From Macrocystis pyrifera (Eukaryota > Sar > Phaeophyceae > Laminariales > Laminariaceae), in NCBI GenBank assembly GCA_031763025.1, contig JASSKH010000005.1, positions 7,685,514 through 7,749,513 on the forward strand: a DNA stretch of 64,000 bases, written 5' to 3'. Of this stretch, positions 1-64,000 are shown piece after piece. Both the position numbers and the translations under genes were made by a program. Each line of letters opens with the position of its first letter. The stretch's first letter is position 1. The notes below the pieces were generated by a model. The model saw only the letters and a list, made by a program, of their open reading frames with translations. It made no database searches and was not told the origin of the DNA.

Positions 1-129
1 TTCGACTTCGTAAGTTGAAGTACTGTAGTTATATCCCCTAATGATGGGAGCAGTTGAAAAAAAGCGTGAAAAAAAAACGCCGCACCTCCCCGTCCCTATT
101 TTCATAGTCACAGCTATCATACGTTGAAC

Positions 130-350
130 AGATCACCGTCTATAGATCATCCAGACGATCTAGATCCTAAGCAGTCGTTGCGGTGTGGTGTACAGGATCT
201 ATGCATAGTACAGATCCATCCAAGAAGCATGTCCTACAGTAGTAGGTCATGCAGGCTACACGGCTCCCACCCGGCAACATGAGCTGAATCGCACAGATCA
301 TACAGATCATCTGCCCTGAAAGATCTAGATCATGAAGCAATGATCTATCT
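130..350. repeat. GATC-rich dispersed repeat, copy 1
   Basis: The segment is dense in AGATCAT, GATCTAGATC and GATCATGATC words. Related stretches with the same phrases (GATCCTGCA, ACGGCAGG, GATCTA) recur at about 9,838-9,925, 10,545-10,650, 57,900-58,100 and 60,845-61,130. The family is diverged, its ends are unclear and I see no coding. Confidence 0.5.
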
Positions 351-452
351 GATCTGTCCGAAAAAATTAAACCGTTTCCCCGAAATTTCCCCGAAACTCG
401 GCAGAGCTTTTTTCTAGCATCCTCGGACGGCCGGGGCTGCACCCCTACCCCC

Positions 453-3400
453 CTACCCCCCCCTGTCCCGTCCCGTCCCTCCCCTCCCCCCCCCCTCTCT
501 CTCCCCCTTCTTTTCTTTCTCCGTTTCCTCGTCTTCGACGCTCCACTTGTCCTCCACGTTAGTGACGTCCAGTTGTAGAATGTCCGCTCTGCAGTTGAGG
601 AGGGATCCAACAGAGGGGACGGTTCGCCCGAGATCCCCGTGCACGAACTCCTTGATGTAGGTACCTGTTCGGTTATGGTGGTGATGGTGGGGACGGGAGG
701 GGAGGGGGGGTTGGTGTGGTGTCGAAGGCGAACGTGAAAGCACCGGGGGGGGGGGGGGGGTGTACTAATGCCATACATGGCCGTAGTCGTACTGCCATAG
801 ACCCTCGCTCGTATCGTAACAATGGCGGTACGGAGCACGTCGGGTTTGCACCGACTATCGGCAGACATTGCGTGCACCAAGCGCGAAGCGCCGTGGGGTG
901 TTCAGCGAGTCGCATGAAGGGGTATCCTGCATCCTACTGTGAAGGGCTTGTGAGGCAGGCGGATTTTCTTGCATATGGATGACAGCGTGAAATGAGGGAG
1001 TGGGGGGGGAAGGGGCGTACTTATTTGTTGCTTGCCTTAGTCGTTTGACAATTGACCATGCATCCCTGTCGAGACGGAGGACCGTTCCTACTCCTAAAAG
1101 AGACACCTCCAACAATTAGGCGCTCATTACGTTGTTCTCATATATGGTATTACAGAAACTTTTGGCTAATCTTATCCCCTTCCTGCTTGGCCGCCTGTGG
1201 CCACCATCTATCTCCTAGGATAGCGATCGTTTTCTCGCTGCTATCTAGCGTATCAAACTCATCCATGTCACATTCGTCTATTTTCCTCATATCCTCTTCT
1301 AGCACATCCCGTTCCTCCTCCTGGCTACTGGTATACCTCTTTCTTTTTTCTGGCAGGTCCAGGTCACCTACACGAAAGCGCAGTTTCAGTGTTTTCGCGA
1401 AGTCCATTGGGCCGTGCAAATACGTTTTCATTCCTATTCCTTCCCTCAATCCCCCGTGTATCTCTTAAGTGTTTTTCCGATTCCACCTTTTCTCTTAGCG
1501 CTGGCCTCTCCCTTCTTTCTATCATTTCTTCTATTTCTGCCTTGTACCTCCCAAACATCCCGGCGGAAATCACTTCTTCTTGGTTTCCCCCTATATTCTT
1601 CCATACTTTCTCAACTACGCCATCCTACCTTATTCCAGCTCGCTTTTTGGCTACTTTTTCCGATACAGCTCTATCAACTATGACTGGCAACCTCTTCGAT
1701 GGCATGTTCCTTACTTTATACTGCCAGTTCAACTTTCTCATGTCTCTATTTGTCTTGAGTGGGTGCATTCCCATTTCTGTTCTTAGGCCATCTCTTACGG
1801 GAGGGTTTTGAAAACCGAAAAAACTTGCCCGAAACTGTGTTTTATACGTGCTTTCACGTATTTTACACCCGGAGTCCGACCAAATCAGGCTCGCTCTTCT
1901 CGGAATACTTGCAGTCTTTTGGGGAGAGGTATCTGGACCCGTTTTTCTTTTCTCCAGGGGAGTTGTTCGAAGTTTTTACGATGTTGTCATCTTCAGACAA
2001 GAAAATCAGCAAGGTATTTTCAGATATATTTCGACAGCCAAAAAAATGGCCTCTTTTTCAGATAAATCGCGTCCGAAACTGAATAGAGGAAACTGGAGTG
2101 TATCCACATATTTTCAAACTGCTATCCTGAAGAAACGGCAAACGGCGTTGCATGCCTCTCGCAAAATGGTTGGTGGGACTCCAAGAAAAGAGTGCCCGAT
2201 TCGCCCGTTTCCCTGGTCATACACGCCTGCGAAGGTGCTGAAACCTCGACTTCCAGAAATCAAAACCGGTTTGCCATAAGAGATGGCCTTAATACTGTAT
2301 TACTAGTCGTACTTGACCATCTTGGGATTTTTTTAGCTGCTGTCAGCTGTACTGTTTCCAACTGTCTTACGAGTTTCGCGTTCCCTTCCCACACTTCTCC
2401 TGCACGTTCTAGCTTTGGTACTATCACATGCATCAGGATACATCTCTTAATCCTAGTGTCAAGGTGCGAGTCTGTTAGGATCGCACCCATATTGCCTACT
2501 TGTGTTTTACCCTTTCCAATTACTTTTGCTATATGTGTATCCCAAGAGCAGTATTTTGAGATCTCTACGCCAAGGTATGTATACTGGTCTACGATCTGCA
2601 ATTCATCTTCTCCCCACTTCCAAATGAAATTTATCGGGTTCACCTTATCTTCGTTACAAACAACTACTGCGCATTTCTTGCCGTTCGCCGTCACCCTCCA
2701 TTTCCTAGTGTATTCTAGCGCCTTCTCTATTTGTTTCTGCAATCCTTCGGGTGTTTCTGATATCCCCACGAAGTCATCCGCAAACGTCAATCCTTACACC
2801 GTATCTTCCCCTACCGTGACTCCCTGCCTTGCTGCTTCGACTGCTACTATCAGGTCGTTAATATATATCTTGAAAGGGTTAGGTGACAACGTACATCCCT
2901 GTGCAACTCCTTGTAAAATATCAGCATACTTCGATATTTCCCCGTCCAGCATCACCGCACTTCTCGCACATTCCGTGATCTTTTTCATCATTCTCCAAAT
3001 CTTTCCTCGGATTCCTATTTCCCACAGTTTTTTCCACAATCCATTTCTCCATTCTGTGTCGTAGGCTTGCTGTACATCTAGAAAGAGACGGTACGTTGTT
3101 AGTCCCGCGTCTTTCCTACCTTGAATAATCTTACCTAAGTTGTACACATGGTCTACGCGGCTACGGTATGGCCTAAACCCTGCTTGCCCTTCGCTTATCG
3201 TGTCTTCCTTCTCCATCATCGTTCCCATTCTATCGTTCAAAATCTTGCAAAAAAAAATCCTACTGTGCTTAGTACCGTTATCCCTCTATAGTTCCCCGGG
3301 TCAGCCTTATCTCCTGTCTTGAATAAGTTTACTACCACTCCTCTCCACCTCCTCGGTGCGTACTCGTTTTTCCATATCCAGTTATACAACATATAACCAT

Positions 3401-4774
3401 AGTCGAAAGCATTATTTCTCCCCCGTACTTCATAAATTCATTCTCTATTTGATCTGCCCCTGCTGCCTTTCTATTCTTAAGTTCAGCTACACACTTCTTT
3501 ACTTCTTCCCTTGTGAACTCTCTCTGTAACCCTTCCGAACCACTGTCTTCCTTTTCTGATGCATCTGCGTTCGCCTCTGCCCACGTGTTGATTTCCTTCT
3601 CGAATTCTGCGTCGAACGTTTCGTTGGCTGTGGGTGTTCGTAGTTTACGGTAATGCTCTACTAGTACTTCTCTTTTCCCCTTCGAAATACTAACCATTTT
3701 ACCGTTCTGTGCTCTTGAGGTAGCTATTCCCGTGTCCGCCTCTCCTGCTTGTTTGCCCAGTATCCCTTTTATCCCTACCCACATGTGCTTCATCCCACCC
3801 TCAAAGTCTTCATTCGTTTATTTACTACGTCTTTCCATATCCCTTTCTTCTTCTCTACCATCTCTTTTACTTTCTAGCTATCTACCATCTCTCTTGCTTT
3901 CTTTCTAGCTATAGCATATTCCTCCCATTCTGTCGTAGGATGTATACCTTGCGTGTGCCTTTCTTCTTACTCTTATAGCCTCTTTCACTTCCTCATCCCA
4001 CCATTTTACTGCTGTGTTGCATACTACCTGGTACCAACTTCTTCCCTATTACTTTACTTGCTGTGGTCTTGACCAACTGCGCCCATCCTTCTATTATCCT
4101 AGCTCCTGCATTTTCCCTCTTTATATCATTTCTTGTTGTACCTATTCTTTCCAATAGCTCGGAAAATTGTTCTGCATTTTTGCCCATCTCTTCTTGGAAC
4201 TCTTCCCGTTTCTTTTTTACTTCTACTTTATCTATGCTCCATCTGAACAATTTCCTACCTCGTCTATGTTTCATAACTCTCGTCTGTTGACTGTCTGTCC
4301 ATATTAGACAGTGATCCGTAGTTCCTACGCCCGCTGCGCATACAGGTAGTTCTGTTTCCTTACCACTTCCATTTTCTACTACTATAAAGGATACAGCATT
4401 CTCCCTTTTGTACGCACTGTCTAGTCCATTATGGTTCTGCCTTTTTACTCTGTCGTTCAACTTCTTCATCTCGTTGTGCTTAGGGAGCTTTAACATATCT
4501 TCCCCATTCTTATTAGTTGTTACTTCCCGATATTGTCCAATGTTCTTATTCAAGGGAGGGGGGGGGCATGGGCGGCAAGATACAATAGGACACAATCGGA
4601 GGAAGGAAGGACAACTGGACATACGTGACAGGAGCTCGCGCGCAAACCTTTTACCAATTGGTCACGCCATCGGCGGTCCATGCGGCAGAATCGTGACCAA
4701 AACACGACGGCGCCACCAAAAACTACAGCGGCGAAAACACGACGACGACTACGACGAACAGAACGTCACTCCAC

Positions 4775-4823
<49 letters not shown>

Positions 4824-7225
4824 CCGTGCATCCACACTCACCAGCAGAAGTTGTCAGGTCCAGGACAAAAAAGTGCTCGTTGATCCATTCGGCCCGCATG
4901 TTAAAGATGGACCTAGGCCTGTCGAGCAAAGTCCTTCTGTGCAGCACCCGGATGGGCGTGGCCTGCTGCACCACCAGCTCCGGCCTGTCGCACATCGCCT
5001 CCACCTCCCCCCTCACCACCGGTCTCGACACCCACACCACGCAGCGGTAGTGCTTCCTCTTCCCCTCGCCCACCTTCTGCACGTCGCTCGGGAGCTCCCC
5101 GGGGCCCGCCACCCGGAGCCTCGACACGGCAACGCCTCCGCCGGCGTTCCTCCGCCCGGTCGCGGCGTTTACCGCGGCCTGAAGCTCGCCGAGCCGCGCT
5201 GCCACCTCACCGATGGACCGGAGCGAGTCGACGAGCTCGAGCGAAAAGGGTCGGCCCTTTCCAAGCATCCGGACGTCGACATCCTCCCGGCCCGCGCCGT
5301 GGAGTAGGCCCTCGACGCAGCCGGAAAACGCCTGGAAAGGCTCCGAAACCGCCTCCTGTACGGAGTAGAAACCTTTCATCCACGGGGTCTGCGGGACGCT
5401 CCGGGAGAGCTTTGTGTACCTGCCCCAGAAGTGGATGGACTGTCGCCGGATGGTGACGTCGCATACGGCCGACATGCCGTGGCCGGCGGCGGCGGCGGCA
5501 GCGCGTGGAGCGGGTGGCGTGGACATCGGCGTGGTCTCGGTAGCATGGGTTAGGCCGTCACCGTTGGTGTCGCCCGTTGTGACCGCCATCTCGTTCGCAC
5601 TCACCGCTTCGATGTCTTCCCCGGTGGCGGTGGCCGCGGCGGCTTTCTCTCCCCCCCCCCCCCCCCCGAGCCCTTCACTCTCTTCCGCCCCCGTCACCAC
5701 CCCTCCCCCCCCCCCCCCCTTCTCCCCCTCTAATGGCCCTTCCCTATCCGCCTGCCCTAGCCCCTCCACCCAGCGCCTCATGCGCTCCCTCCCCGCGTCG
5801 TCTAGGAGAGACAGACCCTTCTTGACCGCCCCGACCGTCAGCCCCGGGTTGCGGTGCTCCTCCCGCCTCTGTCGTTTCTTCGCCCATCGTCCTGCCCCCG
5901 GCCACCCCGGCGGCTTGTCGCCCGGGCGGTGGAGCGCGGGGACTCCCAGCAGCGCCGTCGTCGCGTGGGCGTCGGGCGTCTTTAGCGGCGGTAGTAACCT
6001 CCACCGAAAAGTCCGAGTCGGCGTCGAAGACGGCACCCCCGAGACGAGCGCTTAGCGCCCCCACGAGACCGAGTTTCAGCGCCTCCTTTACTGAGACGGC
6101 GACGGTGGCGGCTGTGGTGGTGGCGGTGGTCGTCGCCGATGTGTCCATGTCGGTCGGCGGGTGGAGGAGGGAGGAGGCAGGCGGCGGGGGGGCGCCCATG
6201 CAGGCGAGTGCCTCGGCAAAGGCCACGTCGCGCACCGCCAGACACGCCGGCACCGCCGCCGTGAGCCCGAAGCTCGACACGCCGGTGTACCCGCGGGCGG
6301 CCACGGACTCCGCGATCGCGTCCGCGATGCAGGCACGCCGATACAAAAAACTGCTGTCGTTGCCGTTGCATGGTGGCGTCGTCGCGGTCAACTTCGCGGC
6401 TGTCCTCTCCGCCGCCACAGCCGCCCCCACCGCTGCATCGCATCCAGCGGAAGCTGGTGTCACGGTCGGACCAGTCGAGGGAGGTGCCGTGTGCCCTAGG
6501 CCCGTTGTGACCGGGATAGCGTCGGTTACCGCAGCGGTACCAACAGATCCCTCCGAGGCGATGCCGACGGCAGGAGACGGGGTCGGAGTGGTCCCGAGCT
6601 CTTCTCGTCGCGCGTCTTCAGGAAGGAGGCTTTCTTCGTCGCGGGAAGCATGCCGTTGCAGCACGTCTGGAGAGGGCACATGAGGCGAGGGCGTGGGTGT
6701 CGTTGACGGTGTCGTTGTCGGCGTCGTTGTCGGCGCCGTCTCGACAAAGGGCGTCTCGGCAACGACGCAGGGTCGCTTGTCGTCGCCGTGCAACTCGGAG
6801 GAGCTCCGGGCGCGGGGAGCTATGCGGAGGGGCATCTCCGACTGCAGGATGCCCAAACACAGGGTGCAGCAGTTTTCGCTCCTCTTCGTTGCGGTCGGGT
6901 CTCTGCCGCTGCTGCCGTTGCTGGCAAAGCGGGCATCGAGCAGTGCTCTCAGGTCTCGCTCGTCGCAGTCGTAGGCCGCGGTCTCTCGGCAACAGGCTAA
7001 ACGGGCGGCACAGCAGGCGCAGACCCCGGCCCGCCTCACCATCCACCAAGTGTTGGCATCCAGTAACAGCGAGTAGGCAAGGTTTGAGAGGACGGCGGAG
7101 GCATCCACTTTTTGCGGGTGTTTTCCCGGCGCCGTTGCTGCTGCTGCTGCTGCAGCAGCTGCTGCTAATGCTGGTGGGTGGCTGCTGGTGTGCTGGTGGA
7201 GTGCTGCAGTTGTTGGAGCTGCAGT

Positions 7226-7261
<36 letters not shown>

Positions 7262-7267
7262 GGTCAT
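453..7267 (-). CDS. PUS10: PUS10-type tRNA pseudouridine synthase, interrupted by a 4.2 kb intron
   Basis: Pus10 isomerises uridine to pseudouridine in the T-loop of tRNA (U54/U55 in archaea and some eukaryotes). Seen: ATG at 7267, then a poly-Ala start coded by CAG/GCN repeats. Next comes an N-terminal zinc site of two CxxC pairs (VCACC and CCTLCLGILQ), as in the family's THUMP-like part. The catalytic half has HFWGRYTKLSRSVPQTPW, the catalytic-Asp motif GREDVDVRMLGKGRPF, and QQATPIRVLHRR. The exon ends at 4842 with donor GTGAGT. The final exon runs from 664 (acceptor CAG) to a stop at 453-455; the splice rebuilds TSAGTYIKEFVHGDLGRT, a family hallmark, in phase. Odd: the zinc-site frame and the catalytic frame differ, and the switch lies at about 5,960-6,020. 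Either a sequence error, a real break or an unusually short intron could explain it. The linker holds poly-Gly stretches over C runs (5,650-5,720). A LINE lies in the big intron. Identity is very secure; intactness is less so. Confidence 0.92.
735..990 (-). mobile_element. C-tailed SINE-like element, 3' part
   Basis: On the minus strand this is the 3' half of the 500-bp C-tailed element: TCATCCATATGCAAG, the two short stretches around GCGCTTGGTGCAAGC, the GGTCTATGGC segment and a terminal AGTACA followed by a run of C (G13-16 on plus at about 745-760). It is diverged, with several mismatches to other copies. It lies inside the PUS10 intron, downstream of the LINE. Confidence 0.85.
1010..4553 (-). 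mobile_element. LINE (non-LTR retrotransposon), 5'-truncated, inside the PUS10 intron
   Basis: Read on the minus strand, this has the tail of an APE-type endonuclease (TTDHCLIW, near 4,310) and then a linker. The reverse transcriptase follows: GQAGFRPYRSRVDHV, LFLDVQQAYD, QGVAQGCTLSP, FADDFVGI and YTYLGVEIS. The C-terminal region carries ILGDRWWPQAAKQ and ends at 1,150. The 5' half of the endonuclease is missing. Several breaks interrupt the frame: one in-frame stop lies just before the FADD motif (2,791-2,793), and there are frame changes near 3,240-3,332, 3,800-4,000 and 1,450-2,260. The 3' UTR ends with AATAAGTAC and passes into GCCCCTTCCCCCCCC. A pyrimidine run (G run on plus, 4,554-4,566) also flanks the 5' end. 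It lies in the same orientation as PUS10. The clade is not assigned. Confidence 0.95.
4776..4822 (+). repeat. C47 homopolymer just inside the PUS10 intron donor
   Basis: An uninterrupted run of C (G on the coding strand) begins about 20 bases into the intron after the donor at 4841-4840. The true length is probably unreliable in an assembly. Confidence 0.9.
7140..7265. repeat. CTG/CAG repeat coding poly-Ala at the PUS10 N terminus
   Basis: Two interrupted CTG runs (7,138-7,165 and 7,225-7,262) encode two poly-Ala stretches in the first exon of PUS10 on the minus strand. Length variation between alleles would be expected. Confidence 0.85.
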
Positions 7268-9020
7268 TGATGTCCCTGGGAGTACGAGTGGAACTTTAGA
7301 GAGCTGACGCTAGTTCACGGGGGTCGAGTACGTAAGCTATAATAGCAGCTTCCGTTCCATCCGGCAGGGGATATAGGGAGAGACGAGACGAGGTGTACCA
7401 GTGATCCTGGACGTACGTACACGTACCAAACGAAGTATAAGAAGAGGATGCGGATGTCAGGCCAGGATTGTCTCTGAAGAAAGCGCAGGGAGGCTTCCTG
7501 CAGCACGTGAGGACACACGGCGGCCCACGCAGATCCCACTACAGGGGTGATGCTCCTACCTATGCACCTAACACGCTTCCAAACATTCAAGAATATGGTC
7601 TGTGTGGGGGGCAGGGGGCGTTAGATACCTCACCCCTGTACGAGCAAAAAGATCATGAGCGTGGAAACCCCGGTTCGGCAAATCCCACATCGTAACTCAT
7701 ATTATACCTTTCTCTCGCACACCTCTCACACAATCTTGATCTTCGGCTCACCCAGCGATTCCTTGGCCTGCGTCTGGACTTCTCGAACGGGAGAATCGTC
7801 GGCTACACCTCAGGTTAGTGTCGGTGCGGTCGCAAGAAACGGGCCTGCATGGATGCTCACAGCAGTATTGGACCGGTCGTGTTTGTCTACGTGAGCCTAC
7901 TGCGTGTAGCAGCTGGCGGGTTCGTGCACACATATCACCACCACGGCAAAGCCAACAGCGCGTGCGTTTTTCGTGTGTGCGATGGTTCAGATCCTGCGCT
8001 GTGTGAGGCCCGCGGCTAGCAGTATGTCCGCTTTGTGTTCCGCAACCGGCTTTCTGTCGACCGACGGCCAGCGCGCGGCGGCGACGGCGGCAAATCCCCG
8101 TTTTCTATGAAAACGAAGAACGTAGTTGACGTCAACCATCAGCATCGATCATCATTGTGCTCGAGACAGGACTCAGGGCCACTACTCTGAAATCAAGTGA
8201 AAATACAAAAATAATGAAATCTACCCACTGCTGCTGTCCCACCAACCGTGAGCAAAAAAAAATCTCCCCACTGCTGTGCGAGTATACTTGCCGACTGCTG
8301 TCCTACCGTGAGCAAATACACCTCACCTCAGATCCGCTTCGGCACTTGTTGGCCGCCGTGTTGATACTCTATCCCATCATCTGGTATGGTATGCACGTAC
8401 ATAGCTACATACCTGGGGTACCAGGTATATCATATACGCGTAGTATGTGGTGTCATACGTACGCTTTTTTCGAGCTCGAGAACAAATATGTTATTGGGCG
8501 CGTCAAGACCTCTTTTGACCTTATTATACTGGTTTTATTAGATCCGGCGGTAAGTCAAAAGGCGGTCAAACCACGGTCACGTACTCGTACACCTATTAAT
8601 AGTACGTAATCATCTTATGTTCCGGAACCAAGCATTCATCCCGCGCTCCCGCCCCCCCCCCCCCCCCCCTCCCCCTGCCCCCTACCCCCCCCCCTCCCTC
8701 CGGCCCCGTGCTCCGACTCCTCTCCTTCCTATCTTCCTAATTCTCTTCCTCCACCCAGCAGGCCGCCAGTTGCACGAGAGTAACCCCCCCCCTCCCTTCC
8801 GAGCAGGAAACGACGCAGACTGTTGTTTTCCCAACGAACAAACGGACAGACATTAGCAGCACCACCAGCACCACCAGCAGCATCACCGACAAACAAGAAC
8901 AAGAGCAACGAGAGCAACGAGAACGGACGGAGCCCCAAAACAAAACGGCAGCAATTCTTCTTCCATTTTATATCTTAAAAAAACTCCCACCCCCAATACC
9001 CGACTCCACCCCTACGTAGC
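7268..9020. other. Gene-free stretch upstream of PUS10
   Basis: I see no supported exon. It would hold the PUS10 promoter on the minus strand, but no motif is clear. It has a C-rich block at 8,648-8,720 and an ACCAGGTATA/TACCTGG palindrome near 8,405-8,435. Confidence 0.5.
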
Positions 9021-9042
9021 AGTGGCTTTTTCCCCCCCCGCC

Positions 9043-9260
9043 ATGATCACCCCGAAACGTCCCGTGTCAATGCCCCGTGCGGCCACCTGCCTCCTGTGGG
9101 GCCTGGTCGTGCTTTGCGCTGCGATTTCTCCGTCCCGCGGGTTCGCTGTGCCCTCGGGTGCCACCGCCGCCGCGGCTCGACTGCGAGTGTTCGGGGGAAC
9201 CTTCCCGGCGGGGTCTTCTTCTGTCGCCCCGCGAGTATCATCATCTTCTTGTGATTCTTG

Positions 9261-9294
<34 letters not shown>

Positions 9295-9438
9295 GCCGCC
9301 GGGGGCGACGGGAGGCAGCAACGGCGACTTCAACGTCAGCAGCGGTCTGGGTGGGTAGCCTCTGCTGGTGCTGGTGCTGGTACTGTTGGAGTGAGTTCGC
9401 GCAGCACGTCAGCTGCAGTGCATGTGAGAGAGAGCGCG
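9043..9438 (+). CDS. Possible first exon of a plastid-targeted protein
   Basis: The ATG at 9043 sits in a good context (CCGCCATGA). The peptide begins with a short basic stretch, then a hydrophobic segment (CLLWGLVVLCAAI) and SRGFAVPSG. A signal peptide with cleavage just before a Phe, then an Ala/Ser/Arg-rich stretch, is how stramenopile plastid proteins are marked (the ASAFAP motif). The later part is poly-Ala and Gln/Arg coded by a CTG tract (9,258-9,293), and the frame closes at 9438. I could not find a second exon or a mature domain, so the end is uncertain; an intron donor such as the GTGGGT near 9,350 is possible. It could also be a chance reading frame over a microsatellite. Confidence 0.35.
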
Positions 9439-9837
9439 TGACCGACCCACTACTTACGAATATATTTTGGTATATACAGCAGTATGCCCCGTTCCCTCCC
9501 ACCTTTTTGTATGAAAACGATACTATTTGTACGTGCCACCCCCAGCAAGCACATGTTTGGGATTCTTGTGGCGGTTTCGGTTCGCCCGTGCCGTCGCTGC
9601 TGCCTGCTGCTGCCGTTGGTGCTGATGTTGCGTTTCAGCGGTCGGTGTCATACCGGACATGCTTAGGACTGCAGTGCCGTGTTTTGGGGGACATACTATT
9701 ATACTTGGAATTTGACTGGTTTGTCCGCCCCCAAAACGGGACTAGTGCAGTTTGCCCTACAAAGGTATTGATAAGTTAAGGTACTGGACATGTGGTAAAT
9801 ACGTACTAGGTAAGCACAAGCACGCAGTATATCAAGA

Positions 9838-9925
9838 GAGATGATCATGCTTGCACAACCTCGGACGGAACGTCTACAGATCATCATCGATCATCTACAG
9901 ATCATGATCTATCCCCGCTTCATGG
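9838..9925. repeat. GATC-rich dispersed repeat, copy 2
   Basis: It holds GATGATCATGCTTGCACAAC and repeated ATCATCGATCATCTACAGATC-like words, and is similar in style to 130-350. Ends are unclear. Confidence 0.45.
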
Positions 9926-10073
9926 TCTAATGTTTCGGGTCTTTCAAGGCAGATGGATTCCTCGTGTTCTTGCGTGATTTCTCCATATACTGTACTCGTA
10001 GCTCTTGTTGCCTGACCTGCGTCATCTAACTCATGTTGTTCTTATTGTTATAGTTGATGTTCTCACGGTGTTT

Positions 10074-10176
10074 TACGGGGGACCATAGTAAATAGGACAA
10101 AATGTTGATAGTAAAAATAGGTGAATGTATAGGTTTTTGTGTAGACCTTAAGTCCTATTTACTATTGTCCTCCGTA
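10074..10176. mobile_element. 105-bp MITE (MITE-A), copy 1
   Basis: This is a near-perfect inverted repeat of about 103 bases. The arms begin TACGGGGGACCATAGTAAAT and end with its complement (ATTTACTATNGTCCTCCGTA). The centre carries the family core AAAAATAGGTRAATRTATAGG. It is flanked by TA/TTA, as expected for a TA-targeting cut-and-paste element. There is no coding, so it must be mobilised in trans. Confidence 0.9.
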
Positions 10177-10186
10177 AATACTGTGT

Positions 10187-10290
10187 TACGGGGGTCCATA
10201 GTAAATAGGACCAAATATTGACAGTAAAAATAGGTAAATATATAGGTTTTTTATGTATACCGTAGGTCCTGTTTACTATGGTCCTCCGTA
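10187..10290. mobile_element. MITE-A, copy 2
   Basis: Same arms and core as copy 1, which ends only about ten bases away; the two form a head-to-tail pair. Confidence 0.9.
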
Positions 10291-10544
10291 AATATTAATA
10301 GTAGTATCTCTCGAATCAAGGAGTCCGTGGTCACACAAAGGTGCTGAAGCTCTAGGAAGATCCGAAAAACCGTTAAAAAAAAAAAGGAAAACTCGGCTGA
10401 GAAGCACGACGCTTCCCCGCCTATAAAAACACGCGAGACGAAAAAGCCGCACACCTGAAATGAGATCGTTTGTGGTGCAGGGTGGGACCCGTATAGGTGT
10501 ATGATATACATGGTATGCTCCCAAGCACACATGACTTCCTGGGT

Positions 10545-10650
10545 TGGATCTGCACTATATTGATCCTGCACAACACGTCATAACGGCAGGCTATATAGGA
10601 TTTACATGATCTACAGGAGACAGATAGATCATGATCTGCCCGACGCGTGA
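10545..10650. repeat. GATC-rich dispersed repeat, copy 3
   Basis: It contains GATCCTGCACAACACGTCAT, ACGGCAGGC and GATAGATCATGATCTGCCCG. The first phrase recurs at 58,035-58,060 and 61,070-61,085. Confidence 0.5.
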
Positions 10651-13243
10651 AACTTGGAATCCGTTAGACTGATTCAAGTTTTTAGTATTTATAGTGTACT
10701 ACTGCTGTAGCATGCGCTCCCAGCAAGAAAGCCGGCATAGGCTGTACGAGTTTCCGAGTACAGCAAGCGGTGTGTATGTACCGTACATGATACCCCGTAT
10801 ACCTGGTACGTATCGGTCTACGCAGTGTATGTACATGATGCCCTGTCGAAATGTTCTTTGTTTCGGTCGTTGTGGACGAACGATGGGTTGTCCTCTTATC
10901 GTCTTGTTGTGGTGGGATAGCTGTGAGATGTTGAGAAGCCGTGGTGGTGCTGCTGCTTGTGTGAGAGCACCCCGGGCTGTCGTTTCAGAACTCTCTGTTC
11001 TTGTTGCTGTTGCTGTGTTACGATTCGTATACGCACGCGAACAGCTCTTCTTTTTTTGGTTCTTTTTTTTGTTGTTGTTGTTGTTGCTTTTTTGCCCTTT
11101 TGCTGTCCATCCTGACCGGAGTTGGACGTAAGGGAAAACACCTGTTTTTTAGGGGTCCCTCGTGAGTTCTGATTGCTATGGTCCCTCGTGTTTTTTTTTC
11201 TTCTTCTTTATCCTCCGGCGGATTGGTAAAAAAAATGCGTAAAGCTCACCACACTTCCACGTTCAAATTTCGTCTCGTGTGTCAATTTTAATAGCAATAG
11301 TGTTTGGGACGACTACATACAGTCAGTACACGACCACAAGCGGTAGTTGCGTTCAGACATCGGGACTGAAATCGCAGTTTGCATTACGGACGAAACAACC
11401 GTTCGTATCGCTATGTGCATACACAATCTCATCATGTTATCAATAATTAATAGCAGTTCTCGAAAAGCGTGTGTCTGTGGACGGAAAAATATGTACGGAC
11501 CGTTTAGTAAAATCTTATATTTTCGTTCATGAGTGGTGTTTTCATGCACGCATCATACACACCAATATGTATGTAGCATATGGTACACAAACCGTTACAA
11601 CGCGCGTGATGCCACGTATCCCCTCGGACAAAATTCGGAGCTGATTTTCTCTCGACAATGGGGAAAAGGTGCAACCGCCGAGCGATGCGTCTTGTGGAAA
11701 GATGAAGATCTTGCCGAGATCTTTCCAAAGCCACCATTTTCGTTGCGTGTGTAAGATGTGTCCCCCCCCAGGTCTGGAGAAACTCGGCTCGGCATATCGT
11801 TCCGGGGGGGGGGGGGGGGCGGATGTTGTCTTATCACCCGTGTGATAGGGTACATGATGGTCTGCCGCGCGTTCATGTTGTTGGGGGAAAAAAACGGATG
11901 ATACCATCCTGGACGGAGATGTAGGGAGCGTGTGGGCGTTAAAATGAAGACAAAACGGTACTTATATTGCCGTCTAGAGCGGTACGGTAGTATACCGGTA
12001 AAGTATAAAACCGTGCTTCCTTCTGAACTATTATACTGCAGTAGTTTTGACGGCGAGAATTGGGTATCAAGAGGGTTGCTGTGCGTATATACCAGGGGGT
12101 AATAGTACGTACCAGGTATGTACCAGGTACCATGCACCAGGTATACGTTGAAACCCTTTGGTCGAACTCACAGCTGGTCCTTCATTGCTTGTTCAGCGGT
12201 ACATCGGTAGTTTTTTGTTGCTGTCGTTGTTGTAGAAACCGTTTCAGAACAGAAACGCACCAAAAACGAAAAGGCACTCGACTCTGTAGCTACCGCACTA
12301 CGCACAACTACTAGCCAAATATGCCAGGAGACATGTCAAGCAACGCGAAACGTGCGCCTTCAAGGGTGTAGGGCGGAGTGTTCCACACTAAAGCCCAGCA
12401 GTTTGGTGTCAGTCGAGGCGTGTCAGAGGGCAAAGTTGCTGTCTGTCAAGAGGGCTGAAGTGCTTGCTTGTCTCCGGACATCTTCGCTATTTATAGTAAT
12501 CATATTAATAGCTGACAACTGCACAGCTGCAGCAGAGTACCCAGCGTTTCTGGAAGATGTTATCCCCTCTGGGACCCTCGAGCTAGCGACAGAAAATTCT
12601 GGGTCCTCTGACCGTCTACGAGCAAGAAGCGTGAGCACCCAGCAGTACACACGGGTGGGTATGTAGGGTCGTGTTGCGCCCTGCCGTACCTTACGGTTCC
12701 TTGTCATTGAAAGTACAGTAGGGACACCAATCTGTGCGTATCCCTCAATCACCACGCAGAAGTCATGCATAGCTGTTGATAGCTGTTATCGTCACCTCTT
12801 TAGTGCCAGTTTTCCCCTCTTAAAGTCCCAAGAATGCCGGGATTTTTTTTCATCGTTTTTTGTTTTTCGCAGTCACCACGGGAGGGTTAAAACTCGAATG
12901 CTTCGATTTTTATTCCAGGTATATACGAATGGTATTATATCCTATACAAGGTACTGCTGTGTTATTTTTTATGCGTGGAAATCGTGTTGGACTTTCTTTA
13001 CTGTTTATTTACCCGGTGCGAGTGCTTACAAGCAAGTATATATTTCGACTATACTGGGACAACTACTGGTGTGCAATTACCCTCTGTATGACTGATTCCG
13101 GAATTACTCCAAGAATTTCGTCACCTACTCCGTTTTTGTAATGGGCTGCGAGTAGATAGAGTACACGTATTTCTGTTTGTACCTGGTACAGTAGTTTGTC
13201 ATGTATGATGTCTGCTCGCAAGATGTACCAGTACCCCCCAAAA

Positions 13244-13309
13244 ATATAATCCCCGTTGTTAGACTCTATATCTATAAATGGGTGAGTGAACATCAAACGG
13301 GGATTATAT
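13244..13309. mobile_element. Tiny inverted-repeat element (66 bp)
   Basis: The ends are ATATAATCCCCGTT and its complement AACGGGGATTATAT around a 38-base centre. A MITE relic or a fold-back repeat; only one copy is clear. Confidence 0.5.
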
Positions 13310-13807
13310 CTCCCGCCCGGAGTGTAGCCAGCAGCTCTCCAGGGAACCCCACTCCGTCCGGCAGTGAAAGGACCGTTTGGCTGTTCATATGCATACCGAA
13401 ACTGTCCTTTAAATTTCCGGACCCAGGATGGGATAATTCGGGGTCAACAGAATCGCGCCGCCTGGGGATGACGAGTTGTTCTTTTTCACGGCCACCTTTA
13501 AAAAATATGCGATTTTATCACCGGGGGTGGTTATAACCCACCCCACCCACCGCAGGAAACTCCCCCGGGGGGATAAATTTACGAGCAAAACCCATACCTG
13601 GTACATTGTATTTTCCACCTGGGGTGGTTTTTCGTTCGGCCGACGATGGTAAGCGAAATGCTAATTTTCGCGACCGCCTAAAATATAGGGAACGCCTTAT
13701 TACTGGAGTACTTAGTGGGCCGTTTGTGCCTTGGGGTGGGGGGATGCCTTGTCAGGCAGGGCATATGCCTTTCCAGGGCATGGCTTCGCTAGGACACGCG
13801 TTGCTAT

Positions 13808-13912
13808 TACGGGGGGCCATAGTAAATAGGACCAAATATTGTTCGTAGAAAAAGCGAAATATGTAGTTTTTTTGTGTCTACCGTAGGTCCTGTTTACTAT
13901 GGCCCCCCGTGA
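13808..13912. mobile_element. MITE-A, copy 3
   Basis: Arms TACGGGGGGCCATAGTAAAT and complement; the core is GTAGAAAAAGCGAAATATGT, more diverged than in other copies. Confidence 0.88.
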
Positions 13913-14030
13913 TGGGGCATGCCTCGCTTCAGAGCCGAGTAAAGCCGGAGCACTGCGTCGACCGACCGAAGTTCTCCGAAAGCCGTTTGTATAAATAACA
14001 TGGTATATACCCACCGTCGTATGTTTCGAC

Positions 14031-14102
14031 TCTGGGCGTGAATATAGGGACCGTTTGGTCTTCGTGTTGAATGTCTATACGGTCCTTATATCCCCGCCCA
14101 GA
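14031..14102. mobile_element. Small inverted-repeat element (72 bp)
   Basis: The ends CTGGGCGTGAATATAGGGAC and GTCCTTATATCCCCGCCCAG are imperfect complements. Weak relatives appear at about 57,625-57,690 and 43,880-43,950. Confidence 0.5.
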
Positions 14103-14130
14103 ATGGCAACTGAGGAAGGAAGGAACTATC

Positions 14131-14235
14131 AAGGGGGGCCATAGTAAGGTAGGACCTACGGTACACACAAAAACCTATATATTTTCCTATTTTTACTAAC
14201 AATATTTGGTCCTATTTACTATATTTCCCCGTAAT
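14131..14235. mobile_element. MITE-A, copy 4
   Basis: Reverse orientation relative to copy 1. The left arm has a small insertion (AGTAAGGTAGGACC); the right arm reads GTCCTATTTACTATATTTCC. Confidence 0.85.
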
Positions 14236-14397
14236 AGTCACCCGATAGTTATCACCCCGGGGTGCTAAACATAGTTCTGACAGATGGATGGGGCTTCTCA
14301 AGTGAGGAAGCAACTACGTAGTCACCCGATATTTATCATGCCGGGGTGGTAATATATGTTTCCGACAGATGGATGGGGTTTCTCAACTCAGGAAGCA
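14236..14397 (+). repeat. Direct duplication of about 77 bp
   Basis: Two units (14,236-14,312 and 14,320-14,397) share GTCACCCGAT, TTATCA, CCGGGGTG, GACAGATGGATGGGG and TCTCAA. They are diverged by roughly a fifth, so the duplication is old or the units are members of a dispersed family. Confidence 0.8.
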
Positions 14398-16002
14398 CTG
14401 CTGTAACCAACATCGTTTTGGTTTGACAACCTTATTTCGATATGCTCGCATGGGTCTAGGCCGTGTGCGATTTTACTCATCGGTTTAAACGTACTGCTGT
14501 ACAACTTTTTTTTTTTTCTTGAATCCGTTTGCCGGTGATACGAGCGTAAGTATGCAGAGCCTCAGAATATTCTCAGAAAATTCCAGGTGCACCCCTGCCC
14601 CACCATATGTAGCACGCGTCTGATTCCAGGTACAGCAAGTATGTGAATAGTTTTCTTGCCTTCCTCCACAACATAGCGCGCATAAGAGTTGCCGGCGGTT
14701 TCCGCTGTATTACCGAACGATACAGCAGTCGGTGTATTTAGTGTAGTGTGACACGCAAGACAACACGCCTCCGCGGACGTTTTTCGGGGCTGCTTTGGAG
14801 ACTCGTGCTACGAAACGAGGTTGCACATTTTGAGGAACATGTTTCTGACTGTACTGCCGGGGCTCTTTTTTTTTTCTTTTTTTTTTTCTTTTTTTTCTTT
14901 TTTTTTCAGTAATTTTCGTTTCTTTTATCTGAGCCATGCGATTCTTCATCGACTTGAGCTTGAGCGTCGTATGTATGCTTTTCTTCTTCTTTTTTTCGTC
15001 TCGAAGTCCGTTTTGGACGAGTCATAAGAACTCCTTCAGCGAGAAAAAAGCCTCTGAAAAAGTGTCAGGTGCATCTCTGCCGTAGGACGAAGCATGCATC
15101 GAGAGCGCAAACGCCCCCCGAGACGCCGAGGGACGCGTCCACGGCCGCCATCTTGGTGCTGCGGGCCTCCGTTTTTATTTAGAGGAACATGGGCTCGAGA
15201 AATCATGCAAAAGGGGGTATACTGTCTTGCGTGCTAACCTGCAGCAACGCGCGCGAGTTCCTGTACACTGCTGTCCCTACATCTATATAGCGAGAGCTAC
15301 CCAACCTCGTATATTTTTATTTTTATTTTATACGAGGGTTTCGTTTTTGCGCGCCGATCGGTTGTGTCTCCAGAGGAGTGTTCCTTTTTTGGCGTGTCTT
15401 TCGCGCGGAGGAAGCTGCGAAGATTCGGATGTTGCAGCGCTTGTTGTGCCAAATTTTCCCGTCAGGTATACTTTGTTGCGCGTACAACACATTCGTACAC
15501 GAGTACGAGTTCAATCGTTTTTTTTTATATATACCTGGTACCTGGTACCCAATACTTGGGCGACCAGCAATAGGACAGACACTCGACGTACTGCTGTTTG
15601 TTGGTTGTGTAGGTGGTATTGTGCTGCTGGTTGTCGGATATTTGAACGAGTGATATAGGACAGGATTTTCTCCTCCCCCAAGTTTCTGTCCGGCTGCGAT
15701 ATATACTCGCATGTTGTGTTGCGTGATATGTTGTCCCGGCGGAGGACGACCGGTGTTCCGTGCGTCGTATCATACGAGCGGCGAGGGGCTCCAGGGTCAG
15801 TTGGTGCCCTGTCGGTGCTCTTGAGCAGAGATGGTTTCGTGTTTCGGGCATGTAGGAATGTGGCCTGGTGTTCGGTGCAGGTCGGTTGTCCTGCCCTTGT
15901 CGTGCTACTAATATTTATAGTAGACGCCCTCATCATTGCCGAGTGCCAGAGGTGTACCATGTAGCTCGTAACAGGTGGATTGATCATGGGTGCACAACTA
16001 TT

Positions 16003-16107
16003 TACGGGGGTACATAGTTAACGGGACCAAATTTTGTTTGTAAAAATAGGTAAATGTATAGGTTTTATGTATACCATAGGTCCTATTAACTATGTACCCC
16101 CGAAATA
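16003..16107. mobile_element. MITE-A, copy 5
   Basis: Arms TACGGGGGTACATAGTTAAC and complement; the core AAAAATAGGTAAATGTATAG is intact. It belongs to a GTTAACGGGACC sub-variant also seen at 34,157 and 37,140. Confidence 0.9.
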
Positions 16108-16280
16108 TTAATACAAGAGAAAACGGAGCTACAGCAGCAGTCGCCACGTCGGAATTGAAAGCAAACTACAGACAGTATATCTGTATAGGGGGTTGAGATG
16201 ACATCGGAATTAAATAAAACATGTGTTGTATTTCAGGTTTTGTTTTTGCTTGATTTTAATATACCCCCCCGCCCTGCCCT

Positions 16281-16440
16281 GCCGCTTGGTGCAAGCAAAT
16301 GTCTGCCTGGTCGGTGAAAACCCGACATGCTCCGTCCCAGGGGCATTGGAGGGATGCGAGGGTCTATAGGTCATGGTCATGCGATACGGCCATGCTTGAG
16401 ATCGAGTGCATCTCTTCTATCGAGTACACCCCCCCCCCGC
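16281..16440 (+). mobile_element. C-tailed SINE-like element, 3' fragment
   Basis: It starts at CGCTTGGTGCAAGC, runs through GGTCGGTGAAAACCCGACAT and ends CGAGTACACCCCCCCCCC. A full copy of the same family begins about 20 bases downstream. Confidence 0.88.
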
Positions 16441-16460
16441 TGTTATATATATATTATATA

Positions 16461-16950
16461 TGGGTTGGGTTGGCGTCGGTTGGCAACGACACTGTAAAAC
16501 ATGCCGCTCACTACGTCAGCTAGACATCCAGTTTTTTTTTTTTTTTTTTGGCGGTCGCCCACAGCTGGTCGTCTAGTTAGATCATTTGTGCGAAGTAAAT
16601 AACCTTTACTCTGCACAAGGGAATTGATCATATCACGTAGTGTTCAAGGTAAGGCACCCAAGAGGCAGTTACATAGTACTCCCATTGCTGTCTCTGGAAG
16701 TAGCCACACCGGAAATTAAACCAACTCATTGAAGCTGTCATCCATAGGCAAGTCCGCCTCACAAGCGGTTCTTAGGATGCAGCTCACCCTTCATGCGACT
16801 CGCCCAACACCTCACGGCGCTTCGCGCTTGATGCAAGCAATGTCTGCCTGGTCGGTGAAAACCCGACATGCTCCGTCCCGGCATCGTAGGGATGCGAGGG
16901 TCTATGGTCATACGACTACGGCCATGCATGATCGAGTACCCCCCCCCCCC
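16461..16950 (+). mobile_element. C-tailed SINE-like element, full-length copy
   Basis: 5' end TGGGTTGGGTTGGCGTCGGT, an internal T18 run (about 16,532-16,549), GGAAGTAGCCACACCGG, TCATCCATAGGCAAG, GCGCTTGATGCAAGCAATG, CTCCGTCCCGGCATCGTAG, and terminal GAGTAC followed by a run of C. No coding. Its last ~70 bases align with the LINE 3' end (see 1,010-1,090), which suggests mobilisation by the LINE. Confidence 0.9.
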
Positions 16951-17328
16951 ATTCCCCCCCTGCCCTGCCTGGGACTCAAAACAAAAAAAAAGCGCGGGTG
17001 TCTTCCTTTTTGTTTTTTTTTGTTTCGTATTCCCTTGGTGTACGGTTTTCCCGGCGCCAAACGATACGGCCACTATATAGGAACCCGCCGCCTTCGAGAC
17101 GGACGAAGCCTGAAAATCTGCGACTGAATCGCGGCAGTGGTATTTTATAAGTCTCCGGGAGGGCGGGGGAGATAAACCAGGACTGCTGGTGACTCGAGCG
17201 TTACAACCTCCCAACGGCAGCAAGTTGACAGCAGTTACGAATATCCTCCTGCAACTTGATTCGAGCAACAACTATGTACCCCGTATACGTAGCATACTTT
17301 GACATTTCCAGGTATCCATTATTACTAT

Positions 17329-17437
17329 TACGGGGGAACCTAGTAAATAGGATCTACGGTACACAAAAAACCTATATATTTACCTATTTTTACTATAAAT
17401 AACAAAATTTGGTCCCATTTACCACGGTCCCCCGTAA
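17329..17437. mobile_element. MITE-A, copy 6
   Basis: Reverse orientation to copy 1, arms TACGGGGGAACCTAGTAAAT and complement, with a four-base expansion in the centre (TACTATAAATAACAA). Confidence 0.88.
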
Positions 17438-17931
17438 TAGTCAGCTGTTACTATTAGTACTAATAGTACGAATGTACGAATCATTTATGTGAACATGGGA
17501 GAATCCCCGATAGGGTTTCTTTAAGGCTGGTCATGACGTACAACGAAACACCTGGTATCTACAATGAAAGGAGTATCCGGGTCGGGTTAATACTACTGTT
17601 TTTTTTATGGTGGTACTTACTCACCAGGTAAAAAAAATAGTATCAGGTACTGCTCTGTACGCCAAAAACAGCAGTACCAGGTATACCAGGTGCCAGGGAC
17701 CATATCAGCCACCAGGGAAGTACATGCTACATGGCTTACGTGGTGCCAGTTGTCGGTGGTTGTACCGCCGTTCGCAGAAACCGCAGCAGCAGCAGTCGGG
17801 GCGCATTGACCAGGCCCAAAAATGGCCTCCTCCAGAGGGTATGATGTATGCCAGGCACACAAACACAGCAGTGGTTGGAGCGGTTGTTGTTGTTGTTGTT
17901 GTTGTTGTTGCTGTTCGCTGATTAGTAGTAT

Positions 17932-18035
17932 TACGGGGGGGCATAGTAAACAGGAACTACGGTACAGACAAAAACCTTTATATATATATATATATATACA
18001 AATATTTGGTCCATATTTACTATGGTATCCCGTAA
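17932..18035. mobile_element. MITE-A, copy 7
   Basis: Arms TACGGGGGGGCATAGTAAAC and complement. Most of the core has been replaced by a TA dinucleotide run (17,978-17,997). Confidence 0.85.
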
Positions 18036-18474
18036 TCGTAGCCCTCTATTAATAGGGCCTTTCGCAGGGACGAAAGAAAAGACGATTACGACTGAAAAAA
18101 AAAAAAAAAGCCGACGAACATACCGACGGCCACTGGCGTGTGACTCGAGGGGATGGTACGTGTCGGTGTCCGAATTACAGCGGTGCAAGGAGTCGTACGG
18201 CATACGGTGGGCGCGACATGATCCTATGTACCCGTGCAGTAAACTGCTGGGCGCTCACGCTGCTCGGAGACGGTCGATATAGCCAACAGTTGTCGTCGTT
18301 TAGGTTTCTGTGAAAAGGTGTCCAAAAGGAGTTACTGCTGTAGAAACCCATCGCCGAAAACATGTACAGGGAGTTTCCTAGGGGATCTATCCCGCGTTTT
18401 TTTTTTTTGCGGGATTCGGGACAGTCCCGTGGTCCCGTGATATGTGTCAACTCCCGTGCCCGCACAAATTCTAT

Positions 18475-18577
18475 TACGGGGGACCATAGTTAACAGGACC
18501 TATGGTGTACATAAAAACCTATATACTTACCTATTTTTACTAACTTCATTTGGTCCTATTTACTATGGTCCCCCGTA
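18475..18577. mobile_element. MITE-A, copy 8
   Basis: Arms TACGGGGGACCATAGTTAAC and complement, with core ACCTATTTTTACTAACTTCA. Confidence 0.9.
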
Positions 18578-19190
18578 CTAACATCCCCGCTCTCGCGCCA
18601 TGGAATGGTGTAAATCCTGTTCCCACACAAAAACCCGTCCCGCGGTGGCCAAATCCCATGCAAATAGTACCGTTTGTCCCGGGGTGCCATGAGTCCAGCG
18701 GGATATCGTCCCGGAGTCGAAAAGACGTCTTGAGTAATGCCCTGAAAAACTTGAGTCTGTTGCCACAGGCTCCGCGTGATTGGAAGCGAAACGTTGCAAA
18801 ACCCGCAACCGCCTCACTCGTCACCCAGCGCAAGGAAAATTATCGGAATCTTCGGAAATGTTGTCGTGTTCGTGGTGCGCTTTTTGCGCTCCCCCGTCTG
18901 TAGCTTCTCGCCTGTCCTGGCTCTTGTTTGTCTTGTTTTTTTTCTCGACGCGGCACCCGGGCCCGGTGCGCTGTTGGTTTGGTTGCACGTTCGACGTTTC
19001 TCATATAAAACATATTTTATGTACGAAAAGGTAGCTGCTGTTTTTTCGACGGCTTTCATATACCACTGTCCCCAAATATAGTGACCATTTTGACTTAGTA
19101 TTATTATAAAAACCGTTCTAATAGATCGGTACAGAGTGTGACCAAGTGTAGCTTTTACCACTTATTCCTCGAAATTGGTTGAGGTACGGT

Positions 19191-19376
19191 TAGGGCTCAT
19201 CTTAACGGGGACTTTTGGCTCTTTCAATTTGACTTGATTTTTTTTTTCTAATTTAATTTAAGGGCCCATCTTACCGAGGACTTTCGGTTCTTTCAATTTG
19301 ACTAGATTTTTTTTTTTCTAATTTAATTTACATCTGATTGAACGAAATTTATTGTTCCCCGTTAAGATGGGCTCTT
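19191..19376. mobile_element. 186-bp inverted-repeat element with internal tandem unit
   Basis: The ends TAGGGCTCATCTTAACGGGG and CCCCGTTAAGATGGGCTCTT are near-complements, flanked by TTA. Inside, a 70-base unit occurs twice (19,191-19,260 and 19,261-19,331), each with CTTTCAATTTGACT, a T run and CTAATTTAATTTA. The second unit carries its own copy of the arm (AAGGGCCCATCTTACCGAGG), so the left terminus is duplicated. Confidence 0.7.
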
Positions 19377-19830
19377 ACGCTGCAGTTGTGTACGAGCAAA
19401 AAAAAGGGGATATAACGCTATACTATAACCAATGGTTGACGATGTTGGTCCGATTGGCTCGACCCTTTTCGTGCCACAGCAGTTCCTTTCTGGGGACTAC
19501 AACCCACTTGAGAATGTGAGTGGTTTCCCAAACACGGGACTCTGGGCTCTGCAGTTTGCCTTACAGCAGTAGAAGGGTTTCTATCAGGGTCAGGGCTGGC
19601 TCTGTTCGTGTTGTACACGGGGGTATGCCAAGCCACATTTCTCGACTCCGAGTGGTAGACGCTAGTAAGCACCCTTCCATCTATAGTAACGCCCGACCCT
19701 CGAGACGGTCACAAGACCCATTCAACCATTGGCTAGCATTATACTGGAAGTAGCCCCTTCGTCTCGCGCGCAGGCAGCAGTTTGTCCCCCAACCATTGCC
19801 TTGGGTAAGTTGATAGAAGCTCTACGAACT

Positions 19831-19864
<34 letters not shown>

Positions 19865-19973
19865 CTTGCGGACTCGAAATTTTCCCAGGGTTTGCGCGCA
19901 AGCGGCACTCTTCGATGTGGCCGGAAATAGCGAACTATTAGTATGCCGCGGCAAAAACAAGCAGTCAACCATG

Positions 19974-20185
19974 TCCGGGGGCGGGGGGGGGGGGGAGTAC
20001 TCATATATCATGCATGGCTGTAGTCGTATGACCATAGACCCTCGCATCCCTACAATGCCGGGACGGAGCACGCCGTGTTTCGGGGGGAGGGGGGGGGGTA
20101 CTCATTATCGTGCATGGCCGTAGTCGTATAACCTAGGGGTGTACTCGATATCATGCATGACCGCAGTCGTATGACCATAGACCGG
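19974..20185 (-). mobile_element. Three stacked 3' ends of the C-tailed element
   Basis: On the minus strand, three 5'-truncated copies lie back to back: 19,974-20,078, 20,079-20,135 and 20,138-20,185. Each has GGCCATGCATGAT or a variant and ends in GAGTAC or a variant; the first two continue into C runs. Confidence 0.8.
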
Positions 20186-20566
20186 TACGGTTCTCAAACT
20201 GCCCTTGCCTCGCTTCCTTCTTTCGCCTGTGTGCTGTAGTATGCTGTAGAATGAGTATTAGCCCTTCGTAACTGTACCGACATTTCTGAGACAAGACTGT
20301 TTGAATTCAGAATAACATTAAAAAAAAAAAAAATTGCAGCGGTGAACATTGTTGAGCCGGCTCCTGTCGCCCTGACCCACCCACCACTGTTACCGTACCA
20401 CAGAGCTAGAATTCTTAAAGAGACCTACAGGTGTCCATTGCTGGCTGACTGCAGCAGCAGCAGCAGCAGCAGAGATCCATTCTCCCCGGCATGTATTCCG
20501 ACAGAAAGGAAAGTCTGCCGCAGGGCCGGAAGAAAGGTTGCTGCCGTTCCTGTAGAGAGCTAATAT

Positions 20567-20670
20567 TACGGGGAACTCTAGTAAATAGGACCAAATATTG
20601 TTAGTAAAAATAGGTAAATAGATAGGTTTTTATGCGTACCATAGGTCCTATTAACTATGGACCCCCGTAA
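20567..20670. mobile_element. MITE-A, copy 9
   Basis: Arms TACGGGGAACTCTAGTAAAT and complement, core AAAAATAGGTAAATAGATAG. It lies upstream of the DUF2061 gene. Confidence 0.9.
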
Positions 20671-20945
20671 TAGTAGAATTATAGCTTAACGTGCTGTAAC
20701 CGTTTCTGACTGGCTCCGCGCGACCCCCCCCCCCCCCCCCCCTCCCCCCAGCCCCCCGCCCCGGCGTGTCTTCTGGTATGTCGAAGAGTCCAAGTCAGGG
20801 CCGACAAGAAAGAGAAACGCCTCTACGACTCGCTCGCTGTCTAACAGACCTTGACGCATGTCGTACGTCCTATACACGTCCTACACCCCCCCCGCCTCTT
20901 CCCCTTAGTTTTCTGATTCCTCCAACCACGTTTTCCTGCACCGCA

Positions 20946-21222
20946 AGTGGCTACACCGGAAATTAAACTAAACTGTCATCCATATGCAAGTCCGCCTCAC
21001 AGGCGGTTCTAAGTAGGATGCAGCTCACCCTTCATGCGACTCGCCGGATACCTCACGTTTCGCTTCGCGCTTGGTGCAAGCAATGTCTGCCTGGTCGGTG
21101 AAAACCCGACACGCTCCGTCCCGGCATTGTAGGGATGCGAGGGTCTATGGTCATACGACCACGGCCATGCATGAGATCGAGTACATCTCTCCTATCGAGT
21201 ACACCCCCCCCCCCCCCCCTCT
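20946..21222 (+). mobile_element. C-tailed SINE-like element, 3' half
   Basis: It starts at CTACACCGGAAATTAAAC and ends ATCGAGTAC A then a C run at 21,204-21,220. It lacks the 5' half with the poly-T. Flanking text TTCTGATTCCTCCAACCACG occurs on both sides (about 20,911-20,930 and 21,235-21,254). The repeated flank spans about 60 bases (CTCTTCCCCTTAG to CTGCACCGCAAG) and may be a long target duplication or a local duplication. Confidence 0.88.
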
Positions 21223-21291
21223 TCCCCTTAGTTTTCTGATTCCTCCAACCACGTTTTCCTGCACCGCAAGTCACGCCTCCCAACTCACTTG

Positions 21292-21292
<1 letters not shown>

Positions 21293-21341
<49 letters not shown>
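21293..21341 (+). repeat. C49 homopolymer
   Basis: An uninterrupted run of C upstream of the first detected exon of the DUF2061 gene; CAACAACAAC and ACCACC simple repeats follow to 21,480. Confidence 0.9.
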
Positions 21342-21342
<1 letters not shown>

Positions 21343-21511
21343 TTGTTTTTTCCCGGTACAACAATAACGATGACGACAACATGAACACCATCACCAACAA
21401 CAACAACAACAACAACACCACCACCACCACCAACAACACACCAACATCACCACCACCACCATCACCACCAACAACTACACGACCCCCCCCCCCCCCCCCC
21501 CCCCTGAGCAG

Positions 21512-24493
21512 GGCTATGTCATGCGCGGCGGCAGCCTCGACGGCAACTCCGGCGGGAGGGGGCGCCCGGCGACGGCGATTATGATGGCGAGCCCCCTCCC
21601 AGAAACTTCCAAGTCCCCGCCGTCCGAAGCGGAGCCTCGACCCCAGCTGGTGTACGGGGGGAAACGACCACGCGATCGTTCGTGAAGGCTTTGACTTGGC
21701 GCCTTACCGCTGGCGTCGTCACTCTGGTGAGCCTTAGAGGACTGGGCGAGGGAGGGGGGGGGGGGGGGCGGGAGGGGGCGGGGGCGAGGGGGTGCGGTAG
21801 TCCGGGGGGGCGGGTGGGGTGGAGTGGGTGCGATGGACGGGGCCGGTGGGTGGGAGGGATGGGGTGGGCGGAGGCGGGGGCTAGCGATAGGTGGGGGGAG
21901 TGGGGGGCTTCGGGAGGGGCTGGCATCTGCGACGTCTTGGGACGGTAGCGCGCGGGGAGGGGGGCGGGGGGAGGGTAGCGTCGCGGATTAGTTTGTTTGC
22001 CGCTCCGTGTTGGGTTAGTAGGAGGGTTCTTTCCTGCCTTCTCCAATCGATAAATACGTTTTCCGGCTTACTTGTTGGCCCTGGTCGTTGGATATTCTCG
22101 TGCTGATCGTTTTTCGTTTTTACCCACACTGTCTGTCGTCGGTCGATTGCTCGTATGCATGGTTAAGACTCTACACATGGTCGTTTGGGTTGTATCGAGT
22201 CACTCGTTTCAGGCCGCAGGCCACGAAAAACAAAACGAACAGATTTCAGATTTCAGATTTTTTTTTTTTTTTTTTTTTTTGCTCCTTTTAAAGTTTTCGC
22301 TCGAATGATCGACGTTGTCGACTTGACGCCTTCTTCTTTTGCTGCAGGTCTCCGGGCTGGTTTTCTCGGGTAGCCTGTCGACGGCGATGAGTATCGTCGG
22401 GTCCGACTTCGTCACCAAGAGCGGCTTCATGTTTGCGGGGGAACGCCTGTGGAACAAGGTACAACAGAGGCGGTGCCGATATATATCATTATTTATTTAT
22501 TTCTCCAGTTATTTTTTGTTTATTTCTCTTGTGATTTTGTATTTTTTTCAGCGTGATTTGTTTTTTTGGTCCATTTTTTTTTTTTTTTTTTTTACGTGAT
22601 TGTGTTTTTTTCAAATGGTTTGTTGCTTGCTCCTTTTGAGTTTGTTTTTTTGTTTTGCGATGTTATAACAGCAACAACGCTTTGTATGTTGTAGTTATAG
22701 GTACTTTGAAGCAAGGTGATGCGCTATGACCATGCAGTCTGCCTTCTGTCTCCACTCCGAATGTGTTTCAAGATGCTTGCCTGTACGCGCTGCCTAGCAG
22801 GGGGGCTACGATCACGCCTTGAAGGCTTTTACCAAGAATCCCACTCCCTCTCCACAACCACCACAATATATGTCTCGCAAGCTGTCACGTGTAAAATATA
22901 GTCTATTCTCCATCACATTTGGTAAATGTTTTTTTTTTTAAGTATTTTATTTATTTGTTTTTTCATGTATTTTTTCTTGTTTTTTCTTTATTTGTTCTCT
23001 TCACTCTTCGTCTCTCGTTTTTCGTTTTATGTTTATCGTCTCCAGTATAGATACGTGCACGAGATTATTTTTTGTTTCGAGCGTGCGTTTTTGGTCCACG
23101 TGACGAACATTAACTTGTCTCGCTCGACCTCACCCCCCTGTCCTTCGCCCCCCCCCCCCCACCCCTCTAACCACCACCCTTCTGCCCTCCCTCCCTTCCC
23201 CCCTTTGCCGTCGCCTTTTGCGAATGCGAATGCGAATGCGAACACTGCACGCAAACGTCATTAACAGATGCAGTGGGGCAAGGGCGAGAAGGGGGACAGC
23301 ACGAAGCGGTCGCTGGCGAAGGCGGTCTTGTGGCGAGTTTTTGCGGCCTCGAACACGCTCATCTGCGGCGTGTTCCTCGCGAAGGACCTTAGCATAGCCT
23401 CCAAGATCGCGGGCACTGACACCATCTTCAAGACGGTGAGCCGCCAGAGAGGGGGAGTAGAGAGGGTCGGAGAGAGGCGGAGAGGGGGGGATTGGTGGGG
23501 TGGGGTGGGGTGGGGGGGGGGGGGGGAGGAGGAGCTGTTGGAGGGGAGCAAGAGGGGGAGGAGGGGGGGGGGGTGTACTCGATAGGAGAGATGTACTCGA
23601 TCTCATGCATGGCCGTAGTCGGGGGGGGGGGGGGGGGTTACTCATTTGTTGCTTGCTTTAGTGAATTGACCGTTCACCACGCATCCCTTCGGAGACGGAG
23701 CAGGGAGGAAGGGAGGGGTGGGGGGATGGGGGGGGGGGGGGGGTTAGAGGATCGGTCTTGATGTGCGGCGCACTTTAGCGGACGGCACTAGCGTTGCGTT
23801 GGAATACCCCACTTGCAGCTGCAATGGTGGATTCGCTCTATATGAATGTTTTGTTGTCCCCGAAGCCGAAGCGGGGGTGGGCGGTGTTGTCGCGAGGTTA
23901 CATCGGGGTTTTTTTTTTGTCTTGCACGTACCGTGCAATTTTCTCGGCCGTGGAGAGGAAAAAAAAAAAAATGTTGCCGAAAAGTGCAAAAATAATTTTT
24001 TAAAAAACTTTCCCGGAAATGCTCGCGTCCTAAGACTGCTCTACTATCGCATTGATTAGATCGCGTTTCTCCGACCGCCCGACCGTTTTTTAGTTCATGT
24101 GTTGTGTTCCGAGAGGGGGGGGGGGGGGGGGCGAGGAGGTAGAGGAGGGGTGGAAGGTATACGAGGCGGCACAAGTTTGTTCGTAATGTCTATGGTGGGT
24201 TGTGGGAGGCGGAGGGGGAGAAGGGCGGGGGAGGTATAAATAGGGGGAGCTATTTTTATCACAAAGTTGTTGCGATTTTTTTTGCAGTCCACTTCGGAGG
24301 GGACAAGGTTTCAACACAAATAGGCGGTGTGTATACATACATAGGGCGCGCTGGGGCAGGGCAAGGCGAGACGCGGCGCGACGCCGTTGTTCCCGCTGAG
24401 CTCTTTCCCGCCGTTGTTGTCCTCATCGGCCTCCGGTCCCTCATAGTGCCCACACTCACGATCTCGCGCCCTTTCCCTATCTCGTGCCCTACT

Positions 24494-24529
<36 letters not shown>

Positions 24530-24617
24530 ACCGCTTCAGGCCCTGTTTTTCTTGAACGAGCGGATGTGGAATGCCATCCAGTGGGGCAAGGAATTCGAGC
24601 CGGAGTACTTCATCTAA
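21512..24617 (+). CDS. Membrane protein with two DUF2061 repeats (5' exon not found)
   Basis: Exons: 21,512-21,726, 22,348-22,458, 23,268-23,435 and 24,540-24,617 (stop TAA 24,615-24,617). All introns are GT-AG and the phases agree. The product reads as two copies of one unit. Repeat 1: RSFVKALTWRLTAGVVTL, then SIVGSDFVTKSGFMFAGERLW. Repeat 2: RSLAKAVLWRVFAASNTLI, then KIAGTDTIFKTALFFLNERMW, ending QWGKEFEPEYFI. Each repeat is an R-S-x-x-K-A-x-x-W-R start, a hydrophobic span and an ERxW end. This is the pattern of DUF2061, a small predicted membrane domain of unknown function found mostly in bacteria and in some algae. No in-frame ATG lies in the first detected exon, so an upstream exon, perhaps a targeting peptide, is missing. 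The acceptors at 21,511 and 24,539 follow long C runs. Domain call strong; function unknown. Confidence 0.82.
23563..23705 (-). mobile_element. Two truncated C-tailed 3' ends in a DUF2061 intron
   Basis: 23,563-23,622 is the last ~45 bases of the SINE-like element. 23,634-23,705 is the LINE-type 3' unit (CTCCGTCTCCGAAGGGATGC to AACAAATGAGTAA). Both read on the minus strand and border G runs. Confidence 0.8.
24497..24529 (+). repeat. C33 run serving as polypyrimidine tract
   Basis: It lies ten bases before the acceptor CAG of the last DUF2061 exon (24,537-24,539), where a polypyrimidine tract is expected. Confidence 0.85.
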
Positions 24618-25219
24618 GTCTTGGCAGGCGGGCAAGAGTAGGGGTAGCAAGCGGATGGGCAGGATATCGAGGGGGGGAGGAGGGAGGGCAAGAGGGGGCG
24701 CGGAAGATCGATCAGATGGCCCCCGTATTCGTTTCATCGAAGGGGCGCGCGCGCGCCCTGCGTCCCCCTCCCGATTTGTATCCCTGCAGCTTCATGACGC
24801 GGAGCAACCGCACGCGGTTGGGGGGGGGGGGGGCGCGACTTTCGAGAATTTGCATCTACGAGTGCGGTGCGCGTTTACTTCCTTGTGCTTGCGTGACGTC
24901 GCTGATGTGGGTGGGTGTGCCCGCAGAATCCACGGGGGGGGGGGGGTGGTGGGTACTCATGTCGTGGATGGCCGTAGTCGTACGGGAGGAGGGGCGGGAG
25001 TAATGTTAGTGGTCAGGTAAGGATAAGGTGTTGGGTAGGAATCGAACTGGTGGCGGGAGGAAGGGGGGGTCGAGCGTGTAGACGACCTGCTGTAGCTAGC
25101 TAGCTTACTAGCCTCCCGCCGGGGTGTGAGTCAGGAAGCGTGTGAGCTTTCCGGTAGCGTATGCCCTGAATATTTTTTCGCCGGGTTGATCGGTTTGTTG
25201 GGCGTGCCTTGAGGATTCA

Positions 25220-25385
25220 TCGTCATCGTTGGTTGGTTGGTGATTGGTCGGTCTGTTGGTTGGTTGGTTAGTTGGTCGGTCTGTTGGTTGGTTGGTTGGC
25301 TAGTTGGTCGGTCTGTTGGTTGGTTGATTGGTCGGTCTGTTGGTTGGTTGGTTGGTTGGTCGATCTGTTTGGTTGGTTGAATGCG
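25220..25385 (+). repeat. Tandem GGTTGGTTGGTCGGTCTGTT array
   Basis: Units mixing GGTTGGTT, AGTTGGTCGGTCTGTTGG and GATTGGTCGGTCTG repeat five or six times. Period is about 32-40 bases with 4-base sub-periodicity. No coding sense on either strand. Confidence 0.9.
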
Positions 25386-25789
25386 AAAGGGGTTTGTTTC
25401 GTCTCTGTCTTGTTTCCTTCCGAAGGAAGCACCCGAGCGAGAGCAAGCAGGTACGGTGGAAAGGAGGCCGGAGGGGGAAGGGGGAAGCGGGGGGTGACCC
25501 CGGGCGAGGCGGGATGACTTCCTTCGTCGAAAACTACCATGTGAAGAAAACACACGCACTATGATAGGAACCGTCGGTGATCCTCGATGTACGGTGTGGG
25601 GGGAGGAGGGGAGTGGGGTGGCAGGGAAGGGATGAAGGGGGGGGGGGGGCAGGGGACTGAACAAGAGCGGAAGGTGAAATGGCTATACGTTGGTTACCCC
25701 GCTCAGGGCAGTAGTTTGTTGGGCCTGGCTAGCGTCGGGGTCTTGCGCCCTGACCCGATCGGAACGAACGTTGGTGGGTTGTGATCGCG

Positions 25790-26415
25790 TTATTAACTTA
25801 ATCGCGCTGACATGATCGCGTTAGCGCTATGGCGTGTGATCGCGCTGGAGTATTCGGGGTGGAGTAATCGCGGTGGCGTATTCGCGTTACCGTTGTCGCG
25901 TGGGCATGACGGCTTTATAGCGTGATCGCCTGGGTTGTTTCGCGCTATTATTAGCACAATCGCTTGATAGCGTCATTGCGTTTATGACGTAAACATTATC
26001 GCATAGTATCGTAATCGAGATAGAGTAATCTCGTTATATGGTGTTCTCGTTGGCATAGTCGCGTGGGCTTAAGTCTATTTATGGCGTGATCGCCTTATAG
26101 CGTCATTACGCTATATCATGATTTGCTGTATACCGTAATCGCGTCAGCCTAGTCGCGGTAACATATTTGCGTTATCACGTAAGCATCATCGCACAATATC
26201 GCAATCGCGCTAATATAGTCGCTTTATATAGTAGCCGCGTTAAAGCGTAATCGCGCTAGCGTAATCGCGTCATAACGTGGCCGCGTCAAAGCGTTGTCAT
26301 GTAATTCGGCGACTATAATCGATTTATTTGGCGAAATCACTTCATCTAGCGTGATCGCTTTTACTGCGTACTCGCGTTGCATCCTACTCGCGTTGTGGCG
26401 CAACATCGCGCTCGC
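25790..26415. repeat. Degenerate array rich in RTCGCGTTA / TAGCG words
   Basis: Over 600 bases are built from short variants of ATCGCGTTA, AATCGCGCTA, GTCGCGTT, TAGCGTGATCGC and TAGCGTCATTGCG. They are spaced irregularly at about 10-16 bases, with no fixed unit. Neighbouring sequence lacks these words. Confidence 0.85.
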
Positions 26416-28219
26416 GTTCGACACTTTCGCGCGTGAAAAAAAAAAAGAAGAAACGTTTGTTTGTGCGTGGCGTGCACCGGTGTTTACGTCGAATTCTGAG
26501 AGTCCTCGGGCGTACGTACAGCAGGTATTGTTACTTACGGATGTTCGTGTTCTTGTGCGTGTGGTATTCCTTACCCGGCGTGTGGGGTTTGAACCTCGGC
26601 GGGTAAGCGCGTTGCAACAAACATGCGCTCAACTCGGGTCTCGGGGGGCGGGGGTGAGGGGGGGGGGGGGGGGGGTACCCCCGGCTATCCGGGGTCAGTT
26701 TTTCACTGGTTTAGGCTTGGATTTTTTTTTCGAGTCTGCACGTGAAAGGGAGACGTTTTTTTTTTCGTTTTTTGTTTTGTTTTTGCGCATTTTTTTCTTT
26801 CTTTCTCGTTTTCTGTTTTTGTGTGTGTTTTGTGTGTGTGCGCGGGGAGGGAGACCAAACCGGGGTCGCATTTTTGTTTTTTTGCCGTTTTTTTTTTGTG
26901 GGCGGTAGTATGCACGTGCACTCGCATGCGGATACTTGCGCATTGAAAAGCGTAATCTACTAATAATAGTAGCACAATTGTGACATGTTGCATTTTTGGT
27001 GAGAACCCTGTCGTATGACTGGGTGGGTGGCTGGGGATTGGGGCGAGCGGCAGGGTCTGTATTGCACAGACAAATTGTGTGGGTGGGTGAGTGGCTGGAT
27101 GGATGAAGTAAAAGAGGAGATAAAAATCGTACCTGGTAAGTCCATTGGGTGACGTCGTGAGCCGGCTTCGTGGCCGTGGCAGAGCCGACACGGCCCGGGG
27201 GTACGTAGGCCGGTGTTATGGTGTGTGCGGGGGTTTCGACGAACGCGTGCGGCGTTCGCCGTCGGGGCCCTGTTTCGTGCATACTACGTATCATATACGA
27301 GAGTGGTGGGTAAGTGACTCGAATTTTCGCCACTCTGCGGGCGATGGGTGCCACAGCAAGAGCCTTGTTAAAATATACCGGTATGACACATCACAGGTGA
27401 AACGCCACAGGTGACTTTAATTTTCGGAAAGGTGCTTGATTGATTTATTGATTTGCATGTATGTGATGTGGAGTTTTCGTCCAGAGATGGAGCAGGGTGT
27501 GGAAAACTGAGGTTTTGGAAATGCGGATGCCTCTTTCATGTTTTGCGAAGAAAAAAAAAAAAACGCGCAGGTAAAGTTACGAGCTAAACACCCTCCGCAC
27601 GGAAACGTAAGGGCCGTTTCGGGTGGTAAGCAGTAACCAGTGATAGTGGTGGTGCTGAAGGAGGATAATGACTGCAGTAGGATGGTAACTTGAACCTGTC
27701 GTCGCTAAAACACTCGTGATAGGGGACATGAACGAGGGGGGGGATGTGGAGGGAGTGAAGGCGCCGGTGAACGAGGGGTTGGGATGGCGAGGGGGAGCTT
27801 TGAACATTCTTGCTGCGAGCTGTTTTGCTGCTTCGGTCTGCATGTTTTCGTTCCCAAGCGTTCGTTCATGGACAACATGATTATACGTACCTCGAATTTA
27901 GTATTTTGTGTTTTTTTCTGTCTTGTCGTTACCTTGACGTCGTACCTTTGACTTTCGACCTTTTTTTTTATTTTCACGCCACACCTACCTGGCGGTGCGT
28001 GGGGGACGCGTTTTCTCGTTCGATGTGTTGGCGACGAGGGAGGGTACAAGGGTACACGGCAGTACTACACGGTGACTTTAGAAAAAAAAAAAAAGTAGGG
28101 ACGATATGATACGCATGATAACCTACTGGGTGGTTGCTGATCTCTTTTTTTTTGCAGTTCAGTTAGTTGAAAGGAAAGCAGGATGACACAGGACACCGGG
28201 ATGGTGTATGTGTGTGTGG

Positions 28220-28602
28220 GGGGGTGTTGGCGTGTCAATAATAAGAAAGGTAATGCGATACCGTAAGGGTCTCCCAGTACATGAGGCGGTGGTGTGCCAG
28301 CTAGAGCAATATGACCGCCTCATTGGGGGAAGCCGCCTTGATTCACTCCAGGTCATGAGTGCTATTCTCCAGTCGCGCCAAGCGGTTTTGACCGCCTTGT
28401 ATCGGGAATACCGGCTTTTACTCAGACCGCTCTACGGGGGGACCCATACTACAGCAGTGTATATCTTGGCGGCCAAGGTAAAGGTCAAGCGCCGTCGAAG
28501 CGACCCTACCGTGTCCCACAGGGAGGGGCAACAAGCAACTAGTTGGTGCATAGCAGCAATACCGGCCAGCGCCATGTTTTCGTGCGATGGTTCACAGCAG
28601 TA
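28220..28602 (+). CDS. Unrecognised open reading frame
   Basis: A frame of about 130 residues includes VHEAVVCQLEQYDRLIGG and RQAVLTALYREYRLLLRPLY, an amphipathic, protein-like stretch unlike the low-complexity frames around it. A T-rich tract ending in GCAG precedes it at 28,146-28,157. The frame ends in Ser-Gln-Gln and stop at 28,600-28,602. I do not recognise it. It may be an exon of an unknown gene, a repeat relic or chance. Confidence 0.25.
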
Positions 28603-29029
28603 ATACAATGTTAGCCGTCACCCCTATACATAAGGCAAGAAAAAAAAAAAACACGCGTCAAAAGTGCTCGTAGTATATATACCTCTAGCGTAGCTCACGC
28701 GTGTCTGCAGTACCTAGGGAGTACACAGCCTCCCCCCATCTCGTCAGCTCGGCATGGTTTGTGTTTTGACCGAACACATGCTGCCATCCATCGTTACTAA
28801 ATATCGACCACTATAACATTGACGCTGCGTCGAGCCGTAAACTACTGCTACTACCGCCGGGACGGAAAGGGGGCCGTCGACCGTCCCTTCGCCCCCGCTT
28901 TTTCCCCGTGGCGGGGTTTCAGTCCTCGCTGTTCGTTGTCGGGAGACGCCCCGTGAGGAAGAGAACGGCACGGTACATACGATGGACGTGTTCGTTCCCG
29001 CCAAAAGGGCGCTACTTTATGGCCTTCTC

Positions 29030-29805
29030 GAGAGACGGAAGGCCCCCCTGTGGGCTCTCGCCGGCGGTTTCCGACACTTCCGGCAGGCGTTTCCCTTCAT
29101 ATCGCGAGTAAATAGGGCTATTACACTGATTTGCCTCTCTCCTCGATGGGGAGACCTCCTTCGGTCCGCCGGTGGTTGCCGGTGCCGTGCCGGGAAGAAA
29201 CTGACCAAGGCAGGCCGCGTTTCTTTTTTTCGCAAGTACCAGTACAGCAGCAGTACGTACGAATATATTCGATGGGACACCTGTTGCTGTCGTTGCTGTT
29301 GTTCTCACATTAACTCATCGCCACAAAAAAAAAGTGCAGAAGCCCTAAGTAGGAAGTTCCGAAAAACCAAAAAAAAAAAAAAAAAACTCGGCTGGGGGAG
29401 CACGAACGATGCTTAACCCCCTACTGCAGACGGGACGAAGACGCTGTCGTGGTATCTCCGTACCCCCTCTTCATTTTTTTTTGGAGGCGTGGATGAACCA
29501 CCCCCCCTCCTCAGACCTCCTTTGACACGCTGGCGGTTGCCGACGCCGCCAGGAAACGGCAGGCGTTTCTGTTCCACGAGTAAAAAGCGTTGCGTACGGC
29601 CTCCTTCCTGTTTGAGGGGGAAACCCCCTTGGCCCGCCGGCGACTGTTTACACCGCGGCAGGCGTTTCTGTTTCGCGAAGTGTATAGCGTTTCTTACGGA
29701 CTCGCTGTTCGAGGTGGAAACCCCTCGGCCCGCCGGCGATTTCTCACGAGCACGCCGCGGCAGGCGTTTCTCTGTTCGCGAGTATATATACTACAGTAAA
29801 GTTAC
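29030..29805 (-). repeat. Decayed tandem copies of the TatD 3' coding end
   Basis: Beyond the TatD stop codon, the segment that codes LANRNACRFLA and the following PDTTGGPLGVSPSR recurs in diverged form. Copies lie near 29,710-29,795, 29,605-29,690, 29,500-29,590 and, more weakly, 29,035-29,120. Shared landmarks on plus are GGAAACCCC, GGCCCGCCGGCG and GGCAGGCGTTTCTGTTCGCGAG. Spacing is about 100 bases for the three nearest. Confidence 0.75.
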
Positions 29806-32800
29806 TTACGGTCCCCTCGATGGGGAAACCCCGAGCGGCCCGCCCGTGGTGTCCGGCGCCGCTAGAAAACGGCAGGCGTTTCTGTTCGCGAGCGCTATGG
29901 CGTCTTCGACGGAAAGCCCTTTGGCCTCCGCAATCGCGCCGCACACACGCAGAAGCTCACCGGCGGCGGCGCCTCCAGTCGCCGCTGTGAGCCTGTCCGT
30001 CTCTATGAGCACCTGGGAGTCGGGAACGACCTGGAGCATTTCTGCGGGCGAAGTCGCGGTGCCGAAACAAAACGCGAGGGGAGAAGAAGGAGTAGCAGCA
30101 GCAGCAGCAGCAGCAGCAACAGCAACAGCAGCAGCAGGAGAAGCAGCAATCGCGGGAGCGGCGGCGGCAGGGACAAAGGAACCAACGAAACAAATAAATA
30201 ACGCAAAGCAAAGGATGCATGGCTGATAGGGCGTTGGCGCAACACATGAAGAAGGTTGAACGGGGGGGGGGGGGGGGGGGGGGGGGTTGCATCTGTTGGT
30301 GCATCTGTTCAAATAGTGCTGTTGAGTCCAGAGCATTGCGCCGAGGTTAGCGCGGCAAAGTCTCTCTCTCTCTCTAGCGGTACTCCCAACGCATGTTACG
30401 TGAAACGAAGCACCCGGCCTTGCACCTGATACGCGCCATGCCCCATTTTCTACCGGAACCCACCTTGCAGGCGTTTTCTCTCGCGGTCCCCCCGCATGTT
30501 CACAGCCGCCGAGAAGCCGAAGAACACCTCGCCACAGCCATCACTACCACCGCCATCACCACCACGCCCACCGCCGCCGCGGCCATTGCTGCCAGTCCTC
30601 CCTCCAAGCCTGTGTTCGGCAAAGGCCAAGGATGACACACAGCAGTGTCGGGGTTGAGACGCAATTCGAGCGCGAAGGCGCTCAAGCGGACGTCGACGAA
30701 GGGACCTCCTCGTGCGCGCGCATGCCGGTCGACGGCAGCCAAACTTCCTGAATAATTTTTTACAACACGCTAAGGTCGAGGTGCACCCTTTTTTTTTTTT
30801 AGTTTTTCTCGCTTCAGGAGCTCTATACTATTACTGAGTCAAAACTGACTTTTTGAAAAAAAATCGGAAGAGCAACGGTTGATCAACAATCTCATGGCCT
30901 AGGTTTACAAATACTACAGTAATATCGCAAAAAAAATGGAAGAGTTCCGACGATTCTGGCTTTTGGGGCTACGGCATTCAGAAAGTGTTTTTTTCAGCCA
31001 AAAAGAGCTACCCTCCTCGTAACACGCGTCTTTTTTTGTTTTGAAATCCTCCAGGCGAGTTGATAAAGGTAAGGGTAAAAGCCAAAAATCAGATGAACCT
31101 GTTCCATTTGAGCCAAAACAGTTACGTAGTGAAACCAAGTAAAAAACACACGCCACGAGCGGTGTTTTTGGCCATATGAGAAATCACAAACATTTTTTTT
31201 TCTTGCGCCTTAACATAGAGCGCGTGGCCTCCAAAATCTGAATTGTTTTGTTTTCTTTATAGGGTATTTATTGCACCACGGGCTCCATTTGGACCTGCGG
31301 AGGGAGGGTCATCAGGCTTCGTTAGTTTCGCCCACGGCGGGCGCGTCAAGAGTATTTATTCTGGCGCCCCTCCCCCGTTGCCGGCTTCGAAGCCTCTCGA
31401 CGACCCTCGCGGAACCGCCTGCTGGGCGCGAAGATATTTTGCCGTACCAAATCAAAACCTGAGGCCACCTCGACGCGGGTTGGGGCAGACGGACTGCCGA
31501 TTGTGTCCACGGTGCTGTAAGATGACTCCAGTGACCGCAGAAAACAACTACAGAGTACACATCAGAAAAAAATGGAGCAAATCGTACACCACAAATAAGA
31601 AAAAGTGACACCAGCGTACGTACGTATGACTAGATGCGTACGTACAGAGTTTAAGCGTTTATACGTAAGAATTGCAACCGAGGGAGCGGAAACCCGCTTA
31701 CGCAGCGAAAAAACACTGTACGCATGGCCTCTCTGATCGGCTGAAAATCAGGCAAAAACAGTCGAAAGCTGGGCAAAGTAGACCAATCCAGGTGTGCCTG
31801 GCCAGTTTCAAGCCCAAAACAGGTGAGATGTGAGGCTGGCCAATGGCACAGGGCTCCTGGCGTGTGTGTGTTTTACTTGTTTTTGTTGTTGTCTTTTTTT
31901 TGTCTGTATCTGTTTTTGGTCCATACTGCAACAGGTATATACCTGATTTTGGCTAAAACTAAAAACCCTTACAAAAATAAGCTCAACCGTTTCCCAGTAG
32001 TTTGTCCCCAACTCGGGGCTGTAGTCTCACTATTTACAGGGGACCATAGTAAATAGGACCTACCGTACACACAAAAACCTATATATTTCCCTATTTGTAC
32101 TAACAATATTTGGTCCTAACTGGTTATCAACTAATGTCCCCCGGTAATAGTCCTCACCACGCTTCCGCTTTGCGATACGTGTCGTGTGTCAATGTAACCG
32201 ACTTTTTTTTGGTCGGGTCATTTCGTCAGTTGAGAGTGACCACGACATCGCGACCGCTAAAAGGATCGCGGGACCGAACTGCTGACTGCCGCGTATGGAT
32301 TGCGGCAGCGGCTCGCCGCTAATAGATGCGCACCTGCCGTTGATGCCGGGCACTGCTGATATACCTCGACACAGCAACATCGCGATCGCGAGACCGCGAC
32401 CTCAAATATCAACCCGCGTCGGCAAGACCGTCCCCGCGCGAGTCTCGGGGGGTGAAATCGGAGTAACGCGGACCAACGCCCAGATGGGTAGGGTGACTCG
32501 TGTACTGAGTCAAGCTGGAGAGACTATTGAGAGGTTTTAATGGGTCCAACTCCCACACTACCTGAGTCGGGAGAGATGAAAAATCTAGAGTCAGGTGCCT
32601 ACATCCTCGGAGCAAACCACAGTTACTTTGATGACGGCACGGTCAGAGACAGCCCCGACTAAGTAAGGTGGAAGAAACGAACCGGGTTCGAACCGGTACA
32701 CGAAAACTTGAGAAGTAAGTGTGGACAGGGGGTTTCTCCTCTCGCTCTCCGCGGCACAAAAAAACAAACAAAAAAATGACAACGAGGCGCACGTCACCGA

Positions 32801-33685
32801 CTCCGGCCCTCACGTTCAGAACGCGAGGAAGGAGACAGACGTTACTCGTCCAAGTTCCCGTTTCGCTGCGCAACAGAAAAAACAAAGTACCCATCGCGTA
32901 CGTCACCGTTGGGTGGGAGGATACTCCTCTCAACTCAGCAAAAAACGCGACAAAAAACAAAACTGGAACTCCTTACGTCCGTGCACCCGGACCTGTTATT
33001 GTACCTCCCCCGTCCCTCGCTTTCTGCCCCCGACCCCCCGCCTTGCTTCACGCTTGGTGCAAGCAATGTCTGCCTGGTTGGTGAAAACCCGACGTGCTCC
33101 GTCCCGGCATCGTAGGGATGCGAGGGTCTACGGTCACACGGCAATACATGCCCCCCCCCCAGCTCCGTCTCGGAAGGGATGCGTGGTCAATGGTCAAATG
33201 ACTAAGGCAAGCAACAAATGAGTACCCCCCCCCCCCCCCCCCCCCCCCCCAACCCCCCCCCCCCCGTTCCCTCCCTCGCCCCCCCCCCCCCCCCCCTGCG
33301 TCCAATCCTTTGCCACCACGATGCTTATATATACCACGTATGTATTTATGAGGAGAACGAACGGTTGCTTCGTGGGAATCACAAAACGTTCTGGGCATGG
33401 CGTCGTGAAATGATTTTGCTGCTTACCGCAATATGTCCCTTGCTACCTCCACCGATCCCGTGAACGAGCTGCACTCGGGCATGATGGGGAGACAAAAACA
33501 AAACGCGAATTTTTCGCGCACGACGGGAAGGAAAAGGGGAGGAAAAAAAAGAAAAAAACACGCGATTTTGTGCACGATGAGGGCAAGGAAGAAAGGAAAG
33601 CGAGGCGGTACACAGGAAAAAAAACACAAACACATATTGATTGGAGGGGAAGGGAAGGAGCCGGGCGGTGGCGGCGGCAGTGAGT

Positions 33686-33720
<35 letters not shown>

Positions 33721-35345
33721 GGGGGGAGAGGGGGGGGGGGGGGGGGGGGGGGGCGTACTCATTATCATGCATGGCGATAGTGCTATGACCACAGAACTCG
33801 CATCCCTACAATGCCGGGACGGAGCACGCCGGGTTCTCACCGACCAGCTAGGCATCGGTAGCATCAAGTGCGAAGCGCCGTGAGGTTTTCGGCGAGTCGC
33901 ATGAAGGGTAAGCTGCATCCTACTATTAATAAGAACCGCTTGTGAGGCGGACTTTCTTGCATAAGGATGACAGCGTCGAGTCAATTGACTAATTTTCCGG
34001 CGTGGCTAGGGGGAGGGGGCTACGTTGGATTGGGGGGAGGGTGAAACTCGATCGGCCAGCGGCAATGAGTGAGGAAAGGAGACCGCTCGCATGAGGCGTA
34101 ACTTTCTCCTTTTTGTGTGGGTCTGCGGTTTGCTGCCTTCCGCTCGAGCGTACTATTACGGGGGGTACGGGGGTCCATAGTTAACGGGACCAAATTTTGT
34201 TAGTAAAAATAGTTAAATAGATAGGTTTTTATGTACACCATAGGTCCTATTAACTATGGACCCCCGTAATAGGAAAAGCATGGAAATATATGGGTGTCTG
34301 TGTGTACCGTAGGTCCTACTAAATATGGTCCCCCGAAATACACGTACTTCGTATCAATATGGTGCAACGATAGGCCCAACCTCGGTGCGCACAAGTCATG
34401 GGCATACGTCGGGAAGTCTTTTCTCGACATCGTACTGATTCATACAAATAAAGTTCGAGCGGTCCTCAACAATTATAGCAGCGAAAGACCAATGGCGTGA
34501 AGAAAGCCCGTGGGAGGAGAAGCAGAAGGAGAAGGAGGAAGCGCGGGGGGGGGGGGGGCGGGGTACTCGATAGGAGAGATGTACTCGATCTCATGCATGG
34601 CCGTAGTCGTATGACCATAGACCCTGCGGGGGGGGGGGGGTCGGCAGGTAGCCCGATTCCCGCCACAAAGTCACTACTGTTACTGAAGGGAGTTGATTAG
34701 TACCCGGTTCAGTACCTTCCGAGACCACCCACACAAACTTCTCAAGTCCAGGGCAAGACAAGAACGCTGTAACAGCAGTCGCGCTTCAGCGTTTCACGCG
34801 TGCCGTCGTACTATTGTAGCTGCCATCACCACCACCACCACCACCACCACATGCCACCGCCACATGCCACCGCCACCTTGAGCGAACGAACGCCTCCACA
34901 CAAAAATCAAAATCGGCAACTCACTGCAGCGCGATGCGCGGGGGCAAGCGCCCCCCCCCCTCCATCTCTCTGATCCCGTGGCACCAATTCGGCTTGCCCT
35001 TCCCTACTGCCGCCGCCGCCGTGGCGTTCCCCTCGTTTACCGGAGCTTTTCCCCCTGCCCCCCCCTTTCTTGGAGACGATGCCGTGCCCCTCCCGAAGGC
35101 ATTCCACCAAATTCCCGTGCGCCTTGACGCAGTGGACAGAAACGGGACGGGACAGCCTAGCGGCCAACGACATCTGCGAGCGGAAAACCTCCAGCTGGTC
35201 GGCAATAGAGATGGCGATAGCGATGGTGGCGGCGGGACAGGTGGTCGGCCAGGCGGTGAGAGCAGCCGACGGTTTCGCACCAGTGTGTGCGCATTGGGGG
35301 GCAATCATTGCGGGGCGATCGATCGAAGAAGCGTCTGAGTGGGTT

Positions 35346-35391
<46 letters not shown>

Positions 35392-38300
35392 CGGGGCGGA
35401 GGGAGATGCGAATGGGGGGGGGGGGGGGGGGGGTGTACCTCTCCTACGGTTGGACCAAGAGGCTCGTGAAAAATAGGAAAATGACGGCTCGGGTTCTGCG
35501 ACGTATCATGTACTTCCGTGACCCAAACATTATGACTACTCTGGAAACTATCGCTGTGCTTGTGCTTGTGCTTGTGCTTGTGCATGCGCTTGTGCTCTGT
35601 CAGACACACTTTTGCGGGGCATGGAGTAATCGGCTGCTCAAGTTTTGGAGGAAAGAAGGAACGAAGGAAGGAACAAAGGGACTAGCGGACGCCCGTCGGA
35701 AGCAGTTGCCGGTAGCAGTAGCACCGTACACAAACATCAAGGTTGCCCCGTTCAAAAATGTGGGTCGGGCGGCAATGACACACCCACACGCCCCCGTATT
35801 TTCCCACTCATCACCGCATCGCGGTGGTCTCGGTCCCCGCCCTGCCCCCGGTCCCCTCCCCGACCATCCCTCCCTCCGCCCCCGGCACGAACAGGAAGCG
35901 CACTCCATTTCGTACGGTGGCCATAGAGAACAACCTTATTTCGTGCTGGTCATCAAAAACAGCCCTACTTCGTTCTGGTCACCATACATGCCAACTCCGA
36001 AAGGAGTTGCACAGACAGGTAAGCTTTTTTGCGGTACAGCATGATTTTCGTGTAGAGCGCGACGTCTTTGCCGGCAATTTCTGCTATGCATGAGGTCTTC
36101 TCACCCGCGGCCTGCGTCGAGGCCCCGCGTCGACTCCACCATCCTGAGGACAAACGTCCGGAAAACAAAACTACCGGTGTATGCCAGGTGTACCCGGGTG
36201 CACCCCATGCACTACGGGGGGCCATAGTAAACAGGACCTACGGTACACACAAAAACCTATATACTTGCCTATTTTTACTAACCGTATTTGGTCCTATTTA
36301 TTATGCCCCCCCGTACTAGGAGTGCACCTACAGTAGATATTTCTCAAGTCTCCTCACTACAGGAGGTCTATACCAATTAATGCCTTCTACGGGTGGTGGC
36401 TTATTCTCTAGAGTATTCGCGCATGAGGAGCTCGAAATATATTCCCCCGAAACATGACATCGAGAAACGTTTTGTTCGAGCAACGCGACCAACATCTCGA
36501 TGCACTACGTGGTTCCCAAAAAATATCGCACTCCTCCTCCGGTGGTAAAAATATAACGCACTCAATTCGATCGGACAACAAAAAAAAGAGCATAAAAAGT
36601 GCAACCCCTTCTAAAATCGACCCTGTGAGAAAACTGAACCTGCACCCCGATGAATAGCAAAATATCGAAAAAATAGTGTAAAGAAAACGGAAACGATATT
36701 CCAGCGACACCTACGACGGGTAAATCCTCGGTCAAGCCCCCCCCCCCCCCCCCCCGCCTAGGAAATTAAACTAACTTGTTGAAGCTGTCATCCATATGCA
36801 AGTCCGCCTCACAAGCGGTTCTTAGTAGGATGCAGCTCACCCTTCATGCGACTCGCCGGACACTTTACGGCGATTCGCGCTTGGTGCAAGCAATGTCTGC
36901 CTGGTCGGTGAAAGCCCGACATGCTCCGTCCCGGCATTGTAGGGATGCGAGGGTCTATGATCATACGACTACGGCCATGAATGAGATCGAGTACATCTCT
37001 CCTATCGAGTACACCCCCCCCGCCTAGGTCAGAAATGTTTAGGCGAAAACAAATGCTGTCACCCTATGCGTAAAATACAAGGAACGCTGGGTCCTCATAT
37101 TACTGTATTGTCTAAACGGTCCTCATGTTTTCCACCTATTACGGGGGTCCATAGTTAACGGGACCAAATTTTGTTAGTAAAAATTGGCAAATATATAGGT
37201 TTTTATGTACATCATAGGTCCTGTTAACTATGGACCCCCGTAATATTACGGGGGAGCATATTAAGTAGGACCTATGGTACAGACAAAAACCTATACATTT
37301 ACCTATTTTTTTAATAACAATATTTGGTCCTATTTACTATGGCCCCCCGTGATAGAGTGCTATAAGCTTTGAGCCATGCCCTACAGCAGAACGTGTGCAC
37401 CAGGTACCTCTTGCGTTCCGAAATGTAAAGACCGTTTAAGCACTAGTGTCACACGTAAAACTTCCTCGTATTGCGGGACAGAGTGGTGTACAAACAGTAA
37501 CTGCAGCCGCATTGCATAGAACAACCCCAGGGGAGAACCACAATCTTGAAGGTAGCGCTCAAGCGTGAATACTCACCTCTAGCAACGTAGTACCGAAGAA
37601 CGGCAGAAAAACAAAACGTAAAAACGTTTTTTTTTTTTTTTTTTTTTTACCCCCCGCAGATCCCGAGCACGAAAACCCGGCATACACAACGGTGATGAAA
37701 AAAGAGCCCGAACCAAAACAAACACTACATGTTCAGCAACAATAAATATACAGTAGTTCGTTCGTGTCAGAGCCTGAACAGAAAAGCGTGCTTTTGTACT
37801 GCTCGTACAGCAGTCGCGGGAGTTTGTGAGCATCCTGTTGTTGTTGTTGTTTTTTGCATCAACTTATGACGAATCTAGTTCGTTGGTCAGAAGAGAAGCA
37901 TGAGAACCCTTGAGCCCGGCGAGCTCCCTCACCTGATGAACCCACTCCCCCTGCGGGTGTCGGGGGTCCGGGCAACCTTGTCCAGCCCTGCCAAGCGGTA
38001 GGCACGGGAGGAAGGTCAGGGGCACCGAGCGTTTATGTTCGTGGGATATGGGGTCGAGGGTATACGAAGCAGGGCCTTTCGGGCCTTTGGGCTATTGGGA
38101 CATGGGGTCGAGGGTGTAGGACTTTTTGGTTTCTGGGAGATGGCGGCCGATGGTGGTGGTGGCGGTTGCGGCCGCGGCGGCGCTTTCATGTGCGAACGGG
38201 AGGATGAAAAAAGCAAAAAACGACAGCGATGACAACCGCGAGCGCGACGGTGACGGCGAGGAGCAGTAGCACCGAACCGTAAAACCACCAAACGCACTGC

Positions 38301-41300
38301 TGTGCTGCAGTAGTACTACAATATTACCGTGCCTTAGTATGAAAGTACCCTCTGCTGTGGTATGCCCACGCCGCGCCTTTGAAACAAGTCACACGACTAC
38401 GTGTCGTAGTCGTACCTGAAGGTACAGCGGTGACAACACAAAAATATCTGCGTTTAGCGGCTCTTTCTGAGCTCACTGCTCGTCGAGCGTACAATAAAGG
38501 GTACATGCATTCACATATTACGAAAATCGGTGGCCGATGTCATGCTCAATCGAACGAACAATCTTTTACTCTTCGTGGAGCAGCCGCTGTAACTACGAGC
38601 GAACGTGAGTGTTTCTAATCTCGACGGCGCGTTTTTTATGGACCCCCACTGAATTTTGGCTGTCAGGCGGATCTACGTACGACCGCGGTGATCTCCGACA
38701 AACAAAACACTCCCCACAAAAAATACAAAAAACCTGCATCAGAATCCGCGGACCACCAGCACAGCGGATCCAGCAGACCACAAAAGGCAACACTGGGGGC
38801 AGGACAAACGCCGGGCCACCCTCGCGCACACACAAGAGTGTCACGGCTGAAGGACAGCGTCACGGCTTCTGTGCGGTACTGGGAACCGCCCGAAGTAATT
38901 TTTTGATCTCCATCCTGTGTTTAGTATGCCTGGTGCTCTTCTTCCGCATGCGCCGAGACCACAGCCCTTCGGCTATCGCATCAGCGCAGGCAGAGAGCAC
39001 GGCGGGCTCATAAAGGCTGTGCGCACCCAGTGTCTCGGAAGGGAACGGCTTGCTGATCTATGCCCCCTGCTGTCTTCTCTGCCGGTGTCTGATGTGCTTG
39101 CTATTGTGCGATGCCTTCAACAGAAACTTCTACCTCCGAACAGTATTTATTTACACTGACGTGGGCACTCAAGGGAGTTCCTACTGCTGCTGTACGAGTA
39201 CTCGTACAGCGGACGTATTTTGATGTGTAGCAAACCAAGAACGGTACAGCTGTTCGCCGAAGCGCAGGACGGGTAGGGATGACCGCTCACCCACTGACGG
39301 GGTGGCGAGCAGATAAACGGGGGCCAATGGGGTGGGGGGTGATCGGCGTACGAGTACTCGTGTCGCTGTTTCATTTCCTGTTTTTCGTATCCACGTTGCT
39401 TCATTTTTGTTTCCATTTTTCCCCCGTTTTTTCACCACCCAACGCACACAAGTTGACAATTATACATACCATGCATGCAAGAGTGTTTAGCAACAGCTAT
39501 GCTATCTCATAGAGTACTGTCGATCGAGCCGTACGCGGCTCGATCACGAATACCTCGGCATTGACTGCAGTGTGCTATGTACGGCACCCCCTGATGGAGG
39601 CGTTATATGGTACCTTTGTGGAGGCGTTATATGGTGCCTCATGGAGGCTTGCGATACCTCTTGGAGGCGTTAAAGTGGAGGGACTATGGTATATACTTCA
39701 TGGAGGCGTTATGACACATCAGGGAGTTAAGGACGTTTACCGGTATGTACACGTCATGCGCTCGCCCCCTTTTTTGTATATAGGACACCCAAAGTAACGT
39801 AAAAGTGGGGCAGGCAACTTGAAGAAAATTCCCTTTAGGACCGCACTCCCGATTGTGGAGACAAATCACTTGTAATTAGAGTCAGAATTAGGTGGCTGTA
39901 CACTACAGTGCTAAAAGGGTCAACACCAAACACGCGCAGAAACTGATCCAAGCTTTGCCTGTAGAAGGAGGCAACTTGTATTTAGCGGCAGCAGCAACAG
40001 CAGGCAGCAGCAACAGCAGGCAGCAGCAGCAATTGTAGCCGGCCCCAGGCATAGACCCATGCTGCCCATATCTGAAGGGCAGTGCACCCCGCCCCCCCCC
40101 CTCGCCTTTCGATATATGGCATCTCACCGATCTCTCCGACGAGAGCGCGAGGATTTTCTTCGAGCAGTGCCGTCAGGTCTCGCAGCCAGCCCTCGGACCT
40201 CGAGTGGGCGTTCCTGACAGGCGTTTCGCGCGCGCGCGGGGGGGAAGGTCACGTTCTACTGTAGAAGAAAAGCATTAGACTAGCCGGTTTAGATCCGCAG
40301 CCAGCTATGTTCTAGCGCGCAAAACCGCCAAGTTCTAAATTCACGTTATCTAATCTCTTCACTTCTACGTACCAGGTACTGCCGTAATACCGTATCACGA
40401 CAACGGCAAAATTGGCAGGCGGAGGTCGTTGGCGTCGCGGCAACATAGCGCATGTTTCTCTCGTGCATTCACCGTCCCTCGTGCCGTTTGCAAGCACAGC
40501 AGCAGCAGCAGTAGCAGCAGCATCAAGCAGAGCTTTATAGGCTAATACGACACACCTTCACATGTTTATACTACCGTACGTACAGCACTGCACTGTAGAC
40601 AACAGGCATCAATGTAGTGTACGAGTCTGCTGCCGGTGCTGCTGCAAATACGTACCGCTATAATACCGGCGAGTAAGAAGGGACGCGGGGCTGGAGGGAA
40701 ACGTGCGAAGTCCAGCCATTAGGACTGAATTCCCGTTTTGGGGACAATCTACTTACAATTTGAGTGGTTTGTCCCCAAAGCGGAACTGCGTTTCTAAAAG
40801 GACATAACCCCACCCCGCAAGGCCCCCTACTGTGGGTGGGATTGGCGTCGGTTGGCGACGACGCTGTAAAACACGCCTCTCACTGCGTGACTAGACAGCC
40901 AGGGTACCGTTTTTTTTTTTTTTGGCGGCTACCACCGCTGGCGGTCAAGTTAGATCATTTTTGTTTTGTGCGGGGAGAACCTTTACTCGGCACAAGGGGG
41001 ATGATCGTATAACGCAGTGGGTATATGGTGAGGCACCGACGAGGCAGTTACTGTACATAGCAAACCCAATGCTGTCTCTGGAAGTGGCCACACCAGAAAC
41101 TAAATCAATTCATTCATGCTGTCATCCATATGCAAGAAAATCCGCCTCTTCTTAGCAGGATGCAGCTCACCCTTCATGCGACTCGCCCAACACCTCACGG
41201 CGCTTCCGCGCTTGGTGCAAGCAATGGCTGCCTGGTTGGTGAAAACTTGACGTGCTCCGTCCTGGCATTGTAGGGATACGAGGGTCTATGGCCATACGAC

Positions 41301-41494
41301 TACGGCCATGCATGATAATGAGTACCCCCCCCCCAAGGCGGGCCCACCGGTGGCATCCCACCTATTCACCCAACCACCCACCCAACCCACCCATCCACCC
41401 ACCAAGGATGCAACCCTATGCCGAACTGAAAGAAGGGAGCAGCTTCGGGAGAAGCAGCAGTAGCACCGCCCGCAGCAACACCAGCAGCACCAGC

Positions 41495-41525
<31 letters not shown>

Positions 41526-42020
41526 CCACCCACCACCAGCAACACGAGAAGCTCCACCGCTCGCCTCGTCATCCTTGCCCCCTCCCTCTGCGAGTGTAGC
41601 CGACGGCGGCCGCAGCAGCGGCAGTTGCTCATGATGTGGGGGGATCTCTGCCCCCGGCATAGCCGAGCACACTGCCCCAAACGAGAAGTTGTCGATATGG
41701 CCGAGACTGATGGCACTCGCCCAATCCTCCTCGCAGATCCCCATCGTGATATGCACCACCCTGTGCAGGGCTTGCATGCTGGTGCTCCTCTCCTGTCCAC
41801 CAGACGCTCGCTCATCGTTGTTACTGGCCAGGCCGTCTTGCTTCAAGCCATCATTCTGGGCTGCTGCTGTTGCTGATACTGCAACTATTGTTTCTGCTCG
41901 GATAATACTGCTGCTGGTGCTGGTGCTGTCGTTCACGGAGGGACCGCAGCATCGTGCCGCAGCTTTTTCGGCGGGCGGCTTGTGTGCGACATGGACGTGG
42001 CAATGCGTGTCTATCAGCAT
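29806..42020 (-). CDS. TatD-family metal-dependent hydrolase, at least eight exons
   Basis: TatD proteins are TIM-barrel nucleases/hydrolases with a two-metal site. Exons (minus): about 42,020-41,673 (MLIDTHCHVHVA); 41,425-41,403 (FGIGLHPW); 40,213-40,128 (SEGWLRDLTALLEENPRALV, then GEIG); 37,987-37,933 (GLDKVARTP); about 35,194-34,925 (LEVFRSQMSLAARLSRPVSV then HC; ends PPRIAL); 33,468-33,427 (HSFTGSVEVARDILR); 30,609-30,464 (EVFFGFSAAVN); 30,041-29,806 (MLQVVPDSQVLIETD, ending VSPSRGP). All the usual ligands are present: HxH, the Glu of GEIG, His of SVHC, His of LHSF, Asp of ETD. Junction phases agree except between the fourth and fifth exons, where a short exon is unresolved (36,143-36,105 is a candidate). 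The frame also shifts inside the fifth exon at a C10 run (34,951-34,960), perhaps a length error. Introns carry MITEs and C-tailed repeats. The donor of exon 1 is inferred. Confidence 0.88.
30090..30140. repeat. CAG repeat in the last TatD intron
   Basis: CAGCAGCAG and AACAGC on plus, just upstream of the last TatD exon's acceptor (30,042-30,044) on the minus strand, where it reads as CTG units before the pyrimidine tract. Confidence 0.8.
32035..32147. mobile_element. MITE-A, copy 10 (in a TatD intron)
   Basis: Arms TACAGGGGACCATAGTAAAT and complement. The right arm has an extra TGGTTATCAAC stretch, so the element is partly rearranged. Confidence 0.85.
33039..33240 (+). mobile_element. C-tailed SINE 3' end followed by a LINE-type 65-bp unit
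   Basis: 33,039-33,160 is the SINE-like 3' part, ending GCAATACATG then nine C with GAGTA lost. 33,163-33,226 is the LINE-type unit from CTCCGTCTCGGAAGGGATGC to AACAAATGAGTAC, then a C run to 33,250. They lie tail to head, separated only by C residues. Confidence 0.82.
33715..34006 (-). mobile_element. C-tailed SINE-like element, 3' half
   Basis: On minus: GCCACGCCGGAAAATTAG, GCGCTTGATGCTACCGATGCC, then GGTCTATGG-type segment and AATGAGTACG with a C run (G29 on plus near 33,724-33,752). It lies in a TatD intron. Confidence 0.82.
34157..34337. mobile_element. MITE-A, copy 11, plus a truncated copy 12
   Basis: 34,157-34,268 is complete, with a duplicated start (TACGGGGGGTACGGGGGTCC). 34,269-34,337 keeps only the right half (GTACCGTAGGTCCTACTAAA, then CCCCCGAAATA). 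Confidence 0.85.
34560..34640 (-). mobile_element. C-tailed SINE-like element, last 80 bases
   Basis: GGTCTATGGTCATACGACTA through GGCCATGCATGAGATCGAG and a duplicated GAGTAC motif, then a C run (G on plus), reading on the minus strand. The GAGTACATCTCTCCTATCGA terminal duplication is shared with 21,180-21,203, 36,990-37,012 and 57,396-57,425, so it marks a subfamily. Confidence 0.85.
35347..35390 (+). repeat. G44 homopolymer in a TatD intron
   Basis: An uninterrupted G run with a further G run at 35,415-35,433, upstream of the fifth TatD exon on the minus strand, where it reads as poly-C. Confidence 0.9.
36213..36315. mobile_element. MITE-A, copy 13
   Basis: Arms TACGGGGGGCCATAGTAAAC and complement, core ACCTATATACTTGCCTATTT; in a TatD intron. 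Confidence 0.9.
36755..37025 (+). mobile_element. C-tailed SINE-like element, 3' half
   Basis: It starts at AGGAAATTAAACTAACTTG, preceded by a C run. It has TCATCCATATGCAAGTCC and GCGCTTGGTGCAAGC, and ends ATCGAGTACA then C runs; it carries the subfamily's doubled GAGTAC end. Confidence 0.88.
37140..37351. mobile_element. Two MITE-A copies in tandem (14 and 15)
   Basis: 37,140-37,243 and 37,247-37,351 lie in opposite core orientation with only three bases (TAT or ATT) between them. The two share a single TA-type junction (CCCCCGTAATATTACGGGGG). Confidence 0.9.
38035..38120 (+). repeat. Short direct repeat (GGGGTCGAGGGT)
   Basis: GGGATATGGGGTCGAGGGTATACG and GGGACATGGGGTCGAGGGTGTAGG are about 57 bases apart, within a TatD intron. 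Little else can be said. Confidence 0.6.
39590..39715 (+). repeat. Tandem TGGAGGCGTTATATGGTACC units
   Basis: Five imperfect units of GTGGAGGCGTTATATGGTRCC or shorter forms are separated by CTTTG, CTCA and similar spacers. No coding meaning. Confidence 0.85.
40731..40796. mobile_element. Small inverted-repeat element (66 bp)
   Basis: TCCCGTTTTGGGGACAA and TTGTCCCCAAAGCGGAA are near-complements around CTTACAATTTGAG. Single arms occur at 9,720-9,745 (TTTGTCCGCCCCCAAAACGG) and 31,995-32,015. Confidence 0.5.
40832..41334 (+). mobile_element. C-tailed SINE-like element, full-length copy
   Basis: 5' GTGGGTGGGATTGGCGTCGG, GACGACGCTGTAAAACACGC, internal T13 (about 40,911-40,923), CCTTTACTCGGCACAAGGG, GGAAGTGGCCACACCAG, GCGCTTGGTGCAAGCAATGG and terminal AATGAGTAC with a C run to 41,334. 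It lies in a TatD intron, antisense to the gene. Confidence 0.9.
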
Positions 42021-44550
42021 GCGGCAGATCGATGGTGCTGCTGCTGCTGCTCTTGACGGTGTCGCTGCTCAACATCAGAGTAGCTAGAGAGAGTGTGTGA
42101 TCTACTACTTGAATTTCGTCGTAGATGAGGGTTTGCTTAACTAAAGTAGTTTTTGTAGGGAGGGGACAAGATCGTGATCACCCCTAGTATGTTCTCTCTC
42201 ACACGGTAGAACGTCTTTCTCCTGCTTCGGGGCGATGATCAGGTGAGGAGCACGCACAACCCCCCCATCTCTGTGTCTTGTAGCTTATATGCCACAGTAT
42301 TGCAGTTATGACTCCCTTAATTAAAGTCAGCCTCGCTTCGTGTTTCGTTGCTGTTCGAATGTTCGAACAAGCATCAGGATGCGGCTTTGACCACGTGCTG
42401 TGTCTCTCGTATTTACGTATTTACACCTGACCAGCTGTACAGCCAGCAGGAGCGAACGCATGAGCATTCGCTAAACACATGACCACATGCTGAATACGAA
42501 TCACGTTGGCCTCCTCCCGAGAGTGACGGCGCCGAGCGCAGAGGTGTTAGGATCTGTCCGCGGCGCGAGTGGCGCGCCACGAGACACGAACATACGTACA
42601 AAACGCTCCGAACGTTCCACCTCGAGTTTTGAGAACGCGTTCGTCCGCTTTTTGTATTTTCCTGAGCCTGTGTGATGCTGTGACGCTACTGGAGTCGCTA
42701 CCGAGTTGAGTCTGTGTGATTGCTCTTGATTGCTGCCGCTGTTGCTGCTGCTGCTTCTGCCGCTGCCGCTGTCGGTCCTGAAGTATCGGAAATATAGCCA
42801 TTGATAACTGAGAAGGCTTCTCTCCAAGTTTGTCAAGGGCAGGCACGCAGCCAATCCATGCGTAGAAGTGGTGGAATGCTAATGCTTCACACGTATTTTC
42901 CCGAAGAAGCTGGAGGCTGGAGGTACAATGGTTCACTCGTACTATCGTACAAGCACGATGCTTTTTTAGGTCCTGTAGCGTTTTGCCCTACAAGGGGAGT
43001 GCATTCCCAGGGGATTCGGAGCCAACCTCCATTGTAGCTCGTACAGCAGCAGTGCAGCATCAGCATCAGGAGCACAACTCTGTTGTGCACTACTAGCAGC
43101 AATAGGGTATTGCGATATGAATGAATGGACATGATGGGAGGGTTGACTACTTGTAAATATACCTATAGAAATCCTGAGGCTCATCATCTTTGGACTTTTT
43201 TTTTTTTTTCATTGCAAGACCTCTCCCGCCCCCCGTGCGAGGGCCTTCTCCCGCGGTGTCTTCGCCGGGGGGGGGCGCCCCCGCCTCGGCCCCAGCGGCC
43301 GGCGCCGCCCACGCCCGCGCGAGGCCTCGACGTCGGAATCTACCAAGGGTATCTCCGCCATCTACGGGCTTTTGCTGCTCTCTCAGCGCTATGACGCAAC
43401 GCCTCGCCGCAGGAATGATCTTTCGTCGTGATTTCTTCGGGGGCGTGCTATCCGACTTCCCGCCCCGCGGGAGCGTCGGCCGTCCTGCCGCCGTCGTCTT
43501 CGCGAGAGCCCGAGCGGGCGGCTATGAGCTTGAGATCTCCGACAAGTTTCAAACTCCCGACACAAACACGCCGCCCATGTTTCGTTGCGACGACGTATAG
43601 AGACGTCGGGTACCTCACTATTTCCGTTTTTTTTTTGGAGAGGAGCAGAGCCTCCCGAGTCCAGCGCGAGAGCCTTGCCTCGCGTCGTGATTACATTCGA
43701 GCGCAGCACTGCAGCGGGCTCTGGCGGGTTCTGGCAGGCGCAGGCGTGTAGATCGGGGGGAGGAAGGAGGAGGGTGGCCGGTGTTGCGGCCCACCATCGC
43801 TCCCTTGTGGAGGGAGGACGGTCACAGAAAGGGGGTACGAGGGCTAGGTCTGAACGGTTTTGAAAGGCCTGGAGAGCTCTCTGGACGGAATTGTATGGAT
43901 GACTAGATATTCGTATTAATACCCCAACGGTCTCTACATTTCCGCCCATTGTGTCATGCAACTTGGATCAATGCATGAGTGAGCTCAAATGGCATGCCTG
44001 GTGGAAACATAATTCCTTTTACCTTTGGCTTCATTTTCCATCACAATCGGGGCTCACTATGAATACTCTGTTGGCATCGATACCTAAAACCAAACAGCAT
44101 AGTGTGAGAAGAAAACAGCGCGTGGAACTCCTGGCGATGTTAAGACGATTGTTATTGTTAGTATTATGATTATTATTTGTTTGCTGTCTCCTCTCCTCTC
44201 AGAGCACATTTTCATGGTTTCTCGTCATAGTACATGCCATGTTTATTGGACTTAGTATTTATGATTAGCACTGGTACGCTATATCAAATCTACTGACGAG
44301 TTATACTGGCAGGCTCAACCAGCAGATAGCTACTGGCAGCTGGCAGTAAATACCGTGCCAGTGCGCAGTCCTATTTATACTATTAATAGGTACTCTAAAT
44401 CTTGCCATAATTTAGCGAAACGCCGCATAATCTGACGGAAACCCATCGGATGCGACGGGCCCCATTTTTTTCGGCAGCGGAAACCCCCACGGCGTTTAAC
44501 CTTCCGCATCTGATCCCCCCCCCCCCTATATTATATACCTGGTATATATA
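42021..44550. other. No confidently identified gene
   Basis: This region would hold the TatD promoter just above 42,020, but I see no clear element. A CTG-rich stretch at 42,735-42,770 and GC-rich sequence at 43,215-43,560 give open frames on both strands with no family motif. Confidence 0.4.
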
Positions 44551-44556
44551 TATATA

Positions 44557-44631
44557 GGTTGGGTTGGCGTCGGTTGGCGACGACGCTGTAAAACACGCCT
44601 CTCACTGCGTGAGCTAGACAGCCAGGGTACC

Positions 44632-44664
<33 letters not shown>

Positions 44665-45136
44665 GGCGGTTACCGCGGCTAGCGGTCAAGTCAGATCATT
44701 TTTGTGCTGGGAAAACCTTTACTCCGCGCAAGAGGGATGATCGTATCACGTAGTGTGTATATGATGAGGCACCCACGAGGCAGTTACATAGTAAACCCAT
44801 TGCTGTCTCTGGAAGTGGCCACCGGCGTCCCCGGTGGCTTGGTAGGTGGTCCGCGAGCCTATCAAGATCAATTTCGTGAGTTCGAGTCTCACCGAGTGCA
44901 TGCTCATAGGGACTTTTTCTTGCGTAAAATTGATTAGCGGAAAGCGCAAGAGCGTGAGTTAGCTGTACGTTCGATGCAAATCGACGAGCAGTGGGAATGC
45001 TGAACCCTATGCGCGATAAAAAATAAAGGCACGTACCGGGGGGGGGAGAAGGGACGACACCTGTGACCACGGCTTGTCCAGAAGATCGTCGAGGTAAAAC
45101 CTCCTACGAGTGGGCTGGAAAGTAAAAGTGATGATG

Positions 45137-45169
<33 letters not shown>

Positions 45170-45424
45170 AGCAGAAATTAAATCAATTCATTGATGCTGT
45201 CATCCATATTCAAGAAAATCCGCCTCTGAAGCGGTTATTGGTAGGATGCAGCTCTCGCATCATGCGACTCGCCCAACACCTCACGGCGCTTCGCGCTTGG
45301 TGCAAGCAATGTCTGCCTGGTCGGTGAAAACCCGACGTGCTCCGTCCCGGCATTGCAGGGATGCGAGGGTCTATGGTCATCCGACTAGAAGTGCGGCCAT
45401 GCATGATAATGAGTACACCCCCAC
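44557..45424 (+). mobile_element. C-tailed SINE-like element, split by a tRNA-like SINE
   Basis: The left part, 44,557-44,822, holds GGTTGGGTTGGCGTCGGTTG, a T31 run (44,633-44,663) and GGAAGTGGCC. The right part, 45,169-45,424, resumes at AGAAATTAAATCAATTCATT and ends AATGAGTACACCCCC. The inserted 350 bases are a different SINE. Confidence 0.88.
44823..45168 (+). mobile_element. tRNA-like SINE with poly(A) tail
   Basis: The head carries RNA polymerase III promoter-like boxes: A box TGGCTTGGTAGG (44,835-44,846) and B box GAGTTCGAGTCTC (44,878-44,890) within a 5-bp-stem T-arm (GTGAG...CTCAC). The body runs through GAACCCTATGCGCG and CCACGGCTTGTCCAGAAGATC, and the tail is A-rich (about 45,137-45,168). 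Two more copies, both on minus, lie at 52,798-52,945 and 63,838-64,000. It is too long and poorly paired to be a working tRNA. Confidence 0.8.
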
Positions 45425-45472
45425 CCCCCCTCCTACCACCACCCCCCCCCCCCTATATAATGTATATGTGTA

Positions 45473-46023
45473 TGTTGAGTTGGCGTCGGTTGGCGACGAC
45501 GCTGCAAAATAAGCCTCACTGCGTAAGCTATAATATACAACCAGGGTGCCGTTTTTTTCACTCCCGTTTTAGAAAAAATTGCTTGGAACGCAGCAGTACT
45601 AGTGGCTTAACTCCGCACATGAGGAATTATCGCATCACGTGCCAGGTGATGTGTACTGATACCAGGTACCTGGTATATGGTAAGGCACCCACAAGGTACA
45701 GTAGTTACATACGAGGTACCTGGTATATAGTGTGCCCATTGCTATCTCTGGAACTGGCCACACCAGAAAACAAACCAATTCATTCGAAGCTGTTATTCAT
45801 GTGCAAGTCCGCCTCGTAGGCGGCTCTTATCTTGGTATATATGTAGGATGCATCCCACCCTTCATGCGACTCGCCCGACAACTCAGGGCGCTTCGCTCTT
45901 GGTGCAAGTAAGTGTCTGCCTGGTCGTCGGTGAAAACCCGACGTGCTCCGTCCCAGCAATTGTAGGGATGCGAGGGTCTATGGTCATACGAACTACGGCC
46001 GTGCATGACATGAATACACCCCC
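45473..46023 (+). mobile_element. C-tailed SINE-like element, full-length copy
   Basis: 5' TGTTGAGTTGGCGTCGGTTG, a shortened T run (45,552-45,558), two ACCAGGTACCTGGTATA insertions (about 45,660-45,735), GGAACTGGCCACACCAG, GCTCTTGGTGCAAGTAAGTG and terminal TGAATACACCCCCG. It follows the previous full copy head to tail, with its C-rich tail between them. Confidence 0.88.
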
Positions 46024-46089
46024 GCCCCTGCCGCCATCGCCATCACCACCGCCACCACCACCGTCACTGCCGCCGGCTTCTTGCCGCAG

Positions 46090-48177
46090 GTACTTCATTC
46101 CGGCGGATGGGGATGACCCGGCGCACCCCAATGTGTTCCAGCTTCCGAGCGGGCTGGTGGGGAGCGGCTCGGTGCGCTGCGCGGACGTGGAGAAGTACTT
46201 CCCTCTGCCCGGTCGCTACCACTTCCGGTTCAAGAAGAAGTTTAGGGATGCCTTTGGTGGGTAAAATTGAAGATTTGTGTTGTTGGTGTTGTTGTCGTCG
46301 TCTTGTGTTTTGTGGGGGGGTTTTTGGTACCTGAGTTCGTTGTCGTAAGCAGGTACCTCGTGACTTGTACCTTGTAACATACTGCTTTCTGTACCTTGTA
46401 GCATTTACCTTGCAACGTGTACCTGGCACTATAGTATGTACATTGTTTGTTTCGATGTATGTTGTACCATGTAACCCATGTACCAGGTAACCTATATCAG
46501 GTTATGTAGCTACACCATATTATACCATACCGTATACAGCGGTATACTATGTACCGTGTAGCACATACCATATACCAGGTACGGTATAATATGTACGTAC
46601 CATGTGCCGCGCGCCGTACACCATATATCAAGCCCCACGCTTTCATGCGCCGAAACACGCCGGACCGGCTAATGCATGGATCGGCCACCGCCCTCATTCT
46701 CTTTTCCGTCGCCGGTTCATCGGCCAATCAAACAACATCAACATCAACACCGATACCAACACCAACACCAACACCCAACGAACCAACACCTACACCAACC
46801 CATCTCACCCAAAACCAAACCAAAAACAACCAAACAGTGTGGGTCGACATGACGGACGCGGGGGCGGTGGTTCCTGCCTGCGACGGGGTTTTCACAGCCA
46901 AGATAACGAGATTGTCGGACGGCAGGGGGGGTGGGATAGGCGGGCAGCAGGCAGGCCGGCCGGGGCGGCGGAGTGGCCTCATCAGCGGGCTTGGGCGCGA
47001 AGAGGGACGCCGGCGGCAGCGGCGGCGGTGGCGTTGAGGGGATGGGTGAGAGCTGCGGGGGGATTGTATTTTGGTGGTCGAGACCAGATGTGGAAGGCGG
47101 TGGGAAGAAAGGACGGGAAGGGGGAAGGGGGGAATATTTTGTTGCTTATTGTTGGTGTGCTTGAACCCACTAACCACTGGAAAAATGAGGCCACACCAAT
47201 TTCTAGTACAGTAGTAGTCCCTCTATAGTGCCGAACATGCGCCAGCTAATAATACCGGCACTATAGCGGCAACCGGCACTAATTACTCCGCACACTACCA
47301 TGCGGGTGAATCCCATCTCTGCCAAGCGATTGCACAGGGACTATAAGCGGGAAAACGGCGCTATAGAGGGACTACTACTGCTGTAGTTTAGTCGCCCAAA
47401 CCGACGGTGCATTTCTTACGGGGTAGGTGGGTGTGTGAGGTGTAGTTGGGTGCTGGACCTGCTGCGTCTGGGTGTCCGTTGCCGTTGCCTGCATGGTATA
47501 GGGGCGGGGGCGTTGGAGGGTCCTGGGGGGGCGGGAAGTGTGATCGGGAACCTGTTGTGCGAGGTTGTCTAGAGCTCTGAGCAGGAGGCCACTATGGAGG
47601 GCATGTGCAGTGGTTACATCGTTTTTTTTTTTTTTCTCCTGTCTCTCTCGTTGCCTCTCTGCATTTCTGTCTCTCTATCTGTCTCTCACTCCACACCCCC
47701 TCCCCCCTTCCCTCTCTCGTTCTCGCGATCGCGTTCGTTTTTATTTGCGTTTTTTCACTCGTCTTTACCTGTGTCATACCGGTATACATTCGTAACGTGT
47801 AATTTACTCCAGTAGTCATTAGCCTCTTTTTTTCCTATTAATAGAGCGGTCACGAGCCTATTGTATATGCCCAACCTGTGTATGCTGCCGTGCTGTGTTA
47901 CCGTGCCCCGGCGCGCGCACGCAGGTGGCGACGACCTCCTCAATATGGGACACGGATCGGCACCGACAACGGCGCCCGGAACGGTCCCCAGATCGATCCC
48001 GGGGCCTGGATTGATGGGAGGTAGCTCCCAGGTCAGTGCTGCCCGCAGCTGAGTTTCCACTCATTGCAGGAAGCCTGTTCTTTTCCGTTCCAAGTCGGGG
48101 GTGACCCATGCATGCCCACGCCACGTGGAGGTTTTCTAGCGGGGTGTGCGCTCGGGGAGCGGCCAGACGACGGTAAA

Positions 48178-48210
<33 letters not shown>

Positions 48211-49200
48211 ACTCATTTGTTGCTTGCCTTAGTCATTTGACCATTGACCACGCACCCGGGGTAAGGAGGTGGGGGCGGGAGGAGTCGCGCCCGTGATGTG
48301 GCGGGGATGTGTCTTGTTTTGTGTCGCCTGACGTCCCGAGAGCGTGCCTTTGTTTTGCTTGTTCGTGTGTTTGTTTGTTTGTTTGTTTGCCCCGACCCAC
48401 GCCCGTTGGCGGTCTTGGGGGCGTGTGCGCTGTAGTATCTATACATTTCCTCCTGCCCCCTCCCCTCCTGTTCTTGGCTTGCGGGACGCTTTCGTCCAGT
48501 TGCGTACGGTAGCCCGATTCTCGTTTGCGCGCTCTTAACCCGCATGCGTTTCAATCCTTGCTTAAACGTCAACCCCCCTTACCCCTTCCGTCTCGAAAGG
48601 GATGCGTGGTCAGTGTCCAAATGAGGCAAGCGACAACTGGGTACCCCCCTCCCCCCCCCCCCCTCCTCCCCCTATCTATATCTCTCCAGCCGGACGACTT
48701 ACTCGGCATGGGAGTGTTCGAAAGCTCGCCGACCCCGCGCGTTCCAGCACCGGCAGCAGCGGCGTCGCCCGCAGCAGCAGGGGTGGGGGCGGCGAGAGCT
48801 ATGCCGAGGTCTCCACCCATGCATCCCGCCCCGATGGGCCAGATGGGGGCGGGAGGTGGAGGAGGCGGAGGGGGGGCCGGGGTTGGTGGTGGGTTTGGGG
48901 TGGGTTCGCCTTCCATGGGCGTTCATCGACCAACGGTGAGAGTTGAGCTAAGAGAAGGGGGGGGTGGGGGGGGGTGGGGGGGAGGTGGGGGGGGGGGGGG
49001 CGTATTTATTTGTTGCATGCTTTAGTATCGTGTCCATTGACTACGCATCCCTTTCGAGACGGAGCGGGGGGGAGAGAGATAGCAGGGGGAGTTGTGGCGG
49101 CGTTATTGTTGCTGTTTTTGTTGTGGTTGTTTATGTGCCGCGGTACCCTCTCGTATTGGTGGTCCCCCTCGAGAACGTTGAGGACGAAATCAGGAAGTGG
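46090..49200 (+). CDS. DIX-like domain protein with Gly/Pro/Ala-rich tail (both ends incomplete)
   Basis: Exons with agreeing phases: 46,090-46,256, 46,838-46,930, 47,925-48,031, 48,690-48,935 and a 27-base exon at 49,174-49,200; a 42-base Gln-rich exon at 49,693-49,734 is possible. The first two read RYFIPADGDDPAHPNVFQLP, VEKYFPLPGRYHFRFKKKF, then DAFVWVDMTD and VPACDGVFTAKITRL. This order (a short start, YxFxFK, then VWxDxxD, LP-like, and a KV/KI-R end) matches DIX domains of Dishevelled and Axin. DIX domains polymerise head to tail to build signalling assemblies. The tail holds GDDLLNMG and PDDLLGMG at the start of consecutive exons, then poly-Ala, poly-Gly and a PMGQMG stretch; DLL-type motifs often bind clathrin adaptors, but that is only a suggestion here. 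The start exon and the C terminus were not found. Confidence 0.6.
46320..46640. repeat. Array of ACCTTGTA / TACCAGGTA palindromic words in the DIX-gene intron
   Basis: Many variants of TACCTTGTA, GTACCATGTA, TACCAGGTA and ATACCATAT are packed at about 10-25 base spacing. The same words are scattered at 8,405, 12,085-12,145, 15,535, 17,650-17,700, 44,535 and 45,650-45,735. Confidence 0.75.
47212..47377. mobile_element. 165-bp inverted-repeat element in the DIX-gene intron
   Basis: The ends TAGTAGTCCCTCTATAGTGCC and GGCGCTATAGAGGGACTACTA are near-complements (about 20 bases). The interior has a further GCCGG/CCGGC pairing and no coding. MITE-like; only one copy in this window. Confidence 0.7.
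48178..48262 (-). mobile_element. LINE-type 65-bp 3' unit with a C32 tail
   Basis: On minus: GGGTGCGTGGTCAATGGTCA, AATGACTAAGGCAAGCAAC, AAATGAGTAC, then a C run (G on plus 48,178-48,209). It lacks the CTCCGTCTCG start found in other copies. In a DIX-gene intron. Confidence 0.82.
48589..48680 (+). mobile_element. LINE-type 3' unit whose C tail supplies a splice acceptor tract
   Basis: TCCGTCTCGAAAGGGATGCG, GTCAGTGTCCAAATGAGGC and GACAACTGGGTAC, then a C-rich stretch to 48,672. The acceptor of the next DIX-gene exon (AG at 48,688-48,689) follows at once. Confidence 0.8.
48999..49065 (-). mobile_element. LINE-type 65-bp 3' unit
   Basis: On minus: GCTCCGTCTCGAAAGGGATG, GTCAATGGACACGATACTAA, GCATGCAACAAATAAATAC, then a C run. 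G runs flank both sides on plus. Confidence 0.82.
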
Positions 49201-49734
49201 GTGAGTGGGATTTTTTTTTTTTTCTGTGTGCGTGTGTGTTGGTGCGTGTGTTGGTCTTGGCGTTAGTATGGTCTCGCATCGTTTTTCGAGTGACGCCTTC
49301 GGCTGCGCTCGCTTCGCTTGTGCTTGATATTTGCTCCTGTTTTTTGTCTGTCCCTCCGTCTATTGTCTGCCTCTTGCGTGCTACGGTAGATGCGTCTCAC
49401 CGTCTTCTTTCTAATGTTCCTGTTCTGTCTTTCTGGATGTTTCCTGGCCCTGCGTAACTCCTCACCTCTCTCTCTCTCTTTTGCTCTTCTCTCTCCTGTC
49501 TGTCTTCTGTCTCTTCTTTCTTTCTCACCCTCCTCTCTGTTTCACTTGCACGCCCCAACTCGTGTCCTCCTCCCGCCCCCACTCTCATGATGGTTGGCTT
49601 TTCGCCCCATCACCGCACGGGCGGCGGCTGCGTCGCAACGCTATCCGGCTTGTCTATCATCGCGGCGACAGCCTGTCGGAATGGGTGTCCAGTGGCAGCA
49701 GCAGCAGCAGCAACAAGGCCACTCTCAACACCAG

Positions 49735-50330
49735 GTACCTCCCGTATGCCCCCCCGCCCCCCACCTTACTACCCCCCCACCCCCCACCCTTCCATTGTAG
49801 GAATGCGACGGTCTATGGTCATACGACTACGGCCAAGCACGGCATGAGTACCCCCCACCCACCCCCCCCACCCCTATCGCGTGGCGCACCTGGAATACCG
49901 GCAATGGGTTGGCCGACCCGATATGCAACCCTGCCCCCCCTCATTTCTCACGAATAACGTGCGGTACAGTACAGGTGTAACAGACACCACGTCGTCTATG
50001 TATCAAGTGCGGCCAACTCGCGATGAAGGTTGGGTTGGCAGAGGGAACGCGGAATGAATCCGTGTACCACCGTAAAGAATGAAAAAATGAAGGCATTTTG
50101 TGAACGTGGGGGGAGGGGAGACTCCTGCTTCGATGGTTCGCCGATCGTGAACATCCTTTCATGCGAGTCGAGCTGGTGGGTATGAAGGCGATTTGCGGAA
50201 ATATATGTGTGGACATTATAGTGTGAACAACTAGATGGAATGAATAGGTAAATACAAGAATTTACATACCAGATATTTTATATTTTATTTGCATCAGATA
50301 GCCAATCCCCCCCCGCCCCCTCCCTCCCCT

Positions 50331-50380
<50 letters not shown>

Positions 50381-51390
50381 ACTTCTCTCCCCCGCCTGCC
50401 TGCCTGCCTGCCTGCCCGGCTCAACGTGTGCGCATTCCCCGTGTTCGATGGTGTGTGGTTGTTGTGCTTTTCGTTGCAAACGGAACCGGAACATTTGCCA
50501 CCATCCCCTGCGGCAGCAGCAGTTCGCGCGGTTCCCCCCTCAAGGTCGAGGAAACATATAATCATCACGTGGCATGCCTTGCGTGTCCTTGCGGTGGGAT
50601 TGGGCGGGGGGTGATGTTTGTTTCCGGAGGAGTGGGCTTATTATTTTTTTTGGAGGAGGATGGCCGAGAAGGGGGGGGGGTATCCGGCCGTATTTTGTTG
50701 AGACATCTATATGAGGAATTTGAGGCACATGAGTGGTATTTTACTATTTCATGGGTGGATTTTGGTTGTGTAGGGCTGTCTTGGGGACGGTGTACTATTT
50801 TCAAAAGTTGAACTAAGCGCCTTTAGAAGTGCATTGCAGTGCAGTGCACCCACGTTTTTTTAGCCAAACTGCTTGGAATCAGTGTGGGATATTCTTGCTG
50901 TACGTAAAGGTAAAACATGTTTCAACGAACACTTTTTTTTTTGTGATTGTCATCATGCTCGTGTTTTGTTTCGTTTCGCTTCGTTTCGTTTCGATTCGTT
51001 TTTTTTTCTTATTTCCGTTTGCTTTGTTTCTTTTTTTCTCTCTTCGAGGTTTGCACTATCAAATAGTTGCGTTTTTTTTTGGCCGCTGTATAAGGCGTGG
51101 GCCGTGGCGTGGCGGAGCTTGGCTTCATAAATAAGCACCGGCCCGCGGATAGAAAAGAGAACCACAAAACGCTCAAGAGGAGAGACCATTGTTCACTGCT
51201 GCTGTTGCTGCTGCTGCTACGGCTGGTGCTGATGGTGGTGGTGTTGGTGCTGCTGCTGCTGGTGTTACCGGAGAGCGCGGGAGCGGCCTCTCTCGCCCGC
51301 CCCCATTGACGCGCTCGACGCTCCTGTCTAGGGAATATTACTCGAGCTTTGTTGTCCTTTTTGTTGTGTTAGAGGTGACCCCTTCACGGA
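49735..51390. other. No recognised gene; C-tail fragment and homopolymers
   Basis: 49,795-49,865 is a SINE-like 3' fragment (GGTCTATGGTCATACGACTA to GGCATGAGTAC then C). 50,333-50,379 is a C47 run. 50,930-51,080 is T-rich. I see no supported exon. Confidence 0.5.
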
Positions 51391-51396
51391 ACGAAG

Positions 51397-51546
51397 GGGG
51401 GGGGGGTACCCATATCAACCATGGCCGTAGTCGTAAGACCGTATGCCCTGGAGGGGAAGGGGGGGGGGGGGCGTACCCATTGGTTGTTTGCCTTGGTAGT
51501 GTGACCGTTGACCACGCATCTCTTTCGAGACGGAGCCGGGGGGGGT

Positions 51547-51622
<76 letters not shown>

Positions 51623-52256
51623 ACTCAATATCATGCATGGCCGTCGTACACGTATGACCATAGACCCTGGAGCAGGGTGGGGGGTGGGGAAGGGGGGAGG
51701 GGGTTGTACTCATTATCACGCATGGCCGTAGTCGGGGGGGGGGGGGGGGGGGGGGGGGGGCATGCTCTTTTGTTGCTTGCCTTAGTCTTTTGCCCATCGA
51801 CCACGTATCCCTTTCGATACGGGGCAAGGGGGTGGGGGGGGGGGTTGTACTCGATATCATGCATGGCCATAGTCGTATGATCGTAGACCCTCACATCCCT
51901 ACGATGTCGGGACGGAGCGCGTCGGGTTTTCACCGATCAGGCAGGCGTTGCTTGCACCAACCGCGAAGCGCCGTGAGGTGTTCGGCGAGCCGCATGAAGG
52001 GTGAGCCGCATCCTACTAAGAACCGCTTGCGAGGCGGTCCTGCACATCAATGACAGGTTCAACGAGTTAATTTATTCTCCGGTGTGGCCACTTCCAGAGA
52101 CAGCAATGGGGGTACTATGTATCTGCCTCGTGAGTGCCTTACCATAAACACTATGTGATAAGACCATTCCCCTTGTGCGTAGTGAAGGTTCTCCACATCA
52201 TCACACCAATGGTCTATAAATCCATTGCCAGCTGTGACCGACCGCCAAAAAAGTCG
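51397..52256 (-). mobile_element. Pile-up of C-tailed elements, all in one orientation
   Basis: On minus and read from the right: a long SINE-like copy (52,256-51,842, ending TCGAGTAC then C), a LINE-type unit (51,828-51,758), SINE tails at 51,735-51,700 and 51,672-51,622, a LINE-type unit (51,537-51,470), and a SINE tail (51,450-51,397). Each ends in TAC or a variant and a C run; one run is C75 (51,547-51,621). SINE and LINE tails alternate. Confidence 0.85.
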
Positions 52257-52797
52257 GGAGGGGGGCTAAATCGGCGAAGGAGCGAGAGACGCAGACAGAC
52301 GCGGACCGCTTGCTGTTCCTTTAGTTTCGTCGAATCAATTTCTTTGATTTCTCGTTATTATGGGTAGTCGACTACTCGTGCGATATTACTATTGATATTG
52401 TTGTTGTCCTTGAAGAAATAAATGCATTCGAGCACTGTTCTCAGTTTGATTGTCTTCATTTTTGTGAAATCGCAGTTGGAGTTGGTGAGAGTGACGAGAG
52501 AGACCAGTCGGCACCGGCACAGAGGGCACCCCAGCAGGCGGGGTTTGGCTCATGCATATTGAGCGTCTGCGTGCTGGCTATCGGTACTACTCGTGGTCGT
52601 ACTGGGCGGGGATATAAGATGTTCGTCGGGGCTCTTTTGTTTTTTTGTTTACCGCGTGAAATAAACACAATTGAATGCACATACCTCAATTCGATACGAG
52701 TCGACGAGGGAAGATTGTGTCAGTTGCATTTCTTGAGTGTGGTACCTGATTTTAAAAGAGCCCAATCTCGTGTATGTTTGGGGATTTTAACGTGCTA

Positions 52798-52945
52798 GCT
52801 CCCTTCTACTTTCCAGCTTCTGGACAAGCAGTGGTCGCATCTGATGTCGTCCCTTCTCTTTATTTTTTTCGGCCCAGACGGTTCAGCATTCCCGACTGCT
52901 CGTCGATTTTCATCGAGTTTGCTAGCTAACCGTCTGGAACAAAAA
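52798..52945 (-). mobile_element. tRNA-like SINE, diverged partial copy
   Basis: On plus it reads CCCTTCTACTTTCCAGC, TTCTGGACAAGC, GTCGTCCCTTCTC and GGTTCAGCATTCCC, then CTGCTCGTCGATTT, collinear with the complement of 44,970-45,130. A stretch of about 30 bases (matching 45,090-45,120) and the poly(A) are missing. Confidence 0.75.
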
Positions 52946-53403
52946 AAAGTCGTGGGCACACAGAGAAGACGCAGACAAACAAGTAGGGGGAACGAAGGAT
53001 GTATGACGGAACTGGCATGCGCCTGCCTGCCGTCGGTTGTATGTCGGTTGTACTATGAAAAACATGTTGGTTGTGCCAAGAAACACGTTAGACACTTATT
53101 GCAAAGTAAACGACAGATTGACAAGAGATCTCTGTACCGCGAAATATAGGAGTCCACCAGGAGGGGGTTGTGATCCCCAACAAGTAGTTCCGCCATGACA
53201 TCATTTCCCACGTATTTTCTATTTGTTGGTACAGCGGCTGCGGTGTCGGTCAGTAGAGTTCTCCATGTCGTAGAGAAAAAAAAATCTGGGAATATTCTCC
53301 ATACAAGGCGGGAAAAAATAACAGGCCCCTCTTGCTCTCCTGATCCCACCCGGATGTGATCCCATTTGGCACCCTGCTCCCATCCACAAGGTGCAGAAAT
53401 ATA

Positions 53404-53625
53404 ATTTGCCCTCCGCAGGAACCGCCGGAGGCCGTGAGCGCGAAGCGCGGACCGTGAACGGTCAGAAATCGTCGGTTGCAAAAAAAAGCGTCGCAACTCG
53501 GGAATTGAACCCAGCATCGAAATCATGGTGCTGGGCACCATAGACCGCGGAGCTATAGAGTCGCCGGAGGCCGTGAGCGCGAAGCGCGAACCGTGAACGA
53601 TCAGAAATCGTCGAACGGTCAAAAA
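53404..53625. repeat. Direct repeat flanking a tRNA-like sequence
   Basis: GCCGGAGGCCGTGAGCGCGA through ACCGTGAACGGTCAGAAATC occurs at about 53,420-53,475 and again at 53,562-53,612. The tRNA-like segment lies exactly between the two. Confidence 0.8.
53491..53564 (-). tRNA. tRNA-like sequence, possibly a pseudogene (CCA in the anticodon position)
   Basis: On minus, 74 bases: GCGACTC start, D-arm TAG-CTCCGCGGT-CTA, a 5-bp anticodon stem ATGGT/ACCAT around GCCCAGC, then GGGTTCAATTCCC as T-arm and B box. CCA would read Trp. Against a working gene: position 33 is C rather than U, and the T-stem and acceptor end compete for the same bases (GAGTTGC pairs with GCGACTC only if the T-stem is shortened). 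Confidence 0.35.
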
Positions 53626-54419
53626 TCGTGAACCCAGCTCGTGTCGGTTGCGGTCGTGATCCCCAACAGGCAGCAACTGTTCCGCAACAACAGCATTTTT
53701 TTTCCCACGTCTTTTGTGTACAGGTACATTCTGGCTATTACGAGTACTCGTAGAGTTGGTTTTTGTTGGGTAGGGATTAAAAAAACAAAATCGTCATGAC
53801 AGGTGCCACCACCACTACTACTACTGCTACGCGACATCTACAGCTGATCTTCTGCTTCTCCGTTCCCTCGTCAGTAGGAGGATGGGCCTGACAACACCAC
53901 CTGCAGCATGCCTTAGGACACGGCCCTCACGTTGCTGCTGCCGACAGGCACAGTCTGCCTACGAGTACTCGATAGAGTTGGGTTTCCCTAATAGGTAGAA
54001 CTAAAAAAACTAAAACCGTTTGATGTTTTTCGGTTCTGTTTGGCCCAACCATGTGCCTTCACACGTTGCCGCATCTACTGTTGCTCGACCAACTCTGGAC
54101 GAACTCCAACCGCACCAGCACGAGAAGGTTCTGTTTGTGTGTGCGTGCACAGAGCCCGCCGGGACTGGCCTTGGTGCAGTGTGCGTTGACCGCGGCGGAC
54201 AAACGTGGCTGAAAACATTGTTGAATCACACGCGATGACACAATGACACAAACAGAAAAACTACGAGCAGTAAGATACCTATACTCCATACTCTTGTGTA
54301 CTTGTGTTGGTACAACATTATGAAAACTATACTCGCTCCTGCTCTGTCGCCCTGAAGGCATGATCTTCTTGTGCATTTACTTGTGGTGTTTGTTGGAACA
54401 GCGGTATTATGGAATCTAT

Positions 54420-54720
54420 AGTCGTTCAGTCCTCGTGTGGTTGAGCCCCTCGGGTGGTGCTGGTACACTATGGGTATGGTGCGGTACTGTGTGGCACGAT
54501 ATGTGATATCGTATGCTGGTATGGTATGATGGTACGGTTTGATACACGATATGGAAAACACGGTATGTGATATGGTATAATGGTATGTGATATGGTATGA
54601 CGGTACGGTGTGGTATGATGGTACGGCTTGACATACTACATGAAAAAAAAACATGATATGTGATATGGTATGTTGGTGGTATGGTATGATCGTACGGTGT
54701 GTTGGGTGTATTATATGGTT
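54420..54720 (+). repeat. Array of GGTATGATGGTACGGT and GATATGTGATATGGTAT units
   Basis: About ten irregular units of 15-25 bases built from GGTATGATGGTACGG, TGTGATATGGTAT and CACGATATG. No coding sense. Confidence 0.85.
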
Positions 54721-55074
54721 AAATATTGCCTAGTGGCACGATATGTTTCAGTATATAAGGTCCGTAAGAGTCGAATACGTCGTACGAATATCATCTGTAA
54801 TGACCTCATATATCGATCATTGGAACGTGTTCGAAAATATAAGGCATGCGGACATACAGACAGACAGATTTGCAATTACCGAAACAGAGACTCAGTTTTA
54901 CAAACTTAGAACTGCTGCTGTTGTTGTCTTCGCCCTGTGCCGATACCACGGAGGGCGTGATCATGATTACATCCTCCCTACCGCTGCCATGGACAACTGA
55001 TGGGTGAGATGTCTGGGCGGGGTGGAGTGCCCGGGGGTGGTGGGGGCGGCCCCCCTCATCAGCCGGGCGGCGGG

Positions 55075-55330
55075 GGGGAGGGGCACTCATGGCAGGCATG
55101 GCATTAGTCGTATGACCTTGAGACCCTAGCATCCCTGTATATATATACAATGCCGGGAAGGAGCACGTCGGGTTCTCATCAGCCACGGGCGGACATAGAT
55201 TGCTCGCACCAAACGCGCAGCGAAACATGAGGTGTTGGGCGAATCGCATGAAGGGCGAGCGAGCTACATCCTCTGCCAAGAACCGCGTTTGTGAGGCGGG
55301 CTTTCTTGCACATGGATGACAGCGAGGATC
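55075..55330 (-). mobile_element. C-tailed SINE-like element, 3' half, diverged
   Basis: On minus: GCTGTCATCCATGTGCAAG, GCGAGCAATCTATGTCCGCC and AAGGTCATACGACTAATGCC, ending GCCATGAGTGCCCC with a weak C tail. A TATATATA insertion sits at 55,137-55,147. One of the more decayed copies. Confidence 0.8.
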
Positions 55331-55479
55331 TAGTTTGCTGGAAGCAGGATCCTGTGCGAGTCTAGTTTTTCTGGCTGCCGTCCAGCGGTGGAGGCGGCGG
55401 CGGCGCAATGAGGGACCACGAAAAGGCGTTGCTTGGGGGCGGTGGAGGCTTGAATATATATAGGGGTGTACTCTTGGTT

Positions 55480-55725
55480 GGTACTGCTTTGTTGATGGTG
55501 ATGATCCTGCTGAAGTTGTTGCGGCGGCTACCGCTGGTGGTGTTGTGGCGACGGCTGGTGTTGTTACAGCCACTATTGCTATAGTGGCTGTGGCAGCTGC
55601 CGCTGGTGATGCTGTGGCAGCGGCTGGTGCTGTGTTGCTGTCACTGCTGCTGCCGCTGTGGCTACCGCTGCTGCCTCTGTGGCGGCTACTATAGTTGCTG
55701 CTGCGGCCGTTGTGGCTGGCTACTT
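55480..55725 (+). repeat. Degenerate GCTGCTG / GGCTGGTG tract
   Basis: Imperfect GCN/CTG repeats with CTGTGGC and GGCTGGTGTTG words give long open frames of Ala, Leu, Cys or Gly on several frames. I treat it as a decayed microsatellite. Confidence 0.7.
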
Positions 55726-55767
55726 ACGCACCGCTGCCGTCCGCTTGAGCAGAGCGAGGTCGGCCGG

Positions 55768-56133
55768 TTGAACGGTTTCACCAGGGGGCAAACAGACGCC
55801 CACCGCACCTCGTTCGTTGCCGTTGAAAACTTCTTTTTTTTTGTGTCCTTGCCGGCGGGCGGCGTGTGCCGTCTCATTCATACCACTGCTGCTGGAGCTT
55901 TCCTGGTCCGGCGTAGTCCACAGCTGGCTGCACTCAGAATCTATAGCCGATAATTGAACGGTTCACCAGGGGGCAAACAGACGCCCACCGCACCTCGTTC
56001 GTTGCCGTTGAAAACTTCTTTTTTTTGTGTCCTTGCCGGCGGGCGGCGTGTGCCGTCTCATTCATACCACTGCTGCTGGAGCTTTCCTGGCCCGGCGTAG
56101 TCCACAGCTGGCTGCACTCAGAATCTATAGCCG
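55768..56133 (+). repeat. Tandem duplication of a ~182-bp unit
   Basis: Units 55,768-55,949 and 55,953-56,133 are nearly identical, from TTGAACGG through CACCGCACCTCGTTCGTTGC and GCTGGAGCTTTCCTGG to CAGAATCTATAGCCG. They differ by only a few bases, so the duplication is recent. A further short GCCGTTAACGGCA repeat follows at 56,130-56,210. Confidence 0.92.
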
Positions 56134-56359
56134 TTAACGGCATTTAGTATATACAGCCGTTGGCGACAATTCCACGGCTCCTCTCAATATATCTATAGCC
56201 GTTAACGGCAACCCGGTCGTGGGAAAGCATACGCCAGTACGTAAAGAGCCCACATATCGGTAGATCAAACAAGACTTTCCCTAGTTTCACAAAACATAGA
56301 AGAAAAAGTATCTCCGCGCGCAAACGATATAGCCAGCCGCGACCTCTCACTTCTTTCTT

Positions 56360-56790
56360 CACCTCGAGCGGAACGGGAATCGGAATCGACCTTGGAACTT
56401 CCTTCACCCAGAGAGCCAGATTGGCATCGGTATCGGAGTTTCCTTCGCGCAAATCGGAATCGGAAGCAGCGCTTCTTTCACTCGAATCGGAATCGGCACA
56501 ACTTCCTCCACCCGAAGCGCACGGGGAACTTCACTCCCCCGAAGCGGAATCGGAATCGCGCAATGAGCCGGAGCCGGATTGGGAAACTACTTCATCCAAA
56601 GGGAAATCGGATTATGTATCGGAAATCGATGTATTTCTTCACCCCAACGAAATAGAAGTCGGGATCGGGAATTTCTACATCCAAGGCGGAATCGGAATCA
56701 TAATTAGAAATTCCTACACCCAAGGCGGAGTCGTATTCGGAAATTCTTTCACCAATCGAGTCGAAATCGAAATCAATCGGAGTCCGACGC
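56360..56790 (+). repeat. CGGAATCGGAATC array
   Basis: Twenty or more CGGAATCGGAATC-type words are spaced irregularly among TTCCTTCACCC and CCAAGCGG phrases. It gives a Ser/Glu-rich frame on plus. It borders the stop codon of the Gln-rich exon on the opposite strand. Confidence 0.85.
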
Positions 56791-56817
56791 AAAAGACCGT
56801 TCGCGGTGGACAAAAAA

Positions 56818-56836
56818 TCAGCCCCTCCACCCCTGG

Positions 56837-56867
<31 letters not shown>

Positions 56868-57279
56868 GAGTTAGCGGGGGAGGAGGACGCGGCGGTTCAT
56901 ACCCCGCGCCGTAGACCTGATGGTGCAACTGCTGTTGCTGCAACTGAAATACAAGCTGCTGTTGCTGAAGCTGCTGCTGCAGCCGCAACCCAGCCGATGT
57001 CTGCGCTTGCGGTTGCTGGTGCTGCGGTAGCTGAAGCTGCTGCTGCTGCTGCTGCTGCTGCAGCAACCCAGCCGATGTCTGCGGCTGCGAATGCAATCCA
57101 GCCGCTACCGCGGGCGGCCCAATGAACCCTCGAGCGCCCTGATAGGCCGCCGCCGCCGCCGTGGGCCAGAAGTGGGGCGACGGGAGCGCGGTAGCAGCAG
57201 CGGAGGAGGAGGACACGACCGGGAACACCTGCTGCACCGCGCCGCCCGCCGAGGCTGCCATCATGTGTTGGTGCAGAGC
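56818..57279 (-). CDS. Gln-rich terminal exon of an unidentified gene
   Basis: A good acceptor (CCCCCCTGCTGTGCAG, ending at 57,280) opens an exon in phase 0: ALHQHMMAASAGGAVQQVFP, then SSSSAAATALPSPHFWPT, GARGFIGPPAV and PQTSAGL followed by Q tracts (twice, so a short internal duplication). It ends PPLTQ, a Q run and GQGWRG stop at 56,818. Gln-, Ala- and Pro-rich ends like this occur in transcription factors and RNA-binding proteins, but no domain identifies it. The Q runs are CTG/CAG repeats on plus, where poly-Ala is the alternative reading. Upstream exons on the minus strand were not found. Confidence 0.4.
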
Positions 57280-57394
57280 CTGCACAGCAGGGGGGTATGT
57301 GTGTGTGTGTGGGGGGGGGGGAGCGAGGGTGGGAGCGAGGGCGGGAACGGCAGTGGGGAAAAAAATACATGTTGCATGTGATGAGGGTCAGAGG

Positions 57395-57570
57395 GGGTGT
57401 ACTCGATAGGAGAGATGTACTCGATCTCATGCATGGCCGTAGTCGTATGACCATAGACCCTCGCATCCCTACAATGCCGGGACGGAGCATGTCGGGTTTT
57501 CACCGACCAGGCAGGGGGGGGGTTACTCATGCCATGCATGGGCCGAAGTCGTAGGGGGGGGGGGGGGGGT
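57395..57570 (-). mobile_element. Two C-tailed SINE 3' ends
   Basis: 57,395-57,515 (GCCTGGTCGGTGAAAACCCG to ATCGAGTAC doubled end) and 57,520-57,570 (ACGACTTCGGCCCATGCATG to GAGTAA), both on minus and each followed or preceded by C runs. Confidence 0.85.
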
Positions 57571-57899
57571 TCACCTAAATGCTGCAAGCTATACGCGCCC
57601 TATATGTACAGTCAGTACTGCCGTAGTACCACTGTGGGCTAAATACCGTTTGGTCTTCATACCCTAACGGTTCTTACAATTACACCCAGAGTGAGGCAGA
57701 CAGGACAGTTTCAGTAAGAAAACGGCCATAGCTGTGGTAGCTACTGTGCTAATAAAATACCGGTCGATAATATTCACAGGGAACTGAGACAAAAAAAAGC
57801 AAGCCGCTCGCTCTACCGAAGATAAAAGTGTATTTGAAACGCACTTTTCTTCTCCCAAGAAATGGATCCACTCCACACCTCTCGGACAGACCATCGATT

Positions 57900-58100
57900 C
57901 CCACTTCATCACGATCTAGACATCTCAGGGCAGACACACAGTGGAATAAAATCCTGATATGTATGATCCAGCTTATGCTGCGTATAACCTGCACTATCTA
58001 GGACATGCTTCCTGCGACGGATCTGTATTCAACAGATCCTGCATAATACATCACGACGGCAGGGTAGGATCTAGAAGTCTAGGTCATGAGGTGGGAATCG
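57900..58100. repeat. GATC-rich dispersed repeat, copy 4
   Basis: It contains GATCTGTATTCAACAGATCC, TGCATAATACATCACGACGG, CAGGGTAGGATCTAG and TCTAGGTCATGAGG, echoing 10,545-10,650 and 61,000-61,090. Confidence 0.5.
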
Positions 58101-58497
58101 ATTTCCTGTCTCATGTGGGCAACAGTCTCAACCTCCCCATCCCCCTTGAATATATTATTCATTCATGTACCAGGTGTGCTTTTCTGATCTCTTTGCGTCA
58201 CCTGTTCGTATTCTGTTCCATTTGACAATTTTTTCTTGCTTCTCCCCATTGCCCTTTGGTTCCTTGTTTCCTGGTCTGGCTTGTGTTGTTTGTGTTCTCG
58301 TACCTGGTACGTTGGCATTTCACTTGCTTTTACCCATTCACTCGCGACTATGTCTGTCTCGGTTTCTCTCGGTCTCAGTCTGCGATCACATAATAATGAG
58401 TAGCTCTCTAGGAAATGGAATCAAGATCGGACACTGGGGTGTACTGGTGTAGTTGGGTAGAATTAACGGTTCAATGCCAAGACAACACATATAAAAG

Positions 58498-58999
58498 TTG
58501 GGTTGGCGTCGGCTGTCAACGACACTGTAAAACATGCCGCTAGCTACATGAGCTAGACAACCAGGGTACATACCGTTGTTTTTTTGGCGGTCGCCGCAAG
58601 TGGCGGTGGAGTTGTTATTAATAGATAATTTACGCGGGCGGAGAAATTTATTTCGCACGAGGGGAATCATCGAGTACCTCACGTAGTGTTTAAGGTAGAG
58701 CACCCACGAGGCAGCTAGATAGTGAGCCCATTGCCGTCTCTGGAAGTGGCCACACCGGAAAATGAATTAACTCACTGAGTTTGTCATCTATATGCAAGAA
58801 AATCCGCCTATAAAGCGGTTCTCAGTAGGATGCAGCGCACCCTTCATGCGACTCGCCCAACACCTCACGGCGCTTCGCGCTTGGTGCAAGCAATGTCTGC
58901 CTGGCCGGTGAAGACCCGACGTGCTCCGTCCCGGCATTGCAGGATTGCGAGGGTCTCTGGTCATACGACTACGGCCATGCATGGTAATGAGTACACCCC
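58498..58999 (+). mobile_element. C-tailed SINE-like element, full-length copy, abutting LINE copy 2
   Basis: 5' TTGGGTTGGCGTCGGCTGTC, a short T7 run (58,578-58,584), GGAAGTGGCCACACCGG, GCGCTTGGTGCAAGCAATG and terminal AATGAGTACACCCC. The recognisable LINE sequence begins only about 20-25 bases downstream in the same orientation. Confidence 0.9.
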
Positions 59000-59020
59000 T
59001 AGTACCGCCCCCGCCCTCGG

Positions 59021-60654
59021 GCTGAGTACACATTAGGTAAGATAATCCAAAAGACGCGGGACTAACAACGCACTGATTTCCAGATGGCCTACGACACAGC
59101 ATGAAGAAATGGATTGAGGGGAAGCTGTGGGAAACAGGAATCAGAGGAAAGATGAGGAGAATGATGAAAAAGATGACGGAGTGTGCGCGAAGTGCTGTGA
59201 TGATGGACGGCGGGATTATCGAAGTATGTTGATATTTTTACAAGGAGTTGCACAGGGATGTACGTCATCACCTTACCCATTCAATATATATATATATATA
59301 TTAACGACCTGATAGTAGCAGTCGAAAGCTGCAAATCATGGAGCCACGGTGGGGGAAGATACGGTGTCGGGATTGATGTTTGCGGATGACTTCGTGGGGA
59401 TATCAGAAAACACCTCAAGGATTGCAGAAACAAATCGAGAAGGCGCTAGAATACGCTAGGAAACGGAGGGTGACGGCGAACGTCAACAAGCGCGCAGTAG
59501 TTAAAAGTAACGAGGAGGAGGTGAACCCGATAATTTTCAGTTGGAAGTGGGGAGAAGATGAATTGCCGATCGTAGACCAGTGTACGTACCTTGGCTTAGA
59601 GATCAAAAGACTGCTCTTGGGATACACGGATTACAAAAGTAATAGGAAAGTAAAACACACCAAGGCAAGATGGATGCGATCCCAACAGACTCGCACCTTG
59701 ACACCAGGATTAAGAAATGTATCCTGATGAATGTTATAGTACCAAAGCTAGAATATGCAGGAGAAGTATGGGAAGGGAACGCGAAGTTCGTTAAAACAGT
59801 TGGAAACAGTACAGATGACAGCAGCTATAAAAATACTAAGATGCACTTTTAACAGCAGAACTGGGAATGTATCCACTCAAGGAAAATAGAGACATGGAGA
59901 AAGTTGAAATGGCAACATAAAGTAGCGAACATGCCAAAAAAATAGGGGTTGCTAGCCATAGTTGATAGAGCTGTATGGGAGAAAGTAACAAAAGGGCGAG
60001 CTGGAATAAGGTGGGATAGCATAGTTGAAAAAGTATGCAAGGGTACAAGAGGAAACCAAGGAGAGATGATATCCGCCGAGAAGTTTAGGAGGTACAAGGC
60101 AGAAGTAGAAGAAAGGACAGAAAGAAGTGAAAGGCCAGCGCTAAGAAACAACGTGAAATCGGAGAAACATTTTATGAATATACAGGGGTATTAAGCGAAG
60201 GGATAGAAATGAAGACGTGTTTTGCACGGCCCAATGGGCTTCGCGAAAACGCTGAAACTCTGCGATTTCGTGTAGGTGACCTGGACCTGCCAGAAATAAG
60301 ATAGAGGTATACCAGTAGCCGGTAGGAGGAGAAAGTAGACGCACAGATGTGCCCGCGTGGCAAAGCAATAGAGAGTAGAGATCACACAGTAGGAGAATGT
60401 GAAATGTACAAGGAGTAACGGGATGTGTTAGAAGACGAGATGAGGGAAATAGACGAATGTGGCATGTAGGAGTTTTGATAAACTGAAAAGCAGCGAGAAA
60501 ACGATCGCTATCCGAGGAGAATACATGGTGGCCACAGGTGATGAAACCGGAAGGTGACAAGTTTAGCAAAGACCTTCTATAAAAAAATATGAAAACACCG
60601 TAGTGAGCGTCCAAATGTTGAAGGTGTCTGAGGAGTAGGAACGGTGCTCCGTCT
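59021..60654 (+). mobile_element. LINE, second copy, 5'-truncated and decayed, running into the gap
   Basis: Collinear with the reverse transcriptase and 3' part of the copy at 1,010-4,553. It starts near GTACACATTAGGTAAGATAA and has MRRMMKKMTECARSAVMM, FADDFVGIS and the C-terminal Cys/His segment CPRGKAIESRDHTVGECEMY, typical of LINE ORF2 ends. Many stops and frame changes interrupt it. The 3' UTR is readable to GGAACGGTGCTCCGTCT, where the assembly gap begins, exactly where the shared 65-base tail and C run should follow. Confidence 0.93.
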
Positions 60655-60754
60655 NNNNNNNNNNNNNNNNNNNNNNNNNNNNNNNNNNNNNNNNNNNNNN
60701 NNNNNNNNNNNNNNNNNNNNNNNNNNNNNNNNNNNNNNNNNNNNNNNNNNNNNN
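60655..60754. other. Assembly gap (100 N)
   Basis: A run of N at the expected position of the LINE's C-rich tail; the round number suggests unknown real length. Confidence 0.98.
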
Positions 60755-60844
60755 GGCAAGAACAAAGAAAATATTAAGAGCCGTGCGCACTCTTGTATAC
60801 CTTGTGCGGTACTACTCTCGTTAGCGATGGATATCGCACGATAA

Positions 60845-61130
60845 TCGACTTCAGTACGATGCGAAACCCGATCGATGAGAATTCAGATCTATGTCAAACG
60901 ATTCCGATAGTCGATACCCGGCACGTCGAAATTTTTCACGCCTTGGACAAACCATCGATTCCTACTTGATCATCTACCGTGGATATTCCACGGCAGGTAT
61001 CTCTCTCATGTGTATGATCTATCTACTGCAGCACATGTTTCATAGATCGGGTCTGTACTATTATTATGCAGATCCTGCACAACCTCTCGAAATGGCAAGC
61101 GAGGAACTTTACAGTAGATGAGCTACAGAT
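60845..61130. repeat. GATC-rich dispersed repeat, copy 5
   Basis: Words GATCATCTACC, GTATGATCTATCTACTGCAG, GATCGGGTCTGTACTA and CAGATCCTGCACAACCT, arranged as in copies 3 and 4. Confidence 0.5.
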
Positions 61131-62817
61131 CGTGATTTCTCCGAGGTGTGTGTGTGTGTGTTTTTTTTTTTTTCATTCAAGGTCAGCCACGGGGGTGCCA
61201 GAGGGGGTGGTGGAGAGGGTAAAACGCGTGCGATGCGACATCCAACGTGTATTCCTACGTACCTCGTGTTCGTTTGGTTTTGGGTACGTATTTCCTGTTT
61301 GTCCGGGCGACGATTTCGTTTTTCTGTTTTCGATTTTTTTTTTTTGAAGAGTGGTTCGATACCGACGTGTCTTTGGCCAGATACATTTTCCCGATGTTGC
61401 CGCTGCTGTGTGAATAGAGGGTGTGTGTGTGTTTTTTTTGTTGCTATTACGGCGTGGATGCCCCCTCCTTTTTATCCCCTCGCCTGGTGCGAGCGGCGCC
61501 GTTGACGACGATGAACCAATGCAGCGAGTGGCGGCAGCAGTGGCAGTAGCAGCTTGCTTCTGTAGAACATCACACAGGGCGGTCTCTCTGCTCCAGCAGA
61601 CCCTGTCTGTCACGCTGGTTTCGTACTTCGTGCCCATCTTTCACTCGCGTTGACGGAGGGTTATCGTCTCACTCGGGGGCTCCAGCGATGCTGGCCTTGG
61701 GTTGAGCGTGGTTGTCGGGGCCGTCCCAATAGATCGTAGCAGTAGAAGCAGTAGCGGCGAGTAGTGATACAGCAGCAGCAGCAGTAGTACCAGGTTTCAA
61801 CCACTTTTCGACGCTTCCGTAGCTTCAAGTGGCGTTGTGCCACTAAATGATATCAGTACCGTAATATATTACCTTGATTCTTCCTTCCTTCCTTCCTTCC
61901 CCCCCCCCCCCTTACTTCCTCCCTTCCTGCCTGCCTGCCTGCCTGCCTGCCTGGCGTATCTGGCCGAGTTATTGTAGTTGTACCGGTACCCTCGAAGAGG
62001 TGGCGGGGGCGATTATTACACTACCAGGAATCATCGCGGCAAACACAGTTTGGCAGTAAACTGGGGAATAGCACGGCAAACGCATATCGGTGGCGCTGCA
62101 TTTCAGTAGCTTCTATTTTCGTGTCCTATGTGCAAAACAACCGTACCGGGTTCTTTCGTTTCTGTTCGTTGTGGTTTACTGCTACTATTGTGACAAGAAG
62201 CGTAGGTAGCACAACAGTCGTCGATGTATAGTGAACGACTGCAGTGTTGATAGTAAGAACTTGAGTTTTTTTTTCAGCCGATCACTCGCAACATAAAGCC
62301 CACACACAGCTTTCGATTGTTCTACGTATGAAGCACGCACAACGGAAGGAAGGAAGGAAGGAAGCATGAAGACGACGAGCTTTACACACGATACACGAAA
62401 GCACAACAGCAGCAAATGCCTATGTACAGAACATAACTACTCAGGCACGGGAGCAACGGACACTCCACCCTGAGTATTTTCGTCCTTGAGAGCTGTAGTG
62501 GCGTCGGAGTGATTGGTGGGCTGTGGGTGGTGCGTGCGGTAAATTACTCTCCCTTCAAGACGAGAAAGCGCCCCGTCTCTGATATCTAACGTTGGAAGTA
62601 TCGCTGGGAGTCAACGCTATTTGAAGAGACTGAACATGATACGTAATTGCATCAGATTTTGTTCGAAAAAGTGTCTCAAGACAAGAGATTCAAAAGTGTC
62701 GTATACCAGTAGGATTGTGCTTCAATTTTCGCTACCTACCTGCTTGAGTTTTTTTTAAATAATAAGCAAAAACCCGACTTTCACGATTTTCTCCGCCTGT
62801 TGTCTTGGAATAGTGTA

Positions 62818-63152
62818 AATGCGATTTCTCGCCGAAATTTCCTAGGAGAACCACGAGACTTCGTGGGCAGCGGCGGGTGTCACGTGAGGCCACCGCCGCG
62901 AGCGCGTGGCCGTGGCTTGTTTGCTTGAGCGTGGATGTTTCGACTTAAGTCTTGGAAAGTGACTCTATTAGTACCTGGTAGTCTATAATCGAGTGAAAAC
63001 CATTTTTGGAGACGCGAGTGCGATTTATCGACGAACTGAGCGAGCAGAAACACGAGACTTTATGGAAAGCGGCGGGTGACACATGTGAAGCCACCGCCGC
63101 GAGCGCGAGGCCGTGGCTTACTGTTACTAGGGCGTGGGTGTTTCAACGACGG
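62818..63152 (+). repeat. Diverged direct repeat of ~130 bp
   Basis: Units at 62,818-62,945 and 63,016-63,152 share GCGATTT, CACGAGACTT, GCGGCGGGTG, CACGTGAGGCCACCGCCGCG-like text, GCCGTGGCTT and GGATGTTTC/GGGTGTTTC. Function unknown. Confidence 0.8.
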
Positions 63153-63740
63153 TAAAAAAAAAAAACGAGGGCAAAAAACTGCTGAAAAAAAACACCCGCG
63201 TACCGTCAGAAAACCACCGTCAAGAAAAGGTCGGAGTATTTTTTATTTTATTTTTTTGTGGAAACAGAAACTCAACTCCAATAAAGGGATTTTTTTAGAA
63301 GTACAGTACTGCGATCGACGGAATAGTCTGCCTGAAACACGTCCATCAGGATATAGTGTTGAGCTTACTATTGTTCATGGGCGGCTGCGTTGCATGCACT
63401 GCGTGTGTACCTGGTACCGAAGGCAAGCTTATATCAGGCGATGCACGGCTTCAAAGTCTTACGGACAATCAATGTTCACTTCCGGCCCATGAACGCGATC
63501 GACGCGAGAAGAAACATTTTACACCACTGCTGTATTACCTTTACTGGGCGGGGTACATAAAAGACTAGATGCCAGGTATGCCATTAAAAAATAACGTTTT
63601 TTTTCCTCTCTCGTGTAAAACACCAAATAGCGGTTGAAAGAGTACGCTTCTCAGTCCATCAAGAATAACCGTTGCATATTACCGGTATTCGTTGCAGCCC
63701 ACAAACACATCGACACCGATCCACAGATAGCAACTATCTA

Positions 63741-63832
63741 TTACTGGGGTCCATAGTAAATAGGACCAAATATTGTCAGAAAAAATGGGTAAATAAACAG
63801 GCATTTGTTGCACCATAGGTCCTATTTACTAT
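63741..63832. mobile_element. MITE-A, copy 16, interrupted by a SINE
   Basis: Left arm TTACTGGGGTCCATAGTAAA and most of the right arm (AGGTCCTATTTACTAT) are present. The terminal bases are replaced by the T run of an inserted SINE, so the SINE is younger than the MITE. Confidence 0.85.
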
Positions 63833-64000
63833 TTTTTTTTTTTTTTTTTTTCATCACTTCTACTTTCCAGCCCACTCGTAGGAGGTTTTACCCTCGACGA
63901 TCTTCTGGACAAGCCGTGGTCACAGGTGTCGTCCCTTCTCCCCCCCGGTACGTGCCTTCATTTTTTGTCGCGCATAGGGTTCAGCATTCCCACTGCTCGT
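63833..64000 (-). mobile_element. tRNA-like SINE, copy cut by the window end
   Basis: A T run of about 19 (poly(A) on minus), then TCATCACTTCTACTTTCCAG, CCACTCGTAGGAGG, GACAAGCCGTGGTCACAGG and GCGCATAGGGTTCAGC, the near-exact complement of 44,985-45,150. The head with the promoter boxes lies beyond the window. Confidence 0.9.

Follow-up and report, generated by a model that had tools for sequence, protein, structure and literature searches.

At one end of a 64,000-nucleotide stretch of the Macrocystis pyrifera genome (hereafter the window), a LINE read on the minus strand ends in a C-rich terminus, and copies of a shorter element elsewhere in the window end in C as well. A sequence-only reading of this DNA had proposed that the two share their 3' end, as a SINE and the LINE that moves it would, and had offered two routes to the terminal Cs, templated slippage on C or insertion into C-tracts. 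The question raised by the locus is whether the C run is a tail made during insertion or the site into which the elements insert. With a probability of roughly 0.8, we hold that two elements, a LINE encoding an apurinic-type endonuclease together with a reverse transcriptase and a non-coding element of about 525 bp bearing the LINE tail, insert by target-primed reverse transcription into C runs, in one orientation.

The assembly used for genome-wide counts has 223 contigs and 537,376,219 bases; for giant kelp, the genome paper reports 537 Mb and a total of 223 sequences, namely 35 scaffolds plus 188 contigs (PMC10498591). That paper describes an assembly made from PacBio reads with Canu (PMC10498591), and the C-run lengths depend on it.

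The LINE and its coding capacity

The LINE in the window is a 5'-truncated, decayed copy on the minus strand (1,017-4,552) whose tail occupies 1,090-1,017. Two reverse transcriptase pieces (RVT_1) are recognised in it, at 3,285-2,797 (6e-13) and 2,793-2,263 (3.3e-05), and no endonuclease match was found in this copy. Its 5' edge was set by eye, where similarity to the protein of a better copy, L097, begins. The copy is broken at about 1,785-2,291 by an insert of about 500 bp. The edges of this insert form a perfect 13-nt inverted repeat (AGGCCATCTCTTA), and it looks like a non-autonomous DNA transposon.

In L097, Pfam matches above the cut-off place an apurinic-type endonuclease (Exo_endo_phos, PF03372, 9.6e-11) together with a reverse transcriptase (RVT_1, 1.6e-29) in a single frame of 1137 amino acids. 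The end of this frame is overlapped by another of 257 amino acids, for which there was no Pfam match. The element has its 5' end upstream of position 390 of this locus and runs to 4,806, a length of more than 4.4 kb, and a C run comes after the GAGTAC that closes its tail. By sequence, the relatives of the LINE in the PDB are R2 and LINE-1. The 3' coding part, in the C-terminal part of L097 and in the LINE consensus, reads CPCGKAIESRxHIVGEC; it gave no Pfam match, and we take it to resemble the C-terminal zinc knuckle of LINE proteins.

A reverse-transcriptase query gave 5153 first-look candidates, 150 of which were scored. A 361-bp stretch of the LINE 5' region is 97-100% identical in 40 scored copies (of 344 candidates), which points to a LINE that has probably been active recently. 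Both families are 5' truncated, the shortest copies measuring 26 nt in the SINE and 30 nt in the LINE.

The PF00078 loci L001-L008 were considered as the partner LINE and rejected, as they belong to another LINE family at about 32% amino-acid identity. This second family carries RVT_1 in near-identical copies (mostly 95-99% amino-acid identity) and, by the look of them, may itself have been active recently.

The SINE and the tail common to both families

The element of about 500 bp described in the sequence-only reading is real: 15 copies, selected for being full-length, have a 5' end region in common and measure about 500-525 bp, giving a short non-coding element with a defined 5' end. In all, 34 of 122 copies cover 480-525 nt of the consensus. 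Near full-length copies lie on the plus strand of the window at 16,451-16,939, with C runs ahead of the 5' part and behind CGAGTAC, at 40,835-41,325, ending in GAGTAC and C10, and at 58,489-58,994. A 5'-truncated copy on the same strand (20,945-21,203) has an extended 3' end (GAGTAC...CGAGTACA). This copy, the one at 36,762-37,013 and others form a subtype with the extended end GAGATCGAGTACATCTCTCCTATCGAGTACACCC, in which the terminal motif GAGTAC occurs twice. We found no Pol III head (tRNA, 5S or 7SL derived) and no Rfam match in the SINE; the only tRNA detected by ARAGORN, at 17,332-17,431, is outside the SINE copies.

The two 3' ends had been said to align over about 70 bases, a claim that the lack of a significant alignment would have undone. 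The consensus tails align over 74 columns with a score of 51, whereas 5000 dinucleotide shuffles gave a mean of 12.6 and a maximum of 26, so that the SINE 3' end is indeed common to the LINE 3' end. The single window copies of the two tails align over 32 bases with a score of 32 (maximum of 5000 shuffles, 27). All the sequence words that had been read at the LINE end are present on the minus strand at 1,090-1,017, but the plain run of C said to follow them is not: AATAAGTAC is followed by GCCCCTTCCCCCCCCAC, a G preceding the Cs and the C run being interrupted. From the common tail, we infer that the LINE enzyme probably moves the SINE.

Both consensus tails have a similar fold. A conserved RNA structure was nonetheless dropped, and we make no structure claim for the tail, because the structure we drew, which pairs 92.8% of cells against 32-44% in slid versions, was derived from those same sequences, because covariation is no better than in shuffles (0.068 vs 0.067), and because RNAalifold returned only 5 pairs at -0.84 kcal/mol.

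C runs behind the 3' ends

Exact tail matches number 2712 for the SINE (22-mer) and 3180 for the LINE (24-mer) genome-wide, with 0 for the reversed control patterns. On the forward strand, to which this count was confined because a variable gap inflates the reverse counts, CCCC lies within 3 nt past the tail in 1136/1378 SINE and 1399/1572 LINE ends. Ends that continue otherwise, the observation that was to speak against the proposed C-run terminus, are a minority, at 242/1378 for the SINE (about one fifth of SINE ends being without a C run) and 173/1572 for the LINE. Within the window, a script detected 27 3' ends (19 SINE and 8 LINE), a count that is not exhaustive, as it lacks the SINE whose end is at about 16,939. 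The C-rich 3' junction of the window LINE (1,000-1,016, minus strand) reads GCCCCTTCCCCCCCC on the sense strand of the element.

The base right after GAGTAC is family-specific, being A in 71/102 SINE and G in 29/44 LINE copies and mostly C in the others. Such a base is most simply RNA-coded, so the RNA probably extends past GAGTAC, and the A or G before the Cs suggests that the RNA may itself end in Cs. The near-identical loci L042 and L044 differ in the length of their C runs. Judging from this pair and from the family-specific base, the runs may be lengthened further by slippage on the C-tract or by an RNA with terminal Cs, and assembly error may have the same effect.

These same observations would fit a C run that is a tail, comparable to poly(A): the RNA would carry or gain Cs, or the enzyme would slip on a short C template, and insertion would take place at sites free of C runs. 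The C run stands directly behind GAGTAC in most copies, the family-specific base implies RNA-coded positions beyond this motif, and near-identical loci have runs of unequal length. We nevertheless consider a tail of this kind unlikely, given what is found on the other side of the elements.

C runs in front of the elements

Genome-wide, a sense-strand C6 lies 12-42 nt upstream of the SINE 5' motif in 1621/2017 copies, and a G6 in 6/2017; these counts include duplicated loci, so that 2017 copies are not 2017 independent events. For a closer view of the flanks, we used the fetched loci and the window, in which 209 copies reach the 3' end, 182 after removal of identical 25-nt upstream flanks, and 175 with enough flank (115 SINE and 60 LINE; duplicated loci and arrays among them mean that not all are independent). 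At the 5' boundary, a run of at least 6 C was found no more than 20 nt away in 73/115 SINE copies, namely 16/19 full-length and 57/96 truncated ones, and in 36/60 LINE copies. A run of at least 6 G was found there in 0/175, and random positions in the same sequences have C6 in 2.7% and G6 in 2.9% of cases. No C6 lies upstream of 42/115 SINE and 24/60 LINE copies. Since the LINE consensus covers no more than the final 1.5 kb, the 5' boundary assigned to some LINE copies, that in the window included, does not mark the real end, and this should dilute the LINE figure.

Because truncated copies show the C run too, it is not part of the 5' end of the element. The flanking C runs are on the sense strand always in the 175-copy sample and nearly always genome-wide, and LINE and SINE copies mostly have C runs on either side in a single orientation, the pattern of microsatellite-targeting elements. 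A tail predicts neither the C runs before most SINE 5' ends nor those before truncated copies. With Cs both before 5' ends and behind 3' ends, the data favour, of the two routes proposed at the outset, insertion into C-tracts, and the C run looks like a landing site rather than only a tail.

The C runs in front might instead be the 3' ends of earlier insertions, piled up in tandem without any C-tract in the original target. This finds some agreement in the 28/115 SINE and 16/59 LINE copies whose upstream C run follows another 3'-end motif, and in chains such as that at 51,473-51,826. We regard it as quite improbable, since the upstream C run is free of any such motif in 48/115 SINE and 26/59 LINE copies, and since insertion into the C run of a neighbour is already C-tract targeting.

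Target-site duplications and C-tracts in the window

Among all the duplication candidates, only one is convincing alone. The truncated SINE at 20,945-21,203 lies between two exact 54-bp copies (20,895-20,948 and 21,218-21,271). On the plus strand, the upstream stretch (20,886-20,948) reads C8, then G, then the 54-bp target-site duplication, and the downstream one (21,204-21,271) reads C16 straight after the SINE and then the same 54 bp. The C8G ahead of the upstream copy is again unpredicted by a tail. Taken with the C runs before 5' ends, this duplication argues for insertion of both elements into C-tracts, in a single orientation.

Shorter candidates, singly weak, are in line with a C-tract target: a LINE in L048 (C16 then GTCTTTCCTGT), a SINE in L085 and the truncated SINE at 36,762-36,994, which has C19GCCTAGG upstream (36,737-36,762, plus strand) and C8GCCTAGG behind it (37,014-37,028). 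Just upstream of the truncated 5' end of the window LINE is a C-rich stretch (4,554-4,566, minus strand; CCCCCCCCCTCCC on the sense strand) that by eye resembles the 3' flank CCCCCCCCACTCCCT. This LINE has C9TCCC ahead and GCCCCTTCCCCCCCC behind, and a comparison by eye of the former with the after-side GCCCCTTCCCCCCCCACTCCC gives a possible duplication. The candidate targets of L037 and L033 contain only CCC, and L033 has the longer run on its 3' side, both of which would suit a tail.

When 151 copies were scored (nine loci seen as duplicates having been dropped), at least 7 non-C letters matched past the C run in 7/151 copies against 53/4246 control pairs, which is a slight excess, and 2 of these 7 consist of the GAGTAC motif only. 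A first scoring gave no separation from the control, at 18/171 vs 47/513 for score 6. In most of the 151 copies no duplication beyond the Cs was detected; in most copies any duplication would fall inside the C run and escape notice.

Comparison of flanks with the fetched sequences returned element-in-element matches and no orthologous or paralogous empty site among the matches listed, and no copy had both flanks inside the body of either LINE family (the query carried 69 nt of 3' flank). C-tracts with no detected element do exist. The window contains 64 C/G runs of at least 9, where an independent-base model expects about 0.5; the script placed 24 behind the 3' end of an element and 3 ahead of a 5' end, leaving 37 next to neither, although some of the 37 (16,939; 44,515; 57,554) touch element pieces that the script missed, and no empty site matching an insertion turned up among the matches listed. 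The pattern might be an artefact, with homopolymers collapsed or expanded or a genome C-rich by chance, for which the PacBio and Canu assembly and the 64 runs of the window would speak. We find this hardly credible, given the scarcity of C6 at random positions, the lack of G6 at element 5' ends, the 1621 C6 against 6 G6 genome-wide, and a strand-specific placement that cannot come from length errors.

Proposed mechanism and comparison with known systems

For insertion into C-tracts, we propose that the endonuclease would nick the G strand, inside or at the edge of the C/G tract, and that the freed G-rich 3' end would pair with Cs ending an RNA of the form ...GAGUAC(A or G)CCC. Reverse transcription would start at the paired Cs and often stop early, leaving copies as short as 26-70 nt, and the product would be a C run, the element and a second C run. 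The LINE enzyme would serve the SINE in the same way. Initiation of target-primed reverse transcription within C-tracts would account for the paired C runs, the constant orientation, the truncation of 5' ends and the duplication.

SINE/LINE pairs with a common tail are established, as are tails made of short repeats, of which (TAA)n and (TGTAA)n are described as taking part in slippage (PMC3747384). As in the "stringent" pairs, for example eel UnaL2 and its SINE, the short non-coding element of kelp bears the tail of a LINE; unlike in UnaL2-type pairs, it terminates in a C run and has C runs next to its 5' end as well, and no tRNA, 5S or 7SL head was found. Microsatellite-specific non-LTR retrotransposons have likewise been described, such as Togen in (TG)n and some HERO elements (PMC4640811). 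The kelp elements resemble these in inserting into a simple repeat, whereas the cited Togen and HERO elements have a restriction-like endonuclease, the kelp LINE has one of apurinic type, and its target is a single-base C/G run. According to a 2026 paper, only R1 and Tx1 among the clades with an apurinic-type endonuclease contain site-specific LINEs (PMC13295347). The kelp LINE shares the endonuclease type of these clades and differs from their site-specific members in its brown algal host and in its C-tract target.

LINEs homing to simple repeats are thus already known. Among the matches listed for openly licensed PMC full texts, none describes a LINE homing to single-base C/G runs, or any such LINE in brown algae. 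Targeting of C/G runs would limit gene damage, yet spread homopolymers that assemblies and markers handle badly. Structurally, C/G runs are an unusual target and are able to adopt quadruplex-like structures. Given thousands of tails and LINE 5' regions so alike in the 40 scored copies (97-100%), the kelp pair makes a practical system for simple-repeat target choice by a LINE.

Short tail copies and arrays

One class of LINE copies, 61-66 nt long, makes up 22/60 and begins at (G)TGCTCCGTCTCG, where the common tail has its base; CCCC lies at most 15 nt upstream in 19/22. A length scan of the 36 LINE copies of 25-205 nt placed 22 within a single span of 6 nt, whereas 20,000 simulations gave at most 9. 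Genome-wide, tails with the (G)TGCTCCGTCTCG start have CCCC at most 6 nt in front in 365/2171 cases. Five to six LINE copies are near 206 nt, duplicated loci among them. The 122 SINE copies show no length peak at the place matching 61-66 nt of the LINE; the short ones cluster at 25-47 nt (21/122) and 90-109 nt (12/122).

In the window, a 64-nt LINE-tail copy lies between C runs at 33,162-33,225 (plus strand), and a 49-nt copy at 48,209-48,257 (minus strand) is followed by a C32 run. The chain at 51,473-51,826 (minus strand) is made of short SINE copies (29-48 nt) and LINE-tail copies (64-65 nt), with C runs of up to 75 between them. We tentatively suggest, at somewhat less than even odds, that the pair makes its own landing sites: each insertion would divide a C-tract and leave one on either side of the element, thereby multiplying these tracts and helping to fill the kelp genome with them. 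The copies of about 65 nt would be the smallest unit, either left by reverse transcription halting at a defined point or existing as a micro-element in their own right.

Two arrays of SINE pieces were also seen. Locus L082 (G000:C126:2462700-2465300) has three exact SINE tails 218-229 bp apart, so that pieces of the SINE 3' end, with C runs between them, form a short tandem array. On the minus strand of G000:C125:1504381-1622785, the SINE 5' motif is found repeatedly, often at intervals of about 11 kb, a spacing that suggests a tandem array with a unit of this size.
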